NCBI GenBank assembly: GCA_015478655.1
Contig: JADMIJ010000007.1
Coordinates: 1 to 64,000, forward strand
Source of the DNA: Acidimicrobiales bacterium
Lineage (GTDB): Bacteria > Actinomycetota > Acidimicrobiia > Acidimicrobiales > RAAP-2
Length of the DNA stretch: 64,000 bases
Direction of reading: 5' to 3'
A program made the translations under genes and the position numbers. Below, piece after piece: positions 1 through 64,000 of this stretch; within the stretch, counting starts at the first letter, position 1; each line of letters begins with the position of its first letter. The notes under the pieces are model-generated. The model had not been told where the DNA came from. It worked only from the letters and a program-made list of their open reading frames with translations, and did not search any database.

Positions 1-48
1 GGCGACTGGAACTACACCGTCAGTGCTCAATCAGTCGTGGCGTGAGGC

Positions 49-2178
49 CTAACGGGAGGCGGCCACCCCGGAGGTGGCGGTGGTCGACGTCGGTTGAGCC
101 TCCCGGTTGGCGTTCCCGAGGGTGAGGATCTGAGTGAGCAGCCAGGGGGCCACCTGCGTCGCCCCGGCCGGGCTCACGTGGATCCCGTCGGCGAAGCGCG
201 CGTTGACCCCGTTGATGAACTGCGCGTAGTGACCGCCGGGGTCGAGGTGGGCGTTGAGGTCCTCGACCACCACGCCGCCCCCCGACCCGGCCGCAACCTC
301 GTGCAGCAGGTGGTTGTAGGCATTGACCCGCGCCGGATCGTCCTCGGGCCAAGCTGCGCCGTTGGCCTGTTCGGTCTGGTGGTAGTAGGGCGCCGTCAGG
401 AGCACCACGGTGGCCCCGGTCGATCGCAGCGTGGCGATCGCCTTGTTCATGGCCTGGGTCTCGTCGTGGTTGAATCCCGCTTCTCCGAGGTGCGTCCACG
501 CTCCGTGGACGAACTGGTTCCGGACCTCGTATTCCCCCTCCTCCACCAGGACCACGTCGGGATGGAAGGCCTCCACGTCCGCCTTCCAGCGGGCGAGCTG
601 ATCGTTGCAGGGGACGAGGTCCCGGCCGCCCCGCTGTCCGTAGGCCTGGGACACCAGGGTGCCGTGGAACATGGTCGGATTGAGGAGGAACCCGCAGCCG
701 AACACGCCATCACCTCCGAAGTGGACGGCCACGTGGTTCGGATTCGGGCCCAGGCCGAAGGCCAGGAAGCTCGCCTCGGAGTCCCCCAGCAGGACGTAGC
801 GGATCGGCCCCCCGGTCCCCGCCGGCACGGCGGGGGTACTCGGTCCTGTCGCCTGCTGTGACGACAGGGCCGCCGCCGGGACGGCGGTGAGAGCGGCGGT
901 GTCGACAGCCGGGGTGGCGCCCGCCGTCGACGCCACCACCAGGACGGCGGTGCCCCCGACGGCCAGCGGTGCGGCCAGCCATCCCCGCCATCCGCGCAAG
1001 ACGCCCCTGCGGATGGGCATCTCCAGAACGTGGTAGGAGATGGCGGCCACGCCGACGGCGAGGGACACCCTGACGGCGAACAGCGGCCAACCCGACAACC
1101 CCGTCCGCTGGTGGTCCAGCAGGACGAAGACCGGCCAGTGCCACAGGTACAGGCCGTAGGAGATGGCGCCGATGTAGCGGACCGGCCGTAGCGACAGGGC
1201 GCGCGTCCAAGGGCTGTCGGGGACGAGGGACACGCTGGCCACCACCAGGGCCGTGGCCACCGCGATGAGGGCGAAGCCCCCTTGATAGATCCAAGCCGTG
1301 GCATTGCTGTCGGTCACCGCCATCCAACCGACCACCGCCAACCCCTCAGCCCCGGCGGCGATGAGGACCGCCCGGGCCACGGGCGTCAGGCGGAAGGAGC
1401 GGACCAGCGAGACCGAGGGCGTCGACGGGCCGACCCCACTGCCGCCGCGCCCCACCAGCGGCTCAGCCAGCACGATGGCCAGGGCGGCACCGATCAGGAG
1501 GGCCTGGGCACGGGTGTCGGTGCCGTAGTACACGCGGCTCTCTCCGGTTCCCCCGTGGAAGAGGATCGCCATCCCGAGGGCGCTGGCCATTGCTCCCGCC
1601 ACCGTGACGGTCAGCAGGACGCGCAGTGATCGGGTCCAGTGGAGCAGCCCTAGGACCACCAGGGGCCACATCAGGTAGAACTGCTCCTCGATCGACAGCG
1701 ACCAGGTGTGTAGGAGGGGCCGCGGGGTGTTGAGATCGGCGAAGTAGCCGGTGCCGGCCGAAATCTGGTGCCAGTTGTTGCCGTAGAACAAGGTGGCCGC
1801 CGCATCGCCGCGCAGCTGGCCCAGGGTATCGCTCGTGGCGAAGAACACGCCGTACACGGCCACGCCGAGCAGCATGGCCAACAGGGCCGGCACCAGCCGC
1901 CGGATGCGGTGGACCCAGAACCTCCTCAGCCCGATGTGGGCATTCTGGCGGAACTCGGAGACCAGGAGCCCGGTGATCAGGAATCCGGAGAGGACGAAGA
2001 AGACGTCCACCCCGAAGAATCCGCCTCCAGCCCAACCGACCCCGCCGTGGAAGAACAGCACGAGGATGATGCCGATGGCCCGGACGCCGTCGAGGGCCGG
2101 GATCCGACCGATCGACTGCTCCGCTCGTACCGCCCCGTCTGCTGCCACGGAAACGGAGGTCGTTGATCCCCCCACCAC
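49..2178 (-). CDS. AT3-family membrane acyltransferase with C-terminal SGNH domain (copy 1)
   Basis: An OafB/OatA-type protein of 709 codons. Residues ~28-385 form the multi-helix acyltransferase-3 domain, which in this family moves an acyl group, usually acetyl, across the membrane. It shows the usual His44 in LFFHGG and the RPLLHTWSLSIEEQFY block near 153-168. A linker leads to an SGNH esterase-like domain outside the membrane, with LLGDS ending in Ser467 and a late DGIH (Asp664, His667). The predicted role is O-acylation of a cell-surface glycan; acceptor unknown. The first two codons are GTG GTG. A TATGAT box at 2182-2187 sits 3 bases before the first and 6 before the second, so leaderless initiation at the second GTG (2175) is possible. 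Three more copies of this architecture lie in the window. Confidence 0.9.
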   Translation of the reverse strand: MVGGSTTSVSVAADGAVRAEQSIGRIPALDGVRAIGIILVLFFHGGVGWAGGGFFGVDVFFVLSGFLITGLLVSEFRQNAHIGLRRFWVHRIRRLVPALLAMLLGVAVYGVFFATSDTLGQLRGDAAATLFYGNNWHQISAGTGYFADLNTPRPLLHTWSLSIEEQFYLMWPLVVLGLLHWTRSLRVLLTVTVAGAMASALGMAILFHGGTGESRVYYGTDTRAQALLIGAALAIVLAEPLVGRGGSGVGPSTPSVSLVRSFRLTPVARAVLIAAGAEGLAVVGWMAVTDSNATAWIYQGGFALIAVATALVVASVSLVPDSPWTRALSLRPVRYIGAISYGLYLWHWPVFVLLDHQRTGLSGWPLFAVRVSLAVGVAAISYHVLEMPIRRGVLRGWRGWLAAPLAVGGTAVLVVASTAGATPAVDTAALTAVPAAALSSQQATGPSTPAVPAGTGGPIRYVLLGDSEASFLAFGLGPNPNHVAVHFGGDGVFGCGFLLNPTMFHGTLVSQAYGQRGGRDLVPCNDQLARWKADVEAFHPDVVLVEEGEYEVRNQFVHGAWTHLGEAGFNHDETQAMNKAIATLRSTGATVVLLTAPYYHQTEQANGAAWPEDDPARVNAYNHLLHEVAAGSGGGVVVEDLNAHLDPGGHYAQFINGVNARFADGIHVSPAGATQVAPWLLTQILTLGNANREAQPTSTTATSGVAASR

Positions 2179-2181
2179 TCG

Positions 2182-2187
2182 ATCATA
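2182..2187 (-). promoter_or_regulatory. Candidate -10 box (TATGAT) for the AT3-SGNH gene
   Basis: TATGAT on the minus strand ends 3 bases before the first GTG and 6 before the second. No Shine-Dalgarno sequence is visible, so a leaderless or near-leaderless mRNA is likely. The call rests on spacing and on the same pattern recurring across the window. Confidence 0.5.
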
Positions 2188-2232
2188 CCGTTGCCGGCCT
2201 GGTCACGGAGTCGGGCGCGGCATCCGAGGCGT

Positions 2233-3480
2233 TCAGCGAGCAGCCGACCGCTGCCGCCAGCGCATCAGGGGCCGCTCGATCAGGAACCAGCTGAAGATGG
2301 CGATGGCGAACACCACCGCCAGGCGAACCAATTCGGTGGGCCAGAACCCCCACCCGGTGCTGTTGGGTTGGATGGCAAGGAAGACGCCGAAATGGGCGAC
2401 GTAGAGGGTATAGGAGAGATCACCGACGAACACGAACAATCCGAGGCCGGCCAGGCGGGATCCCAGTCCCGATGGGCACACGACGAAGTAGACGATGATG
2501 ACGGCGCAGGCCAGTGTGGACGCCGGCAGTTGCCACACCGCCAGTGCCTCTCGGAACAGTGGTGCGTAGGCCAGGATCCACACCATCAGCACCACCGAGA
2601 GGACGGCGGCCGCGCTCAAGAGGCGCTTGGCCGAGCGGCCCCAGTCACTGAGGTGGCCATCGGAGGCCAGGAGCCCGAGCAGGCACCCGAGAAGGAGCGC
2701 GTCGGCCCGGCTGTCGAAGGCGTAGTAGACGCGGTCGAACACCGCGCCGCTGAAGTGCGCCGGGTGGACTGACAGGTACAGCCGGTCGGCGACGCTGGCC
2801 GCGATCCCGCCCGCGGCGAACACATAGGCCAGACGGCGGTGTCCACTGGCCACGGCCGCCACCATCAGGATGGACCAGATGACATAGAACTGTTCCTCGA
2901 CGGAGAGCGACCACGTCTGGGCCAGGAAGCCGAAGAACGGCGCGTGGCCGAAGGCCTGGCGGTAGTCGGCGTAGTAGAAGAGGGCGGCTGCGCTATCCCC
3001 CCAGATCCGTTGGGATGCGTCGGCCACCGAGACAAGGGCGCCATAGATGGCGAGGAGGGCCACGACCAGAACCAGCGGTGGGAAGAGGCGTACCGCCCGA
3101 CGCGAGTAGAACCGACTGAGGCTGATCTTGCCGTTTCGCTTTCCTTCCCCGTCCAGCATGGCGGTGATGAGGAAGCCACTGAGCACGAAGAACATCTGCA
3201 TGGTGGCCCACGAACCGGGGATGGTGTGGAAGTTCGAGTGGTAAGCGATGACCAGGGCGATGAGGAAGGCACGTACCCCCGTGAGTGGCGGTCGGCTTCC
3301 CAGCCGGAAGGGGGTCCTCTCGGCCACCGTGGCCGAGCCTGAGGGCCTGACGACGGCGGTATCAAGGTCGACTGTGGCCAGCGGATGGGCCGAGCCGTCG
3401 TCGATGGACTGGGCCAGCCCGACAGGACTCCGCTCCGGGGCACCAACCTCATCGGGGGGATCGCCTGGGCTTTCCGTCAC
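2233..3480 (-). CDS. AT3-family membrane acyltransferase without SGNH domain
   Basis: A 415-residue acyltransferase-3 protein: a soluble ~60-residue N-terminus, then about ten membrane helices to the C-terminus. Family marks are the His in IAYHSNFH (~82), FFVLSGFLIT, the YSRRAVRLFPP stretch after the second helix, and QTWSLSVEEQFYVIW. It lacks the extracytoplasmic SGNH domain of its neighbours, so it may acylate its acceptor directly or hand the acyl group to a separate SGNH protein such as the lipoprotein at 33417-34337 (inference). The GTG start is preceded by a GGAAGG-type ribosome site. The 8418-9812 gene is a close paralogue on the opposite strand. Confidence 0.88.
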   Translation of the reverse strand: MTESPGDPPDEVGAPERSPVGLAQSIDDGSAHPLATVDLDTAVVRPSGSATVAERTPFRLGSRPPLTGVRAFLIALVIAYHSNFHTIPGSWATMQMFFVLSGFLITAMLDGEGKRNGKISLSRFYSRRAVRLFPPLVLVVALLAIYGALVSVADASQRIWGDSAAALFYYADYRQAFGHAPFFGFLAQTWSLSVEEQFYVIWSILMVAAVASGHRRLAYVFAAGGIAASVADRLYLSVHPAHFSGAVFDRVYYAFDSRADALLLGCLLGLLASDGHLSDWGRSAKRLLSAAAVLSVVLMVWILAYAPLFREALAVWQLPASTLACAVIIVYFVVCPSGLGSRLAGLGLFVFVGDLSYTLYVAHFGVFLAIQPNSTGWGFWPTELVRLAVVFAIAIFSWFLIERPLMRWRQRSAAR

Positions 3481-3593
3481 CTGATGCCTTCCCTGCCACC
3501 GTCGATGGGAGATCGATCGGCGCCGAGGGCCCCCTGACCTGGCCGACGCCTGGATTGCACCGCTCGGACTCTATCCCCAAGCGGTCCGCAGGA

Positions 3594-5651
3594 CTAGCTG
3601 GCCGAGCCGGTGGAGCGGGGTCCGGGGTGCAGGATGCAAGAGGCGACGGGAGAGGACCCGACCACCGGTCGGGCGCCGGATTTCGTGCACGCGGCGAGCT
3701 CGGCCGGCGACACTGCCCGCGGTGGAGGTGCGGTCGAAACGTGATGCCAGACCCACGCTCCGTCCTGTCGGGTCGGAGCGGAGCCGAGCACGCTGGTGAA
3801 CAGGGCCACACCATAGGAGGTCCCTCGGCCCGTCTGGAAGGGCGCCAGTCCGGTGTCATCGGGCACGACGGCCATGGTGACCCCCCAGGCGCGCAGGGCG
3901 GCTCGGACCGCCACGAGGTTCGAGGGGGACAACAGGGGAGCCGGGATGATGGGAACCGATGCGTCGTCCAACACCTGGAAGGCGGTCTTGTGGGCGCCGG
4001 CGCGAGCGGTCGTACCCGCCGGTCCGCCGCCTCCGGCCATCCGGAAGTGCATCCCCCCGATGGCCTGCCAGGGGATCGGGCTCTGCGAGTTGGCGGTGGC
4101 GAAGGGATAGGTGGCGAGCACCTGGCCGGTGGTGAGGTGCTCACCCACGGTCTCGAACCAGCGCGGCACCGTCACGGGCTGGACGGTCAGGGGGAGGTTG
4201 GGGCCCAGCGCGAGGGCACTCGGGACCAGGGCGACCAGGGCCACCACAACGGCGACAAGGGAACCCACCGCCACCCGGACCGATCGGCCGCTCGAACGGT
4301 GCATCGGCACCCCATGGCTTCGATCTCGCCCGATCCATCGTGTGGCTCCGGTCCTCGAGCGATCGACGATGACCGCCAGCATGACTGCCGCGCACAACAC
4401 GAAGACGGCGTCGAAACGCGATTGCACGACGTTGTCGAGCAGCTGCAGGTGGTCTACCGCCGCCCACGGCCCCCAAGCGCCTCCCCCGACCCGCAGGCTC
4501 AGCACCGCGGTGATCACGCCCAAGGCGCCAAAGAACCAGAGCCGGCGGTCCGAGCGCCATAGTGCGGTCCCCATCACCAGGACGGCCAGCAGACCTGGTC
4601 CCAGGTAGGAGGGTGACGGCAAGGCCGGTCCCGGGTAGCCGCCGAGGTTGGCCGCCTCCGCGGCCAGTTGCCGCGAGTCGACCGGGCCCCAGCGTCCGAC
4701 TCCGCTCCACAGATTGCTGAGGGTGTTCCCGAGGTCCCCCGGGTGGTTGCTCGACCACACCATCCCACTCAGGTGAGCCGGCCCGGCCAGGAAGAACCAC
4801 ACGGGGTGGGCCAGCAACACCGATCCGAGGGCCAGCGCCGTGACGGCACCGGACACGGCGTAGGGGGCGCGACGACGGAGCTGGCCCGGATGGCGCAGGG
4901 CGGCATAACCCACCAGGAGGACCGCGGCCACCGCACCGCTGACCGTCACCACGAGCACCATCTCCAGACTCACGAAGAACTCCACCGTCATCAGGACGGC
5001 CAAGGCGGCGCCGACCCGCAGGGGTCGGGCCCGCTGTCGGATGAAGAGCTCGTCCAGGCACGCCACTACCAGGGGGAGCAACGCCAGGCACGCCAGATTG
5101 AGCCACCCGAAGGCGATCTGGACGATCACCAGCGCCGCGAATCCGTAGGCCAGTCCACCGACGAAGGCCGCCGGCGCCCACCGCACCCAGCGCTGGAGGA
5201 GCCAGAACATGGAGAACGCGGTCAGGGCCGGAATCAGGGTCGACGCTACGTTCATAGCCGTCACCGGACCGAACAGCCGGGTGATGGGAACGAGCATCAG
5301 GGAGATCGCCGGCGCGCTGGTGTCGTTCAGCAGGTTGACGCCGACCGGGTGGAACAGCCAGTTCGAGTAGAGCAGCTGGTGGCCTTGGCTGACGGCGAAG
5401 GAGGACCACTGCAGGTACCAGACCATCCGACCGGCGTCGGTGCAGTCACAGGTCATCACCGAGGAGGGCCCCGCGCTCCACACGTGCCACCACAGCCCGA
5501 ACGAGGCCAAAAGATACAGGCCGCCCGCGGTGAGATACCGCCCCGCTGTCCCCCAGCCCGGTCCATACGATGCCGCCTCCACGTGAGGAGGTCGTTCGGA
5601 ATCCGGGATGGCCCCGGCGGGGATACTGGCGTCTGAGGCCACGCCGGTCAC
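3594..5651 (-). CDS. CxCxD-motif GT-C-like membrane protein (copy 1)
   Basis: A large polytopic membrane protein of a family repeated six times in this window. After a short N-terminus comes helix 1 ending in WWHVW, then an outer loop with Cys68-x-Cys70-x-Asp72 (CDCTD here, CGCGD in the other copies), then the FGPVTAMN and QRWVRWAPAAFVGGLAYGF segments and further helices. The last ~190 residues are soluble, with PRWFETV, AGGGGP, AWGVTMAVVPD and two late Cys. Position and acidity of the first-loop Asp resemble GT-C glycosyltransferases, but no family name can be given from sequence alone. I chose GTG 5651 because it overlaps the upstream stop as GTGA; an open frame continues to 5717 and would overlap the previous gene by 70 bases. 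Confidence 0.85.
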   Translation of the reverse strand: MTGVASDASIPAGAIPDSERPPHVEAASYGPGWGTAGRYLTAGGLYLLASFGLWWHVWSAGPSSVMTCDCTDAGRMVWYLQWSSFAVSQGHQLLYSNWLFHPVGVNLLNDTSAPAISLMLVPITRLFGPVTAMNVASTLIPALTAFSMFWLLQRWVRWAPAAFVGGLAYGFAALVIVQIAFGWLNLACLALLPLVVACLDELFIRQRARPLRVGAALAVLMTVEFFVSLEMVLVVTVSGAVAAVLLVGYAALRHPGQLRRRAPYAVSGAVTALALGSVLLAHPVWFFLAGPAHLSGMVWSSNHPGDLGNTLSNLWSGVGRWGPVDSRQLAAEAANLGGYPGPALPSPSYLGPGLLAVLVMGTALWRSDRRLWFFGALGVITAVLSLRVGGGAWGPWAAVDHLQLLDNVVQSRFDAVFVLCAAVMLAVIVDRSRTGATRWIGRDRSHGVPMHRSSGRSVRVAVGSLVAVVVALVALVPSALALGPNLPLTVQPVTVPRWFETVGEHLTTGQVLATYPFATANSQSPIPWQAIGGMHFRMAGGGGPAGTTARAGAHKTAFQVLDDASVPIIPAPLLSPSNLVAVRAALRAWGVTMAVVPDDTGLAPFQTGRGTSYGVALFTSVLGSAPTRQDGAWVWHHVSTAPPPRAVSPAELAACTKSGARPVVGSSPVASCILHPGPRSTGSAS

Positions 5652-7798
5652 CTGCGCTGCAGGATGCACGAAGCGACGGCTGGCCCGTCGGCGGAGGGTC
5701 CCGCCCCCCCTGTGCACGCCGCGAAGGTGGCTGACGTCGCTGGTAGAGGGGCCCGGGCGGCGCGTGTGTTCCAGACCCAGGCCTTGGCCCGCAGCTCGGG
5801 GGCGACCCCGAGCGCCGCCGTGAACAACCCGACGGCATAGGCCACGCTCCTACCCTGGTCGTAGGAGGGCAGACGGGGCTGGTCGGGCACCACGACCGTG
5901 GTCACGCCCCATCCCGACAGGGCCTGACGGATGGCGGCGAGATTGGCGGCCGTCGGCAAGGGGGCCGGGGTCAGAGGGAGAGAGGCACGGTGGAGGACGT
6001 CGAACCCGCGCGCTTCGCTCCCGGCCCGCGACGGGGCGATCCCAGGGCCACCCCCGCCGACCATGGAGAAGGTCGTCCCCTCGGTGGCCTGCCACGCCAT
6101 GGACGACTGGATCCCGCCCAGCGCCGCCGGATAGGGGAGCACCACCACATGGCCACCGAGGTGCGGCGCCACTGCGGAGAACCACCGGGGCGCAACCACC
6201 GGGCGCACGGTCATGGGGAGGTTCGGCCACCAGGCCACGACGATGGGTACCAGGGCCACGGCGGCCACCACTGCACCGGCGATGTCGGCTCGCCGGTTGT
6301 TCACGCCTTGGGTAGTCGGCAGTGCAGCCCCCCGCACCGATACAGCTTGGCGGGTGTGACCGACGATGACGGCCAACACGATGGCGGCGCAGGTGTCGAC
6401 GATGACCGAGATGTTGACCGGCACCACGTTGTCGAGCACCGGCAGGTGCGTGAAGATCCTCCACGGGGCCCAGTAGCCGTTCCCCACTCCGAGGGACAGC
6501 ACCGCCGCCGCCAGTCCCGTCCACCCGAAGAAGCGGACCAGCGGGTCGCTCCGCCAGACCACCGAGCCGACCACGACCACGATGATCATCCCGGCGCCGA
6601 GGTAACCGAGGAGAGGCAGTGTCGGTCCCTGGTACCCGCCGAACAGGTGCATGACCGAGGTCAGCGGATCACTGATGAACCCGTTGACCAGTGACCCCGG
6701 GGTGTTGGCCACGGTGCCTGACGGAGCGTCGGGCCAGGCCCGGCCGACCAGATGGGCGGGCCCGGCGAAGAAGAACCACATCGGGTAGGCCAACAGGACG
6801 ATGACGATGGCGGCTGCGGTGGCCAATGGGACGGTCGCGTCGGTGACCGCCCTCCGGGGCCGGGCACTGCCTTCGACGAGGGACCGAACCCCGACGGCCA
6901 CCGCGGCCAAGAGCCCGAACAAGGCCAGCAACAGCAGTACCTCGACGCTGATGAAGAACTCGGCGGCCACCAACAGCCCCAGCGCGATCCCCACCCGCCG
7001 GGGCCTGAAGCGGTGTCGGACCAGCAGGTCGTCGAGGCAGCCGATGATCAGGGGGATCGGGGCCAGCAGCCCGAAGTTGGGGTGGGCCAGGGCCAGGCTG
7101 ACGAGCACGAAGGGCGAGTAGCCGAAGAAGAGTCCCCCGACGAAGGCCGCCGGGCCCCACGAGACCCACCGACGGAGCAGCCAGAACATGGCCAGGGCCG
7201 AGAGGGGTGGTGAAACGATGTCGATCAAGTTCAACGACGCCACCGGTCCCAACAGCCAGGTGGCCGGGGCGGCAGCGATACCGAGCCCAAGCGAGTTTGG
7301 CGCCATGTTGATGCCGACGGGTACGAACAGCTTGGAGGAGTAGAAGGGGTTGAGCGCGTGGCTCAGTGCGTATGCCGGCCAGTTGATGACCCAGAGAGTG
7401 AGGGCCCCGTCGCCGCAGCCGCATGTAGTGACGGTTCGCGGGTGGGGCAGGACGTGCCACCACAAGATGAGGGACACGACGAGATAGGCGGCGCCGACCA
7501 GCACGTAGGTGCTCGCGGGGGAGCGGCCGGTGCCCACGATCGTGTCATTGGAGCCGGGGATGGCGACGCCGGGCGTCCCATCCGGATCGAGACCAGCCGG
7601 TACACGACAGGGCTCTGGCGGCCCAGAATCCTCATCGGTCTCCGGTCCGGAGGGGGTCAGCTGGGGTGGCATCCACTGGCGCCCATGGTCAACGGTGCTC
7701 ACGATCGGTGGGCCGGACCCTCCGGCCAGGCCCGAGAGCATACCCCTCCCCCCCGAAACATGGCCTCGGCAGTGCCGGTGATGGCTCCGTGGTGTCAC
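5648..7798 (-). CDS. CxCxD-motif GT-C-like membrane protein (copy 2)
   Basis: Second copy of the family, about 716 residues. It has an unusually long, Pro/Gly-rich cytoplasmic N-terminus (~100 residues), then helix 1 ending WWHVLPHP, the outer loop TTCGCGD (Cys126, Cys128, Asp130), the conserved LNLIDIVSPPLSALAMFWLLRRW and WGPAAFVGGLFFGYSPF region, and the soluble C-terminal part with APRWFSAVAPHL, GGGGPG, GWGVTTVVVPD and a terminal Cys pair. GTG 7798 overlaps the stop of the truncated AftB-like fragment upstream (GTGA), matching the ATGA coupling at 13865. An open frame begins two codons earlier with TTG. Internal starts (for example ATG near 7672) cannot be excluded, given the low complexity of the N-terminus. 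Confidence 0.84.
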   Translation of the reverse strand: MTPRSHHRHCRGHVSGGRGMLSGLAGGSGPPIVSTVDHGRQWMPPQLTPSGPETDEDSGPPEPCRVPAGLDPDGTPGVAIPGSNDTIVGTGRSPASTYVLVGAAYLVVSLILWWHVLPHPRTVTTCGCGDGALTLWVINWPAYALSHALNPFYSSKLFVPVGINMAPNSLGLGIAAAPATWLLGPVASLNLIDIVSPPLSALAMFWLLRRWVSWGPAAFVGGLFFGYSPFVLVSLALAHPNFGLLAPIPLIIGCLDDLLVRHRFRPRRVGIALGLLVAAEFFISVEVLLLLALFGLLAAVAVGVRSLVEGSARPRRAVTDATVPLATAAAIVIVLLAYPMWFFFAGPAHLVGRAWPDAPSGTVANTPGSLVNGFISDPLTSVMHLFGGYQGPTLPLLGYLGAGMIIVVVVGSVVWRSDPLVRFFGWTGLAAAVLSLGVGNGYWAPWRIFTHLPVLDNVVPVNISVIVDTCAAIVLAVIVGHTRQAVSVRGAALPTTQGVNNRRADIAGAVVAAVALVPIVVAWWPNLPMTVRPVVAPRWFSAVAPHLGGHVVVLPYPAALGGIQSSMAWQATEGTTFSMVGGGGPGIAPSRAGSEARGFDVLHRASLPLTPAPLPTAANLAAIRQALSGWGVTTVVVPDQPRLPSYDQGRSVAYAVGLFTAALGVAPELRAKAWVWNTRAARAPLPATSATFAACTGGAGPSADGPAVASCILQRR

Positions 7799-8268
7799 CG
7801 GCAAAGTTGGTGTTCGGCGAGACCTGTTTGGGAGGAGAGGGACGTCGTCGTGTAGGTGAAGGAGTCGACGACACTCGACATTGCCTGGCCCAATCCCATC
7901 GGTGCGGTGATGGCGTGTAGATGGGAGCCGAGCGGGTCACAGCCCAGAGCGGCGCCGGGCCGACCTCGATGGACCACGGTGAAGGGGGCTCCCATCGGGT
8001 TGGTCGGCGAGGAGGCGTCGAAGATGCACGTGTTCGAACCACTGAGGTAGCCGGTCACCCCGATTGCGCCGGCGCCGATAGCGAGCTGGAACGGCAACGA
8101 GGAGCGCGGCGGCTGGAGGTTAGGATTCGCAACCGGCTTCAGCTGCGCTGCGTCGGTGATGGACTGGGACGTTACCCCGGTACCGCGGTCTACGCCGGTG
8201 GCCCACTTGGGGCCGTGGTGATTGCTGCTGGTCGGGTCAAGGACGGGGGGCGTGCTTTGAATACGCAC
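7795..8268 (-). pseudogene. C-terminal remnant of an AftB/ZomB-like glycosyltransferase
   Basis: The last ~115 residues of this 157-codon frame match the C-terminal tail of the intact AftB-like protein at 11967-13868. Shared landmarks are PF.L, GVTGYLSG versus GVIGYLAG, NPMG versus NPIG, ALGCDPL versus ALGCNPL, LHAITAPM in both, YTTTSLS versus YTTMSFS, and a final AEHQLC versus AAAQLC. The whole membrane part is missing and the first ~40 codons have no counterpart, so this is a truncated gene copy. Its stop overlaps the next gene's GTG, so the arrangement AftB-like then CxCxD gene is preserved although the first partner is broken. Whether the stub is translated is unknown. Confidence 0.72.
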
Positions 8269-8417
8269 GCTCCCTGCTCACCGTTCAGGGCGCAGAGCCG
8301 ATCGACGTCATCCTCGGTGGCGGTGGCAACCCTCCAGGCACTCACGGCTCCTGGGCAGGTGCCCACGGTGGTGTCATCGGCGCCCCTCGCCACCTCGCCT
8401 TTCACTTTTGCGAAAAG

Positions 8418-9812
8418 ATGGTGCGGATGGATGACGGTACCGACGCAGGGGCGGGGACGGTGGCACCGCCCGGCGAGACCACAAGCCTCGGCTCGTCGCG
8501 CAGCAGCGAGGCGACGGACCAGGTGCTCGAGCATCCGACCACGACCTCGGAAAACGGCGCCACCCCGGAGTCGGGACACCAATCAGCGGCTGTGCCGTTC
8601 CGGCTCGGGAATCGGCCGGCCCTTACGGGGATCAGGGCCGTGGGCATGTCGTTCGTGCTCATCTTCCATTCCAACTTCCACACGCTGCCGGGGGCGTGGT
8701 CCGCGCTAGGGGTGTTCTTCGTCCTGAGTGGCTTCCTCATCACAACCATGCTGGCCAGCGAGCAGCAGAAGACAGGTCGCATCAGCCTCAACCACTTCTA
8801 TTCCCGTCGGGCCTTCCGCCTCCTCCCGCCGTTGTTCATCACGGTGGCACTGCTGGCTGCCTACGCCGGGGTAGTGAGGGTGTTCGCGGCCAGCGACCGG
8901 CTTTGGGCCGACATATCCGGCGCAACCTTCTACTATTCCGACTACCGATCGGCCTTCGGTCACGAATCCAGCACCGGCTTCCTGGCCCAGTGCTGGTCGC
9001 TGGCGGTCGAGGAGCAGTTCTACTTGATCTGGGCCGTGCTCTTCTTCGCCGCGCTCAAGTACGGCACCCGCCGGATTGCCTATGCCATCGTGGTTGCCGG
9101 CATCGTTCTGTCCGTGGCGAACCGGATGTGGATCGTCCTGCATGCGGCCCACTGGAACAGCTATGTCGCCGGGCGGGTCTACTACGCCTTCGACACTCGG
9201 GCCGACGCACTCTTTCTCGGCTGCCTCATGGGGCTGCTGGCGACCGGGGGGCATCTCCAGGATTGGTCTCCCCGAGCCAAGAGGATCCTGTCCTTGCTTG
9301 CGCTCGCCTCGTTCGGGGTCTTTGTCTGGATCCTGTTCGATGTGGGGCTGGCAGCACGTTCGCTGCCTCTGGTCTGGCTACCTGTCAGCGAGGTTGCCTC
9401 GGCCGTCATCATCATCTATTTGCTCTTCAACGATCGAACCCTGTCCGCTCGCGCTCTAGGCCTCCCCTTGCTCGTCCTGCTCGGCAACATGTCCTACGCC
9501 GTCTACCTCATCCACTGGCCTGTCTACGTGGCCATTAGTCCGTTCACCGTGAAATGGCCGTTTTGGGTCTATGAGTCGGTACGCGTCGCCATCATCCTCG
9601 GGTTGGCCTTTGCCAGTTGGTACCTGGTCGAACAACCGTTGATGGCGTGGCGCAAGCGAGTCTTTTCGTCCGAGGGACCGCCGACCGCGAGGGCGTCGGC
9701 GAAGGTGGAAGAGGCGTCCGCGTCTCCGCCGCCGGCGACCGATGCTGCGGCATCGGAGGAACGACCAGGAGCGGCGCGCGCCCTGACCGTGGCGTGGCGC
9801 CGCGGACGCTGA
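8418..9812 (+). CDS. AT3-family membrane acyltransferase without SGNH domain
   Basis: A 464-residue acyltransferase-3 protein, paralogous to the minus-strand gene at 2233-3480. A Ser/Thr-rich soluble N-terminus (~65 residues) precedes the membrane domain with LIFHSNFH, FFVLSGFLITTML, FYSRRAFRLLPP and CWSLAVEEQFYLIW. A ~50-residue Ala/Pro/Glu-rich tail follows the last helix and has no visible domain. Predicted role: acyl transfer to a surface glycan. Another ATG two codons later (8427) is equally plausible as start; no clear ribosome site is seen for either. Confidence 0.87.
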   Translation: MVRMDDGTDAGAGTVAPPGETTSLGSSRSSEATDQVLEHPTTTSENGATPESGHQSAAVPFRLGNRPALTGIRAVGMSFVLIFHSNFHTLPGAWSALGVFFVLSGFLITTMLASEQQKTGRISLNHFYSRRAFRLLPPLFITVALLAAYAGVVRVFAASDRLWADISGATFYYSDYRSAFGHESSTGFLAQCWSLAVEEQFYLIWAVLFFAALKYGTRRIAYAIVVAGIVLSVANRMWIVLHAAHWNSYVAGRVYYAFDTRADALFLGCLMGLLATGGHLQDWSPRAKRILSLLALASFGVFVWILFDVGLAARSLPLVWLPVSEVASAVIIIYLLFNDRTLSARALGLPLLVLLGNMSYAVYLIHWPVYVAISPFTVKWPFWVYESVRVAIILGLAFASWYLVEQPLMAWRKRVFSSEGPPTARASAKVEEASASPPPATDAAASEERPGAARALTVAWRRGR

Positions 9813-9862
9813 GCGGACTCGTCCCCAGGCTGTCTGTACCGGGAGGACCACGACCCGACTGC

Positions 9863-9868
9863 TAGCGT
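9863..9868 (+). promoter_or_regulatory. Candidate -10 box (TAGCGT), near-leaderless start
   Basis: TAGCGT lies 8 bases before the GTG start at 9877, with no ribosome-binding site between. It fits the TAnnnT signature seen elsewhere in the window and may drive the following five-gene run. Confidence 0.4.
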
Positions 9869-9876
9869 CTCGGGCC

Positions 9877-10362
9877 GTGATCGGAGTCGGGCTGCCGAAC
9901 CGGGTTCGCCGAGGACTCATGATCATCATCGGGGCGGGGGTGGTGATAGTGGGGCTGACCGGACTGGGTGTGCAAGCGGTGCGCGGCAACAACACCGTCA
10001 GCAGCCAGCGTCATGCAGCCATCATGCACGATGCCGCTGTCGACAACGCCTTCTACCGGTGCCTCGACGTGCAGACGCGCAGTCTGGTGTCACCCGGCGA
10101 GCCGGTGTGGCTGGTAGCGGGAAGCTTCGGCGACCTCGTCACTCTCATCAAAGGGGTCGGCAACTGGGTGACGATCGCCGACCGGTTGTCGTCCGCACAG
10201 GCGACGGTCGAGCTGAGGGACAACGTGGCCGGGGGCCAAACCTGCCTCGGCACCGTGGTGGTAGCGAAGGACACCACCCCCCATCACGGGGGGGACCGCG
10301 TGCGCATCGGCTCGGGAGCGAGCGTGCCCGGCGTCGGCCCGCCGCCGGCCCCGCCTCTGTGA
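9877..10362 (+). CDS. Small single-pass membrane protein of unknown function
   Basis: I do not recognise this 161-residue protein. It has a basic N-terminus (NRVRRG), one strong hydrophobic helix at ~14-33 and an outer part with two spaced Cys (YRCLD, GQTCLG) that could form a disulfide, ending in a Pro/Gly-rich tail. It precedes the GT-C-like gene by 21 bases and is probably the first gene of the 9877-15814 operon. Possible roles are an accessory or assembly factor for the membrane glycosyltransferases that follow (inference from position only). Confidence 0.6.
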   Translation: MIGVGLPNRVRRGLMIIIGAGVVIVGLTGLGVQAVRGNNTVSSQRHAAIMHDAAVDNAFYRCLDVQTRSLVSPGEPVWLVAGSFGDLVTLIKGVGNWVTIADRLSSAQATVELRDNVAGGQTCLGTVVVAKDTTPHHGGDRVRIGSGASVPGVGPPPAPPL

Positions 10363-10383
10363 GATCGTTGCCGGGGTGACCAG

Positions 10384-11970
10384 TTGACGTCCACAACGGG
10401 GGCGGCCATCGCCACCATGGCCGTCCTTTCGGCCTCCGGGCTGGCACCCACCCTGGCTCTCCTGGGTAGGCGATGGGTGGTGCTGCCCCTCATGCCGCTG
10501 ACCGGTTCCGTGCTCGCTGCGCTGGCTGCCACGGGATACCTGGCCACCGGAGGGACCTTCTTGGGATGGTTCGTCGTCCTGGCTGTGGCCGGAACGGCGA
10601 TTGCCGTGGTGTTCTGGGTGCGTCGGCCGGACCACCGCCCTTGGCGGCGTCCCCTCCTCAGCTGGGCCCCTGGCCAGCTATGGCTGAGCGTGGTCGGTGC
10701 CCTGGGCGCGGTGGCTGTGCTGGGCGCCTGTGCCTGGTGCCTGCGGGGACTGGCCACGCCGACGGTCGGATTCGACGCGCGCGCCCTCTGGCTGATGCGC
10801 GGTGGATGGTTCCTGCAGTCCCACCATCAGTTGCTGGTCAAGATGCGGATTCCCGACATACCGCTTGTCCAGAGCGTCTACCCACCCCTGGTCAGCGCCA
10901 CCACCTCCCTGGCCTGGCGAGTCACCGGCGACCAGTCCCAGCGCCTCGCAGTGGTGGTGATCGCATTGCTCAACTCCTGTGCTGTCATCACGGCCTCGTG
11001 GGCTCTCGTCGAGGCCGGCCGGAGTGCCGCGCTCCGGTTGGCGTCCGGCGACGGAGGCCGGAGGCCAGCGTTGGTGTCGCGGGGTGCGGCATCCGGGCCG
11101 GCTCTCCCGACCGGCGCGGCCGTCGTCCCTATGGTGGTGGGTGTGGTGTCAGCGGTATTGCTGGTCTTCGTGGCTTTCGGGATCACCGAGCCGTTCGCCA
11201 CCAACGGCTACGCCGATCCGATCTGGTCCCTGGCCGCCGTCGGTGCCGTGGCCTACGGCCTGCAGGCGGAAGCGAGCCGGGCCAACCTGGGAGTGACGGT
11301 GATCCTCATCCTGGTGGTGGGGATGTCCAAGGACGAGGGCCTGGCCACGGGCAGCCTGCTCATCGTGCTGGTCGCGCTCCGGGGTGTGGTGACCATGGCG
11401 GCCGGCGAGCGGCGCCGCCGATGGTGGCACCCCGTGCTCATCGGGGTGGCCGAGTTGGTTGCCATCGGGGCCTGGCCGTTGGTTGTGCGGATCGTCCATG
11501 CCCGGGGCCTGACGTCGAACTACTCACCCGCTCGCCTCTGGGCTTCACGGGCCCGCGCCTCATATGACGGCATGACGCCCTATCTCCACGTACTGGCATT
11601 GGCCATTCCTGTGGCCGTGGTGGGGGGTCTGGTGCTGTCTCGAGTCCGTCGGCGCAGCGGTCTTGCCAACGACTGGTGGGCGTGGACGACACTTACCGGC
11701 GGGTTGGTCGCCGTGATCTGGGCCTTCGCCACAGGTACCGTGGCCATCAAGCCGTGGCTGGAGGGAACCGTGCACCGGGTGACCGAGTTCCCGGCACTCG
11801 CCGGTTGGTGGATCGTTGCCACCTGGGCCGTGGTGGCCGGCTGCTCCCTGGCCCCTGGCGCGGCCGAACCCATGCGGGCCCGGCGAGGGACGGTCGGGTC
11901 CGAGCCAGCCGACGTGGTTGATGGGCCGGTTCCCTTGGCCGAGCCGCTCTCGAGCGCGGTCGGCGAATGA
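10384..11970 (+). CDS. GT-C-like polytopic membrane protein, putative glycosyltransferase
   Basis: A 528-residue protein with about a dozen hydrophobic helices. After the first helices the outer loop has VGFDARALW with Asp131, in the place where GT-C enzymes carry their catalytic acid, and a mid-protein MSKDEG segment resembles the K-[ND]-E-G signature of several polyprenyl-phosphate-sugar-dependent GT-C proteins. The likely role is transfer of a sugar from a lipid carrier outside the membrane; donor and acceptor are unknown. A 21-base gap separates it from the small protein upstream, and it ends in an ATGA overlap with the AftB-like gene. The start is TTG, the first usable codon after an in-frame stop. 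Confidence 0.72.
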   Translation: MTSTTGAAIATMAVLSASGLAPTLALLGRRWVVLPLMPLTGSVLAALAATGYLATGGTFLGWFVVLAVAGTAIAVVFWVRRPDHRPWRRPLLSWAPGQLWLSVVGALGAVAVLGACAWCLRGLATPTVGFDARALWLMRGGWFLQSHHQLLVKMRIPDIPLVQSVYPPLVSATTSLAWRVTGDQSQRLAVVVIALLNSCAVITASWALVEAGRSAALRLASGDGGRRPALVSRGAASGPALPTGAAVVPMVVGVVSAVLLVFVAFGITEPFATNGYADPIWSLAAVGAVAYGLQAEASRANLGVTVILILVVGMSKDEGLATGSLLIVLVALRGVVTMAAGERRRRWWHPVLIGVAELVAIGAWPLVVRIVHARGLTSNYSPARLWASRARASYDGMTPYLHVLALAIPVAVVGGLVLSRVRRRSGLANDWWAWTTLTGGLVAVIWAFATGTVAIKPWLEGTVHRVTEFPALAGWWIVATWAVVAGCSLAPGAAEPMRARRGTVGSEPADVVDGPVPLAEPLSSAVGE

Positions 11971-13868
11971 GGGAAGCTTCGGGCCCGTCAGATACCGAAA
12001 CGGCGACGGCGCCCGAGCCCCCGTCGGCCCCGAGCCTCCGGCACCACCCGCCCCAAGGTGATCGTCGAGCGACTCGTCCGCAGCGATGGTGGCCCGTGGT
12101 CGTACCCGTGCTGGTCGTCCTCGTCGGTGCCTGGGTCTACCGCTGGGTGGACGAGGACGCCTTCATCAACTTCCGGATCATCGCCAACCTGTTGGCGGGC
12201 CACGGCCCGGTGTTCAATCTCGGTGAACGGGTCGAGGTGTCCTCCGACCCCCTCTGGTTGCTGACCCTCACCGTCCTCCACAAGGCGGTCCCCTTCGTGT
12301 CGCTCGAGTGGCTGTCGGTACTGGTCGGTCTGGTGTGCACCGCCGGCGGGTTCCTGACCGGAGGTCGTGCCGTCCAGCGGCTGGCAGGACCGCGCAGCGC
12401 GTCGACGGTGTTTCCCCTCGGGCTACTGGTTGTCTCGGTGGTGGCCGGCGTGTGGGAGTTCTCCACCTCCGGCCTGGAGATGTCGATGGTGTTCCTGTGG
12501 CTGGGGACCAGCTTCTGGTTGTTGGTCCGGGCCGAAGCCCGCAGGAGCCGTGTGGTGCCGGCGGCGGCGGTCGTGGGTCTCGGCGCATTGATCCGCCCAG
12601 AGCTGGCGCTGTCGTCGGGGGTCTTCCTGGTCGCCCTGCTCGCCGTGGTGGCGTCGCCCGGCTGGGCCGGCGACCACCGGCGGCTGCGCCGGTTCGGTCT
12701 TCCGGTCATCGCCGCGTTGGCCGTGCCGGTGGCCTTCCAGGTCTTCCGCATGGGTTACTACGCCCTGGTGGTGCCGAACACCGGCTTGGCCAAGGCCGGA
12801 GGCTCGTCCTGGTGGCCGCAGGGATTCACCTACCTGTGGAACTTCGTGGCCCCGTACACCCTGTGGCTGCCCCTGGCGCTGGGGGTGCCATTCCTCGCCC
12901 AGCCGGCGCGGGCGTGGTGGCGTCGCGGTGAGCGCCTGGCGGTGGTGGTCCTCGTTACCCCGATCGTGGCCGGGCTGGCAGACGTGCTCTACGTCGTGCA
13001 CATCGGGGGTGACTACATGCACGCCAGACTGCTCCTGCCCGGATTCTTCGCCCTGGGCCTCCCGGTCTTCGTGACCTTGCGCCAGGCGCGGGGGATCCTG
13101 GTCGTCCCCCTGGCCGGCATCGCCGTATGGGCCGTGGTGTGTGCCGGGTGGCTCCGTTTCGTGCCGCCCAGGGTGACCAGCCTGAACCCCCAGACCGTGT
13201 TCATCTCCAACGAACGGAACAGCTGGATCAGCGCCACCGACAACACCCACCCCATTACCGCGTCGGATTACGGCAAGGCGCTGTCCGGTGGGGCCGGAAC
13301 CCTGCTCCGCCACATCGCCGGCGGAGTCCCTCCCGCTCGCCAGCTGCTGCTCGTCATCACCGATCCCTTTGCCCCCATCGACGCGTCCACCGCCCGGCCG
13401 GCTCGGTCCGGAATTCCTTTTCGATTGACTGTCAATGTCCCGGCCGTGGGCGTGATCGGCTACCTGGCCGGGCCCGACGTCTACCTGTTCGACTCGTACT
13501 CGCTGGCCAATCCCATCGGGAGCCACACCTCGGTCGCCCGGCACGCCCGGCCCGGCCACGAGAAGTACATCGGTACCGCCTGGATGGTGGCGCGCTTCGG
13601 AGTGCCCGGACGCACCGGTACGACAGGGAGCGGCGGGCCTTCGGCCCGGTCGGTGCGGTACGCCGTCCGCGCCCTCGGCTGCAATCCGCTGTCCGCGTAC
13701 CTGCACGCCATCACGGCGCCGATGACCGTGTCACGGTTCGTCTCCGACCTCGGTGATGCCGTGGGCTACACCACCATGTCCTTCAGCGCCGACCCGTCGG
13801 TGGCCGCCGCTCAGCTCTGCGGTTCCGGCGGGGCAGCCGGAGCAGGCCAGGCCCTCCCGGCTCGATGA
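11967..13868 (+). CDS. AftB/ZomB-like membrane glycosyltransferase
   Basis: A 633-residue polytopic protein resembling the AftB/ZomB group, which includes the mycobacterial terminal beta-1,2-arabinofuranosyltransferase. The first outer loop has VDEDAFINFR (Asp62-Asp64), followed by GHGPVFNLGERVEVSSDPLW, and a later HIGGDYMHARLLLPG (~345-359) is characteristic. About eleven helices are followed by a ~200-residue soluble C-terminal part holding LHAITAPM and a late Cys. It presumably adds an arabinose-like or other sugar from a decaprenyl-type carrier to a surface glycan; the exact sugar is inferred. It is coupled to both neighbours through ATGA overlaps. A C-terminal remnant of a second copy lies at 7795-8268. 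Confidence 0.77.
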   Translation: MREASGPSDTETATAPEPPSAPSLRHHPPQGDRRATRPQRWWPVVVPVLVVLVGAWVYRWVDEDAFINFRIIANLLAGHGPVFNLGERVEVSSDPLWLLTLTVLHKAVPFVSLEWLSVLVGLVCTAGGFLTGGRAVQRLAGPRSASTVFPLGLLVVSVVAGVWEFSTSGLEMSMVFLWLGTSFWLLVRAEARRSRVVPAAAVVGLGALIRPELALSSGVFLVALLAVVASPGWAGDHRRLRRFGLPVIAALAVPVAFQVFRMGYYALVVPNTGLAKAGGSSWWPQGFTYLWNFVAPYTLWLPLALGVPFLAQPARAWWRRGERLAVVVLVTPIVAGLADVLYVVHIGGDYMHARLLLPGFFALGLPVFVTLRQARGILVVPLAGIAVWAVVCAGWLRFVPPRVTSLNPQTVFISNERNSWISATDNTHPITASDYGKALSGGAGTLLRHIAGGVPPARQLLLVITDPFAPIDASTARPARSGIPFRLTVNVPAVGVIGYLAGPDVYLFDSYSLANPIGSHTSVARHARPGHEKYIGTAWMVARFGVPGRTGTTGSGGPSARSVRYAVRALGCNPLSAYLHAITAPMTVSRFVSDLGDAVGYTTMSFSADPSVAAAQLCGSGGAAGAGQALPAR

Positions 13869-15814
13869 GGGTGGAGACGGTGAGGCCCGGCGACCTGGCC
13901 GTCGGCGAGGTGCCTCCAAGCAGAGAGCCCGTGTGGGCGCAGCGCTGGAGGGGCACCCTGGTCTCCGCACTGGTCTATCTGGCCCTGGCGGTGGTGTTGT
14001 GGTGGCAAGTCTGGTCCGGCCATCCGACCTCCACCACCACCTGTGGCTGCGGCGACGGCGCCCGGTTCCTCTGGTTCTTCGAATGGCCCGCCTACGCCAT
14101 CACCCACGGGCACAGCCTGCTCTACTCGTCATGGCTGTTCCATCCCACCGGCATCAACCTCCTCAACGACACCAGTGTCCTGGCCCTCGGGCTCGCCCTG
14201 ACCCCCGTGACGTTGGCCTTCGGCCCGGTAGCCGCCATGAACGTCGCGCTCACCCTGGCGCCGGTCCTGTCGGCCCTGGCCATGGCCGTCCTCTTGCGCC
14301 GCTGGGTGCGCTGGGCCCCGGCCGCCTTCGTGGGCGGCCTGGTGTACGGCTTCTCGCCTTTCGTGGTCACGGAGCTGGCCCTCAATCAGCTGAACATCGC
14401 CCTTCTCGCCGTCCCCCCGCTGATGGTGATGGCCCTCGACGAACTGCTCGTGCGTCAGCAGCGGTCGCCCTATCGGGTGGGTGGGGCGCTCGGGGTCCTG
14501 GTGGGGGTGCAGTTCTTCGTGAGCACCGAGGTACTGGTCATCACTGTCCTCTTCGGAGCCGTGGCCGTGGGGCTCGCCGTCGGGTTCACCTGGATCCGCC
14601 AGCGGGCCGAGATCGGCCCCCGGGTGGGCCATGCCGTGCGCGGGTCGCTGACCGCCCTGGCCGTGGCGACGGCGCTGGTGGCCTACCCGCTGTGGTTCCT
14701 GCTCCGGGGTCCGGCCCATCTGACCGGCCCGATCTGGTCCAACGGCTCGCTCTCCCGGTTCGGGAACACGCTCACCAGCTTCTGGAGCGTGGGCAGCCTC
14801 GGGAGGCTCGGCGCCGGGATGACCCGGTTCGGCGGGTACCAGGGCCCGAAGCTGCCGGGTCTCGGCTACCTCGGAGCCGGCGTGGTGGTCGTCGCCGTGG
14901 GTGGCGTCGTCGTGTGGCGACACGACCGCCGGCTTCTGCTCTTCGGAGGACTGGGGATCATGGCCGCGGTGTTCTCGCTGGGGCCGGGTCACGGCTACTG
15001 GGTGCCGTGGCAGCTGGTGGAGCACGTGCCGTGGGTGGGGGACGTCGTGGAGATCCGGTTCACCGTGGTCCTCTTGCTCTGTGCTGCGGTCATGGTGGCC
15101 GTGGTGATCGACCGCGGCCGGACCTGGCTGGCGGAACACCGGGTGGCGCCACTGGGTCTCAGGGCCGGGGTGCTGGCCGGTGCCCTGGCCGTGGCCACGC
15201 TGCTTCCTTCGGTGGTCGCCATATGGCCCAACGTGCCCCTCACCGCCCGCGCCGTGGTGTTGCCCCGGTGGTACACCGAGGTCGGGTCCGCACTTCCGCC
15301 CGGACGGGTCATCCTCGCCTATCCCGCGCCTTTCTCAGGCCTGCAGTCCTCTCAGGCATGGCAGGCGGTCAATCGGATGCAGTGGGCCCAGGCCGGGGGA
15401 GGGGGCCCACAGGGCCAACCGGGGCGGGCGGGCACCGCCCGGCCCGGATTCGAGGTGCTGATGGCCGCGTCACTACCCATCGGCGCGGCACCCGGCCCCA
15501 CCGCTGCCAACCTGACGGCCATCCGCAGCGCCCTGGACCAATGGGGGGTGACCACCATCGTGGTCCCCGATCAAGCCGGCCTGCCCCTCTACGAGCAGGG
15601 GAGGAGCACCGCCTACGCCGTGGGCCTGCTCACCGCCGCCATGGGCCGGCCCCCCGTCTTCGCCCACTCGGCCTGGGTATGGTCGGCCGTGGCCCACCGG
15701 GGGGACCCGGCGGCCATGAGCCAGGCGGCCTTCGCCGCCTGTGTCACGAGTGCGCCGACGGCACGACCGTCTCCGCGCTCCGTTCCGGACTGCATCCTCG
15801 GCACCACCGGGTGA
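13865..15814 (+). CDS. CxCxD-motif GT-C-like membrane protein (copy 3)
   Basis: A 649-residue copy of the repeated family. Helix 1 ends with LWWQVW and is followed by TTCGCGD (Cys60, Cys62, Asp64). Next come LFHPTGINLLNDT, the FGPVAAMNVALTLAP and RRWVRWAPAAFVGGLVYGFSPF segments, more helices, and a soluble C-terminal part with PRWYTEVGSALPPG, AGGGGP, QWGVTTIVVPD and a final Cys. It starts with an ATG inside the stop of the AftB-like gene (ATGA), so the two proteins are probably made in step and may work together. Confidence 0.87.
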   Translation: MRVETVRPGDLAVGEVPPSREPVWAQRWRGTLVSALVYLALAVVLWWQVWSGHPTSTTTCGCGDGARFLWFFEWPAYAITHGHSLLYSSWLFHPTGINLLNDTSVLALGLALTPVTLAFGPVAAMNVALTLAPVLSALAMAVLLRRWVRWAPAAFVGGLVYGFSPFVVTELALNQLNIALLAVPPLMVMALDELLVRQQRSPYRVGGALGVLVGVQFFVSTEVLVITVLFGAVAVGLAVGFTWIRQRAEIGPRVGHAVRGSLTALAVATALVAYPLWFLLRGPAHLTGPIWSNGSLSRFGNTLTSFWSVGSLGRLGAGMTRFGGYQGPKLPGLGYLGAGVVVVAVGGVVVWRHDRRLLLFGGLGIMAAVFSLGPGHGYWVPWQLVEHVPWVGDVVEIRFTVVLLLCAAVMVAVVIDRGRTWLAEHRVAPLGLRAGVLAGALAVATLLPSVVAIWPNVPLTARAVVLPRWYTEVGSALPPGRVILAYPAPFSGLQSSQAWQAVNRMQWAQAGGGGPQGQPGRAGTARPGFEVLMAASLPIGAAPGPTAANLTAIRSALDQWGVTTIVVPDQAGLPLYEQGRSTAYAVGLLTAAMGRPPVFAHSAWVWSAVAHRGDPAAMSQAAFAACVTSAPTARPSPRSVPDCILGTTG

Positions 15815-15845
15815 GCGGCGCCGAGCACTCCGGTGGCGCCCCGCC

Positions 15846-17807
15846 TCAGCGGCCCGCCGCGGCTGCCGCCAGCACAGGGAGGACCTTCGGCGCGATGTAG
15901 GTGCCCGCGGCCTGGGTGGTATGGACACCATCGGCGAACCGCATCACCTGCCCGTTGATCTTGAGGGTGTAGTGACCGGCGGGGTCGAGGTACTTGTTGA
16001 GCGGCACGACCGACACCCTGCCCCGGTGTTCGGCCGCGACCGCCTCGACCATCTGGTTTAGCAGGTTGACCCGGGCGGGTGCGTCCTCGTCCCAGGGCTG
16101 GCCGTTGAGCTGCTCACCCGTAGAGAAGTACGGCGCAGTGAACATCACCACATGGGCGCCTCCCGACCCGAGCACCGACACCGCCTTTTCGATCTGACCC
16201 CTCTCGTAGGCGTCGAAGGCGGGATCGCCCAGGTGTTGCCACGTGCCCTGGTACAGGCGGTCCATGGTCTCCCACCATCCGATGACCAACGCCACCACCT
16301 GGGGGTGCGTCTGGTCGACATCGTTCTTCCACAGTGTCGGCCAGGTGACACAGGGGGCGAGGGGGTAGGTGGCGGAGCCATGCAGGTTGAAGGGCACCGC
16401 GGTGGCCAGTCCGCAGCCGTCGAGCTCTCGCCCACGCAGCACCAGGCCGTACTGGGAGGCGTAGGGGGTCATCCAGAATCCGACGGTGAGCGAGAGCGAG
16501 TCTCCGACGACGAGGACCCTGGACAGGGGACTGTTGGGCGGGAACGGACCCTTCTGGTAGGTGTGGAGGCTGGCCTTGAGCTGGGCCGGGTCGAGGAACA
16601 CATTGGGGGTGGCCCCACTGTCCATGGTGGAAAAGAACAGCACGGCGACCATCCCGACCACACCGACCGGTACCCAGGACCACGATCGCCAGCCCGTGAA
16701 CGTCATCTGGCGGACCGGCGTCTCGACTACGTACCAGGAGATGACAGCGATGATCATCGTCACCCCGAACCGCAGTGCGAACAGGCTGTACCCCTCGAGC
16801 CCGGTCCTCGATTGGTCCAGCACCAAAAAGACGGGCCAGTGCCAGAGGTAGAGGCCGTAGGAGATCTTGCCCACGAAGGTGAGGGGCCGGATCGAGAGAA
16901 CGCGGGCGGGCAGGCCGTCCGGGGCCAGCGTCACACCGCAGATCACGAGGGCGACCATGATGTTGGCCACGAGGAAGCCGCCCTTGTACGTGATGTCGGT
17001 GGTCCTGTTGATCCCTATCCACTCCACGACGAAGACGGCCACCGCCGCCACGGCCAAGCAAGAGAGGCCTACTTTGGCCCGTTCGCTGGTTACCTTGGGC
17101 CGCCGGAACAGGAGGATCCCGAGTGCCGCACCGGTGAGGATGTCCTGGGCCCTGGTGTCGGTCCCGTAGTACAGCCGACTCTGATCGGCCAGCGGGTGCA
17201 GGTGGAACAGCAGGGCCATCTCGGTGGCCGAGGCCAGCACGCCGGCCACCGCCACGGCCAACAGGACCCTCGGGGACTTCGACACCTTCAGCACCAGGAT
17301 GACCACGATGGGCCACACCAGGTAGAACTGCTCCTCGATGGCCAGGGTCCAGGTGTGGAGAAGCGGAGAGGGCGACGACACCTGTGCGAAGTAGCTCTGT
17401 CCCGACAGGATCTGGTGCCAGTTGCTGAAGTAGAACAGCGTGCTGAATCCGTCGCCGCGTAACGAGGAGCCGGTCCCGCTTGGGGCGAAGATCACGGCGT
17501 AGCAGCCGATGGCCCCCAACAACACGAAGAGGGCGGGCAACAGACGGCGCGCCCGGCGGGCCCAGAAGGCCCGCAACCGGATGGTGCCTGAACGGGTCCA
17601 CTCCTTCATGAGGAGCAGCGTGATGAGGAAGCCGCTCAGAACGAAGAACACATTGACGGAGATGACCCCCCCGCCGGCCCAACCAAATCCTCCGTGGTTG
17701 AGCATGATCCCGAGAATGGAGACGGCACGGATGCCATCGAGGGCGGGCATGTAGCTCAGCTGGGTCCCTACCCCCGAGGGACCGCCAACCCTTACTGCGT
17801 CACTCAT
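15846..17807 (-). CDS. AT3-family membrane acyltransferase with C-terminal SGNH domain (copy 2)
   Basis: A 653-residue AT3-SGNH protein. The membrane domain starts at YMPALDGIRAVSILG with the family His in MLNHGGFGWAGGG, then FFVLSGFLITLLL, RARRLLPAL and LLHTWTLAIEEQFYLVW. The SGNH domain has VVGDSLSLTVGF and, near the end, FADGVHTTQAAG. It converges on the 13865-15814 gene and diverges from 18108. The frame stays open to 17966, but I chose ATG 17807: a GGAGGGG ribosome site lies 3 bases upstream and the extra 53 residues have no family similarity. Confidence 0.9.
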   Translation of the reverse strand: MSDAVRVGGPSGVGTQLSYMPALDGIRAVSILGIMLNHGGFGWAGGGVISVNVFFVLSGFLITLLLMKEWTRSGTIRLRAFWARRARRLLPALFVLLGAIGCYAVIFAPSGTGSSLRGDGFSTLFYFSNWHQILSGQSYFAQVSSPSPLLHTWTLAIEEQFYLVWPIVVILVLKVSKSPRVLLAVAVAGVLASATEMALLFHLHPLADQSRLYYGTDTRAQDILTGAALGILLFRRPKVTSERAKVGLSCLAVAAVAVFVVEWIGINRTTDITYKGGFLVANIMVALVICGVTLAPDGLPARVLSIRPLTFVGKISYGLYLWHWPVFLVLDQSRTGLEGYSLFALRFGVTMIIAVISWYVVETPVRQMTFTGWRSWSWVPVGVVGMVAVLFFSTMDSGATPNVFLDPAQLKASLHTYQKGPFPPNSPLSRVLVVGDSLSLTVGFWMTPYASQYGLVLRGRELDGCGLATAVPFNLHGSATYPLAPCVTWPTLWKNDVDQTHPQVVALVIGWWETMDRLYQGTWQHLGDPAFDAYERGQIEKAVSVLGSGGAHVVMFTAPYFSTGEQLNGQPWDEDAPARVNLLNQMVEAVAAEHRGRVSVVPLNKYLDPAGHYTLKINGQVMRFADGVHTTQAAGTYIAPKVLPVLAAAAAGR

Positions 17808-17810
17808 CAA

Positions 17811-17817
17811 CCCCTCC
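17811..17817 (-). promoter_or_regulatory. Shine-Dalgarno site GGAGGGG deciding the start at 17807
   Basis: A strong GGAGGGG on the minus strand ends 3 bases before ATG 17807. This is one of few clear ribosome sites in the window and argues against the longer open frame that starts at 17966. Confidence 0.65.
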
Positions 17818-17967
17818 AGGTGCGGCCGCATGAGACGGTACAGCCTCCGTGGCTGATGCAGGTGGCGAACGTCACAGATGGCTCCCCGCGCCCACCGTCC
17901 GGTCCACATTGCCAGACCGGTCGACCACGGTGACCAGGGGTCGATGGATCCGAGGCGGGCGGCCACC

Positions 17968-18107
17968 TAGCATCTCCTTCTTGACCGCGAAGGGAAGACC
18001 CGATGCGGCCGGGCGACTGGGGGGTGAGGGTGCAATGATGATGGGTCGGCGGTACGAGGTGCATCCCGGCGATTCCGCTCCGCGTTGCCCGTGACGGCCG
18101 ACTCGCC
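17968..18107 (+). promoter_or_regulatory. Conserved 140-base leader upstream of CxCxD copy 4
   Basis: This stretch is recognisably the same as 24400-24540, which precedes the degraded CxCxD copy. Shared blocks are TAGCAT(C/T)TCCTTCTTGACC at the left end, a middle block with GGTGA, GGTGCA, TGAT and TACGAGGT, and CGCCATGAC at the start codon. TAGCAT could be a -10 box, or TTGACC a -35; neither partner hexamer is convincing. It forms part of the 300-base divergent interval between 17807 and 18108, the rest of which (17818-17967) shows nothing I can name. Confidence 0.4.
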
Positions 18108-20132
18108 ATGACCACGACCGAGCAGCCCACAGAGGATTCCGCCCTCGAGGAGCGCCAGGGCGCCGCCGAGTCGGATACCCCTCACTGGGGAATGAGTATG
18201 GGCGAGGCCCACCGCCCCCGTCATCTCGTTCGGTCGTTCCTGATCGCCGGCGCCGGCTATCTGGCCGTCTCACTGATTGTCTGGTGGCACGTGTGGACGG
18301 GCCACCCGACGACGGTTACTACCTGCGGATGTGGCGACACCTCCCTGTTCACCTGGTTCCTCGAGTGGCCGGCCTACGCCCTCTCTCACGGGTTGAACCC
18401 GTTGTACAGCACGGCCCTGTTCCATCCGACAGGTGTGAACCTTTTGTCCAACACCGCCGAGGTGGGCATTGGTGTGGTCCTCGTCCCGGTCACCTGGCTA
18501 TTCGGTCCGGTGGCCACGTTGAACGTGGCGCTCACGCTGTCGCCGGTCCTGTCCGCATTGGCAATGTACGTCCTGCTCAGGCGGTGGGTGTCCTGGGCGC
18601 CGGCTGCCTTTGTCGGCGGGCTGCTCTACGGCTTCTCGCCGTTCATTCTCATCGCCCTCACCGATGCCCATCTCATGTTGGCCATGACGCCGATCCCACC
18701 TCTGATCGTGGCGTGCCTCGACGAGCTGCTGGTGCGACAACGCCGCGCGCCGGTCCCGACCGGGGTGCTACTCGGATTTCTCGTCACCGTCCAGTTCTTC
18801 ATCGGCTCCGAGATGTTGGTGCTCACCATCATCGCCGCCGCCATCGGCGTGGCGTTCGTCGTGGCATTCAACATCCGCCGACTCGATGTCATGCGCCGCA
18901 AGACGCGTCACGCGGTCGTCGCCATGGCGTCTGCGGCTGCGACGGGCGGGGTGTTGCTGGCCTACCCGGTGGGGTTCGCGCTGGCCGGCCCGGCCCGTCT
19001 GGCCGGTCCGGTCTGGGGCCCGGCCTCACTGATCAGCTACGGCGGCACCAACCTCAAGGACTATGTGCTGCCCGCCCCGCCGTCGGCGTTGGCAGCGGCG
19101 TTCGGTCACCGTTTCGGTGGCTACCAGGGGCCGATGCTGTCCGGCCAGTACTTCGGAATCGCGCTCTTGGCTGTCCTGGCCACCGGCCTCGTCATCTGGC
19201 GCCACGACCTCCGGCTGTGGCTGTTCGCCGCCGTCGGTGCGGTGTCGGTCTATCTTTCGTTCGGCCTGCAGTTTCATACGTGGACACTGTGGCGGCTCTT
19301 CGTGAGGCTGCCGTTGATGGACAACATCATCCCGAGCCGGTTCCTGCTCTTCTCGTACCTGGCTGCTGCGGTCATGCTCGGACTCATCGTGGACCATGCC
19401 CGCACGGACATTGTCCGATTGGCCCGGTCTCGCTCCGCCGATGGGGCCGGCACACGGTCGCGAAGAATGGGCTCGGTTGCAGGTGTGGTGATCGCCGCCG
19501 TCGCCCTCGTACCCATCGCCTGGTTTGACGCCGGCGGGCTCCCGTTCACGACGCGGGCGGTTGTGTTGCCCCCGTGGTTCCGTGACGTTGCTCCCCACCT
19601 CCCGGAGCACCAGGTGGTCCTGACTCTTCCCTTCCCGGCGCTGCAGCAGGGCCCAATGAGCTGGCAGGCGGTCGACTCCATGTCTTACGCCATGGTCGGC
19701 GGGGGAGGTCCGAACTCCCTCTCCGAGCGAGCCGGCAGGGAGCGCGCTGCTCGCGACTACCTCGGTGCCTTGTCCCTCGGAGCGGGAAACAGTCGCCGAA
19801 TCACCACCTCGGAGGTGGGCTCGATGCGCCAGGCCCTCGGCGGTTGGGGCGTCACCATGGTGGTCGTTGTGGACCCGGTGGGGTTGCCCACCTACGACCA
19901 GGTTCCGCTGGTCCGCACCGCGGTCACGTTGATGACTGCGGCCACCGGCCAGCTCCCAATCCGTCAGGCGCACGCATGGGTGTGGACCGGAGTGCGAACT
20001 GCCGGTCCGCCGGTTCTGGCGTCGACCGGCTGGCTCACCGCCTGCGCCACAGGTCCGTCCAGCGGCCCGGTGACCTCACTGTTCGCCGCGGCCAACTGCG
20101 TCCTGGCCGCACCGGCTGTGCAGGCCCGATGA
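18108..20132 (+). CDS. CxCxD-motif GT-C-like membrane protein (copy 4)
   Basis: A 674-residue family member. Helix 1 (about 45-62) is followed by TTCGCGD (Cys73, Cys75, Asp77), then FLEWPAYALSHGLNPLYS, LFHPTGVNLLSNT, FGPVATLNVALTLSP and RRWVSWAPAAFVGG. The soluble C-terminal part carries PPWFRDVAPHLPEHQ, VGGGGP, GWGVTMVVVVD, and Cys residues in TACATG and NCVLA. Its nearest relative here is the degraded copy at 24541-26004, with which it shares its leader. It sits 6 bases upstream of the next AT3-SGNH gene, so the two are probably cotranscribed. Confidence 0.87.
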   Translation: MTTTEQPTEDSALEERQGAAESDTPHWGMSMGEAHRPRHLVRSFLIAGAGYLAVSLIVWWHVWTGHPTTVTTCGCGDTSLFTWFLEWPAYALSHGLNPLYSTALFHPTGVNLLSNTAEVGIGVVLVPVTWLFGPVATLNVALTLSPVLSALAMYVLLRRWVSWAPAAFVGGLLYGFSPFILIALTDAHLMLAMTPIPPLIVACLDELLVRQRRAPVPTGVLLGFLVTVQFFIGSEMLVLTIIAAAIGVAFVVAFNIRRLDVMRRKTRHAVVAMASAAATGGVLLAYPVGFALAGPARLAGPVWGPASLISYGGTNLKDYVLPAPPSALAAAFGHRFGGYQGPMLSGQYFGIALLAVLATGLVIWRHDLRLWLFAAVGAVSVYLSFGLQFHTWTLWRLFVRLPLMDNIIPSRFLLFSYLAAAVMLGLIVDHARTDIVRLARSRSADGAGTRSRRMGSVAGVVIAAVALVPIAWFDAGGLPFTTRAVVLPPWFRDVAPHLPEHQVVLTLPFPALQQGPMSWQAVDSMSYAMVGGGGPNSLSERAGRERAARDYLGALSLGAGNSRRITTSEVGSMRQALGGWGVTMVVVVDPVGLPTYDQVPLVRTAVTLMTAATGQLPIRQAHAWVWTGVRTAGPPVLASTGWLTACATGPSSGPVTSLFAAANCVLAAPAVQAR

Positions 20133-20138
20133 CCCGGC

Positions 20139-22262
20139 GTGATCAGGCTCGCGAAAGCCAGGGGTGCGCGCATCTCCGGCACCAGAAAGGCTGAAGTGGT
20201 GACCACCCGCTACCCCGGCGTGGCAGCGCTCGTGCGAACCGAGCCGTCGCCTCCTTCGGACTCCTTCTCCGCCCCGCCCACCGAGCAGCGCAGTCCCGGC
20301 CGTGAGACGGGTGGCCTTCGGCGATTCTCGGCCCTGGACGGCATCCGGGCCCTGGCCGTCGCCGCCGTTCTGCTCTACCACGGCGGGATCTCGTGGATGG
20401 GCGGGGGGTTGCTCGGAGTGGATGTCTTCTTCGTCCTCTCGGGCTTCTTGATCACCTCGCTCCTGTGCCGGGAGTTGGAACGGTCCGGGACCGTCCGTCT
20501 GGGCCGATTCTGGGCGCAGCGAGCGCGGCGTTTGTTGCCCGCCCTCATCATCACGCTCCTCGGCGTGGCCGCCTACGCCCTGCTGTTGCGCGACTCGGTC
20601 GACGTGACCGCCATACGCGGTGATGCCGTGTCCACCCTGCTGTACGTGGCGAACTGGCACTTCATCCTCGCCGACCAGGGTTACTTCGTGCAGGCGGCCG
20701 CGCCTTCACCGCTGCTCCATACCTGGTCCCTGGCTGTCGAGGAGCAGTACTACCTGATCTGGCCCCTCGTGGCCCTGTTCGTGGTCCGACGGTGGGGGAT
20801 CCGGGCCCTGGCCGTCACGGCGGCAGCCGGAGCCGTGGCCTCGGCCGTCGTGATGGTGACCCTGCATGCCGGTGGCGTCTCCATCGATCGCCTCTACTAC
20901 GGCACTGACACCCGGGCCCAGGCGCTGCTCGTCGGCTCCTTCCTCGGGGCAGTCGGCACCCACGGCGGATCTGGCTTCACCATCCTGCCCGCCCGTTGGA
21001 GCTCGACCCGTCGCCGCCGATGGCTGTGGACGACTGTCGGCGCGCTCGGTGGCCTCTACCTGGTCTGGGCCTGGCACGCCCTCCAGGGCTCGAATCCGTT
21101 CCTGTACGGTGGCGGCTTCCTGTTGGTGGCGGTGGCGGCCGGGGCGGTGGTAACCGGCTGCGTGACGGTGCAGGATTCGTGGCTCAGCCGCCTTCTGTCC
21201 GTCTCGGCGCTGGTGTTCGTCGGTCGCATTTCGTACGGCCTTTATCTCTATCATTGGCCGTTGTTCCTCGTCATCGACCATGCCCATACGGGCCTGACCG
21301 GTACGGGGCTGCTCGTCGTCCGTCTCGGGGTCACTGTCGCGGTGGCGACGGCGTCCTTCTTCCTGGTTGAGGAGCCGATTCGGCGGGGGATGGCATGGCG
21401 GGGGAGGAGGGGGCGCTGGCTCGTCGGAGGTGTGGCCCTGTTCACCGCGGCCACCGTCATCGCTGCCACCGCGCCTCCGGCGACGGACGCCAACGCCTCG
21501 CAACGTGGGAGCGGGCTCACGGCCTTGCAACGCCGTTCGCTGGTGGCCGCGGGTGCTTTCACCTCCCACCCCGTCCGCTTCATCCTGTTCGGCGACTCGA
21601 TGGCGCTTACCCTCGAGGTCGGGCTCAACGTGGATTCGGTCAGCCGCTACGGAGTGAAGCTGCTGAATGGCGCGTGGTACGGCTGCGAACTCGACAATGT
21701 GGACGTCAACGTGTCGGGTGTTGTCAACCCGGCGACACAAGGCTGCACCGGTTGGCAGTCGTTGTGGCCAAACCTGATGGCACGCTCCCGTCCAAAGGTG
21801 ACCGGGCTGATGCTCGGCCGCTGGGAGGTCACGGATCACCTCTACCAGGGACACTGGGTCCATGTCGGGGACCCAACATGGGACCGGCACCTGACCGCAG
21901 AGCTCAACCAGGCGGTCGGCATCCTCTCAGCGGGCGGGGCCAAGGTGGTGCTGTTTACCATGCCCTATCTCCAACCGCCCACCGAACGGCCCGACGGAAC
22001 CCCCTACTCCGAGAATGACCCCGCCCGCGTCAAGGCATTCAACAGGCTTCTGTACGGCGTCGCCGCCGCCCACAAGGGCACAGTCACACTGATCGACCTC
22101 AACCGACTGGTCGACCCCTTGGGCCGCTACCAGAGGGTCATCGGCGGTGTCACGATACGATGGACGGACGGGATCCATCTGACCCGGGCCGCGGGGGTGT
22201 GGCTCCAGCCTGACATCCTGCCCACCATCGGCGAACTGGGGCTCTCGGCTCGTGCCCCATGA
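20139..22262 (+). CDS. AT3-family membrane acyltransferase with C-terminal SGNH domain (copy 3)
   Basis: A 707-codon AT3-SGNH protein. Landmarks are FSALDGIRALAVAAVLLYHGG, FFVLSGFLITSLL, RARRLLPALI, LLHTWSLAVEEQYYLIW, then an outer SGNH domain with FGDSMALTLEVGL and TDGIHLTRAAG. It begins 6 bases after the CxCxD gene stop with GTG; a later GTG at 20199, preceded by an AAAGG-type site, would trim 20 unconserved residues and may be the true start. It overlaps or abuts a further AT3-SGNH gene, giving a tandem pair probably derived by duplication. Confidence 0.9.
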   Translation: MIRLAKARGARISGTRKAEVVTTRYPGVAALVRTEPSPPSDSFSAPPTEQRSPGRETGGLRRFSALDGIRALAVAAVLLYHGGISWMGGGLLGVDVFFVLSGFLITSLLCRELERSGTVRLGRFWAQRARRLLPALIITLLGVAAYALLLRDSVDVTAIRGDAVSTLLYVANWHFILADQGYFVQAAAPSPLLHTWSLAVEEQYYLIWPLVALFVVRRWGIRALAVTAAAGAVASAVVMVTLHAGGVSIDRLYYGTDTRAQALLVGSFLGAVGTHGGSGFTILPARWSSTRRRRWLWTTVGALGGLYLVWAWHALQGSNPFLYGGGFLLVAVAAGAVVTGCVTVQDSWLSRLLSVSALVFVGRISYGLYLYHWPLFLVIDHAHTGLTGTGLLVVRLGVTVAVATASFFLVEEPIRRGMAWRGRRGRWLVGGVALFTAATVIAATAPPATDANASQRGSGLTALQRRSLVAAGAFTSHPVRFILFGDSMALTLEVGLNVDSVSRYGVKLLNGAWYGCELDNVDVNVSGVVNPATQGCTGWQSLWPNLMARSRPKVTGLMLGRWEVTDHLYQGHWVHVGDPTWDRHLTAELNQAVGILSAGGAKVVLFTMPYLQPPTERPDGTPYSENDPARVKAFNRLLYGVAAAHKGTVTLIDLNRLVDPLGRYQRVIGGVTIRWTDGIHLTRAAGVWLQPDILPTIGELGLSARAP

Positions 22263-24297
22263 GCGAGCGACCGTGAACGACGTCGACCTCCTGGACCCGA
22301 TCACTCAGCCCCGTCTGCCCCCGAGACCGTCGGCGACGGGCAACGAGCGCATCACCGCGCTCGACGGCCTGCGAGCCGTGGCCCTGCTGATCATCATGGG
22401 TTACCACTTCGGCGTCGGGTGGCTGCAGGGCGGGTTCTTCAGCCTGGACATCTTCTATGTGCTCTCGGGGTATCTGATCACCGGGCTCTTGCTTGGTGAG
22501 TACGCCAAGAGGTCGGCCATCAAGCTGTCGGCCTTCTGGCTGCGCCGAGCCCGCCGCCTCCTCCCCGCACTCCTGATCGTGTTGCTCGTCCTGACCTTCT
22601 ACGTGCGGTTCGTGGCCCAGGCAGGGCTCTACCCCGAATTCCGGATGAGCGCTCTCTCCGCCCTGTTCTACTTCTCCAACTGGTGGCAGATTGGCGCCAG
22701 CGGCAACTACTTCACGGCCACCGGCGCCGTCTCGCCCCTCACTCACACATGGTCCCTGGCCGTCGAGGAGCAGTTCTATCTGGTGTGGCCGTTGGTGGTC
22801 TTCGCCGTCCTCCACTTCTCCCGCACGTTCGCCCGGGGCCTCCGGGCGTTGCTGGTGTTGTCGATCGCCGGGGCGGCGGCATCGGCCATCGAAATGATCG
22901 CGCTCTACGGACCGCAGGCCAACATCACCCGCCTCTACTTCGGCACCGACACCCACGCCCAGTCGATCCTGATCGGTGCGGTTCTCGCCTGCGTGATGAC
23001 CATGCTCCAACGGCACCGAGGAGAGATGGGCATGGCACCCCGGGCCCGCTCCTCCCCCTCCCAGATCGGCCTGACCATCGTCGGCTTGGCCGGCATCGCC
23101 GGCACCCTCACACTGACGTACGCGCTGCAGGGGACGGACGCGATCGCCTACCACGGTGCCTTCACCCTCTCGGCGCTGTCAGCGGCCGCCATCATCACTG
23201 CCGCCGTGTGCGTGCGCGGTGGTGTGATGGCCCGGCTCTTGTCGTTGGCCCCCCTGGTCTGGCTGGGCACGATCTCGTATGGCGCCTATCTCTGGCACTA
23301 CCCGGTGTATCTGTTCCTCGACGCCCAGCACACGGGTCTAACGGGCATCGCCCTGTTGGCGGTGCGGTTCGCCCTCACCTTCGTGCTGGCCGCGGCCAGC
23401 TACTACTTGGTCGAGCGACCCGTGATGTACGGCACCTTCTGGCGGTCGCTGAAGGCTGTCGGTCCCGCCACCGTTGCGCTGGTGCTCACCGTTGCCGTGG
23501 TCAGTGCCGGAACCATCGTACCGGCCACCGCGGCGGTGACCGTGAGGAGCACCATGCCGGCCTCCGAGCGCCAGGCCCTGGCCGCCGCCGGTGCGTTCAC
23601 CAACCACCCCGTGCAGCTGCTCATCCTGGGCGACTCGATCGCCTACACCCTGGCGGAAGGCCTCGGGACCCAGAGCGTGCACCGGTTCGGCGTGGGGGTG
23701 CGCAACAAGGCCTCCCTGGGATGCGACCTCGACGATCTGCCGGCCATCACCAATCGGGTGGTCTACCAACCGGTGTCGGACTGCAAATCCTGGCGGACCT
23801 ACTGGGCCAACCTGTTGGCCAAGACCCGTCCCGACGTGGTGGGACTGCTGGTGGGTCGATGGGATATCACGGACCACCTCGATCACGGATCAGTCGTACA
23901 TGTCGGTCAGCCGGCGTGGGACGCCCATCTGGCGGATGAGCTCGACCAGGTGGTCACGGTTCTGTCGTCGACGGGCGCCAAGGTGGTGCTGTTCACCATG
24001 CCCGATCTCTCCCCACCGCCGTCGCCGAACGGCACGACCTACCCGGAGGACTCGCCGGTCCGGGTGTCCGAGTTCAACGCCATCCTGGCCTCGGTGGCAC
24101 AACATCGCAGCAGCGTGGCCACCCTCGTCGACCTCAACGCCCTGCTCGATCCACACGGCCACTTCCAGTCGGTGATCGATGGGGTCACCGTCCGATGGGC
24201 CGATGGCCTCCACATCTCGCTTCCCGGGGGGGAGTGGCTCCAGCCGCTCGTTCTCCCGACTGTGGCCGCATTGGGCCTGCAGGCACGAGCAGGGTAG
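22252..24297 (+). CDS. AT3-family membrane acyltransferase with C-terminal SGNH domain (copy 4)
   Basis: A 681-codon AT3-SGNH protein in tandem with the gene before it. The membrane part has ITALDGLRAVALLIIMGYH, FYVLSGYLITGLLL, RARRLLPALLI and LTHTWSLAVEEQFYLVW. The SGNH domain has LILGDSIAYTLAEGLG and ADGLHISLPGG. The first ATG (22252) overlaps the previous stop by 11 bases; GTG 22273 is the alternative. Its SGNH domain resembles copy 3 most (shared TDH/ITDHL, VHVG, KVVLFTMP segments), consistent with local duplication and then divergence. Confidence 0.9.
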   Translation: MPHERATVNDVDLLDPITQPRLPPRPSATGNERITALDGLRAVALLIIMGYHFGVGWLQGGFFSLDIFYVLSGYLITGLLLGEYAKRSAIKLSAFWLRRARRLLPALLIVLLVLTFYVRFVAQAGLYPEFRMSALSALFYFSNWWQIGASGNYFTATGAVSPLTHTWSLAVEEQFYLVWPLVVFAVLHFSRTFARGLRALLVLSIAGAAASAIEMIALYGPQANITRLYFGTDTHAQSILIGAVLACVMTMLQRHRGEMGMAPRARSSPSQIGLTIVGLAGIAGTLTLTYALQGTDAIAYHGAFTLSALSAAAIITAAVCVRGGVMARLLSLAPLVWLGTISYGAYLWHYPVYLFLDAQHTGLTGIALLAVRFALTFVLAAASYYLVERPVMYGTFWRSLKAVGPATVALVLTVAVVSAGTIVPATAAVTVRSTMPASERQALAAAGAFTNHPVQLLILGDSIAYTLAEGLGTQSVHRFGVGVRNKASLGCDLDDLPAITNRVVYQPVSDCKSWRTYWANLLAKTRPDVVGLLVGRWDITDHLDHGSVVHVGQPAWDAHLADELDQVVTVLSSTGAKVVLFTMPDLSPPPSPNGTTYPEDSPVRVSEFNAILASVAQHRSSVATLVDLNALLDPHGHFQSVIDGVTVRWADGLHISLPGGEWLQPLVLPTVAALGLQARAG

Positions 24298-24399
24298 GGA
24301 GGCAGTGGCCGTTCGTGTCGAATCGATGCACGTGTCCGCCTACCATCCCAATTCTGCTGACCGGACACATCGGGCCGCGGATCAACAGAGTGGGATGGC

Positions 24400-24540
24400 T
24401 AGCATTTCCTTCTTGACCTCAAGAGGAACGTCCCGCCGGTGGCCGGGCGTAGGGGTGAAGGTGCACATGGTGATCGGTCGTCGGGTACGAGGTTTCGTGG
24501 CGACACGTCCGACGCTCCGGCCCACGACCGCCGGTCCGCC
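24400..24540 (+). repeat. Second copy of the 140-base conserved leader
   Basis: Matches 17968-18107 in the same order and at the same distance from the start codon (TAGCAT begins 141 bases before ATG 24541, against 140 bases in the other copy). It marks the pseudogene that follows as a duplicate of the 18108 gene including its upstream region. Conservation of the leader while the coding part decays suggests either recent duplication or selection on the leader. Confidence 0.5.
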
Positions 24541-26004
24541 ATGACGACAACCGAGCGGCGGGAGGCGGGAGGCGTCAGGCAGCGCCGCAGTCCCGTGGTC
24601 ACCGGCGTGCTGCTGGCTCTCCTGGTGTGGGGTGCAGTTCTTCATCGGAACGGAAATGCTGGTGCTCGTGGCCATGGCGGCCGGCATCGGCGTGGTGGTG
24701 ACAGTGGTGTTGAACGTCGGCCGGATCAGGGCCATCGGGCGCAAGGCCGGATATGCCGTCACCGCCATGTTGGCGGCGGCCGTGACTGGCGGGGTGTTGT
24801 TGGCCTATCCGAACTGGTTCGCGTTGGCTGGGCCCGCTCATCTGTCCGGTCCCATCTGGGGAGCGAATTCGATCGTCGCCTTGGGCGGTACCAATCTCAC
24901 GGACTACGTGTTCCCCGTCCCGCCATCGGCGGGGTCAACCACCTTCGCCCATCGCTTCGGGGGCTATCAGGGGCTGGCCCTGTCCCAGCAATACCTCGGG
25001 ATCGGACTGCTGGTCGTGCTGGCAGCCGGCCTCGTCATCTGGCGCCGTGACCTGCGCCTGTGGCTGTTCACCGCTGTGGGAGCCACTTCCGTGCTGCTCT
25101 CCTCCGGTCCGCAGAACCACTGGACACTGTGGAGCGTCGTCGTGAAGCTGCCGCTGATGCAGAGTGTCGTTCCCAGCCGGTTCTTGGTCGTCACCTAAAT
25201 TGTGCGCCGCCGTCATGCTGGGCCTGATCGTCGACCACGTACATCGGTCGGTTGACACTACAGGTCGGTCACCCAAGGGAGAATGGCCGGGTCCACTGAC
25301 ACCGGTCCGGAACGTCGCCGGGGCCGGCCGACCGTCGGAGCAGTCGCCGGGGTCATCGTGTCGCTCATCGCCCTTGTGCCCACGTCTGGTACTACGCAGG
25401 GAGCCTCCCGCTCACCACTCAGCAGGTGGTGCTGCCGAGGTGGTACCGGACGGTGGCTCCCCATCTGACTGGTCGACAGGTCATCCTCGCCTTTCCCGTA
25501 CCCTTCGCCTTCCTTCAGAGCTCCAAGACCTGGCAGGCGGTGGACAGCATGTCCTTCGACCATGTCGGGGGGGTGGTCCCAACTCGATACCGGAACGGGC
25601 CGGAAAGGAACGGGCAGGCCAGACAATCCTCGGGTCCCTCTCCATTGCCAGCAGGGTCAAGGTCACCTCCGAGCAGGTGACGTCGACTCGCCAGGCTCTC
25701 GATGGATGGGGAGTGACCATGGTCGTGGTGCCCGACTCGGCCAGTCTTCCGCTCTACGAAAAGGCTTACACGGTCCGTTCCATCACCGTGCTGATCACCG
25801 CGGCGACCGGCCAGAGGCCGACCCGACAGGCGGGCGCCTGGGTGTGGACCAATGTCGACCGTGCCCGTTCTCTGATCCCAGTGTCGTCGGCGAGGCTGTC
25901 CATTTTGCGGCGCCGGTCCTCAGACTGACTCGGTCGCCTCCCTATCCGCATCGGCCGACTGCGTCCTGGCTTCACCAGCACCCAGGTCCGGGCCGGCGCC
26001 ATGA
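24541..26004 (+). pseudogene. Degraded CxCxD-motif membrane protein gene (copy 6)
   Basis: The first codons (MTTTER) match the start of copy 4. The reading then jumps to RQRRSPVVTGVLLALLV, which corresponds to about residue 210 of copy 4, so roughly 190 codons including the CxCxD loop are deleted. A frameshift near 24627 moves to the frame 24632-25198 (QFFIGTEMLVL through PSRFLVVT). More shifts follow near 25198, 25250, 25390, 25560 and 25920. Recognisable pieces include LCAAVMLGLIVDH, VLPRWYRTVAPHLTG, WQAVDSMSF, GWGVTMVVVPD and a final SADCVLASPAPR ending at TGA 26004. It cannot make a working protein. Confidence 0.85.
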
Positions 26005-26126
26005 GGACAGCGGCACCGGACCGACTCCGGTACTGAGGGAGGCTGTGTACCGTCGCTCGCCGGCCCGCATGCGAGTCGATGGTGGCGTCGATCCGCTCAT
26101 CACGGCCGTGTCCACAGTTCGCGCGC

Positions 26127-27359
26127 TCAGCCGGGGGCCACCGGCTTGGGCTCTTTGGGCAGGCCGAGCACGCGCTCACCGACGATGTTTCGCTGGATCT
26201 CCGCCGTCCCGCCCCAGATCGTCTCCGAACGCGAGAAGAAGAACGAGGCCTGCAGGTCGCTCACCGGGTAGTCGTCGCGGCCACGCTTGAGCCGAGCGTC
26301 CACGGCGTCGGTCGGGTCGCCGGTGAGGATCTGGCCGTCGAGCCCCAGGATGTCCAGGGCCAGCTCCATGGTCTCCTGGTGATGCTCGGACCAGAACATC
26401 TTGTTGCCTGCCCCCAGTGCGTCGGCGTGGTGGGTGCCATTGAGGGAGTCGGTGAGAGCGCGGTAGCCGTTGATCTCCATGATCTTGACGTTGGTCCACG
26501 CCCGGGCCAGGCGCTGGCGGATCAGCGGGTCGGACACCCTCCCGTTCCTCTGGGCCTCGGCGACGATCTGGTCGAGCTCGCGCCGGAAGCGGCGGTACCC
26601 GGTGGTGGCCGACGAGCCCCGTTCGAAGCCCAACGTCGTCATGGCCACCTTCCATCCGTTGTTCACACCTCCGACGACATTCTCCTTGGGGCATCGGGCG
26701 TTGGTGAAGAAGATCTCGTTGAAGTCCGCGCTCCCGTCGACCTGTTCGATCGGCCGGACCTCGATGCCGTCCTGTTTCATCGGCACCAGGAGGTAGGAGA
26801 TGCCCGCGTGCTTGGGAGCGTCAGGATCTGTGCGGGCCAACAAGAAGATGTAATCCGCGAACTGGGCCTGGGTCGTCCACACCTTCTGCCCGTTGATCAC
26901 CCACTCGTCGCCGTCCACTTCGGCCCTCGTCTTGAGCGAGGCCAGGTCGCTGCCGGCGTCCGGTTCGGAGAAGCCCTGGCACCAGGAGATGGTGCCTCTC
27001 AGGATGCCGGGGATGAACTGTTGCTTCTGGTCCTCGGTTGCCCACTGGAGGATGGTCGGTCCGACCAGGGTGTCGCCGAAGAAGTCGGCCCGCAGGGGTG
27101 CTTCGACCCGGGCGAACTCCTCGTTGAGCACCACGGACTCGATCAGGGACAGGCCCTTGCCACCGTACTTCTGGGGCCACGATGCACAGATCCAGCCACC
27201 GTCGTAGAGCCTCTTGACCCAGTCGCGATTGAACGCCTTCTTCCTCTCCTTGGACATCGAGAATCCGGGCGTGCCCCAGCCTTCAGGTAGGTTGTCGATG
27301 AGCCACTGGCGGATCTCGGCTCGGAACTCCTCGGTTTCGGCGGGATACCTCAGGTCCAT
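26127..27359 (-). CDS. Acyl-CoA dehydrogenase
   Basis: A 410-residue FAD-dependent acyl-CoA dehydrogenase that oxidises an acyl-CoA to the 2-enoyl-CoA. It has the full-length N-terminal helical domain (FRAEIRQWL onward), the middle beta domain with SWCQGFSEPDAGSDLASL (~130-147) and WVINGQKVWTT, and the C-terminal helical domain. The actinobacterial FadE-like enzymes used on long-chain or steroid substrates look similar, but substrate cannot be read from the sequence. The catalytic Glu was not assigned. It stands alone between glycan genes. A TAACCT box 6 bases before the ATG indicates a leaderless message. Confidence 0.92.
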   Translation of the reverse strand: MDLRYPAETEEFRAEIRQWLIDNLPEGWGTPGFSMSKERKKAFNRDWVKRLYDGGWICASWPQKYGGKGLSLIESVVLNEEFARVEAPLRADFFGDTLVGPTILQWATEDQKQQFIPGILRGTISWCQGFSEPDAGSDLASLKTRAEVDGDEWVINGQKVWTTQAQFADYIFLLARTDPDAPKHAGISYLLVPMKQDGIEVRPIEQVDGSADFNEIFFTNARCPKENVVGGVNNGWKVAMTTLGFERGSSATTGYRRFRRELDQIVAEAQRNGRVSDPLIRQRLARAWTNVKIMEINGYRALTDSLNGTHHADALGAGNKMFWSEHHQETMELALDILGLDGQILTGDPTDAVDARLKRGRDDYPVSDLQASFFFSRSETIWGGTAEIQRNIVGERVLGLPKEPKPVAPG

Positions 27360-27365
27360 TGCTCG

Positions 27366-27371
27366 AGGTTA
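27366..27371 (-). promoter_or_regulatory. Candidate -10 box (TAACCT), leaderless start
   Basis: TAACCT on the minus strand is separated by exactly 6 bases from ATG 27359 of the acyl-CoA dehydrogenase gene. No ribosome site fits in between. Confidence 0.5.
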
Positions 27372-27712
27372 TCCGTCCGTCGTCCGCATCGGTGAACCCG
27401 TAGGCACGAAAGCCAGCAGGGGCCAAAGGTCCCCATGTTCGTGGGTGAAGGCCCATCCCGGTGGGCAAGACCGGAGCGCGAGCACCGAAAGATGCAAACG
27501 TTCGCCAGCCTCACCAGCGACAACTACCATCGCACGCTGAGTTGCTGGGGGAAGGGCGTCGAGCAGGACCATGCCGACAACGAGAGACCTGACCCCTTGG
27601 GGTTTGACGCTCCCAAGGCTAGGCAGTAAGACCGGCCAAACGAGTCAGTGCTGAAGGAGCGCCCACTTCTTCGGCAATGCCCAATCACATTCCTGACCAG
27701 TAGGCCGAGCCC
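27372..27712. other. Intergenic interval without recognisable gene
   Basis: These ~340 bases lie between two divergent genes. I see no conserved coding frame, repeat or tRNA. A small inverted repeat ACCCCTTGGGGT near 27590 has no T-run after it. The base composition is a little less GC-rich than the neighbourhood. TAGGCC stands 6 bases before the TTG start of the next gene, an imperfect fit to the leaderless pattern. Confidence 0.4.
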
Positions 27713-29725
27713 TTGACCACCGAGTCCAGTGTCCTCAGAGTCCAGTCTCTCGAACCCCGACTCGATCTCGCGTTCACGGGTCGGCGCCCACGTCCCCGTT
27801 CGCTGGACGTCTTCGTGGCTGGTGGTGCATACCTTCTGATCTCAGTGCTTGTTTGGTGGAACGTGTGGACGCACGATCCAACGTCGACCACAATCTGCGG
27901 CTGCGGAGATTCCTCCCTGTTCACTTGGTTCCTCGATTGGCCCGCCTACGCGATATCTCATGGACTCAACCCGTTCTATTCGACGGTCATGGGATATCCG
28001 CATGGCGTGAACCTCTTGACAAACACCGCAGTCCTCGGCATAGGGCTACCGCTTGCTCCCATTACGTGGGCCTTCGGATCGGTAGCCACGCTGAACGTCG
28101 CCCTCACCCTGAGCCCTTTTCTCTCGGCCCTGGCCATGTATGTGCTGATGCGTCGATGGGTCTCGTGGCGTCCGGCGGCCTTTGGGGCCGGACTCCTGTA
28201 TGGCTTTTCACCTTATCTACTGTTCACCTTGACCAACGCCCATCTGATGTTGGGTATGGCATTCGTCCCCCCGCTGGTGGTCGCCTGTCTCGACGAAGTG
28301 TTGGTGAGACAGCAAGCCCGGCCTCTGCTCACCGGATTGACGTTGGCGCTACTGGTTGTCGTCCAGTTCTTCGTCGGGACCGAGGTGCTCGTCATCATGC
28401 TGATTGGGGCCGGCATCGGCATCGTCCTCATGATTCTCTTCGGACTGGGGCACATGTCGATTCTCCGTGCTCGTGCCCACTACGCTCTCGTGGCCTTCGG
28501 CACGGCGGTGGCCTCGGCCACTGTGTTGCTCGCTTACCCACTGTGGTTCGCCGTAGCCGGTCCCGCCCACCTCCCGGGGAACATCTGGGGACCCAACAAC
28601 ATCGACAGCTACGGCGGGACCTCCGAGGGCAGCTATCTGGTTCCTGCCGCGCCCAACCCGATCAACACCGCGTTGAACCGCAGCTTCGGCGGATATCAGG
28701 CTCCCACCTTTTCCGCGCAGTATTTCGGCATCGGGATTGTCGTGGTGCTGATTGCGGGTTTCATCGTCTGGAGACGGGACGTGCGGCTGTGGCTCTTCGG
28801 TGCCGTTGGCTTGATCTCCGTGCCGCTGTCGCTTGGTTTGAGACAAGGAAGCTGGACTCCTTGGCGACTCTTCGTGCGGCTGCCTGAGCTGGCGAACATC
28901 ATCCCGATGAGATTCCTGATGGTTACCTACCTGGCCGCGGCGGTCATGCTCGGCCTGATCATCGACCACACCTACGCCGAGGTCGGGCGGCGACGCACGG
29001 CAACATCGAGTGATGCCTCCGCACGGCCCCAACGCTGGCGGCGCACTCTTGTCTGGCCAAAGCTACCGTCGATTGCCGGTGTGGTCGTGGCCGCCATCGC
29101 GCTCGTGCCCATCGCTTGGTTCCTGTCGGGCAGCATCCCACTGGCAACCCAGCCAACCTACATTCCCACCTGGTTCCGAACCGTCGCTCCGCATTTGCGG
29201 GGCCACCAGGTCCTTTTGGTGTTTCCCGCCGCCTACGGAATCGAGAGCTCGATGACATGGCAGGTCCTTGCAGGAATGGATTACTCGATGGTCAACCAGG
29301 GCGGCCCCGGTGGCGCCCCCTTTAGGCTTGGACGCGAAGCCAATGGCGCCACGATCCTCGATCGCGTCTCATATCGGTTCGGACCGGCGCCGACCGTCAC
29401 GAGGAGCGATATCGTCGCAGTCAGACGGGCACTATCCGGCTGGGGTGTGACCACCGTCGTCCTCCCCGATCAGAAGGAGCTCCCGCCCTTCGATCAGGTC
29501 CCTTCGGTCACGACGGTCGCCACCTTGATCACCGCCGCCATCGGGAGGCCCCCCATCTGGCAGTCCAACGCCTGGGTGTGGACGAAAGTGAACAGGCCTG
29601 CGTCGCCGGCCTATACGAGCAAGTCCCAGTTCTTGCGTTGTACGGCGGGCGCGGCTGGCGGCGAAGCGGCTTCTGTCCATGCCGCCAGCGTCTGCGTGCT
29701 GTCCTCCTCGTCGCCACGGCAGTAG
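27713..29725 (+). CDS. CxCxD-motif GT-C-like membrane protein (copy 5)
   Basis: A 670-residue family member: helix 1 ends LVWWNVW, followed by TTICGCGD (Cys62, Cys64, Asp66), FLDWPAYAISHGLNPFYS, ATLNVALTLSPFLSALAMY and RRWVSWRPAAFGAGLLYGFSPY. The C-terminal soluble part shows PTWFRTVAPHLRGHQ, QGGPGG in place of the usual GGGGP, GWGVTTVVLPDQ and Cys in LRCTAG and SVCVLS. It lies outside the main cluster beyond the acyl-CoA dehydrogenase, begins with TTG, and its codons look less GC-biased at third positions than its paralogues (for example many gat, ctt and tct codons), hinting at separate history. Confidence 0.85.
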   Translation: MTTESSVLRVQSLEPRLDLAFTGRRPRPRSLDVFVAGGAYLLISVLVWWNVWTHDPTSTTICGCGDSSLFTWFLDWPAYAISHGLNPFYSTVMGYPHGVNLLTNTAVLGIGLPLAPITWAFGSVATLNVALTLSPFLSALAMYVLMRRWVSWRPAAFGAGLLYGFSPYLLFTLTNAHLMLGMAFVPPLVVACLDEVLVRQQARPLLTGLTLALLVVVQFFVGTEVLVIMLIGAGIGIVLMILFGLGHMSILRARAHYALVAFGTAVASATVLLAYPLWFAVAGPAHLPGNIWGPNNIDSYGGTSEGSYLVPAAPNPINTALNRSFGGYQAPTFSAQYFGIGIVVVLIAGFIVWRRDVRLWLFGAVGLISVPLSLGLRQGSWTPWRLFVRLPELANIIPMRFLMVTYLAAAVMLGLIIDHTYAEVGRRRTATSSDASARPQRWRRTLVWPKLPSIAGVVVAAIALVPIAWFLSGSIPLATQPTYIPTWFRTVAPHLRGHQVLLVFPAAYGIESSMTWQVLAGMDYSMVNQGGPGGAPFRLGREANGATILDRVSYRFGPAPTVTRSDIVAVRRALSGWGVTTVVLPDQKELPPFDQVPSVTTVATLITAAIGRPPIWQSNAWVWTKVNRPASPAYTSKSQFLRCTAGAAGGEAASVHAASVCVLSSSSPRQ

Positions 29726-29893
29726 GGCCAACCTCGGTCTGTCCAGTGATCGCTTGGGATGGGGGACTCCCATCCCGGCCACCTCAGGACCACCACCCAT
29801 CCCACGTGGTCCGATCGTTCGGCCAACCCACCAGATCAGGACCGCCCGAAGTTCAGCGACCGGAGGCGGTGCCCCGTCTACGCTGGAGTGGCG

Positions 29894-31183
29894 ATGAGCA
29901 CCAAGACGGCGACGACCGACCCGCAGCTGGAGATCCTCCATCTGTCCAGCGTGATCAGGCGGCCCCTGGTCGACAGCTCCGGCGATCGCCTGGGTCGGGT
30001 CCAGGACCTCATCGTCCGAGCCGGGGAGGCGTCCCACCCGCCAGTTGTCGGACTCGTGGTCGACATCGGTGGCCGCGACCTCTTCGTCCCTATCCGGAAG
30101 GTCGCCGCCTTCGAGCCGGGTCGGGTCCTGTTCGAGGGCCGGCGGGTTGATCTGCGTCGCTTCGAGCGCCGTCCCGGCGAGCTCTTGCTGGCCCGGGATC
30201 TCCTGGCCCACCACCTCATCAACTTCGTGGGCGGACGTCTGATCCGCGCCAACGAGATCGAGCTGGCCAAGGTCAACGGCACCTGGGAGGTGGTGGCGGT
30301 AGATCCATCGAGCCGCCCGATCCTGCGCCGGCTGGTCCCTGGGTTCCGGAAGCGGAAGACCGAGCCGGGCAGCATCGTCGATTGGGCCAGCATCGAGCCG
30401 TTCGTGGCCCACGTCCCCTCGTCTCGCCTCCGCATCCCCTACCGGAAGCTGGCCAAGCTTCATCCCGCCCAGATCGCCGACCTGGTGGAGGCCGCCTCCC
30501 ACGACGAGGGGGAAGAGATCATCGAAGCCGTGGGCGCCGACCGCGAGCTGGAGGCCGACGTCTTCGAGGAGCTGGACACCGAACACCAGCTGGAGTTCGT
30601 GAGGAGCCGGTCCGACGAGGAGGCTGCCCGCCTCTTGTCCTCCATGGCCCCGGATGACGCCGCCGATCTCATTACCGAGGTCGACCAAGAGCGCCGCCTT
30701 CCCATCTTGAATCTGCTTCCCGAGCCGCACCAGCGCAAGGTCCGTTCTCTCCTGAGCTACAACCCGGAGACGGCTGGTGGCCTCATGAGCCCCGACTTCT
30801 TGAGCATGCCGGCCGACTCGACCATCGCGGCCGCCATCGAGGCTGTCCGCACCAGCTCTGCTCCTCCCGAGTCGCTCAACGGGGTCTTCGGTGTCGACGA
30901 ACACGGCCGCCTGGTGGGATCGGCGTCGACGGTGCGCCTCATCCAGGCCGATCCCACGGCCCCGCTGCGATCGATCATCGACTCCGAACCGGTGCACATG
31001 CACCCGGACTGGGACCTCGGTGCCATCGTGCGAACCATGTCCGACTTCAATCTGATCGTCGTCCCCGTGCTCGATTCCGAGCACGGGGAGATCCTCGGAG
31101 TGGTCACCGTCGACGACGTCATGGAGCTACTTCTCCCGACGGGTTGGCGACGTGACTTCGGCCGGACAGCGGTCGAGGAATGA
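29894..31183 (+). CDS. Soluble MgtE N-domain / CBS protein with PRC-barrel-like start
   Basis: A 429-residue cytoplasmic protein. Residues ~10-90 (DSSGDRLGRVQDLIV, VVGLVVDIGGRDLFVP) look like a PRC-barrel. Then come an MgtE-type N domain of helical repeats (KLHPAQIADLVEAA, LLSSMAPDDAADLI, YNPETAGGLMSPDF) and two CBS motifs (FGVDEHGRLVGSAS, PVLDSEHGEILGVVTVDDVM). In MgtE magnesium channels these domains sense Mg2+ and gate the pore, but the membrane pore domain is absent here. The gene is followed after 310 bases by an NRAMP-family transporter, so it probably regulates that partner. I chose ATG 29894: it follows GGAGTGG, and a TACGCT box ends 9 bases upstream. The longer frame from 29759 adds an unconserved segment. 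Confidence 0.85.
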   Translation: MSTKTATTDPQLEILHLSSVIRRPLVDSSGDRLGRVQDLIVRAGEASHPPVVGLVVDIGGRDLFVPIRKVAAFEPGRVLFEGRRVDLRRFERRPGELLLARDLLAHHLINFVGGRLIRANEIELAKVNGTWEVVAVDPSSRPILRRLVPGFRKRKTEPGSIVDWASIEPFVAHVPSSRLRIPYRKLAKLHPAQIADLVEAASHDEGEEIIEAVGADRELEADVFEELDTEHQLEFVRSRSDEEAARLLSSMAPDDAADLITEVDQERRLPILNLLPEPHQRKVRSLLSYNPETAGGLMSPDFLSMPADSTIAAAIEAVRTSSAPPESLNGVFGVDEHGRLVGSASTVRLIQADPTAPLRSIIDSEPVHMHPDWDLGAIVRTMSDFNLIVVPVLDSEHGEILGVVTVDDVMELLLPTGWRRDFGRTAVEE

Positions 31184-31480
31184 CCGTGGACGAGGAGCGA
31201 AAACCCGGCCCGGGCGCATTGCGTGGACGACGAGCGTCCGCCCAGCGCTAGGGCGGCCTCGCACCCTCGCACCTTCTCCGCCCGTGCTGCCGCAATGCCA
31301 TGTCGACGAAACACGGCGCCGGACCATCCCCTGAGAACGCCTGGCGTTCGTGTGCCGTTTCCCGAAGTGCCGTCCGACGATCTAATCCGACCGCCCCGAT
31401 ACAGGTCCCCACCCGCCCACGGGCGTCGGTCCTGGTCAGCCGGTCGACAGGTCGAATGCCCGAGAGCGCCAGAGTGCCCG
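31184..31480. other. Intergenic interval with one small hairpin
   Basis: About 300 bases between the MgtE-N/CBS gene and the NRAMP gene. CCGCCC-AGCGCTA-GGGCGG at 31238-31256 can form a six-base-pair stem but has no T-run, so a terminator is doubtful. I looked for manganese (yybP-ykoY) or magnesium (M-box) riboswitch landmarks and did not see them. Confidence 0.4.
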
Positions 31481-31490
31481 AAGGAGGTGA
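31481..31490 (+). promoter_or_regulatory. Strong Shine-Dalgarno site (AAGGAGGTGA) of the NRAMP gene
   Basis: A nearly perfect anti-16S match three bases before ATG 31494. It is the strongest ribosome site in the window and contrasts with the many genes here that lack one. Confidence 0.75.
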
Positions 31491-31493
31491 ACC

Positions 31494-33125
31494 ATGGCCG
31501 ACGACATGACCGAGGTTGAGGCCTCGACCGCCGTCCTCGACGCTGCCCATATGGGCGACATCCACGGGGCCTTCGGGACCATCCGGCAACACGACCTGGA
31601 CACCCGCCGGTCGTGGCGGGCCCGGCTGCTCACGCTGCTGGCCATCATGGGCCCTGGTCTCATCGTCATGGTCGGTGACAACGACGCCGGAGGCGTCTCC
31701 ACCTACAGCCAGGCAGGGCAGAACTTCGGGCTGACCCTGCTGTGGACGCTCCCCCTCTTGATCCCGGTGCTCGTGGTGAATCAGGAGATGGTCGTCCGCC
31801 TGGGTGCGGTGACCGGTGTCGGGCACGCCCGGCTGATCAACGAGCGCTTCGGCAAGTTCTGGGGTGCCTTCTCGGTGGGCGACCTGTTCATCCTCAACTT
31901 CCTGACCATCGCCACCGAATTCATCGGCGTCAGCCTGGCTCTGAACTATTTCGGGATCAGCGAGTACCTCTCTGTCCCCCTCGCCGCCGTGGGCCTTGTC
32001 GCCATGACCGCCACGGGAAGCTTCCGGCGTTGGGAGCGGTTCATGTTCATCTTCATCGCCGTCAATTTCCTGGTGATCCCCCTGGCCATCTTCAGCCACC
32101 CGAAGGCCGGCCCCTTCTTCAAGGGTCTGGTCGTCCCGGGCGTGAAAGGCGGATTCACCTCCACCTCGGTGCTTCTGGTCATCGCCATCGTGGGTACGAC
32201 TGTCGCCCCGTGGCAGCTCTTCTTCCAGCAGTCGAATATCGTGGACAAGCGGATCACCCCGCGGTGGATCAACTACGAGCGCGCCGACACCGTCCTCGGC
32301 TCACTCATCACCGTGTTCGCGGCCGCTCTGCTGATGGCCGTGGTGGCCGCCGCCTTCAGCGGCACTCCGTTGGCCGGTCATTTCACCGACGCCGGTGGTG
32401 TGGCCAGGGGTCTCAACCACTACGTGGGCCATGCAACCGGGGCCATCTACGCCATCGTGCTGCTCAATGCATCGATCATCGGTGCCGCCTCGGTGACCTT
32501 GGCCACCTCGTATGCGTTCGGCGACGTTTTCGGGGCGCGCCACTCCCTGCACCGGAGTTGGCGCGAAGCCAAGTTCTTCTACGGCACCTTCACGGCCATG
32601 GTGATCCTGGCGGCCGTCATCGTCATCATCCCGGGGGCGCCGCTGGGGCTCATCACCACCAGCGTCCAGGCCCTCGCCGGTATCCTCCTGCCCAGCGCCA
32701 CGGTCTTCCTCCTGCTGCTGTGCAACGACAAAGAGGTGTTGGGCCCCTGGGTCAACCGGCCCTGGCTGAACGTGGTGTCCACGGCGATCGTCTCCATCCT
32801 GTTGATGCTGTCCCTCATCCTGATGGCCACCACGCTGTTCAGCCAGATCAACGTCCCAGAGTTGGTCGTCATCCTGGGCGGGGTGCTGGTGGCGACGTTC
32901 GCCGTTGGAGGGGTCCTCTACGCCCGCTCTCTCCGGAGCAAGCCGCCCGAGCCGGTCACCCCGATGGCCAAGCGGGCCACCTGGCGGATGCCGGCCCTCA
33001 ACCTGCTGCAGCGGCCAACCTGGTCCCGTGGCCGCCTCATCGGGATGTACCTGCTGCGGGGCTACCTCGTGGTTGCGGTGCTGATGCTCCTGGTCAAGGC
33101 CATCGAGCTGGGCGTGCACCACTAG
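31494..33125 (+). CDS. NRAMP-family divalent metal transporter with altered metal-site motifs
   Basis: A 543-residue transporter with about eleven to twelve membrane helices after a ~45-residue soluble N-terminus. In canonical NRAMP proteins helix 1 carries DPGN and helix 6 carries MPH, whose Met and Asn bind Mn2+ or Fe2+. Here helix 1 reads GDNDAGG (61-67) and helix 6 reads APWQ (238-241), so the sulfur ligand is missing. NRAMP relatives lacking that Met are known to move Mg2+, and the upstream partner is an MgtE-type sensor, so Mg2+ or another hard cation is a better guess than Mn2+ (inference). A C-terminal arm after residue ~485 ends in one more helix. Confidence 0.85.
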   Translation: MADDMTEVEASTAVLDAAHMGDIHGAFGTIRQHDLDTRRSWRARLLTLLAIMGPGLIVMVGDNDAGGVSTYSQAGQNFGLTLLWTLPLLIPVLVVNQEMVVRLGAVTGVGHARLINERFGKFWGAFSVGDLFILNFLTIATEFIGVSLALNYFGISEYLSVPLAAVGLVAMTATGSFRRWERFMFIFIAVNFLVIPLAIFSHPKAGPFFKGLVVPGVKGGFTSTSVLLVIAIVGTTVAPWQLFFQQSNIVDKRITPRWINYERADTVLGSLITVFAAALLMAVVAAAFSGTPLAGHFTDAGGVARGLNHYVGHATGAIYAIVLLNASIIGAASVTLATSYAFGDVFGARHSLHRSWREAKFFYGTFTAMVILAAVIVIIPGAPLGLITTSVQALAGILLPSATVFLLLLCNDKEVLGPWVNRPWLNVVSTAIVSILLMLSLILMATTLFSQINVPELVVILGGVLVATFAVGGVLYARSLRSKPPEPVTPMAKRATWRMPALNLLQRPTWSRGRLIGMYLLRGYLVVAVLMLLVKAIELGVHH

Positions 33126-33416
33126 ACGTCGTTCCAGCGACGACACGGCCGCACTGTGGCCACAGCTCCGGGCCCCCGAGTGGATGACCGATTCCTGAAC
33201 GCCACGAAAGCCCGAGTTTGCCAATCGGTCGTTCGGTGACGCCGTGTCCACCACGCACAGTGTTCGTTCGGCACCCATCGGTGACACGTCGCCCCAAAAG
33301 TGTAGGACCTGGTCGACACGGACCAACCGCATCGCGCTCACCGAGCATACGATCTTGCGGTGCGATTTGGGTTCGCCCTGGTGGAGCGTCAGCGACCACG
33401 AGCGTGCTGCATCCGG

Positions 33417-34337
33417 ATGGGCCAACGGGTCCGGCATCGACCGTGGGCTTGGCTCGGCTCGCTGGCGCTGGGCATGATCACGGCATGTTCACAGCCGTCG
33501 TCGACCGCACCGGCGGCGCAGTCCACGAGGTCCATCCGGGACTCCTCGTCGACGAATCCGCCGCAGCTCGTCGTTCTCGGAGACAGCACCGCGGAAACCC
33601 TGTCGTACGCACTACAGGCGACGGCACCCGCCGGAACCAAGGTCATAGACGCCGCTCTGTTCGGGTGCGGTCTGGCGATCGGCACCAATGCCTCATTCGA
33701 TCCGCCCCATCCCCAGATGGCTATGTTTCCCAGCTGCAACTCAGCATCACCAAGCAGCGAGCAGTGGCCGGCATTGGATGTCGAGGCTGTACGAAGCACC
33801 GCGCCTGGTGATGTCATCTTCTTCGTCGCCGGAGTCTGGGAGACGGAGGACCTGCTGATCGGGGGCAAGTGGACCAACATCCTGGCGCCGTCATTCCAAC
33901 GCAACGAGATCCGCCAGATGAGGAGGGTTGTCCAGATCGGGACCGCGCACGGCGCCCACTTTGAATTGGCCACGATGCCGGCAAATGCCGCCGGCGCCGT
34001 GATCCGCCACTCACCGGTCGGGCAGGACTCGCCGACGCGCCGGATGATCTATGACCGCTTGATCACGAGGGTGGCAGGCGAGTTCCCGGGCAGAGCCAGT
34101 GTCGTCGACCTGGCGGCCATTCTCTCCCCGGGCGGGGAGTACCGGGCGACCCTGAACGGAGTGCAGGTGAGGACGCATGACGGTGTGCACACCCCGTCCT
34201 ACGCGCCCGGCAATCCATTCTCCGGCAATTCCAGCTATCCAGTCGCCGAGGCGTTCTACCAATGGCTCGGCCCCAAGATCTGGCCGCTCATCGTTGCCTC
34301 ATCACGGGCCCATCGGGAGGCTTCGTCCGCGGGTTGA
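33417..34337 (+). CDS. Stand-alone SGNH-hydrolase lipoprotein
   Basis: A 306-residue exported lipoprotein. The signal peptide ends in ALGMITAC, giving a lipidated Cys24, followed by a Ser/Thr-rich spacer. The SGNH domain has LGDSTAETL (Ser57) as block I, a GVWETEDLL segment, and DGVHTPS near the end with the paired Asp and His. It resembles the SGNH half of the AT3-SGNH fusions in region 1, so it may complete acyl transfer for one of the SGNH-less AT3 proteins or act as a deacylase. ATG 33417 gives a good lipoprotein signal; the frame opens at GTG 33360 but the extra residues (Cys-Cys, charged) do not fit. The 290 bases upstream show no gene. Confidence 0.75.
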   Translation: MGQRVRHRPWAWLGSLALGMITACSQPSSTAPAAQSTRSIRDSSSTNPPQLVVLGDSTAETLSYALQATAPAGTKVIDAALFGCGLAIGTNASFDPPHPQMAMFPSCNSASPSSEQWPALDVEAVRSTAPGDVIFFVAGVWETEDLLIGGKWTNILAPSFQRNEIRQMRRVVQIGTAHGAHFELATMPANAAGAVIRHSPVGQDSPTRRMIYDRLITRVAGEFPGRASVVDLAAILSPGGEYRATLNGVQVRTHDGVHTPSYAPGNPFSGNSSYPVAEAFYQWLGPKIWPLIVASSRAHREASSAG

Positions 34338-34737
34338 TCGTCAGGATCACGCCGCCGGATTTCGGACGCCGGATTCGGCCTGGCGGCCTCGAGGAGACCC
34401 CGCTCGGGTGTGACGCATCCAGGCTGCCGGACGCACGCCGCTGTTGGCGGCCGGCAACAGGTGCTGAGCGGCGATCCCACCTCGGATCCCTTCGCCTGAC
34501 CTCCCCGTCGGGCGTCACGACCACCGCTGGTCGGCCTGATCGAATCCTCCTGTGCTGGGTGCCCCGGGGTAAGACGACCTCGACGGACCGGATCTCGCGG
34601 CATCCCCTGTCGCCTGACCTGCCCCCGGGGCACATTTCAGACCCGCCACCTCGGGGGCGCTTTGGCAACCGGTTTGCGCCGAAGTACCTGGCCGGGGGAG
34701 TATTTGGCTTCCATGTGCCCGTCCGACCCGGTTGTCC
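34338..34737. other. Intergenic interval, nothing recognised
   Basis: About 400 bases between the SGNH lipoprotein and the GT4 gene. Several frames are open on both strands but none has recognisable composition or family similarity, and I see no repeat, terminator with a T-run or tRNA. A promoter for the 34738-38056 gene group should lie here, but I cannot place it confidently. Confidence 0.4.
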
Positions 34738-36126
34738 ATGCCTAGCTTCGGGCTCAAAAGGCACAAGATCAAAGGTCCCGCCACCCCACCTCCCACCCCC
34801 GAGCGCATTGCTCCGCGGCCGCCGGCCGCGGGGGGTCTGCGTATCGCCTTCCTCGTCTACCGTGGCAATCCTCGTTGCGGGGGCCAGGGCGTCTACACCC
34901 GGCACCTGACCCGAGAGCTGGTGGCCCTCGGGCACTCGGTCGAGGTGTTTGCCGGCCAACCGTGGCCCGAGGTCGACGAAGGGGTCGGCTTCACGCCGGT
35001 GCCCAGTCTCGATCTCTACCGCGACCCGGATCCCTTCCGGATCCCCAAGCTGCGCGAGTTCCGCAACTCCCTCACGACGCCGATCGCCGCCCTCGAATTC
35101 GCCGTGATGTGCACGGCGGGGTTCCCCGAGCCCTGGACCTTCAGCCTGAGAACCCGCCGGTTGCTGGCCGCCCGCCTCGGTCAGTTCGACCTGGTCCACG
35201 ACAACCAGTGCCTGGGCAACGGGATCCTGGGGATGATGGAGGACGGTTGGCCGCTGATCACCACCTTGCACCACCCGATCACCGTCGACCGGCAGCTGGC
35301 CCTCAGCCACGCCACCAACCCGTGGCAGCAGTTCACCCAACGTCGCTGGTTCGGATTCCTGCGCATGCAGGTCAAGGTGGCCCGGGCCCTCTCGCGTGTC
35401 GTCACGGTGTCGGAATCGTCGAAGGCGGACATCGCCGCCCAGATGCATGTCGACTCCGCCCGGATGACCGTGGTTCCCGTCGGCGTCGATCACACCGTGT
35501 TCCGGCCTAGGGACGAAGTGGAGCCCATTCCGGGACGCATCATGGTGACCTCCTCCTCGGACGTGCCCATGAAGGGCCTCGTCCCGCTGCTCGAGGCGGT
35601 GGCCAAGCTCCGCACCGAGCGGGACATCGAACTGGTGGTCATCGGCAATCCGCGGCCCGACGGGCGGGTGGCCAAGGCCATCGACCGCCTCGACCTGGCG
35701 CCGATCGTCCGGTGCGTCACCGGCATCAGCGATGACGAGCTGGCGTGCAACTACGCCAGCGCCCAGGTGGCCGTGGTGCCGTCCCTGTACGAAGGGTTCT
35801 CCCTTCCGGCCATCGAGGCGATGGCGTGCGGCGTGGCCCTGGTGGCCACGACGGGCGGGGCCCTGCCCGAAGTGGTGGGGAACAACGGGGTCACCGGCCT
35901 GCTGGTCCCGCCGGATGACCCCGGGGCGCTGGCCGTCGCCATCGGCCGCCTCCTCGATGATGACGAGCTCCGGCGAAACCTCGGAGCCGCCGGCCGCCAA
36001 CGGGTGCTGGGACGGTTCACCTGGCAGGTGACCGCGGCCGGCACGGCTGAGCAGTACCGGGCCCTCATGGCTGACCACCACCCCAACCGTTCCGATCGCC
36101 ATCTCACGGAGACACCGCCATGCTGA
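34738..36126 (+). CDS. Glycosyltransferase family 4 (GT-B fold)
   Basis: A 462-residue cytosolic glycosyltransferase with a ~35-residue Pro-rich, basic start. The N-terminal Rossmann half has IAFLVYRGNPRCGGQGVYTR and VEVFAGQP. The C-terminal half has VVPVGVDHTVF, MVTSSSDVPMKGL, the donor-binding PSLYEGFSLPAIEAMACG and GLLVPPDD. The E-x7-E element (EGFSLPAIE) is intact, supporting a retaining enzyme using a nucleotide sugar. It overlaps the next methyltransferase by 7 bases. The Cys/Gly pattern near the N-terminus and this neighbourhood suggest synthesis of a methylated glycan or glycolipid. TTG 34732 is an alternative start two codons earlier. Confidence 0.87.
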   Translation: MPSFGLKRHKIKGPATPPPTPERIAPRPPAAGGLRIAFLVYRGNPRCGGQGVYTRHLTRELVALGHSVEVFAGQPWPEVDEGVGFTPVPSLDLYRDPDPFRIPKLREFRNSLTTPIAALEFAVMCTAGFPEPWTFSLRTRRLLAARLGQFDLVHDNQCLGNGILGMMEDGWPLITTLHHPITVDRQLALSHATNPWQQFTQRRWFGFLRMQVKVARALSRVVTVSESSKADIAAQMHVDSARMTVVPVGVDHTVFRPRDEVEPIPGRIMVTSSSDVPMKGLVPLLEAVAKLRTERDIELVVIGNPRPDGRVAKAIDRLDLAPIVRCVTGISDDELACNYASAQVAVVPSLYEGFSLPAIEAMACGVALVATTGGALPEVVGNNGVTGLLVPPDDPGALAVAIGRLLDDDELRRNLGAAGRQRVLGRFTWQVTAAGTAEQYRALMADHHPNRSDRHLTETPPC

Positions 36127-36956
36127 CTGTCGACTACGCCAGACTCGGAGTGGATGCGGGCGACCGCATCCTCGATCTCGGGTGTGGCTTTGGACGCCAC
36201 TCGTATCAGGCGGCCCGGCTCGGAGCCGAGGTGGTGGCCTTCGATGCCAGTGCCGACGAAGTCCGAAATGTGCAGGACACCTTCGGTGCCATGGCGGTCG
36301 CCGGTGAGCTCGACGCCCAAGCGGCCCGGGTGGGCGCCGTGCAAGGTGACGCGCTCAAGCTTCCCTTTGCCGACGGGTCCTTCGACCGGGTCATCGCCTC
36401 AGAGGTGCTGGAGCACATCCCCGCCGACGAGACCGCCATGGCGGAGCTGGCCCGCGTGCTCAGATCCGGTGGTTCGATGGCGGTCACCGTGCCCCGGTGT
36501 GGACCCGAGTTTGTCAACTGGGCGCTGTCCGACGAGTACCACGATGTCCCGGGCGGGCACGTCCGGATCTATCGCCGGAGCCAGCTGATCAGCCGGCTCG
36601 AGGGCGCCGGCTTGCGGGCGGTGGGCAGCCACCACGCCCACGGCCTCCACGCTCCCTACTGGTGGCTGCGCTGCCTGGTGGGGCCCAGCAACGACAGTCA
36701 CCCCGCCGTCGCCGGCTTCCACCGGGTGCTGGTGTGGGACATCGAGAGGGCCCCCAAGCTGACCCGCTACGCCGACCGGGTGCTCAACCCATTGGTGGGG
36801 AAGAGCCTGGTGGTCTACCTCGAGAAACCTCCCGGCCCCGTGACAGCATCGGCTCCTCCGGAACGTACCCCTCTTGCGTCGGCGCCGCCGTCCGCATTGT
36901 GTGCGGGGGCCGCCTCTCGCAGCGAGACCAGGGTCTCCGAGGAGGCTGTGGCATGA
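36120..36956 (+). CDS. Class I SAM-dependent methyltransferase
   Basis: A 278-residue methyltransferase of the Methyltransf_11 type. The SAM-binding motif I is ILDLGCGFGRHSY (18-30), followed by the acidic AFDAS, then GDALKLPF and ASEVLEHIP. The C-terminal third (SHHAHGLHAPYWWLR) is likely the acceptor-specific part. It starts inside the GT4 gene (ATGCTGA overlap) and overlaps the next gene by ATGA, so the three proteins are made together. A sugar or glycolipid acceptor produced by the GT4 enzyme is the most economical substrate guess. Confidence 0.85.
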   Translation: MLTVDYARLGVDAGDRILDLGCGFGRHSYQAARLGAEVVAFDASADEVRNVQDTFGAMAVAGELDAQAARVGAVQGDALKLPFADGSFDRVIASEVLEHIPADETAMAELARVLRSGGSMAVTVPRCGPEFVNWALSDEYHDVPGGHVRIYRRSQLISRLEGAGLRAVGSHHAHGLHAPYWWLRCLVGPSNDSHPAVAGFHRVLVWDIERAPKLTRYADRVLNPLVGKSLVVYLEKPPGPVTASAPPERTPLASAPPSALCAGAASRSETRVSEEAVA

Positions 36957-38056
36957 GGTCCATCCCCGAGGTGCCAGGTGTGATGACGGCCTCAGAGGTC
37001 ATGGCCACGGCCAGGTCGATCGCGTCACTGCAACGAGCTGACGGGATGATCGAGTGGTTCCCCGGTGGTCACTGTGACCCGTGGAATCACGTCGAAGCGG
37101 CCATGGCCCTCACCGCTGCCGGCTTGGACGACGAGGCCGACCGTGCCTACCAGTGGCTGGTCGACACTCAGCTCCCCGACGGCAGTTGGTTCAACTACTA
37201 CCTGGCCACCGGAATCGAGGACGCTCGGCTCGACACCAATGTCTGCGCCTACCTGGCCACCGGGGCATGGCACCGCTATGTCTCCACCGGCGACCTGAAC
37301 GGCCTCGAGAAACTGTGGCCCGCTCTGGAAGCCGGTGTCGACTTCGTGCTGCGGTGGCAGCGGACCGATGGCGCCATCCGTTGGTCGCTCGACCCGTCTG
37401 GGTTCGTCGAGGAGTACGCGCTGCTGACCGGGTCGTCCTCCATCTACCACAGCCTTCGATGCGCCATTGCCTGCGCCGAGCGTCTGGACCACGAACGTCC
37501 TGACTGGGAGCTGGCAGCCGGCCGGCTGGCCCACGCCCTGGCCCACGAGCCCGGCGCCTTCGCCCCCAAAGTGGAATTCGCCATGGACTGGTACTACCCG
37601 GTCCTGTCCGGTGCCTTGAGTGGCGAGGCGGCCCGACGCCGGATCGACGGGTCATGGGACGCCTTCGTCATGGACGGACGCGGCGTGCGGTGCGTGTCCA
37701 CCGGCGAGTGGGTCACCGCCGCGGAGACCGCCGAGTGCGTGCTGGCCCTCGATGCCCTCGGCATGGACGCCACCGCCATGCGTCTCTTCACCTGGGTCCA
37801 GGCCCTGCGCAACGAGGACGGCTCCTACTGGACCGGAATGGTCTACCCCGAAGAGGCGACATTCCCTCCCCTGGAGCGCTCGTCCTACACCGCCGGGGCC
37901 ATGGTGCTGGCCGCCGACGCCCTGAGTCGGACTACGCCGGCCTCGGGGATCTTCCGAGGGGAGGGGCTGCCCAGCCATCTCGACCTGACCGAGCCCGCTC
38001 CCGAGGTCCCGGTCGAGCCGGCGCTGTGGGCCCCCGGATCTCCTGGTTCGGTCTGA
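36953..38056 (+). CDS. Alpha/alpha-toroid (prenyltransferase/terpene-cyclase-like) protein
   Basis: A 367-residue protein built of helical hairpins of the alpha/alpha-toroid type seen in squalene-hopene cyclases, prenyltransferase beta subunits and some glucoamylases. Repeats include WNHVEAAMALTAAGLDDEADRAY, TQLPDGSWFNYY, WQRTDGAIRWSLD and LRNEDGSYWTGMVYPE, a Q-x-DGS-W pattern. No DxDD cyclase motif is seen, so cyclase activity is not supported. It may bind or process a polyprenyl or glycan substrate of the two genes before it. Start at ATG 36953 (ATGA overlap); the frame is open far upstream only by chance. Function unknown. Confidence 0.7.
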   Translation: MRSIPEVPGVMTASEVMATARSIASLQRADGMIEWFPGGHCDPWNHVEAAMALTAAGLDDEADRAYQWLVDTQLPDGSWFNYYLATGIEDARLDTNVCAYLATGAWHRYVSTGDLNGLEKLWPALEAGVDFVLRWQRTDGAIRWSLDPSGFVEEYALLTGSSSIYHSLRCAIACAERLDHERPDWELAAGRLAHALAHEPGAFAPKVEFAMDWYYPVLSGALSGEAARRRIDGSWDAFVMDGRGVRCVSTGEWVTAAETAECVLALDALGMDATAMRLFTWVQALRNEDGSYWTGMVYPEEATFPPLERSSYTAGAMVLAADALSRTTPASGIFRGEGLPSHLDLTEPAPEVPVEPALWAPGSPGSV

Positions 38057-38123
38057 GACCGACCGCACCGGGGGAGCGGGTCACTCTCGTTTGAATCCGG
38101 TGTGGCGGCAGCGAGGCGCCGAG

Positions 38124-38807
38124 TCAGAGGCGACGCAGTACCCGGAGCGACCCGCATTCTCCATCCTCGACGAACTCGCCCGAGTCGAGCGCCGCCCGCC
38201 AGATGTCATAGGGCGGCCGACCCCCGTCGCCGGGGTCAGGAAAGACGTCGTGGATGACCAACCAACCGTCCTCGGCCACTTTGGGGGCCCACCCCCGGTA
38301 GTCGGCCCAGGCGGGTGCTTCTCCGTGGCCACCGTCGATGAAACAGAAGGCCAATGGAGTGCGCCACTGGGCCGAAACCGTCGGCGAGTCGCCGACCACG
38401 CCGACCACCGAGGACTCGAGCTGGGCGCCGACCACGGTGCTCCGCCAGTGGGGAAGGGTGTCGATGCGGCCTGTTGCCGGATTGAGGAGCGACGCGTCAT
38501 GGTGCTCCCATCCGGCCTGGTTCTCCTCGGACCCGTGGTGGTGGTCGAGGCTGAAAAGCACGGCCCCGGTGGCCTCGGCTGCGGCACCGATGTACACGGT
38601 CGATTTGCCGCACCAGGCCCCGATCTCCACGAAGGTGGCCTGCTCGAAGGAGGCGCCGGCCCTCAGGGCGGCCAGAAATAGTGCTTCTCCTTCGTCGTCA
38701 GGCATGAACCCGGCGGTGGCCTGGGCCAGTGAGAACAGGTGCTCCCGGCGGTCCGTGTGCGATCTGATGGCGGCCGTCGCCGGGGTGGATGTGCTTCCAC
38801 CACTCAT
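38124..38807 (-). CDS. Class I SAM-dependent methyltransferase (Methyltransf_24 type)
   Basis: A 227-residue protein convergent with the toroid gene, 67 bases apart. Motif I is FVEIGAWCGKSTVYIG (59-74) and is followed by LFSLDHHHGSEEN; later blocks are FCFIDGGH and GWLVIHDVFPDPGDG. This HD/DGGH arrangement is typical of small O-methyltransferases linked to glycan or secondary metabolite clusters. In actinobacteria such genes are often found beside GT4, methyltransferase and toroid genes, so it probably belongs to the same pathway although on the other strand. Substrate unknown. Confidence 0.78.
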   Translation of the reverse strand: MSGGSTSTPATAAIRSHTDRREHLFSLAQATAGFMPDDEGEALFLAALRAGASFEQATFVEIGAWCGKSTVYIGAAAEATGAVLFSLDHHHGSEENQAGWEHHDASLLNPATGRIDTLPHWRSTVVGAQLESSVVGVVGDSPTVSAQWRTPLAFCFIDGGHGEAPAWADYRGWAPKVAEDGWLVIHDVFPDPGDGGRPPYDIWRAALDSGEFVEDGECGSLRVLRRL

Positions 38808-39065
38808 GGCCCAAGCCTGTCACGAAGAGGGATCGTCCGCCGCTCGATGACGTGGAACGGGGATGAAGTACCTGGTGGACTGCCCAATTCACGACTGCAT
38901 GATTGCCAGACGGGCCATTCAGCGACCCACATTCGGTCGCCGAATCTCGGCGGCGCCCATCGGGCGGCGGAGGGGCACGAGGCGAGCCCGACCCTGCTGT
39001 CTTTCCCTTTCCCGTCCTGGCGAATACGCTGTTCCAGGTATGAATGAGCTTCGGGGGGTGGCACG

Positions 39066-40496
39066 ATGAATTCGCCAACGAAGACCCGCATCGGGATTCT
39101 CGTCGTGGCCTACAACGCCGCCACCACGCTGGCCAAGGTCCTCGACCGCATCCCGGATGCGATCAGGCCGGACATCGAAGAGGTGATCGTCAGTGACGAC
39201 CACAGCCAGGATTCGACCTACCTGGTAGGCCTGGGCTATCAGCAGGTCTCCGACCTGCCCATCACGCTCATCCGGCAGCCCGCAAACCTGGGATACGGCG
39301 GCAACCAGAAGGCCGGGTACGACCTGGCCATCGAGCACGGTCTGGATGTCGTGGTGATGCTGCACGGGGACGGCCAGTACGCGCCGGAGTCCCTGCCGGA
39401 GATGGTCGCTCCGATCGTGGACGGGAAGGCCGACGCCGTCTTCGGTTCGCGCATCATGATCAAGGGTGCGGCCCGAAAAGGGGGCATGCCGGCGTACAAG
39501 TACGTAGGCAATCGGATCCTGACGCGGTTTGAGAACGCGGCCCTGGGCACCAACCTGTCCGAGTTCCACTCGGGCTACCGGGCCTATTCCGTCAGCGCTC
39601 TCAAACAGGTTCCGTTCGAGCAGAACTCCGACGGCTTCAACTTCGACACCCAGATCATCATCCAGTTGCACGACGCGGGGATGCGCATCGTCGAGGTACC
39701 CATCCCCACCTACTACGGGGACGAGATCTGCTATGTCGACGGCTTGAGCTACGCCCGTGATGTGACCAGGGATGTGGTTGGCTACCGTCTGCAGAAGGCC
39801 GGGTTCGGGGACGGAAGTCGTATCGCCCTCAACGAGGAGTACCAACTCAAGCCCAGCGAGGACAGCTCGCACGGCCGGATCTCAGCGATGCTGAGTGCTC
39901 GCTCACCGAGCAAGATCCTCGACCTCGGCTGCTCGGGCGGGCGGCTGGCCAAACGCCTGCGAGGGATGGGCCACCACGTGACCGGTGTCGATGTCCATGA
40001 GATCGACGGCGTCACCGATCGAACGGATGTCTTCATCAAGGCCGACCTCAATGACGGCATCCCCTTCGAGGCTGGGTCGGGCTTCGACGTCGTGCTCGGC
40101 GCCGACGTCCTCGAGCACCTGGTAAATCCCGGAGCCTTGATGGCCCAGGCCCGAGACGTGCTGTCCCCCGACGGCGTAGCCATCTTCTGCGTGCCCAACA
40201 TCGCCCACTGGTACCCGAGGACGCGATCGACTGTGGGGATGTTCGACTACGACCAACGGGGGATCCTCGACTCGACCCACCTTCGCTTCTTCACCCGTCG
40301 CAGCATCCGGAAGCTCATCGAGCGCCAGGGCTATTCGATCCAGCGGATCGAGCCGGTCGGCCTACCCCTCGATGCGATGGGTGTCGAAGGCACCAAGGCG
40401 CACGTCCTGCGTCTGGTCGACCAGGTCATGCTGGCCCTCTGGCCCACCATGTTCGGTTATCAGTTCATCGTGGAGGCGACGCCGAGCCCCTCATGA
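39066..40496 (+). CDS. Fusion of GT2 glycosyltransferase and SAM methyltransferase
   Basis: A 476-residue two-domain protein. Residues ~8-245 are a GT-A fold GT2 enzyme of the dolichol-phosphate-mannose-synthase type: ILVVAYNAATTL, VSDDHSQD, NLGYGGNQKAGY, the metal-binding MLHGDGQY and GSRIM. Residues ~270-470 are a class I methyltransferase: KILDLGCSGGRLAKRL, VTGVDVHEID, GADVLEHLVNPG. The GT half should transfer a sugar to a polyprenyl phosphate or growing glycan; the other half may methylate the product or the donor. A GGGGGGT-type ribosome site precedes the ATG. Confidence 0.87.
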   Translation: MNSPTKTRIGILVVAYNAATTLAKVLDRIPDAIRPDIEEVIVSDDHSQDSTYLVGLGYQQVSDLPITLIRQPANLGYGGNQKAGYDLAIEHGLDVVVMLHGDGQYAPESLPEMVAPIVDGKADAVFGSRIMIKGAARKGGMPAYKYVGNRILTRFENAALGTNLSEFHSGYRAYSVSALKQVPFEQNSDGFNFDTQIIIQLHDAGMRIVEVPIPTYYGDEICYVDGLSYARDVTRDVVGYRLQKAGFGDGSRIALNEEYQLKPSEDSSHGRISAMLSARSPSKILDLGCSGGRLAKRLRGMGHHVTGVDVHEIDGVTDRTDVFIKADLNDGIPFEAGSGFDVVLGADVLEHLVNPGALMAQARDVLSPDGVAIFCVPNIAHWYPRTRSTVGMFDYDQRGILDSTHLRFFTRRSIRKLIERQGYSIQRIEPVGLPLDAMGVEGTKAHVLRLVDQVMLALWPTMFGYQFIVEATPSPS

Positions 40497-40548
40497 TGGC
40501 CCCGGTTCCTCCGGCCCGGCCCTGTGGTTGCGCGGGGCCGTGCTCTCG

Positions 40549-41136
40549 TCAGCCCCGGACCAGCGTGAAGAGGGAGTAGACAGCGAAGCCAGCCAACAAC
40601 ACTCCGCCGGCCTTCCGGATGACGGCCAGGGGCAGCACCCGCAGCAGCGCCTTGCCCCCGAAGGCGCCGAGGGCGGCCACGGCGGCCAGGCCGGAGAAAG
40701 CGCCGACGAACACGGCAACGGGCTGATGGTACTTGGCCGCCAGGTTGGCGGTGAGGATCTGGGTGAGGTCGCCGAACTCGCCCACGAAGATGACCACGAA
40801 GGCCAGCGAGGTTGTCCGGAGCCATGTGCGAGCCGAGTCAGCCTCCGCCTCTCCTTCCGCCTCCGCCTCCTTTTCGGGGACCAACAGCAGGTAGACGGCG
40901 CCCCCGGCGAAGAGCAGCGCCGTCACCGCCTCGATCCAACGGTGGGGGAGAAGCTGCAGCAACTGACCCAGGGCTACGGCCAGGGCGGCATGGATACCGA
41001 AAGCCATGGTGGCGCCCAACCACACCAGGACAGGTCGGTATCGGCTGCCCATGATCAACGTGGCGATCATCGTCTTGTCTGGCAGCTCCGCCATGAAGAT
41101 GATGGCAAACACGGTCAGGACGATGCCCAGTTGCAC
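40549..41136 (-). CDS. GDT1/TMEM165 (UPF0016) family cation transporter
   Basis: A 195-residue, six-helix membrane protein with the two signature motifs of the family, ELPDKT (17-22) and EFGDLTQ, arranged in two inverted halves linked by an acidic loop (EKEAEAEGEAEAD). Bacterial members such as MneA export Mn2+; eukaryotic members exchange Ca2+/Mn2+ for protons. The first motif has Pro where the consensus is Gly (E-x-G-D-[KR]), the second has Leu in place of the last basic residue. The GTG start has a TAACCT box 6 bases upstream, part of a tandem 16-base repeat. Confidence 0.85.
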   Translation of the reverse strand: MQLGIVLTVFAIIFMAELPDKTMIATLIMGSRYRPVLVWLGATMAFGIHAALAVALGQLLQLLPHRWIEAVTALLFAGGAVYLLLVPEKEAEAEGEAEADSARTWLRTTSLAFVVIFVGEFGDLTQILTANLAAKYHQPVAVFVGAFSGLAAVAALGAFGGKALLRVLPLAVIRKAGGVLLAGFAVYSLFTLVRG

Positions 41137-41138
41137 TG

Positions 41139-41170
41139 CTTCAGGTTAGGGACTCTTCAGGTTAGGGACT
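41139..41170. repeat. Two tandem copies of CTTCAGGTTAGGGACT
   Basis: Two identical 16-base units, 41139-41154 and 41155-41170. Read on the minus strand each contains TAACCT, and the nearer one ends exactly 6 bases before the GTG of the GDT1-type gene, where a leaderless -10 box is expected. The duplication therefore doubles the promoter core. It could be a replication slip or a doubled binding site for a regulator. Confidence 0.75.
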
Positions 41171-41325
41171 CGCCGCCGCCCAGCTGGATCACCTCATCCG
41201 GGCACCCGAGGTGGCCCACGACCCCCGCAAATCGGGGGCGCCGGCCTGCACGCCCGATGGGCGACGTCCGACCTCAGACCGAGGACCATCCGATGGACGG
41301 GGCCAGTCCCAAATCAGCTGAAGGC

Positions 41326-43947
41326 CTACCGGGGAGGCAAGCCCAGCGCCTCGGCGAGGGTGGCGGCCAGGCCCCTGCTCTCCCGTTCTCCGAAGGCTAC
41401 ATTGACGGCCAGCCGTTCGAGGATCTGCTCCACCGTCTTGCCCCCTGCCGGGAGCGGATGGGCCTCGACGAAGTCGGTCACCTGGGCGGCGAGCTCGGGT
41501 GGCGCGCAGAGGCCGCGCACCCCCTCGAGCATGCGGGGGAGAATGTTGGAGGGGAACTTGGCCACCACGGCGTCCCAGTCCTCGGTGATGCGGTGCCAGG
41601 CCGTCGGTCCGGTGACCCGGTTGGCGACCAAGGACTGCAGGACGAAGGGCGCGTTCTGGGTCCGGACCTCGGACATGGCCAGGTCGAAGGTCCGCGAGGC
41701 CAGGCCGAGGTCAGTGAAGGACGCCAGGGCGTAGAGGTAGCGGTTCTCCTCCTGGGGGGTGACGGGGGACCGGTAGTGGGAGAGGAACGCCTCGTACTCG
41801 GAGACCCCACCCGTGCCGGCCACGATGTCCAGGACGGCCGACTCGGTGTCCGGGTGGAGCGCAGAGGACCCCGCGGCCGCGAACCGACGGGCAGCCTCGG
41901 CCTGGATGTCGGGGTCGTCGCCGATGGTCCCGAGGGTCCGGAGCACGGACGCCCGCAACGACGGGGTGCGCTCACCGTCGTCGTCCCTGGGGTCCCACCC
42001 GAGATCACGGGCGAGCGGACCGAGCAGGGCCCGAATGGCCTGGGCCAGCACGGGACGGTCGAGGTCGGGTACCACCCGGTCGAACAGGCCCAGGGTCCCG
42101 AGCACGACGGACCACACGCTGGGATCGCCTTCGGCCGAGTCGACGAGGGCCCGTGCCAAGCGCAGCACATCGGGCAGCAGAGCCTGGCCGGCGAGGGCGG
42201 CGGCCCAGGTGTCGGACACCAGGTTGTACCGCTCCAACGGCTCGAGGTCGGCCAGCCGGCCGGCCAACCGCTCGACGGCGGCGGTGGGGTAGGCGACGCG
42301 GAAGTAACCCGAGCCGCCGGCGTTCACCACGCAGGGCCCGGCTCCGCCGTCGCCGTCGGTCCTGCCGGTGGGCCCTTCGAGGAGGACCGGCAACGGATCC
42401 TCGCTGTCGCCGTCGAGCCACCGTGCCAGCACGGGGACCTGCCACCCCGAACCGATGGCGCCGCCCGGGTCCCCCCGGTAGGAGAACGGGGTCTGGGCCA
42501 GCGAGCCGTCGTCGCCCACACGGACCAGCGGATAGCCGCCCTGGTTGATCCACGTGTCCATGATGGTGCGCACGGCCCGTCCGCTGGATCGTTCGAGTGC
42601 ATCCCACAGGTCGGAGGTCTCGGTGTTGCCGTGGCGGTGGGTCGTCAGGTAGTCGTTGATGCCCTCGCGGAAGACGTCCGGTCCGACGAACTGCTCGAGC
42701 ATGCGGAGCACGCTCCCGCCCTTCTGGTACGTGAGGACATCGAACATCCCCTGGGCCTCCTCGGGGCGACCGACGGGGAATTCCACGGGGCGGGTGGCGT
42801 GCAGGCCGTCGACGGCCATGGCCGCCTCCCGCTCGACACCGAAGCTGACCCACCGCTGCCATTCGGGGCGGAAGGCATCGACGGCCAGCACCTCCATGAA
42901 GGTGGCGAACGCCTCGTTGAGCCAGATCCCGTTCCACCACTTCATGGTGACCAGGTCGCCGAACCACATGTGGGCGACCTCGTGGCAGATCACGTCGGCC
43001 ACCCGCTCCAGCTCCACCCGGGCCGCCTGGGCCGGGTCGACCAGCAGCACCGACTCGCGGAAGGTCACGCACCCGAGGTTCTCCATGGCGCCGAAGGCGA
43101 AATCGGGGATGGCCACCAGGTCGAGCTTGTCGGCCGGATAGGGGATGCCGAAGTAGTCGGTGAAGAAGTTGAGGGCGTGGGCCCCCACGGCCAGGGCGAA
43201 CGGGGTGAGTACGCCCTTGCCGGGTGGATGGACGATGCGCAGGGGCACGCCGTTGACGTCGACCGGGTCGGTGGCCTCGAGCGGGCCGACGATGAAGGCC
43301 ACCAGATAGGTGGACATCACCATGGTCGGGGCGAAACGCACCCGGCGCTTTCCGTCGGGCTCCGGGGACTCCTCGACCACCGAGCCGTTTGAGTAGGCGG
43401 CCAGTGCCTCGTCGACCACCAGGGTGATCTCGAAGGTGGCCTTGAGCTCGGGCTCGTCCCAGCACGGGAAGGCCCGGCGGGCGTCGGTGGACTCCATCTG
43501 GGTGGTGGCGATGGTGTGGTCCACGCCGGCCTCGTCGGTGAAGGTGGACCGGTAGAACCCGTGCAGCTTGTCGTTGAGGATGCCGGTGAAGGCCAGGTGC
43601 AGGGTGGCCGGCCCCGGCACGAGCGGCTCGGAGAAGGTGAGGGTGGCCCGCTCCTCGTCCGGATCCAAGTCGATGGCCGTCGGAGCCAGCGCGTACCCGC
43701 CATCGGGATTGCCGTCGTTGAGCTCGGCGAAGGTGATCTCGAGCTCGGCGGCATTGAGGGTGATCGTCGGCGTGGACTCCTCGACCGTGACGTCGATCTC
43801 GATATCGCCGGCGAAGGTGGCAGCCGGCAGGTCCGGCGTGAGCACCAGCCGGTAGGCGTGGGGACGGACCGATGTGGGTAGCCGGTAGGCGGGGGTGCCG
43901 TTGGGTCCGTGCGTGCCGGTGGGGTCGTCGGTTGTCGGAGCGCTCAT
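41326..43947 (-). CDS. pepN: Aminopeptidase N (M1 family zinc metallopeptidase)
   Basis: An 873-residue cytosolic aminopeptidase that removes N-terminal residues from peptides. The substrate-exopeptidase motif is GAMEN (286-290) and the zinc site is HEVAH (322-326) with the third ligand in NEAF (Glu345). Domain order is the N-terminal beta barrel, the thermolysin-like catalytic domain and the C-terminal ERAP1-like helical domain. Length is usual for the actinobacterial PepN. It is divergent from the PfkB kinase gene, 22 bases apart. A TAGCCT box 6 bases before the ATG predicts a leaderless mRNA. Confidence 0.95.
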   Translation of the reverse strand: MSAPTTDDPTGTHGPNGTPAYRLPTSVRPHAYRLVLTPDLPAATFAGDIEIDVTVEESTPTITLNAAELEITFAELNDGNPDGGYALAPTAIDLDPDEERATLTFSEPLVPGPATLHLAFTGILNDKLHGFYRSTFTDEAGVDHTIATTQMESTDARRAFPCWDEPELKATFEITLVVDEALAAYSNGSVVEESPEPDGKRRVRFAPTMVMSTYLVAFIVGPLEATDPVDVNGVPLRIVHPPGKGVLTPFALAVGAHALNFFTDYFGIPYPADKLDLVAIPDFAFGAMENLGCVTFRESVLLVDPAQAARVELERVADVICHEVAHMWFGDLVTMKWWNGIWLNEAFATFMEVLAVDAFRPEWQRWVSFGVEREAAMAVDGLHATRPVEFPVGRPEEAQGMFDVLTYQKGGSVLRMLEQFVGPDVFREGINDYLTTHRHGNTETSDLWDALERSSGRAVRTIMDTWINQGGYPLVRVGDDGSLAQTPFSYRGDPGGAIGSGWQVPVLARWLDGDSEDPLPVLLEGPTGRTDGDGGAGPCVVNAGGSGYFRVAYPTAAVERLAGRLADLEPLERYNLVSDTWAAALAGQALLPDVLRLARALVDSAEGDPSVWSVVLGTLGLFDRVVPDLDRPVLAQAIRALLGPLARDLGWDPRDDDGERTPSLRASVLRTLGTIGDDPDIQAEAARRFAAAGSSALHPDTESAVLDIVAGTGGVSEYEAFLSHYRSPVTPQEENRYLYALASFTDLGLASRTFDLAMSEVRTQNAPFVLQSLVANRVTGPTAWHRITEDWDAVVAKFPSNILPRMLEGVRGLCAPPELAAQVTDFVEAHPLPAGGKTVEQILERLAVNVAFGERESRGLAATLAEALGLPPR

Positions 43948-43953
43948 TCGGGC

Positions 43954-43963
43954 AGGCTACCGT
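43954..43963. promoter_or_regulatory. Overlapping divergent -10 boxes in AGGCTACCGT
   Basis: On the minus strand TAGCCT (43954-43959) ends 6 bases before ATG 43947 of pepN. On the plus strand TACCGT (43958-43963) ends 6 bases before GTG 43970 of the PfkB gene. The two boxes share two base pairs, so polymerase can hardly occupy both at once. The identical 10-mer recurs at 45754-45763 between another divergent pair. Confidence 0.65.
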
Positions 43964-43969
43964 CGGACC

Positions 43970-45097
43970 GTGCACAGTGACCTCCAATCCAGTGATTCTC
44001 CCCAACTTCCCGATGCCGGTGGCGACGGCGTGACGGAGGGGGGCGACGATGCCGTGATGCCGGCGACGTCGGGCGGCACGGCCGAGTCCCCGTCCGGTCC
44101 CCGGCTCGATGTGGTGGCCATCGGCAACGCGCTGGTGGACGTGCTGGCTTCGGCCAAGGACGAGGACCTGGATGGCCTCGGTCTGGTCAAGGGGACCATG
44201 GCCCTGGTCGACCAGGCCCGGTCTGAGTCCATCTATGCCGCCATGGGGCCGGCCACCGAGGCCTCGGGAGGATCGGCCGCCAATACGGCGGCGGGGGTGG
44301 CCGCTCTCGGGGGTCGGGCGGCCTTCCTCGGGCGGGTGGCCGACGACGGCTTCGGCATGGCGTTCACCCACGACATCCGCTCGATCGGGGTGGCCTTCGA
44401 TCCGACGCCGGCGCCGGCCATCCCCGGGGAGGCGGTCACCGGCCACTGCCTGGTGCTGGTGACCGGAGACGCCGAACGCACCATGGCCACCCATCTCGGC
44501 GTGGCCTCCGATTTCGGGTCGGTCGACCTGCACGGTGGCCACCTCTCGTCGACCCAGGTCGTCTACCTCGAGGGCTACCTGTGGGAACAGCCCTCGGCCA
44601 AGGCGGCCATGCGGGAGGCGATCGAGGTTGCCCACGGCAACGATGCGGCGGTGGCCCTCTCGCTGTCGGACCCGTTCTGCGTCGAGCACCACCGGGCGGA
44701 ATTCCTCGAACTGCTCAAGGGGGACCTCGAGATGGTCTTCGCCAACGAAGACGAGATCACACTGCTGTTCGGAGCGCCCGACTTCGACGCGGCCGTGGGA
44801 GCGGTCACGGAGACCGGGGTGCTGGCCGTCCTCACCCGCGGTGCCGCCGGATGCGTGGTGGTCACTGCCGCGGGAGCGGTGGAGGTCCCGGCCGTCCCCG
44901 TCGAGCGGGTGGTCGACACCACCGGCGCCGGTGACCTCTTCGCGGCCGGCTTCCTCTACGGGATCACCAACGGGCTCTCCCCAGAAGCGTCCGCCCGTCT
45001 GGGTGGGTTGGGTGCCGCCGAAGTCATCTCCCACGTCGGCGCCCGGCCCCAGGCCGACCTGCGGGCCTTGGCGGTGGAGGCAGGTCTGTTCAGCTGA
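43970..45097 (+). CDS. PfkB-family carbohydrate/nucleoside kinase (adenosine-kinase-like)
   Basis: A 375-residue kinase. After a ~40-residue unconserved start come VVAIGNALVDVLA, the glycine-rich GGSAANTAAGVAALGG substrate part and, near the C-terminus, the PfkB signature DTTGAGDLFAAGFLYG with the catalytic Asp. The PHx-type features and the small lid fit ribokinase/adenosine kinase relatives; bacterial members phosphorylate sugars or nucleosides with ATP. The exact substrate is open. GTG 43970 fits the leaderless spacing; the frame is open to 43895 but would run into pepN. Confidence 0.88.
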   Translation: MHSDLQSSDSPQLPDAGGDGVTEGGDDAVMPATSGGTAESPSGPRLDVVAIGNALVDVLASAKDEDLDGLGLVKGTMALVDQARSESIYAAMGPATEASGGSAANTAAGVAALGGRAAFLGRVADDGFGMAFTHDIRSIGVAFDPTPAPAIPGEAVTGHCLVLVTGDAERTMATHLGVASDFGSVDLHGGHLSSTQVVYLEGYLWEQPSAKAAMREAIEVAHGNDAAVALSLSDPFCVEHHRAEFLELLKGDLEMVFANEDEITLLFGAPDFDAAVGAVTETGVLAVLTRGAAGCVVVTAAGAVEVPAVPVERVVDTTGAGDLFAAGFLYGITNGLSPEASARLGGLGAAEVISHVGARPQADLRALAVEAGLFS

Positions 45098-45137
45098 GCG
45101 GTCCTGACGGAGCGACGCCAGGACCCGGCGTGGCCAA

Positions 45138-45743
45138 TCAGGTGGGGGGAGACTGGGCCGGGCGGAAGGCGAAGGGCAGGTCGCCGATGCGCACCAATAC
45201 CGAGGCTACCGAACGCCCCAGCGGAGCCAGGGCGTCGTCGAGGCTGGCCGGGTTCTCGAGCAGGCTCTCATCGAGCTGGCAGGATCCCTCGTAGGAGACC
45301 TCGATGGCGCATTCGGGGCTGTCCCCGCTGTCATCGGGCAGGACCTGCTCGATGGTGGCAGACCCGCGGACCAGCGGTTCGTCCCCCAGCACCTCCAGCT
45401 TGTCCGGGAGCACCTCGATGAGGGGTGCCACCTCGGGGATGCCGGCAAGGCCCTGGACCCGGAAAGCGATCTCCACGAGCACTTCGGGGAGCTCGTCGGG
45501 CTCCTCGCCGATGGCCCAGCTCCGGTAGGCGGTCTGGCTCCATGTGGGCCAGTCCAGGCTGGTGTCGACCCGGATCCGCGCCGGGCGCTCCTCGCCCGGG
45601 AGGCTGTACGAAGTCTCGAAGCTCACGTCCCCCAGGAAGACATCCACTTGAAACCGCTCTTCGACGGCCTGACGCTGCAGCAGCGCGGCCTCGAACGCAT
45701 GGCGGTGCGAGCCGACGAGTTGGGTGAACACGTGGTCGAGCAT
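45138..45743 (-). CDS. Conserved hypothetical protein
   Basis: A soluble, acidic 201-residue protein I do not recognise. It starts MLDHVFTQLVGSHRHAFEAALLQR, then shows alternating strands (VDVFLGDVSFETSYSLPGE, RVDTSLDWPTWSQTAYRSW, VLVEIAFRVQGL, CAIEVSYEGSCQLDES) that suggest an all-beta or SRPBCC-like fold. There is no signal peptide or membrane segment. It is divergent from the GDPD gene over the second AGGCTACCGT promoter and convergent with the PfkB gene. The open frame extends to 46517, but that part only mirrors the GDPD gene. Confidence 0.65.
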   Translation of the reverse strand: MLDHVFTQLVGSHRHAFEAALLQRQAVEERFQVDVFLGDVSFETSYSLPGEERPARIRVDTSLDWPTWSQTAYRSWAIGEEPDELPEVLVEIAFRVQGLAGIPEVAPLIEVLPDKLEVLGDEPLVRGSATIEQVLPDDSGDSPECAIEVSYEGSCQLDESLLENPASLDDALAPLGRSVASVLVRIGDLPFAFRPAQSPPT

Positions 45744-45753
45744 GGCGGGGCAG

Positions 45754-45763
45754 AGGCTACCGT
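45754..45763. promoter_or_regulatory. Second AGGCTACCGT divergent -10 element
   Basis: TAGCCT (minus) lies 10 bases before ATG 45743; TACCGT (plus) lies 7 bases before ATG 45771. It has the same 10-mer and the same two-base overlap as 43954-43963. Confidence 0.6.
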
Positions 45764-45770
45764 TCTTCTC

Positions 45771-46661
45771 ATGCCCCCCTCCTCCGATCCGCCCAAGCGC
45801 TCGGCGTGGGTGGATCGCCGGGTCATCGCCTACGCCCACCAGGGAGGGGCCTGGGAAGCCCCGTCGTCTACGCTGCATGCCATCGGGGCCGCCGTCGGAG
45901 CCGGGGCCACCGGTATCGAGCTGGATGTCCACGCCACCGCGGACGGCCAGTTGGTGGTGTGCCACGACGCCACGGTGGACCGGACCACCAACGGGAGCGG
46001 CCTCATCGCCGACATGCCGTTCGACGCGCTGCGTACGCTCGACAACGCCTACTGGTGGGCGCCAGGGGCGGATACCACGCCCGGGCTCGAACCCGACGGC
46101 TATCCGTTCCGAGGGCGTGCCCCCGACGATCGTCGTTTTCGCATCGCCCTTCTCGAGGAGGTGCTCGAGGAGTATCCCGGGGTGGTGCTCAACCTGGACA
46201 TCAAACAGACTGCGCCGGTCGTCGCCCCCTATGAGCAGGCGCTGGCGGCCATGCTCCGCCGCTTCCGTCGGGTCGACGACGTGATCGTCGCCTCTTTCAT
46301 CGACTCGGCCACCGACGCCTTCTCCTCGTTCGCCCCGGAGATCCCGACCTCGGCCGGGACCGGGGCCGTGGCCGGTTTCTTCCAATCGGTGCGGGCAGGC
46401 GAGACGCCCGCTCCCCTGCGCCACGTTGCCCTGCAGGTGCCGGCCAGCTACGGCGACGTCACGCTGGTCGACCTGCCCTTCGTCGAGGTGGCCCACGAGC
46501 AGGGACTGGCCGTCCATGTCTGGACCGTGGAGGAGGAGGAGGAGATGGAACGGCTGTGCCGGCTCGGGGTGGACGGGATCATCACCGACCGGCCCTCCGC
46601 CTTGGTAGCAGTGCTCAACCGCCTCGGTTCCGCCTGGCGGGTGCCGAGCCGACCCCGGTGA
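45771..46661 (+). CDS. Glycerophosphodiester phosphodiesterase family protein
   Basis: A 296-residue GDPD-type TIM barrel, which hydrolyses glycerophosphodiesters to glycerol-3-phosphate and an alcohol. The metal-site block is IAYAHQGGAWEAPSST (usual form HRG..ENT) followed by IELDVHATADGQLVVCHDATVDRTT. Later LNLDIKQT and VHVWTVEEEEEMERL and GVDGIITDRP complete the fold. The first His is followed by Gln instead of Arg, a mild departure that leaves the catalytic acids in place. Probably cytosolic, as no signal peptide is visible. ATG 45771 fits the -10 spacing; the open frame upstream to 45648 is antisense to the neighbour. Confidence 0.87.
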   Translation: MPPSSDPPKRSAWVDRRVIAYAHQGGAWEAPSSTLHAIGAAVGAGATGIELDVHATADGQLVVCHDATVDRTTNGSGLIADMPFDALRTLDNAYWWAPGADTTPGLEPDGYPFRGRAPDDRRFRIALLEEVLEEYPGVVLNLDIKQTAPVVAPYEQALAAMLRRFRRVDDVIVASFIDSATDAFSSFAPEIPTSAGTGAVAGFFQSVRAGETPAPLRHVALQVPASYGDVTLVDLPFVEVAHEQGLAVHVWTVEEEEEMERLCRLGVDGIITDRPSALVAVLNRLGSAWRVPSRPR

Positions 46662-46828
46662 GGGACCCGGTCCTCACCAAGCCTGGCTCCGTGCGACGAT
46701 GGCGGCGGGTGCCAGGACGGGAACGGGTTGGTCGGCGAGCAGCCGACGCGGTGCAGAACCGATTGGCTCTGTCGGCTCAGGTGTGGACCGATGGGCGGGC
46801 GGCGGGACGGACGACAGACCCCAGAGGG

Positions 46829-46912
46829 TCAGCCTCGCCCGCAGTTGGGCTTCTTGCCGTGGTTGGCCTTCTTCTTGGCCCGGAGCTTGCGCTTGTTGGT
46901 TCGTTTCGACAC
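46829..46912 (-). CDS. Small basic ribosomal protein, bL37-like (27 residues)
   Basis: A mini-gene on the minus strand, too short for most gene finders. GTG 46912 opens a 27-codon frame (SKRTNKRK, then KKKANHGKKPN and CGRG) ending in TGA 46831-46829. Mycobacterial bL37, a 50S protein of about 24 residues, has the same composition and an NHGKRPN ending, so this is very likely its counterpart. It would bind 23S rRNA in the large subunit. TACCAT at 46922-46927 ends 9 bases before the GTG and is a good -10 box. It sits between the GDPD and DUF192 genes on the opposite strand. Confidence 0.75.
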   Translation of the reverse strand: MSKRTNKRKLRAKKKANHGKKPNCGRG

Positions 46913-46921
46913 AGTCCGGAG

Positions 46922-46927
46922 ATGGTA
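46922..46927 (-). promoter_or_regulatory. Candidate -10 box (TACCAT) of the bL37-like gene
   Basis: TACCAT on the minus strand, 9 bases before GTG 46912, with no ribosome site between. The spacing implies an mRNA leader of only a few bases. Confidence 0.5.
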
Positions 46928-46965
46928 GTCGTTCCGGCGCCCGGGCATTCACCGGGGGTGGGCCG

Positions 46966-47295
46966 ATGACCTGGCTGCTGCGGGACGGGGACGTGTTGGC
47001 CGCGGCCGATGTGGCGGCCGGTGTGGCCGGGCGGACCCGGGGCCTCATGGGCCAGTCCGCCTACGAGGGCGCCATGGTGCTGCCCCGGACCCGGTCGGTC
47101 CACACCTTCGGCATGCGGTTCGCCGTCGACGTGGCCATCTGCGACAAGGACATGGTGGTGGTGGGGGTGACCAGGCTCCGACCGTGGCGGATCAGCGTTC
47201 CCCGCCGGGGAGGACGCTCGGTGGTCGAGGCCCAGGCCGGTGCGTTCGAGCGCTGGGGGCTGAAGGTGGGCGACAAGTTGGAGCTCCGGGGGTGA
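46966..47295 (+). CDS. DUF192 family protein
   Basis: A 109-residue protein of the DUF192 family (beta-rich, function unsettled). Conserved parts are GRTRGLMGQ, the MRFAVDVAICDKDMVVV core and GAFERWGLKVGDKLEL at the end. Many DUF192 proteins are exported, but here no signal peptide is seen. ATG 46966 follows a GGGGGTGGG stretch. Its stop overlaps the rsmI start as GTGA, so it is cotranslated with rsmI. Confidence 0.82.
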   Translation: MTWLLRDGDVLAAADVAAGVAGRTRGLMGQSAYEGAMVLPRTRSVHTFGMRFAVDVAICDKDMVVVGVTRLRPWRISVPRRGGRSVVEAQAGAFERWGLKVGDKLELRG

Positions 47296-48377
47296 CAGGT
47301 GCCATCGGAGGCCAGGGGGCTGACCCGGAGCCCGGCCCCGAGCCCGACCCGGACGTCCTCGAGGAATTCGAGCTCTGGGGAGGCCCGGACGTCGATCCGG
47401 ACCCGTCGGACGCGGGCGACGAGCCGCGCCGGGTCCCGTCGGGACCCTCCCCGGAGGAGGGGGCTGCTCTCGTGGGGTACGTGGTGCTGGTCGGTACCCC
47501 GATCGGCAACCTGGGTGACCTCTCGCCTCGGGCCGTGCAGGCCCTCGAGGGATCTGACGTCATCTACTGCGAGGACACCAGGCACTCGCGGAAGCTGCTG
47601 ACCCACGCCGGTGTCACCGGTGTGCCGCTGCGATCGCTCCACGAGCACAACGAGGATGAGCAGATCGACCAGGTGCTGCGGGCCGTGGACGAAGGACGCG
47701 TCGTGGCCGTCGTCAGCGACGCCGGGATGCCCGGCATCTCCGATCCCGGCTCCCGCCTGGTGGCCGCGGTGGTCGGGTCCGGCGTCACCGTCACCGTGGT
47801 GCCGGGGCCGTCGGCGGTCCTGGCCGCACTGGTCACCAGCGGACTGCCCACCGAACGTTTCTGCTTCGAGGGGTTCCTGCCCCGTTCGGGCCGGGACCGT
47901 CGGGAGCGCCTCGAGTCATTGGCCGGCGAGACCCGGACCGCCGTTCTCTTCGAGGCGCCGGGCCGGGTTGCCGGCACCCTGAGGGAGCTGGCCGCCGCGT
48001 GCGGAGGTGACCGGCACGTGTCGGTCGCACGCGAGCTGACCAAGTTGCACGAGGAGATCTGGAGGGGATCGCTCTCCGATTCCGTCGCCTGGGCCACCGC
48101 CGTGCCGGTGCGGGGGGAGGTGGTGGTGGTGCTCGCCGGGGCAGCGCCGAAGGATGAGCCCGTCGTCGGCGACGATGTCCTGACCGCCGAGCTGGCCCGC
48201 CGGCTGTCGGCGGGGGAGCGGACCCGGGGAGTGGTCGACGACATCGCCGCCGGGCACGGGGTCCCCCGCCGTAGGGTCTACGAGCTGGCGCTGGCCTGGC
48301 AGGCCACCGGGCCACCCGGCGCCGGTGCGGCGCCAGGCCCAACGGGGCCGGACCCCGCAACGCCTTCGTTGGAATGA
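47292..48377 (+). CDS. rsmI: 16S rRNA 2'-O-methyltransferase RsmI
   Basis: The enzyme methylates the ribose of C1402 in 16S rRNA using SAM. The tetrapyrrole-methylase-like fold shows VGTPIGNLGDLSPRAVQAL, CEDTRHSRKLL, VSDAGMPGISDPG and VPGPSAVLAALV. The core begins at about residue 62, so with GTG 47292 (GTGA overlap with DUF192) the protein carries a ~60-residue Pro/Asp/Glu-rich extension that other RsmI proteins lack. A GTG near 47472 would give the usual length. Total is 361 residues with the long start. The C-terminal tail is Pro/Gly-rich. Confidence 0.93.
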   Translation: MTGAIGGQGADPEPGPEPDPDVLEEFELWGGPDVDPDPSDAGDEPRRVPSGPSPEEGAALVGYVVLVGTPIGNLGDLSPRAVQALEGSDVIYCEDTRHSRKLLTHAGVTGVPLRSLHEHNEDEQIDQVLRAVDEGRVVAVVSDAGMPGISDPGSRLVAAVVGSGVTVTVVPGPSAVLAALVTSGLPTERFCFEGFLPRSGRDRRERLESLAGETRTAVLFEAPGRVAGTLRELAAACGGDRHVSVARELTKLHEEIWRGSLSDSVAWATAVPVRGEVVVVLAGAAPKDEPVVGDDVLTAELARRLSAGERTRGVVDDIAAGHGVPRRRVYELALAWQATGPPGAGAAPGPTGPDPATPSLE

Positions 48378-48494
48378 CACAACCACGAGCGGCGTTGGAT
48401 GTTGCGCAGAAGGAGTGTCGGGGCGGGGGGTGTGCAGGACCCGCAGCCAGCCCTTGTTCGGGAAGAACGCACGCGGAGCAAGGGAGAGGACAAC

Positions 48495-49037
48495 ATGTTC
48501 GGACACAACCGGAGAGACGAGAGCCAGGCACCGGGAATCGCTCCCGACGACATTCCCGAAGGATTCGACCGGGCTGCGTTTGCCGCCGGCTGCTTTTGGG
48601 GGGTTGAGGAGTTCTTCCGGGCCATCCCTGGCGTGGCGGACGCCATCTCCGGCTACGAAGGTGGCTTCGTCGACCACCCGACCTATGAGCAGGTGTGCAC
48701 GGGAAGCACCGGCCATGCCGAAGCGGTGCTGGTGACCTTCGACCCCAGTCGAGTCTCGTTCGGGGCGCTGCTGGAGGAGTTCTGGCGCCACCACGACCCG
48801 ACCACGCTCAATCGGCAGGGCCCCGACCGGGGTACCCAGTACCGGTCGGCGGTGTTCACCCACGACGATGCGCAGGAGAAGGCGGCTCGGGCCTCCCTGG
48901 ACGAGTACCAGGCCAGGTTCAAGCGTCCGATCGTCACCGAGGTCACCCCGGCCACCACATTCTGGCCGGCCGAGGAGTACCACCAGCGGTTCACGGAGCG
49001 CACCGGCCGGGGCGGCTGCCACGTCGCCAACTGGTGA
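48495..49037 (+). CDS. msrA: Peptide methionine-(S)-sulfoxide reductase MsrA
   Basis: A 180-residue MsrA that repairs oxidised methionine. The catalytic motif is GCFWG with Cys33, followed by GYEGGFVDHPTYEQVCTGSTGHAEAV and the DRGTQYRSA block. It ends RGGCHVANW; the late Cys may act in resolving the sulfenic acid. A GGGAGAGG ribosome site precedes ATG 48495; the frame is open to 48399 without similarity. Confidence 0.95.
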   Translation: MFGHNRRDESQAPGIAPDDIPEGFDRAAFAAGCFWGVEEFFRAIPGVADAISGYEGGFVDHPTYEQVCTGSTGHAEAVLVTFDPSRVSFGALLEEFWRHHDPTTLNRQGPDRGTQYRSAVFTHDDAQEKAARASLDEYQARFKRPIVTEVTPATTFWPAEEYHQRFTERTGRGGCHVANW

Positions 49038-49063
49038 TGCTCCCATCGGGTGGGGGTGGATCG

Positions 49064-49501
49064 CTAGCGCAGCTCGCTGAGGGCGCGGCGCACGTAGGGC
49101 CTCAACGGCAGCTCCCACGCCTCCTGGATCGGGACCCACCGGGCGACGTCGGAGGAACCGTCCACCTCGTCACGGAGGGCTCCGGAAAAGGAACGGATGT
49201 CGTAGATGATCCGGATGGTGTGCAGATCGGCCCCGTCGGGCAGCTCGAAGACGTCGGACAGCACTCCCCGGAGATCGCCGACGTCGACCTCCAGCCCGGT
49301 CTCCTCGCTGAACTCGCGCCGGAGTCCGGAGGCCGGATCCTCGCCGTGGTCGAGGCCGCCACCGGGGAGGAACCACTGACCCGCCACGGTCAGATAGGGC
49401 GCCGCCCGCACCAGCAACACCCGGTCCTCGGAGTCCTCGCACAGCCCGTAGACCGCCACCCGCTGCCGACGAGGCCCGGAGGCCGGATGGGTCGCCGCCA
49501 C
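49064..49501 (-). CDS. Nudix hydrolase
   Basis: A 145-residue Nudix domain protein. The Nudix box is GGGLDHGEDPASGLRREFSEETG (47-69 approximately), with the REFSEE acids that bind Mg2+. The opening RVAVYGLCEDSEDRVLLVRA strand fits NTP or nucleoside-diphosphate-X hydrolases. Substrate unknown. It converges on msrA, 26 bases apart, and is divergent from metG. Start is GTG; a TAGG directly before it is not a convincing promoter or ribosome site. Confidence 0.85.
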   Translation of the reverse strand: MAATHPASGPRRQRVAVYGLCEDSEDRVLLVRAAPYLTVAGQWFLPGGGLDHGEDPASGLRREFSEETGLEVDVGDLRGVLSDVFELPDGADLHTIRIIYDIRSFSGALRDEVDGSSDVARWVPIQEAWELPLRPYVRRALSELR

Positions 49502-49684
49502 CTACCGCCGCGTCCCGGGGGCCGGGCGAGGGCCTGACGGTGGGCACCGAACCCATGGCGTCGTCGGTGGCAACGGGCGGACCATGGGCGGCAAGCATAC
49601 GGTCGACCTCTCCGCGCCGACGAGCCGGTGATTCGCGTTCCGGTATGCCGGTCGCGTCGGCTCCGGTCGGTACGCTACCGGGCA

Positions 49685-51196
49685 GTGTCCCGCTACTACA
49701 TCACCACACCCATCTACTACGTGAAGGACGCGCCCCACGTGGGCCACGCCTATACGACGGTCAATGCCGACGCCCTGGCCCGCTGGCATCGGCTCATCGG
49801 CGACGACGTCTTCTTCCTGACGGGAACCGACGAGCACGGCCAGAAGGTGGCGCGGGCCGCCGAGGAGGAGGGGCTCAGCCCCACCGAGTGGACCGACCGG
49901 CTGGCCCCCCGCTTCGCCTCCGCCTGGGAGGACCTCGCCATCGCCAACGACGACTTCATCCGCACCACCGAGCCGCGGCACCGGGAAGCCGTCCAGCGGT
50001 TCCTCGGCCGCATCTACGACAACGGCCACATCTTCAAGGACACCTACCGTGGCCTCTACTGCGTGTCCTGCGAGCAGTACTACGCCCCTGACGAGCTGGT
50101 GGACGGCGATCGGTGCCCGATCCACCACACCCCCGTGGAGCAGCTCGAGGAGGAGAACTACTTCTTCCGGCTCAGCGCCTTCCAGCAGCCCCTCATCGAC
50201 TGGTACGAGGCCAACCCGGCGGCGGTGGCGCCAGATTCGAAGCGCAATGAGGCGCTGAGCTTCATCCGGGGTGGCCTCCGGGACATCTCGATCACCCGGA
50301 CCTCGATCGACTGGGGCGTCCGGGTCCCCTGGGATGAGAAGCACGTCTTCTACGTCTGGTACGACGCCCTCGTCAACTACCTTACGGCCATCGGCTACGG
50401 CGACGACGAGGAGCGGTTCGAGGCATGGTGGCCGGCTGTCCACCACCTCATCGGCAAGGAGATCCTCCGCTTCCACTGCGTGTGGTGGCCGGCCATGTGC
50501 ATGGCCGCCGGCATCGACCCGCCCGCGCACGTGCAGGTGCACGGCTGGCTGCTGCTGGGCGGCGAGAAGATGTCCAATTCGAGCGTCAACCAGATCACGC
50601 CGGGCGACCTCATCGCGGAGTACGGCGTGGACCCGGTCCGCTATCACCTTCTGCGCGACATCCCGCTGGGCAGCGACGGAGAGTTCTCGGCCGAGGGCAT
50701 CGCCGGCCGGTACAACACCGACCTGGCCAACAACCTGGGCAATCTCCTGTCGCGGGTGGCGACGGTGGTGGGATCCAAATGCGGCGGCCTGGGGCCGGCT
50801 CCGTCCGGAGACAGCAGGCTGGCCGGGGTGGCGTCGACCGTGCTGGCCGAGGCCTCCGAGGCGTGGAGCGCCGGTCAGCCCAACCTGGCGCTGGAGGCCA
50901 CCTGGCAGCTCATCCGGGAGACCAACGCCGAGCTGGAAGTGGCCGAGCCGTGGAAGGCCGAGCCCGGTCCTGAGGTGGATGCCGTGCTGGGAAGCGCGCT
51001 CGAGATGCTGCGCATCCTGTCGATCCTGTTGGTACCGGCCATGCCGGCCACCGCGGAGGAGGTCTGGAGGCGGATCGGGCTCGAGGGGTCTCCGGGCGAG
51101 CAGCGCCTCCCCGACGCGGCCGCCTGGGGCGGGTATCCCGCCGGCCGCAAGGTCGAGAAGGCCCCGCCCCTCTTCCCCCGGCGCAGGACCCCGTAG
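49685..51196 (+). CDS. metG: Methionine--tRNA ligase
   Basis: A 503-residue class I synthetase that charges tRNA-Met. The HIGH motif appears as HVGH (18-21), the zinc-binding region as YCVSCEQYYAPDE and CPIH, and the KMSKS loop as KMSNS, a conservative but uncommon change in which the second Lys is Asn. The length matches short MetG forms without the C-terminal dimerisation domain. GTG 49685 begins MSRYYITTPIYYV-type sequence; TACGCT at 49671-49676 ends 8 bases before it. The upstream open frame to 49628 has no similarity. Confidence 0.95.
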   Translation: MSRYYITTPIYYVKDAPHVGHAYTTVNADALARWHRLIGDDVFFLTGTDEHGQKVARAAEEEGLSPTEWTDRLAPRFASAWEDLAIANDDFIRTTEPRHREAVQRFLGRIYDNGHIFKDTYRGLYCVSCEQYYAPDELVDGDRCPIHHTPVEQLEEENYFFRLSAFQQPLIDWYEANPAAVAPDSKRNEALSFIRGGLRDISITRTSIDWGVRVPWDEKHVFYVWYDALVNYLTAIGYGDDEERFEAWWPAVHHLIGKEILRFHCVWWPAMCMAAGIDPPAHVQVHGWLLLGGEKMSNSSVNQITPGDLIAEYGVDPVRYHLLRDIPLGSDGEFSAEGIAGRYNTDLANNLGNLLSRVATVVGSKCGGLGPAPSGDSRLAGVASTVLAEASEAWSAGQPNLALEATWQLIRETNAELEVAEPWKAEPGPEVDAVLGSALEMLRILSILLVPAMPATAEEVWRRIGLEGSPGEQRLPDAAAWGGYPAGRKVEKAPPLFPRRRTP

Positions 51197-51210
51197 CTGG
51201 AGATGTCCAG

Positions 51211-52107
51211 GTGAGCGACGCGGTGATCGAGTGGTTCGACTCCCACTGCCACCTGCAGGCAGAGTTCTCGGAGTCCGCCGGGGGTGCCGAGCCCGGACCG
51301 CACGCCACCCGCCTGGCCGCCGTCATGGCCCGGGCCTCGGAAGCGGGGGTGACCCGGATGGTCTGCGTCGGTACGGGGGCCCGCTCGTCGAATGAGGCAG
51401 TGCGCCTGGTCCGGGCCATGAGGCAGCCCGGCTCGACGGCGATCGCCGAGGGGGTCGAGCTGTGGGCCACGGTGGGCCTTCATCCCCACGACGCCGTGGA
51501 CGGGGTCGACTCGCTCGACGGGCTGCTGGCGTCGGAGCTGGAGGAGGGCGGGGAGACGAGGGCCAACGAGGGGGGCACGGCCGAGGACGGGGCACGACCG
51601 GTCGTGGTGGCGATCGGCGAGTGCGGTCTCGACTACCACTACGACCACTCGCCCCGGCCCGTGCAGAGGGAGGCGTTCGCCCTCCAGGTCGAACTGGCCC
51701 ATCGCCACGGCTTGGCCCTGGTTATCCACACCCGGGAGGCGTGGGACGACACCTTCGACATCCTCGCCGCCGGTGGGGTGCCCGAGCGGACGGTCGTCCA
51801 CTGCTTCACGGGGGGTCCGGATGAAGCCCGCCGGTGCCTCGACCTCGGAGCCTCGATCTCGTTCAGCGGGGTGGTCACCTTCAAGAACGCCACCGATGTC
51901 CGCGAGGCCGCCGTCCTTTGCCCCATAGACCGCCTGCTGGTGGAGACCGACACCCCGTTCCTGACACCCGTCCCGCACCGGGGAACCCTCAACGAACCAT
52001 CGAGGGTTCCGCTGATCGGCGCAGCAATTGCCCTGGTCAAGGGGATTGAGACCTCGAAGTTGGCGGAGGTTTCGACCCGCAACGCCCTGGTCATGTTCGC
52101 CCTCTGA
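51211..52107 (+). CDS. tatD: TatD-family metal-dependent hydrolase (nuclease)
   Basis: A 298-residue TIM-barrel hydrolase, in other bacteria a 3'-5' DNA/RNA exonuclease. Metal-site blocks are DSHCHLQ, ATVGLHPHDA, GECGLDYHYDHSP, VIHTREAWDDTF, VHCFTGG and VETDTPFLTPVPHRG. A Glu/Gly/Ala-rich insertion at about 108-125 interrupts the usual loop. GTG start with a TGGAG-type site; 14 bases after metG, so probably the same transcript. metG-tatD-(rlpA-like)-rsmA-ispE order is typical of many Gram-positive bacteria. Confidence 0.92.
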   Translation: MSDAVIEWFDSHCHLQAEFSESAGGAEPGPHATRLAAVMARASEAGVTRMVCVGTGARSSNEAVRLVRAMRQPGSTAIAEGVELWATVGLHPHDAVDGVDSLDGLLASELEEGGETRANEGGTAEDGARPVVVAIGECGLDYHYDHSPRPVQREAFALQVELAHRHGLALVIHTREAWDDTFDILAAGGVPERTVVHCFTGGPDEARRCLDLGASISFSGVVTFKNATDVREAAVLCPIDRLLVETDTPFLTPVPHRGTLNEPSRVPLIGAAIALVKGIETSKLAEVSTRNALVMFAL

Positions 52108-52177
52108 GGTCGTTCACGTCCGCTTGTGAATTCGGGCACGACCGCTGCCCATCGGGGGGAGCGGCGGCTGGTCGGGT

Positions 52178-52207
52178 TTGATTGTCGGGGGACAACCTGT
52201 CTAACCT
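52178..52207 (+). promoter_or_regulatory. Candidate promoter TTGATT-18-TAACCT for the RlpA-like gene
   Basis: A -35-like TTGATT (52178-52183) and TAACCT (52202-52207) are separated by 18 bases. Transcription would begin about 52213, just ahead of the hairpin at 52216, giving a ~200-base structured leader before the coding region. Confidence 0.4.
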
Positions 52208-52215
52208 CTGGGCGT

Positions 52216-52242
52216 CGGCCGCTTATCAAGCGGTCGTTTTCT
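52216..52242 (+). terminator. Intrinsic terminator after tatD
   Basis: A nine-pair stem CGGCCGCTT / AAGCGGTCG with loop ATC (one G-T pair) is followed by TTTTCT. It lies 109 bases after the tatD stop and is the clearest rho-independent terminator in the window. If the promoter just upstream is real, the same hairpin caps the RlpA-like mRNA. Confidence 0.6.
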
Positions 52243-52419
52243 ATTGCAGCGCACGTCGTTCGTGTTGCAACGCAGGAGACCGGTGGGCGGTCGTCGGACG
52301 CCCGCCGGGGGGTCGGCTTGGAGGAGCCGGCCCACCCGTCCTCTCGGGGGCGGAGGTGTGCTCTGTGGGCCTGGTCCCGGAGGGCGCAGCCCCAGCAGTC
52401 CCATAAGGAGAGTGGAGTC

Positions 52420-53070
52420 CTGAGGACCAAAATCCAACGGGGGAGCCGGCCCGGCGCCGCGCTGCTCCTGTGTGGAGCGCTACTGATCGTGCCGCTCCTG
52501 CTGATCCAGAACGACTCGAGCGCCTCGGCGTCACAGGCCGAACGCAGAACTGCGAACCCCCGGCCACCGAGCGGTGGGCTACCTCCGTGGAAACTCGCCT
52601 CGGAGACACGGGCTCGGTCGGCGTCCGGAGCGGCCGCAACCACCACGGGCCAAACGGCAACTGCGGCGACGATGACGGCGCCGGCGACCACCTTGGCGAC
52701 CGCCCCCCCGTCCGGCTCCCCGGCGCAGGAGATCGCACAGCGGGTGGTGACCACCCCGACCACGACCCCGGTGACGGCACCCCCGACCACCACGACCACC
52801 ACACACCTTCCGGCGGCAACGGCACCGGCCGGCCCGGTCCACTACGGACAGGTCACCTACTACGACCATCCCGCCGGTCGCTGCGCCAGCCCATTCCTGC
52901 CTTTCGGCACGGTGGTCCAGGTGACCAACCCGGCCAACGGCGCGTCGGCGAGTTGCGTGGTCGATGACCGCGAGGCGGACACTGCTCGCTCCATCGACCT
53001 GGCCACGTCCACCTTCGCAGAGCTCGCCCCCCTGTCCCAGGGTGTCATCGATGCCCAGTTGAGTTGGTGA
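52420..53070 (+). CDS. Secreted or membrane-anchored RlpA-like double-psi barrel protein
   Basis: About 216 residues: a basic start, one hydrophobic helix (AALLLCGALLIVPLLLI) that is a signal peptide or anchor, a ~100-residue Ala/Thr/Pro-rich wall-spanning linker, and a C-terminal RlpA-like domain with GQVTYYDHPAGRCAS, PFGTVVQVTN, SCVVDDRE and LSQGVIDAQLSW. RlpA-type domains act on peptidoglycan. The start is unclear: no ATG, GTG or TTG lies directly before the signal. CTG 52420 is 9 bases after an AAGGAG site and gives a proper signal peptide, so I propose it; TTG 52317 would be the nearest ordinary start. Confidence 0.7.
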   Translation: MRTKIQRGSRPGAALLLCGALLIVPLLLIQNDSSASASQAERRTANPRPPSGGLPPWKLASETRARSASGAAATTTGQTATAATMTAPATTLATAPPSGSPAQEIAQRVVTTPTTTPVTAPPTTTTTTHLPAATAPAGPVHYGQVTYYDHPAGRCASPFLPFGTVVQVTNPANGASASCVVDDREADTARSIDLATSTFAELAPLSQGVIDAQLSW

Positions 53071-53185
53071 GCGGCGGGCTCGCCGGGTCACCAGGCCACC
53101 GCGTACTGGCCGGTTCGAAACGACACTGACAGCGGGGTGGTGTTGCGCTGCCGGGAGCGCGTCGTCACCGGCCCTCGCGGCAAGA

Positions 53186-53191
53186 TAGGTT
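53186..53191 (+). promoter_or_regulatory. Candidate -10 box (TAGGTT) of the FkbM gene
   Basis: TAGGTT ends 6 bases before GTG 53198. It supports 53198 as the real start and therefore the idea that the two frames form one gene. Confidence 0.45.
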
Positions 53192-53197
53192 TTCGCA

Positions 53198-54102
53198 GTG
53201 CCCGCCGCCCGCCCCACCGCCCTGCGACTCCGGTGGATCATCTGGCATCCCCAGGAGAAGCTCTGGACATGGACGGCCGTCAGGGCCGTCCACAAGGTCC
53301 TCGGCGAGAGTGTGGTGGCCAAGGGCGTGCTCGGAGCGATCGTCACCGCTGACTCGCTTCTCCTGGTGGGACGGGTCCTTGCCCGCAGAGTCCGATTCGT
53401 CGCGGCCCACCGGGTGGACGCCGGGGGGGCGCCTCACCCCGTCCCAAGGTCCTCTACCTCGATTGCGGCGTGCACAAGGAGGGTCTCCAGATCCGCTGGA
53501 TACACGAGTGGTTCAGCACCCGGTATGACCTCGAGATCCTGGGCTTCGAGGCCGGGAGCGAGCACATCGCCGACGCCAGGTCGGAGCTGGCCGATGTCCA
53601 AGGCGTGCAGCTCGACCATGTGGCCCTGGTCGGGCCCGATCACATCGGCGACGAGGTCGAGCTCTACCAGAGCGGCGGGCAGAGCCGAGGCAAGGGCGAC
53701 TCACTCTTCTCGACCCGTGGCCAGCGATCGGAGACCGTCCCGGCCCGAAGGCTGAGCAAGGTGCTGGCCGACCGGGGCTGCTCGTCCGACACGATGCCGG
53801 TCATCCTCAGGATGAACATCGAAGGGGCCGAACAGTTCGTGATCCAGGACCTTCTCGACACGGGCCTGACCGCTTCCATCGACGGCTACTACGGGATGTG
53901 GGACGACGTGTCGAAGATCGATCCGAAGGCGGACAAGCGCTTTCGCCGACTGCTCCGGGCCAACGGCATCACCAACGTCACCTTCAACGATCGGGATCTG
54001 CCGTACCGTCTGCGGCGGTTCGCCATACGGACCGACATCGAGACCTCGATCCGCTCGGGACTGGTCCGAGTGCGGAACGCGGACCGCAGACCGATCAGCT
54101 GA
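53198..54102 (+). pseudogene. FkbM-family methyltransferase gene with a -1 frameshift
   Basis: The FkbM-type domain is read in the frame ending at 54102: KVLYLDCGVHKEGLQIRW, LEILGFEAGSEH, VILRMNIEGAEQFVIQDLL. FkbM enzymes methylate sugar or other hydroxyls with SAM. Its frame has no good start near the domain; the first GTG (53470) would cut motif I. The upstream frame starts at GTG 53198, 6 bases after a TAGGTT box, and runs into a run of seven G at 53423-53429 just before the domain. A -1 slip, or one more G, would join both into ~301 residues. It may be a true lesion, programmed slippage or a sequencing error. Confidence 0.6.
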
Positions 54103-54409
54103 GTTCGCGCTGCGGTGCCGCGAACTGGTCGAGCAGCATGGCGGCCTCTTCCGGAACCGAGATCGTGAGGATGAGGGCTTCGGCCCCGATGCGCAAGGTG
54201 AAGTCGAAGAAGGGGCAACAGGCCTTCTCGCGCTGGGCCAGACGCACGACCTTCTCCAGTTGGGCAGGACCTTCGGCCAGGCGGAGGGCCAACTCCGTGG
54301 GCGAGACCCGCTGCCGGGTGACCGTCGGCCCGGCCAGGAACGCCCTCCACTCCTCAAGCTGGGTGACGGCCGCCTGGTCGTCGAGATTGCAGGCCACCGG
54401 GATCCGCAC
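54095..54409 (-). CDS. Conserved hypothetical protein with ACCPFF motif
   Basis: A 104-residue soluble protein. The core REKACCPFFDFTLRIG with two adjacent Cys followed by a beta-rich end is found in small actinobacterial proteins and in C-terminal parts of some MerR-type regulators, which could point to metal or thiol sensing, but no DNA-binding domain is present. Function unknown. GTG 54409 is 6 bases downstream of a TACGCT box (54416-54421 on the minus strand). Its 3' end overlaps the FkbM gene by 8 bases. Confidence 0.72.
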   Translation of the reverse strand: MRIPVACNLDDQAAVTQLEEWRAFLAGPTVTRQRVSPTELALRLAEGPAQLEKVVRLAQREKACCPFFDFTLRIGAEALILTISVPEEAAMLLDQFAAPQRELS

Positions 54410-54485
54410 GGTCTCAGCGTAGGTGGCCCACGGCCACCGCCATGTCGTGGCGGTTGCCGCCTACGGAAGATGAGACACTGACCGG

Positions 54486-55403
54486 GTGACGCACGGCCGA
54501 GCAGAGATCCACGAGCTGCTGCTGGCCAACGACCTGCGCCCCAGCCGGGCGCTGGGCCAGAACTTCGTGGCCGACGGGAACACCGTCCGGCGTATCGTGC
54601 GGCTGGCCGGCGTCACCGAGGGCCGGCGGGTGGTCGAGGTCGGCGCCGGACTCGGATCGCTGACCCTGGCCCTGGCCGAAGCCGGGGCGTCGGTCACCGC
54701 AGTGGAGATCGACCGTCACGTGCTGCCGGTGCTGCGTTCGCAGGTCGAGCCGCTCGGGGTCAGGGTGGTCGAAGCAGACGCCCTGAGGCTCGACTGGCCG
54801 GAGCTGCTGGGAGGGGAGCGGCACCACCCGGAACAGGCTGATGACGACTCGTGGACCCTCGTCGCCAACCTTCCCTACAACGTGGCCGTGCCGTTGGTCA
54901 TCCGCGTGCTGGAGGAGGCCCCGCAGGTGTCGTCGTTGCTGGTGATGGTCCAGCGCGAGGTGGGGGAGCGGCTCGCAGCGTCGGTGGGGGACGACGCCTA
55001 CGGAGCGGTGTCGGTGAAGGTGGCCTACTGGGCCACGTCTGCGGTGGTGGGTCGCGTGTCGGCCTCGGTCTTCATCCCGATGCCCCGGGTGGAGTCGGTG
55101 CTGGTCCGCCTTGACCGCCGACCGGAGACCGGGGAGGGCCGGACCCTGGCCGGTCCTGGGTCGGCGGACTACGAGCGTCTCTTCTCGGTGGTGCGGGGCG
55201 GATTCGCCCACCGGCGCAAGATGTTGCGCCGATCCCTGGACGGCCTGGTGCCGGCGAGGGCCTTCGACGCCACCGGCGTCCGTCCGACCGCCCGGGCCGA
55301 GGAGCTGTCCCTGGGCGAGTGGGAGCGGCTGGCCTTCTGGCGGCCGGAGGACACGGCGCCCGCAGGACGGCCGGGGCCCGAGGATGGGCGAGACGGGCGG
55401 TGA
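54486..55403 (+). CDS. rsmA: 16S rRNA N6,N6-dimethyladenosine transferase
   Basis: A 305-residue KsgA/RsmA enzyme that dimethylates two adjacent adenosines in helix 45 of 16S rRNA. It shows RALGQNFVADGNTVRRI, the SAM motif VVEVGAGLGSLTLAL, AVEID, and the catalytic NLPYN (in LVANLPYNVAVPLV). The C-terminal domain has FAHRRKMLRRSL. GTG start; the hexamer 6 bases upstream is GACACT, a weak -10. Its stop overlaps the ispE GTG (GTGA). Confidence 0.95.
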   Translation: MTHGRAEIHELLLANDLRPSRALGQNFVADGNTVRRIVRLAGVTEGRRVVEVGAGLGSLTLALAEAGASVTAVEIDRHVLPVLRSQVEPLGVRVVEADALRLDWPELLGGERHHPEQADDDSWTLVANLPYNVAVPLVIRVLEEAPQVSSLLVMVQREVGERLAASVGDDAYGAVSVKVAYWATSAVVGRVSASVFIPMPRVESVLVRLDRRPETGEGRTLAGPGSADYERLFSVVRGGFAHRRKMLRRSLDGLVPARAFDATGVRPTARAEELSLGEWERLAFWRPEDTAPAGRPGPEDGRDGR

Positions 55404-56269
55404 GTTCCCCGGGCGCTCCACCATCAGCCAGCGGCCGGGGTTCGCCTACCGTGGAGCTCACCGCCCGGGCGAAGCTCACCCTCACGTTGAGGGTTACGGG
55501 GGTCAGGTCCGACGGGCATCACCTGCTGGAGTGCGAGATGGTCACGCTGGACCTGGCGGACTCCCTGCTCGTGGGGGACGGGGATTCCCTCTCCGTCGTG
55601 ACCGAGCCGCCGTTCGCTGCCATCTCGCCTGTGCACGATGACCCGGGACCGCAGCCGGACGCAGCCCTGTCCGGACCCGACAACCTGGTGTCACGGGCAC
55701 TGGAGGCTACGGGACGGTCGGCACGTGTCGAGCTGGTGAAGCGGATCCCCGCCGGAGCCGGCCTCGGCGGCGGGTCGGCCGACGCCGCCGCCCTCCTGCG
55801 CTGGGCCGGCCGCCCCGACACCTCCCTGGCGGCACGTTTGGGCGCCGATGTCCCCTTTTGTATCGAGGGTGGGCGGGCGATGGTCCGCGGCATCGGCGAG
55901 GAGATCACGCCCCTGCCCTTCGAGGAGTGGCACTTCGTCCTCCTCCTGCTTCCCTTCGGCGTGGCCACCGGGGCCGTCTATCAGGCGTGGGACGAACTGT
56001 CCCGGTGCGGGGCCCTGCCCACGCCAGCGGCCACCTCCAACGATCTCGAAGAGGCGGCGCTGCGGGTCGAACCTCGTCTCGGCCTGTGGAGGGACGCCCT
56101 GGCGGAGGCGTCCGGGCAGCGCCCCCGGCTGGCCGGCAGCGGCTCGACCTGGTTCATCGAGGGTGATCCGGACCAATCGGGCCTGCGAGGAAGACAGTGG
56201 CTGCACCTGGGGGACGAGAGGGCGCTGCTGGTTCCGGTGACGACCACCCCGCCACTTCACCAGGAATAG
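55400..56269 (+). CDS. ispE: 4-diphosphocytidyl-2-C-methyl-D-erythritol kinase
   Basis: A GHMP kinase of the non-mevalonate isoprenoid pathway. ARAKLTLTLRVTG opens the fold, with the ADGYH-like RSDGHH and the ATP-binding PAGAGLGGGSADAAAL. The late AGSGSTWF completes the family signature. With GTG 55400 (GTGA overlap with rsmA) it has 289 residues including ~17 extra Pro/Ser/Gly residues; GTG 55451 would start right at VELTARAK and give 272. Coupling to rsmA is common in bacteria. Confidence 0.93.
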   Translation: MSSPGAPPSASGRGSPTVELTARAKLTLTLRVTGVRSDGHHLLECEMVTLDLADSLLVGDGDSLSVVTEPPFAAISPVHDDPGPQPDAALSGPDNLVSRALEATGRSARVELVKRIPAGAGLGGGSADAAALLRWAGRPDTSLAARLGADVPFCIEGGRAMVRGIGEEITPLPFEEWHFVLLLLPFGVATGAVYQAWDELSRCGALPTPAATSNDLEEAALRVEPRLGLWRDALAEASGQRPRLAGSGSTWFIEGDPDQSGLRGRQWLHLGDERALLVPVTTTPPLHQE

Positions 56270-56291
56270 CTGCTCCTGGACCGGGACCGTG

Positions 56292-56319
56292 CAACCGGGG
56301 CGCCTCAACCGGGGCGCCT
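56292..56319. repeat. Two tandem copies of CAACCGGGGCGCCT
   Basis: A perfect 14-base direct repeat between ispE and the bS22-like gene, with a partial third unit (CGGGGCGCC) near 56361. No function is apparent; slippage is the simplest origin. Confidence 0.7.
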
Positions 56320-56384
56320 CACCGGTCCGTGGGTTGGGCGCCTGGCCGTCGGCCTGAGAGCGGGGCGCCCGCCTGAGATCGGGA

Positions 56385-56486
56385 CTACTTGCCCGCCGCC
56401 CGCCGCTGCCACCGAGTGGCCTTCAGCATCTTCTTGTGCTTCTTCTTGCGCATGCGCTTGCGGCGCTTCTTGATGAGGGATCCCAT
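56385..56486 (-). CDS. Small ribosomal protein bS22-like (AURKAIP1/COX24 domain, 33 residues)
   Basis: A 33-codon frame from ATG 56486 to TAG 56387-56385. It begins MGS, then LIKKRRKRMRKKKHKK, and ends ATRWQRR followed by AAGK. Actinobacterial bS22 has the same length and a near-identical MGSxIKKRRKRMxKKKHRK pattern; in mycobacterial ribosomes it sits on the 30S subunit near the decoding centre. TAGGGT on the minus strand (56497-56502) ends 10 bases before the ATG. The gene is too short for ordinary gene finders. Confidence 0.9.
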   Translation of the reverse strand: MGSLIKKRRKRMRKKKHKKMLKATRWQRRAAGK

Positions 56487-56539
56487 GTCGACCGGCACCC
56501 TAGCCGACCAGGTCATTTTGCGCCATGCGGGCACCGATC

Positions 56540-57937
56540 TCAGTCGTCGCTCGCCGCCCCGACGGGCGCCGGCACAACCGGGAGGCTGAACCGGAACAGC
56601 GCCCCCCCACCTTCGGCGTGGTAGACGTTCACGGCGCCGCCCTCGTCGCGGGCCACCTGGGCCACGATGGCCAGGCCCAGGCCGGAGCCAGGTTGCGCCC
56701 GGGCGCCCGGGGCCCGGTAGAAGCGGTCAAAGATGAAGTCGACGTCACTGGCGTCGACCCCGGGGCCGTGGTCCCGCACCACCACCACCCCGTCCGAGCA
56801 GGTGATTTCCACCACCCCGCCGTCGGGACTCCACTTGAGGGCGTTGTCGAGCAGGTTGTCGACGGCCCGCGCGATCCGTGGTGACGAGCCGGAGACCCAG
56901 GTCGGAGCCACGATGGCTTCGAAGACCACCCCCCGGCTCCGACCGTGGGTGGTGGCCACCTCGACCGCCTCGAGCACCACCAGGTCGAGCCGGATGGGCT
57001 CGGTGGTCAGGTGGGGTTGCTCCCCCCGGGCCAGCTCGGCCAGGTCGCCGACCAGACTGGTCAGCTCGTCCATCTGGGTCAGGACGTCGCTGATGAGCAC
57101 CTCCCGCTCGTCGGGAGTGAGCTCCTCGATGCGGCGGGCCACCTCCATGTTGGTCCGGAGGCTGGTCAACGGCGTCCGCAGCTCGTGGGAGGCGTCCAGC
57201 ACGAGCTGGCGCTGGCTCTCGCGGGAGGTGTCGAGGGCCACCAGCAGCCGGTTGAAGGCCCGCCGCAATCGCCCGAGCTCATCGGGCCCGCCCGGGTCGA
57301 GGCGCTGGGACACGTCCGGGGTCTCGGCGAGCTCCTCGACGGTCCGGGTGAAGTTGTTGAGCGGTCGCAGCACGGTGCGGCCCACGATCAGGCCGAGCAC
57401 CACGGCAACGGTGATCCCGACGAGGACGATCAGCCACAGCGCGTAGGCCAGGTGGCGAAGCTCCTCGTTGACTCCCGTCAGGGGTGCGGTGATCTGCAGC
57501 GCGGCCCCGTTGGTGATGGAGACGAACCCGCTGTTGCCCCGATAGGGGGGACCGGGCGGGATGGCGACGACGATCTCACGGACATTGGTCCCGTTGACGG
57601 TGGTGGAGAGGTACTGGTCCCTCTGCGTGCCCTGGCTGGCCGCGGCGGTCCTCACCACGTCGGTGATGGGAAGCACGACAGGGTCGCCGGGGTAGGTGGT
57701 GCCGTTGGACAGGACCACCTGCGAGCAGTTTCCGGCCGTGGCGCCCGTGCCGCACACATTGCCGATGCTGATGGTGTTGGGGTCACCGATGAGCACCCGG
57801 GCCGTCTGGCTCAGCGTCACGTCGATGGAGCCCACCAGCGAGTTGTAGGCCACGACATAGGTGGCGATGGAGCCGAGGACGACCACGACGAGGACGGCCG
57901 TGGTGGCGGTGAGGACGAGGCGGCCGCGGAACGTCAC
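56540..57937 (-). CDS. Two-component sensor histidine kinase
   Basis: A 465-residue membrane kinase of the MprB/PrrB style. Helix 1 is at ~9-31, followed by an outer sensing domain to ~160 (two Cys near 62 and 71 could pair), helix 2 at ~164-186, then HAMP (RPLNNFTRTVEELAE), the HisKA dimer domain with the phosphoacceptor in LDASHELRTPL (His251) and the HATPase domain with NLLDNALKWSP, DHGPGVD and GSGLGLAI. It phosphorylates the regulator encoded 51 bases upstream on the same strand. Signal unknown. GTG start. Confidence 0.93.
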   Translation of the reverse strand: MTFRGRLVLTATTAVLVVVVLGSIATYVVAYNSLVGSIDVTLSQTARVLIGDPNTISIGNVCGTGATAGNCSQVVLSNGTTYPGDPVVLPITDVVRTAAASQGTQRDQYLSTTVNGTNVREIVVAIPPGPPYRGNSGFVSITNGAALQITAPLTGVNEELRHLAYALWLIVLVGITVAVVLGLIVGRTVLRPLNNFTRTVEELAETPDVSQRLDPGGPDELGRLRRAFNRLLVALDTSRESQRQLVLDASHELRTPLTSLRTNMEVARRIEELTPDEREVLISDVLTQMDELTSLVGDLAELARGEQPHLTTEPIRLDLVVLEAVEVATTHGRSRGVVFEAIVAPTWVSGSSPRIARAVDNLLDNALKWSPDGGVVEITCSDGVVVVRDHGPGVDASDVDFIFDRFYRAPGARAQPGSGLGLAIVAQVARDEGGAVNVYHAEGGGALFRFSLPVVPAPVGAASDD

Positions 57938-57988
57938 CGCTGCGGCGCCGATCTCATCGACACCAACCGGTTGGGCGGGGGAACCGGC

Positions 57989-58660
57989 TCAAGGCTCGCG
58001 GAGCACATAACCCACGCCTCGGGCCGTGTGGATGAGCCGCGGCTCGTCGCCGGCCTCGGTCTTGCGGCGCAGATAGCCCACGTAGACGGCGAGCGAATTG
58101 GTGCCCGAGTCGAAGGTGTACCCCCACACCCGATCGAGGATCAGCTCGCGGGTCAGGACCTGTCGGGGGTGGCGCAGCAGCAGTTCGAGCAGGTCGAACT
58201 CGATCCGGGTCAGGGTGAAATGGCGATCGCCCCGGCTGGCCTCCCGGGTGACCGGGTCGAGACTGAGGTCGGCGAAGCGGAGGATGTCCCCGGCGTCGTC
58301 GGGGCGGCGCCGGAGCAGCGCCCGCAAGCGGGCCAGCAGCTCGGCGAGGGCGAACGGCTTCACCAGGTAGTCGTCCGCCCCCACGTCGAGGCCCTGGACC
58401 CGGTCGTTGATGGCGTCCCTGGCCGTGAGCATGAGGACCGGCATGTCGCTGTCGGCCGCCCGCAGCCGGCGGCACACCTCGATCCCGTCGATGCCGGGGA
58501 GCCCGATGTCCAGGATCATGGCGTCGGGGGGGCGGATGGCGACCTCCTCGAGAGCCTGGGGGCCGTCACCGGCCAGGGAGACCTCGTAGCCCTCGAGGCG
58601 GAGGGCACGATTGAGGGCCCCGCTGACCGCCGGATCGTCGTCGACCACGAGGACTCTCAT
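57989..58660 (-). CDS. OmpR/PhoB-type response regulator
   Basis: A 223-residue transcription regulator resembling MprA/PrrA. The receiver domain has VVDDDPAV, the phosphoacceptor Asp51 (ILDIGLPG), MLTARD and Lys101 ([13 protein letters not shown]). The C-terminal winged helix includes [33 protein letters not shown] and [15 protein letters not shown]. It should bind direct repeats upstream of its targets after phosphorylation by the partner kinase. TAGGCT (58670-58675, minus strand) ends 9 bases before ATG 58660. Confidence 0.95.
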
Positions 58661-58786
58661 CGGGCCGGGAGCCTATCGGGGCCGCGTCTCCTTGCCGTGG
58701 CAGGCGCCCACTGCGGCGCAGGTCACCGGGGTCTTGTCCGGTTCGGAACGGTGGCGGGCAGGCCGGGTGCGTGGTGGCAGCGGGAG

Positions 58787-58792
58787 TAGCCT
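58787..58792 (+). promoter_or_regulatory. Candidate -10 box (TAGCCT) of tRNA-Gln
   Basis: TAGCCT is placed so that transcription would begin about 58799, within the first bases of the hairpin that precedes the tRNA. Confidence 0.45.
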
Positions 58793-58795
58793 TGT

Positions 58796-58822
58796 GGATC
58801 GCCGGTCGCGGACCGGCGATCC
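58796..58822 (+). repeat. Perfect 12-bp hairpin abutting tRNA-Gln
   Basis: GGATCGCCGGTC, a GCG loop and GACCGGCGATCC form a perfect inverted repeat that ends two bases before the mature tRNA 5' end. If transcription starts at the expected place, the tRNA leader is essentially this hairpin. There is no T-run, so it is not an ordinary terminator. Confidence 0.85.
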
Positions 58823-58824
58823 AT

Positions 58825-58897
58825 TCCGAGGTAGTTCAATTGGCAGAACGCTGGCCTTTGGAGCCAGATGTTGGAGGTTCGAGCCCTCCCCTCGGAG
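58825..58897 (+). tRNA. tRNA-Gln (anticodon UUG)
   Basis: The 73-base gene folds into a standard cloverleaf: acceptor TCCGAGG/CCTCGGA, D stem GTTC/GAAC, anticodon stem CTGGC/GCCAG with loop CTTTGGA (anticodon TTG), variable ATGTT, T stem GGAGG/CCTCC with TTCGAGC, and discriminator G. CCA is not encoded, so it must be added after transcription. Confidence 0.95.
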
Positions 58898-59008
58898 CGC
58901 CACGGCCGCTCATGTCATCCCGGCTTCGCTTCGAGAGCCCTGGTCTCGAGCGTTCTGAGATGGACACGGTCCACATAAGTGACCAGGTGGGCCGTCTTCG
59001 GGGTGAAC

Positions 59009-59027
59009 GTATTACAAAACGTGATAC
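59009..59027 (+). promoter_or_regulatory. Putative toxin-antitoxin operator overlapping the -10 box
   Basis: GTATTAC-AAAAC-GTGATAC is an inverted repeat with one mismatch per seven-base arm. Its right arm overlaps TACAAT (59025-59030), a -10 box that ends 7 bases before ATG 59038. Binding of the ribbon-helix-helix antitoxin here would block its own promoter, the usual feedback in such modules. Confidence 0.6.
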
Positions 59028-59037
59028 AATCTGCTCG

Positions 59038-59277
59038 ATGGCCTCTGCAGTTTCGGTCCGACTCGACGACGAAGTCCAGCGGGCGCTGCACACACTTGAA
59101 GCCTCCGGCATGAGTCGATCCGAAGCCATCAGGAAGTCGATTCTCGATGCGGCGACGGCGCTCCGGCGTAAGGAGGCGATCCGGGCTGAGGTCGCAGCTC
59201 TGGGAGCAGACGAGGACGACCTCAAGGAAATGCACGAGGTTGCGTCATTCATGGAGAGCCTTCGTGCGCAGGGGTGA
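59038..59277 (+). CDS. Ribbon-helix-helix antitoxin
   Basis: A 79-residue antitoxin. The N-terminal half (AVSVRLDDEVQRALHTLEASGMSRSEAIRKSI) is a ribbon-helix-helix DNA-binding domain; the charged second half (RRKEAIRAEVAALGADEDDL, then MHEVASFMESL) should wrap the toxin. It overlaps the toxin gene by 14 bases, so they are coexpressed. The frame is open to 58771 across the tRNA, but ATG 59038 fits the -10 spacing and domain start. AT-rich sequence around its promoter differs from the surroundings. Confidence 0.85.
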   Translation: MASAVSVRLDDEVQRALHTLEASGMSRSEAIRKSILDAATALRRKEAIRAEVAALGADEDDLKEMHEVASFMESLRAQG

Positions 59278-59581
59278 CGTTCACGAACTGCGCCTTCCGA
59301 AGGGTGTGGGGCATGAGCAGCGGGGCCTCCGTTACGGAGTCATCGTTCAGGCCGACACACTTCTTCCTCGCTCGGTCGTGTTGATGGCGCCCACGTCGAC
59401 GAGGGCGCGCCCCGCAACGTTTCGACCTGAGCTTGCCATTGGCGGGGAGACGACGCGGGTGCTTGTCGAACAGGTCGGAGCGGTTCACGTGAACCGCTTG
59501 GGCGACCTCGTCAGACACGCAAGCATCGAGGAACTTTGGGGGATCGACGAGAGTTTGATGACCGTGCTCGGCCTCAGTTGA
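59264..59581 (+). CDS. MazF/PemK-family endoribonuclease toxin
   Basis: A 105-residue toxin of the MazF/PemK fold, which cuts mRNA at short sequence motifs. Family marks are RRGDVHELRLP, GHEQRGLRYGVIVQAD, VVLMAPTSTRARP, TRVLVEQVGAVHVNRLGD and a final helix. GTG 59264 starts inside the antitoxin gene. It converges with typA, 40 bases apart. Cleavage specificity cannot be read from the sequence. Confidence 0.87.
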   Translation: MRRGDVHELRLPKGVGHEQRGLRYGVIVQADTLLPRSVVLMAPTSTRARPATFRPELAIGGETTRVLVEQVGAVHVNRLGDLVRHASIEELWGIDESLMTVLGLS

Positions 59582-59621
59582 GGCGGTATTGCGGACCGGC
59601 GACAGGCCCAGTCCCTCCGCG

Positions 59622-61457
59622 CTAGCCAGCCTTGCGGGACCGACTGCGCTGGCGGCCGCGGGTGGCGGCGCTGAGCACGACCTTGCGCAATCGCACGGAC
59701 TTGGGGGTGACCTCGACGCACTCGTCGTCGGCGATGAACTCGAGGGCCTGCTCCAGCGAGAGCAACAAGGGGGGTGTCAGGCGGATGGCCTCGTCGGCCG
59801 AGGCGGACCGGATGTTGGTCTGCTTCTTCTCCTTGGTCGGGTTGACGTCCATCTCCTCGTCTCGGGCGTTCTCCCCGATGACCATGCCCTCGTAGACCTC
59901 GGTGGCCGGGGCCACCAGCAACAGCCCGCGTTCCTGGAGGCTCATCAGCGTGTACCCGGTGGTCAGCCCGCGCCGATCGGCCACCATCGAGCCGTTCCGC
60001 TTGGTCTTGAGCTCGCCGTGCCAGGGCTCCCACCCGTCGAACACGTGGTGGAGCATGCCCGTGCCCCGGGTCTCGGTCATGAACTCGGTGCGGAAGCCGA
60101 CCAGTCCCCGGGCCGGGACCCGGTAGTCCATCCGCACCCAGCCGGTGCCGTGGTTGACCATCTCGACGAGGGTCCCCTTGCGCAGGGCCATGAGCTGGGT
60201 GACCACGCCGAGGTAGTCGTCGGGCACGTCGATGGCCACCCGTTCCATCGGCTCGTGGACCTTGCCGTCGATGTCGCGGGTGACGACCTGGGGCTTGCCC
60301 ACGGTCATCTCGAACCCCTCGCGCCGCATGGTCTCGACCAGCACGGCCAGCTGCAGCTCGCCCCGGCCCTGCACCTCCCAGGTGTCCGGGCGCTCGGTAG
60401 TTGCCACCCGGAGGGAGACATTGCCGACCAGTTCGGACTCGAGCCGGCTCAGGATCTGTCGGGCGGTGACTTTGCTGCCGTCGACACCGGCCAGCGGGGA
60501 CGTGTTGATGCCGATGGTCATGGACAGGCTGGGCTCGTCGACGGTGATGACGGGCAGGGGGCGGGGATCATCGGGGTCGGCCAACGTCTCGCCGATGGTG
60601 ATCTCGGCCATGCCGGCCACGGCGGCGATCTCGCCCGGCCCGGCTGCGTCGGCATCCACCCGGTCCAGGGCGTCGGTGATGTACAGCTCGGTGATCTTGG
60701 TGCGCTCGATGGAGCCATCGAGCTTGCACCAGGCCACGGTCGACCCCTTGCGCAGGGTGCCGTTGTGAACCCGGCAGATGGCCAGGCGACCGAGGTAGGG
60801 AGAGGCGTCGAGGTTCGACACGATGGCCTGCAGGGGCGCGTCAGGGTCGAAGTGCGGCGCGGGGATGCGGTCGACGATGGCTTGGAACAGGGGCTCGAGG
60901 TCGGTCCCCTCCACACCCTGTTCGGTGGCGGCCCAGCCGGCCCGGGCGTTGGCGAACAGGATGGGGAAGTCGATCTGGTGCTCGTCGGCGTCGAGGTCGA
61001 GGAACAGCTCCTCCACCTCGTGGACCACCTCGTCGATGCGGGCGTCGGCCCGGTCGACCTTGTTGACCACCAGGACGACCGGCAGCCGGGCCTCGAGCGC
61101 CTTGCGGAGCACGAACCGGGTCTGGGGGAGGGGTCCCTCGGACGCGTCCACTAGGAGGAGGACGCCGTCGACCATGGTCAGGCCCCGCTCGACCTCGCCC
61201 CCGAAGTCGGCGTGGCCGGGGGTGTCGATGATGTTGATCTTGACCCCGTTGTGGAGGACGGCGGTGTTCTTGGCCAGGATGGTGATGCCCTTCTCACGCT
61301 CCAGGTCCCCCGAGTCCATGACCCGCTCGTTGACCGACTCGTTGGCCCGGAAGGCGCCGGACTGCCACAGCATGGCGTCCACCAGGGTGGTCTTCCCGTG
61401 GTCGACGTGGGCCACGATGGCCACGTTCCGGATGTCGTCGCGAGTCTGCAGGGGCAT
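59622..61457 (-). CDS. typA: Ribosome-associated GTPase TypA/BipA
   Basis: A 611-residue translational GTPase related to EF-G and involved in 50S assembly and stress adaptation. The G motifs are AHVDHGKTT (16-24), DTPGHADFG and NKVDRADAR; the switch carries REKGITI. After the GTPase and beta-barrel domains come the EF-G-like III and V domains and the TypA-specific C-terminus (GRENARDEEMDVNPTKEKKQTN-type region; here IGENARDEEMDVNPTKEKK), followed by an Arg/Lys tail. TAGCCT (61467-61472, minus strand) ends 9 bases before the ATG. Confidence 0.96.
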   Translation of the reverse strand: MPLQTRDDIRNVAIVAHVDHGKTTLVDAMLWQSGAFRANESVNERVMDSGDLEREKGITILAKNTAVLHNGVKINIIDTPGHADFGGEVERGLTMVDGVLLLVDASEGPLPQTRFVLRKALEARLPVVLVVNKVDRADARIDEVVHEVEELFLDLDADEHQIDFPILFANARAGWAATEQGVEGTDLEPLFQAIVDRIPAPHFDPDAPLQAIVSNLDASPYLGRLAICRVHNGTLRKGSTVAWCKLDGSIERTKITELYITDALDRVDADAAGPGEIAAVAGMAEITIGETLADPDDPRPLPVITVDEPSLSMTIGINTSPLAGVDGSKVTARQILSRLESELVGNVSLRVATTERPDTWEVQGRGELQLAVLVETMRREGFEMTVGKPQVVTRDIDGKVHEPMERVAIDVPDDYLGVVTQLMALRKGTLVEMVNHGTGWVRMDYRVPARGLVGFRTEFMTETRGTGMLHHVFDGWEPWHGELKTKRNGSMVADRRGLTTGYTLMSLQERGLLLVAPATEVYEGMVIGENARDEEMDVNPTKEKKQTNIRSASADEAIRLTPPLLLSLEQALEFIADDECVEVTPKSVRLRKVVLSAATRGRQRSRSRKAG

Positions 61458-61555
61458 GGGTTGTGCAGGCTACCCGCCGGTCGGAGGGGCTCCGGTCGCG
61501 GTGGAGCCTCGTCGACGAGCGGCGATGCACTTCGTGGGCGCATCGCGCCGGCGGG

Positions 61556-63562
61556 TCAGGACGCCGCTGTGCAGCTCCCCGTGCCGGCCGCGGTCGACCC
61601 GGCAATGGGGAAGGTCGGTGCCGGCAGTGGGCTCGGTGTGGCTTGCGGGGGCGGGCAGCTCGGCTCCTTGCCCGTGTAGGTCTCGGCCGAGGAGTCGAGG
61701 GCCCACGAGGCCGTCCCCGGCGTGAGGTAGTAGGGGGGTCCGTAGAGGGTGAGGCGCGGGTCCCACAGGTAGTACTTGAGGTAGCCGGTCCCCGACCCCC
61801 CGAACGTCCCTACCGGCCCGCGGGCATTCTGCTGGATCGAGCCGTAGACGGTCAGCTGACCTTCTCGACCCTGTGCGTCGTAGTTGTTGACCACGAAGGA
61901 CTGCTTGAGCCCGAGCAGGGTGGCGTCGATGGTGAGGCCCTGGGCCCCGGCGCTCCCCGTGGCCGTGCTCGGGTCACACAGCGGCGCCGGCAGCGCCCCG
62001 CCCGTACCGCACGCCGGGAGGGTCTGCGGCGGGCCACTGAAGAAGCCCAAGGTGGTGTTGTCGAGGGGGCGGTTGACCTCGACGTAGTTGTTGGCGATGA
62101 GACCCAGGGTGTCGTTGGTGCCGGTCAGGGCGCTGTTGTAGTTGCACAGGCTCTGGGACGCCGTGCCCGCCCACGTGCAGTCGTTGTAGGTCAGCTTGCC
62201 GTCGATGATCACGTTGTTGTTGGCGGCGATGGTCAGGTGACCGGAGAGGCTGCCGCTGACGAAGGCGTCCGCTTCGTTGTCGGCTGTTCCGCTGGCGCCG
62301 TAGTAGCAGTTGGGACAGTTGGTCTGGATCTGGGAGGCGTAAGGGTTGGCCGTCGAGTCGAAGGGGTTGGCCCCGGCCCTGTACCCGTTGGGATTGGTGA
62401 GGGCGTTATAGGCAAGGGCCGGACCCTGGTCGACGTAGACGACCCCGTTCTGGGGCAGATTGCCGATGCCGTTGGTGGGGCAGCTGTTGGGGTTGACGAC
62501 AGGGAGGTTCATCTGGTCGACCCCGGCGATGCTGATCGTGTCGGCGCTGGTCACCGTCATCTTGCCCACCCCGCCGACCACTGAGAGAGTCACCGTGGTC
62601 GGCCCCACGTAGTAACAGCCCCCCTGTTTGGCGATGGCCGCCAGCTGCGAGTTGTCAACCGGGAGTGGCTCCTTCACGTGCCCGAAACCGCTGCCTGCCG
62701 CGGTGTAGTTGCCGGCGTCGAGGCCGCTGCAGGCGGGCTTGTCGTCGGCGCCGATTCCGTCGTTGACGAACAGGCAGTTGGGATCGGCGGTATTGACCGT
62801 CCCGCTGAACACCGGGCTCCCGCTGATGTAGAGGGAGTCGTTTGAGTACACGGGGCCGAACAGGTTGTCGCCGCTAATGAAGGAGACGGCGTTGCACGGT
62901 GTGCCGCCAACCTGATTCCCGTTGAGGTTCCGACCCTGGTTGTAGAAGTAGTCGCAGTCGGTGGCCGTCCCGGTGGGGAACTCGGACGACTCGTAGTTGG
63001 ACCACCACACCCCGTTCAGGAATCCGTTCTGTGGGGTGAACCTGGCCACCGTGGAGTAGAAGACGTTCTTGCCCGGGAAGCCCGCGGCCCCGACGATCTG
63101 GACCTCGAGGTACTTGATGGCACTGGTGGCGTCCTTGACCGAGACGGGGTTGTCGAACTTGTAGTACTCGGGGATGACCCCGTTGCCCACGTCGGTGCCG
63201 GGCACCACGCTCCAGGTCTGGTAGTTGAGGCCGGCGCATTGCGGGCTGCCCGTGGCCGGCGGGCCCACCGAGTAGTTGGCCGAGGAGTTGCAGGCGGCCA
63301 GGTAGGGGTTGGCGTTGATGGCGTTCTGATAGGCGTTGAGCCCTGAGGCCAGGGCCCGGTAGGCATAGCGCTGGATCGAGGCCTGGGTCAGGATGGGGTC
63401 GTTCTTGACGATGGAGTTGACCATCACGCCGCCGAAGATCGAGAGCATGACCACAAAGGCCACCACCACCACCAGGGCTGCTTGACCTTGGTCCGCCGGT
63501 GAGTGCCGATCGGTGCGTCTCCGGAGGGTCGACGGGGAGTACGAGCGTGGGCGCGTGGACAT
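61556..63562 (-). CDS. Large surface protein with type IV pilus PilX-like N-terminus
   Basis: A 668-residue protein. Residues ~25-50 (QGQAALVVVVAFVVMLSIFGGVMVNSIV) form a single hydrophobic helix like that of minor pilins and PilX-type proteins, without a clear prepilin peptidase GF.E site. The large outer part is rich in Asn, Gly, Tyr and Thr, with many Cys (at least 14) likely paired as disulfides, and repeated beta-strand segments (GPVYSNDSLYISGSPVFSG, LTIAANNNVIIDGKLTYND). Such proteins occur beside pilus assembly genes in actinobacteria. Start lies 5 bases after the stop of the preceding gene, with which it is cotranscribed. Confidence 0.7.
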   Translation of the reverse strand: MSTRPRSYSPSTLRRRTDRHSPADQGQAALVVVVAFVVMLSIFGGVMVNSIVKNDPILTQASIQRYAYRALASGLNAYQNAINANPYLAACNSSANYSVGPPATGSPQCAGLNYQTWSVVPGTDVGNGVIPEYYKFDNPVSVKDATSAIKYLEVQIVGAAGFPGKNVFYSTVARFTPQNGFLNGVWWSNYESSEFPTGTATDCDYFYNQGRNLNGNQVGGTPCNAVSFISGDNLFGPVYSNDSLYISGSPVFSGTVNTADPNCLFVNDGIGADDKPACSGLDAGNYTAAGSGFGHVKEPLPVDNSQLAAIAKQGGCYYVGPTTVTLSVVGGVGKMTVTSADTISIAGVDQMNLPVVNPNSCPTNGIGNLPQNGVVYVDQGPALAYNALTNPNGYRAGANPFDSTANPYASQIQTNCPNCYYGASGTADNEADAFVSGSLSGHLTIAANNNVIIDGKLTYNDCTWAGTASQSLCNYNSALTGTNDTLGLIANNYVEVNRPLDNTTLGFFSGPPQTLPACGTGGALPAPLCDPSTATGSAGAQGLTIDATLLGLKQSFVVNNYDAQGREGQLTVYGSIQQNARGPVGTFGGSGTGYLKYYLWDPRLTLYGPPYYLTPGTASWALDSSAETYTGKEPSCPPPQATPSPLPAPTFPIAGSTAAGTGSCTAAS

Positions 63563-63567
63563 GGGAT

Positions 63568-64000
63568 CTAACCGACCAGCGGGCTATAGAGGTACGAGGC
63601 GGACGAGAGGCGGTAGACCACGAAGGCGTTCTCCTGGATCGGCGTGCCCTGGACGTCGACCTGGAGGTCGATCCCCACGCTCTGGATCATGTCCGGGGGG
63701 CAGTTGGAGCTGGTCGGGTTGCCGTTGACATCGAGAGTGGGAGCTGTGCAGGCGTTGAAGGCGGGAAGGATCCCGCCCCCGCCGGCTGCGCCCCCGGCCC
63801 CGGCTGTGTAGGCCGACGAGTAGGGGTCGAGGGTGTTGTAGCTGAAGATGGTCGGAGGGGTGTTGTTGGTCAGATAGGTCTGGCCGTTGACGACACCGCT
63901 GATGGTGACCAAAACCTTGCCCGAGGTGGACCAACTGCAGGGGACCGTGGAGGTGACCACGAACGGGCACGCCGGGGTGGAGGCGGTACAGCCGGGAAGG
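63568..64000 (-). CDS. Pilin-like protein, C-terminal part (runs off the window)
   Basis: The frame is open through the right edge of the window, so the N-terminus is missing. The visible ~144 residues contain a Gly/Ala-rich loop (AYTAGAGGAAGGGG), several Thr-rich strands, two Cys in the NACTAP and SNCPPD segments, and end GIDLQVDVQGTPIQENAFVVYRL then SSASYLYSPLVG. Such an ending with a strand naming an LQV core followed by YRLSS is typical of pseudopilin PilW-like proteins. It directly precedes the PilX-like gene. Confidence 0.6.
   Translation of the reverse strand, partial: LPGCTASTPACPFVVTSTVPCSWSTSGKVLVTISGVVNGQTYLTNNTPPTIFSYNTLDPYSSAYTAGAGGAAGGGGILPAFNACTAPTLDVNGNPTSSNCPPDMIQSVGIDLQVDVQGTPIQENAFVVYRLSSASYLYSPLVG

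Follow-up and report, generated by a model that had tools for sequence, protein, structure and literature searches.

A shared 10-mer between divergent genes

The window analysed here, the whole 64,000-nt stretch from an Acidimicrobiales genome, carries the 10-mer AGGCTACCGT exactly twice, at 43954-43963 and 45754-45763, both times between the start codons of divergent genes, which raises the question of what one short word does at two such places. The initial annotation had read both copies as overlapping boxes, TAGCCT on the minus strand and TACCGT on the plus strand, 6-10 bases from the start codons. Reading of the sequence and a count of the word confirmed this layout at both gene pairs, with spacers of 6, 6, 7, and 10 bases. 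Judged from sequence, each 10-mer is in all likelihood a single bidirectional housekeeping promoter, with start sites that are predicted. The genes and putative promoter elements are as follows.

41326..43947, minus strand: aminopeptidase, family M1, 873 aa (PF01433, PF11838, PF17900)
43954..43959, minus strand: putative peptidase -10 box TAGCCT; predicted start site 43947, the A of ATG; T at -12
43954..43963, no single strand: site 1, putative double -10 box AGGCTACCGT, the TACCGT (plus) and TAGCCT (minus) boxes overlapping in the central TA, 43958-43959; kept in 17 of 18 orthologues
43958..43963, plus strand: putative kinase -10 box TACCGT; predicted start site 43970, the G of GTG; T at -12, the leaderless peak of the genus
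43970..45097, plus strand: PfkB-family kinase, 375 aa, GTG start (PF00294); start spacing kept in the genus
45138..45743, minus strand: conserved 201-aa protein of unknown function; of 148 genomes of the order, 76 have relatives
45754..45759, minus strand: putative -10 box TAGCCT of the conserved 201-aa protein; predicted leader of ~3-4 nt; 10-base spacing constant in the genus
45754..45763, no single strand: site 2, putative double -10 box AGGCTACCGT, boxes overlapping in the same way in the central TA, 45758-45759; kept in 17 of 18 orthologues; also present in two genomes of another family, G058 and G136
45758..45763, plus strand: putative phosphodiesterase -10 box TACCGT; predicted start site 45770-45771; spacing 7 here, 6 in most relatives
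45771..46661, plus strand: glycerophosphodiester phosphodiesterase (GDPD) family protein, 296 aa (PF03009)

Site 1 has the layout CAT-TCGGGC-AGGCTACCGT-CGGACC-GTG, with 6 bases to the kinase GTG at 43970 and 6 to the peptidase ATG at 43947 (minus strand); the two start codons are just 22 bp apart. Site 2, CAT-GGCGGGGCAG-AGGCTACCGT-TCTTCTC-ATG, has 7 bases to the phosphodiesterase ATG at 45771 and 10 to the ATG of the 201-aa protein at 45743 (minus strand). The whole 4.47 Mb genome contains four copies of the word, the remaining two lying outside divergent start pairs.

Pfam upheld the names first given to three of the genes, with matches to peptidase M1, PfkB kinase, and GDPD. Phage sequences hit by the kinase were uninformative. 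The 201-aa protein matched no model in Pfam or NCBIfam, and no relative of its family was found in the PDB; its homologs in the order indicate that it is a real gene product, because they mostly align from residue 1. Many residues are invariant in this family of ~200 aa (45138-45743, minus strand), for example in the segments LDWPTWSQ and ETSYSLPGE.

The leaderless -10 signal of the genus

Leaderless genes have a published signature, a TANNNT word with its first T about 12 bases ahead of the start codon (PMC3160421, PMC3898074). With gene calls from a simple home-made codon-score finder, which gave 869 genes in 1.14 Mb taken from seven genomes of the genus, this T fell at -12 in 67 of the 869 genes and at -13 in 42, with a shoulder of 16-25 genes at -16 to -14 and 3-13 genes at most other offsets; these statistics include both study loci in some of the genomes. 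Control words gave no peak at -12 in the same gene set. Upstream of 110 leaderless boxes no clear -35 element was found, TTG being slightly raised at 17-bp spacing (5 cases), and none was found in Mycobacterium tuberculosis either (PMC3898074).

Measured in this way, the distance from the T to the start codon is 12 for the kinase, 12 for the peptidase, and 13 for GDPD, at or next to the leaderless value of ~12, and the GDPD distance is 12 in nearly all relatives. The 201-aa protein has 16 bases between box T and ATG, constant in the genus, and a leader of ~3-4 nt is likelier for its mRNA than leaderlessness; its spacer between box and start codon, 10 bases in the genus, is often 9 in the order where GDPD is not adjacent. 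The predicted start sites of site 1, 43947 (minus) and 43970 (plus), coincide exactly with both start codons and are 23 bp apart, and those of site 2 are predicted to be 23-24 bp apart.

Around the box the genus prefers G[CG]TA[CG]C[CG]T, the core of which, GSTASC, equals its own reverse complement, and therefore a box on one strand readily yields most of a box on the other. At the position where an opposite box would have its A there is a mild excess (28 of the 110 boxes, with 17.9 expected, both study sites included).

These features suggest how the two sites might work. If sigma-A reads this preference with its palindromic core, an A four bases before the T of a TA, together with a T four bases after its A, would create a -10 box on both strands, and RNA polymerase could bind in either orientation and initiate ~12 bases from the T of this TA. 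Initiation at site 1 would then fall on the first base of both start codons and both mRNAs would be leaderless, while at site 2 one mRNA would have a leader of 0-1 nt and the other one of ~3-4 nt.

Conservation within the genus

All 10 bases are intact in 17 of 18 distinct orthologues at each site, in genomes that are mostly MAGs. Mean column identity is 0.994 inside the 10-mer and 0.79 (site 1) and 0.92 (site 2) in the 6-base flanks; the contrast appears weaker at site 2 because the flanks there are themselves well conserved. The sole exception, G011, has AGGCTACCTT at both sites (L018, L050), a concerted change for which we offer no explanation. In G003 (L127, L141) peptidase and kinase are set apart by ~1.6 kb of additional sequence that appears to be a gene; AGGCTACCGT has stayed with the peptidase, the relocated kinase has a TACGTT box of its own, and the divergent leaderless partner is lost.

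The evolution of the 10-mer supports a function. In a GC-rich genome a short word might recur in spacer DNA through chance similarity, with no promoter role, but only 0.04 copies are expected per window (the mean of 100 shuffles, none of which reached two), and the word is kept across families at exact leaderless distances on both sides, so that we regard this explanation as extremely improbable. Their exact leaderless distance, and a conservation that extends past the genus, make it very probable that the 10-mers are divergent -10 boxes that overlap.

Shared and separate boxes beyond the genus

When public genomes were scanned with the kinase, the divergent peptidase/kinase pair turned up in many MAGs, from Acidimicrobiales and from other actinobacteria. 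Near relatives carry AGGCTACCGT at this site; a separate group (L150, L151, L152, L160) carries ACGCTACCGT and L166 carries ACGCTACCCT, both of them shared forms, and L170 has ACGCTACTTT. Many relatives have two separate leaderless boxes for peptidase and kinase, often 9-21 bp apart (for example L145, L163), and relatives in the order with separate boxes retain the leaderless spacing for both genes. In L145 AGGCTACCGT lies beside the peptidase and a separate TAGCCT serves the kinase, which looks like an intermediate, its box already symmetric and its second gene still on a box of its own. At site 2, other families have AGGCTACCGT (G058, G136), ACGCTACCGT (G056), or the perfect palindrome ACGGTACCGT (L155), and G091 and G041 have separate boxes.

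On the kinase tree, which was made by a quick search method and gives no direction of change, the shared state needs at least four changes, some of them losses such as the gene insertion in G003 (L141), and the shared form appears more than once. The most likely origin of this form is an ancestral divergent region with two separate leaderless boxes, which then became shorter.

Outer relatives retain ANNNTANNNT and vary in the other letters (ACGCTACCGT, ACGCTACCCT, ACGGTACCGT). The conserved unit is ANNNTANNNT together with the leaderless spacing, a pattern expected from two -10 boxes but not from a regulator recognising all 10 letters. This bears on the idea that a common regulator or an alternative sigma factor acts at AGGCTACCGT and controls both gene pairs, to which the same word at two adjacent loci, and the parallel AGGCTACCTT in G011, would lend themselves. 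Distant orthologues change the inner letters and retain ANNNTANNNT, both boxes agree with the -10 preference of leaderless genes in general, no recognisable regulon emerges from the other copies of the 10-mer, and the two sites uncouple in G058, G136, and G056; we therefore consider such a site very unlikely.

Relation between the two sites

In those three genomes the site between the 201-aa protein and GDPD is shared and the peptidase/kinase site is separate, and because of this the two sites are seen to evolve independently and not to be kept together as one system. Using letter frequencies from 96 other leaderless boxes, the probability that two independent shared-TA boxes are identical by chance is ~0.0095, a value of about 0.01 that is partly due to the local preference GSTASC being itself palindromic. 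The identity of the two sites is unusual but not compelling, because there are several possible pairs per genome and the finding was selected for identity. The argument of the initial annotation that two identical cases 1.8 kb apart suggest design thus finds no support, given the uncoupling in relatives and the level of chance identity. Gene conversion between the two sites was considered as the main cause and rejected, because the two sites have different flanks and spacers and are uncoupled in relatives.

The arrangement is rare in the genus, since only three gene pairs among 148 divergent pairs sampled have it. In the 1.14 Mb, ANNNTANNNT with both starts at a distance of 12-16 occurred in 10 cases, all from these three gene pairs; in 299 other distance cells it occurred in 3 cases, and the controls ANNNATNNNT and TNNNTANNNA in none. 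Other matches from wider pattern scans for shared-TA boxes lying between starts were about as frequent as the controls, and therefore weight rests on the conserved sites only. Seven such matches were inspected; dapB lies opposite one of them and a Pup-ligase-like protein opposite another, and in most of the seven the frame on the other side is not gene-like.

Exact AGGCTACCGT occurs in 34 copies in 14 genomes of the genus, with each of the two sites accounting for 12. The suggested search for the word between divergent starts, when run, did not reveal a general divergent-promoter word, as 24 of the 34 copies, including the one in G003, sit at the two loci and none of eight inspected among the ten remaining copies lies between two divergent leaderless starts.

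Mutual exclusion and comparison with known promoters

The two bases common to both boxes bear on a further claim, that firing is limited to one direction at any moment and that neighbouring genes thereby exclude each other. The first part is physically reasonable for each binding event, since two polymerases cannot occupy one box simultaneously (also PMC12825309), and steric exclusion of this kind would be expected at both sites. As regulation it finds no support: in all five Escherichia coli bidirectional promoters tested, basal activity was too low for competition, and repression of one direction appeared only on strong activation of the other (PMC12825309). An evolved switch that makes the neighbours mutually exclusive through polymerase blocking could draw on that activated case, on the impossibility of simultaneous binding, and on the stability of the shared state across the genus, but many relatives, including other Acidimicrobiales, drive the same gene pair from separate boxes, an aminopeptidase and a sugar-type kinase have no evident functional antagonism, and no regulator site was identified at these loci. 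We consider the switch improbable and regard exclusion as something that physically accompanies each binding event, and not as what the promoter is for. That shared-TA boxes were selected as minimal couplers, imposing a fixed ratio or mutual exclusion on two leaderless genes, with adjacent loci converging on the same optimal 10-mer, also seems unlikely.

A bidirectional housekeeping promoter, the reading we prefer, is of a known kind. Prokaryotic bidirectional promoters described by Warman, Grainger and colleagues (PMC12825309, PMC10268837) likewise use a short pseudo-symmetric -10 region that serves both strands, with opposite-strand -10 elements that overlap and have reciprocal key bases, as seen at both sites here. 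Their divergent starts lie 7-25 bp apart, a range that includes the 23 bp (site 1) and 23-24 bp (site 2) predicted here from sequence; preferred distances are 10, 18, and 23 bp, with 18 bp commonest (PMC12825309), and the predicted 23 bp of site 1 fits the 23-bp class. The present sites differ from the published ones in that both mRNAs, at site 1, are predicted to be leaderless, the core is the GC-rich GSTASC, and the starts are predicted, not mapped. With the actinobacterial leaderless TANNNT promoters (PMC3160421, PMC3898074) they have in common a T located ~12 bases ahead of the start codon, together with the lack of a clear -35 motif, and differ in that one box would here be used in two directions. 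Compared on leaderlessness alone, site 1 resembles M. tuberculosis prpD/Rv1129c, where closely juxtaposed divergent promoters produce two leaderless mRNAs (PMC3898074), as is predicted here. A literature search of partial coverage found no bacterial promoter study that combines bidirectional with leaderless, and the trait that appears notable here is the predicted double leaderlessness and its good conservation.

What is known of bidirectional promoters comes chiefly from model bacteria in which start sites were mapped. In the present case sequence conservation by itself indicates a bidirectional -10 box held between two genes throughout a genus and beyond, with almost no untranslated DNA on either side, and relatives that have the same gene pair with separate boxes provide a natural series for relating box sharing to expression coupling.

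Other positions in the window have similar features. Leaderless-type boxes at 2175 (minus) and 33360 (plus) have an opposite-strand -7 A and are possibly bidirectional, although their start calls are uncertain, and the predicted leaderless starts at 27359, 41136, and 54409 (all minus) have TANNNT exactly 12 bases upstream.
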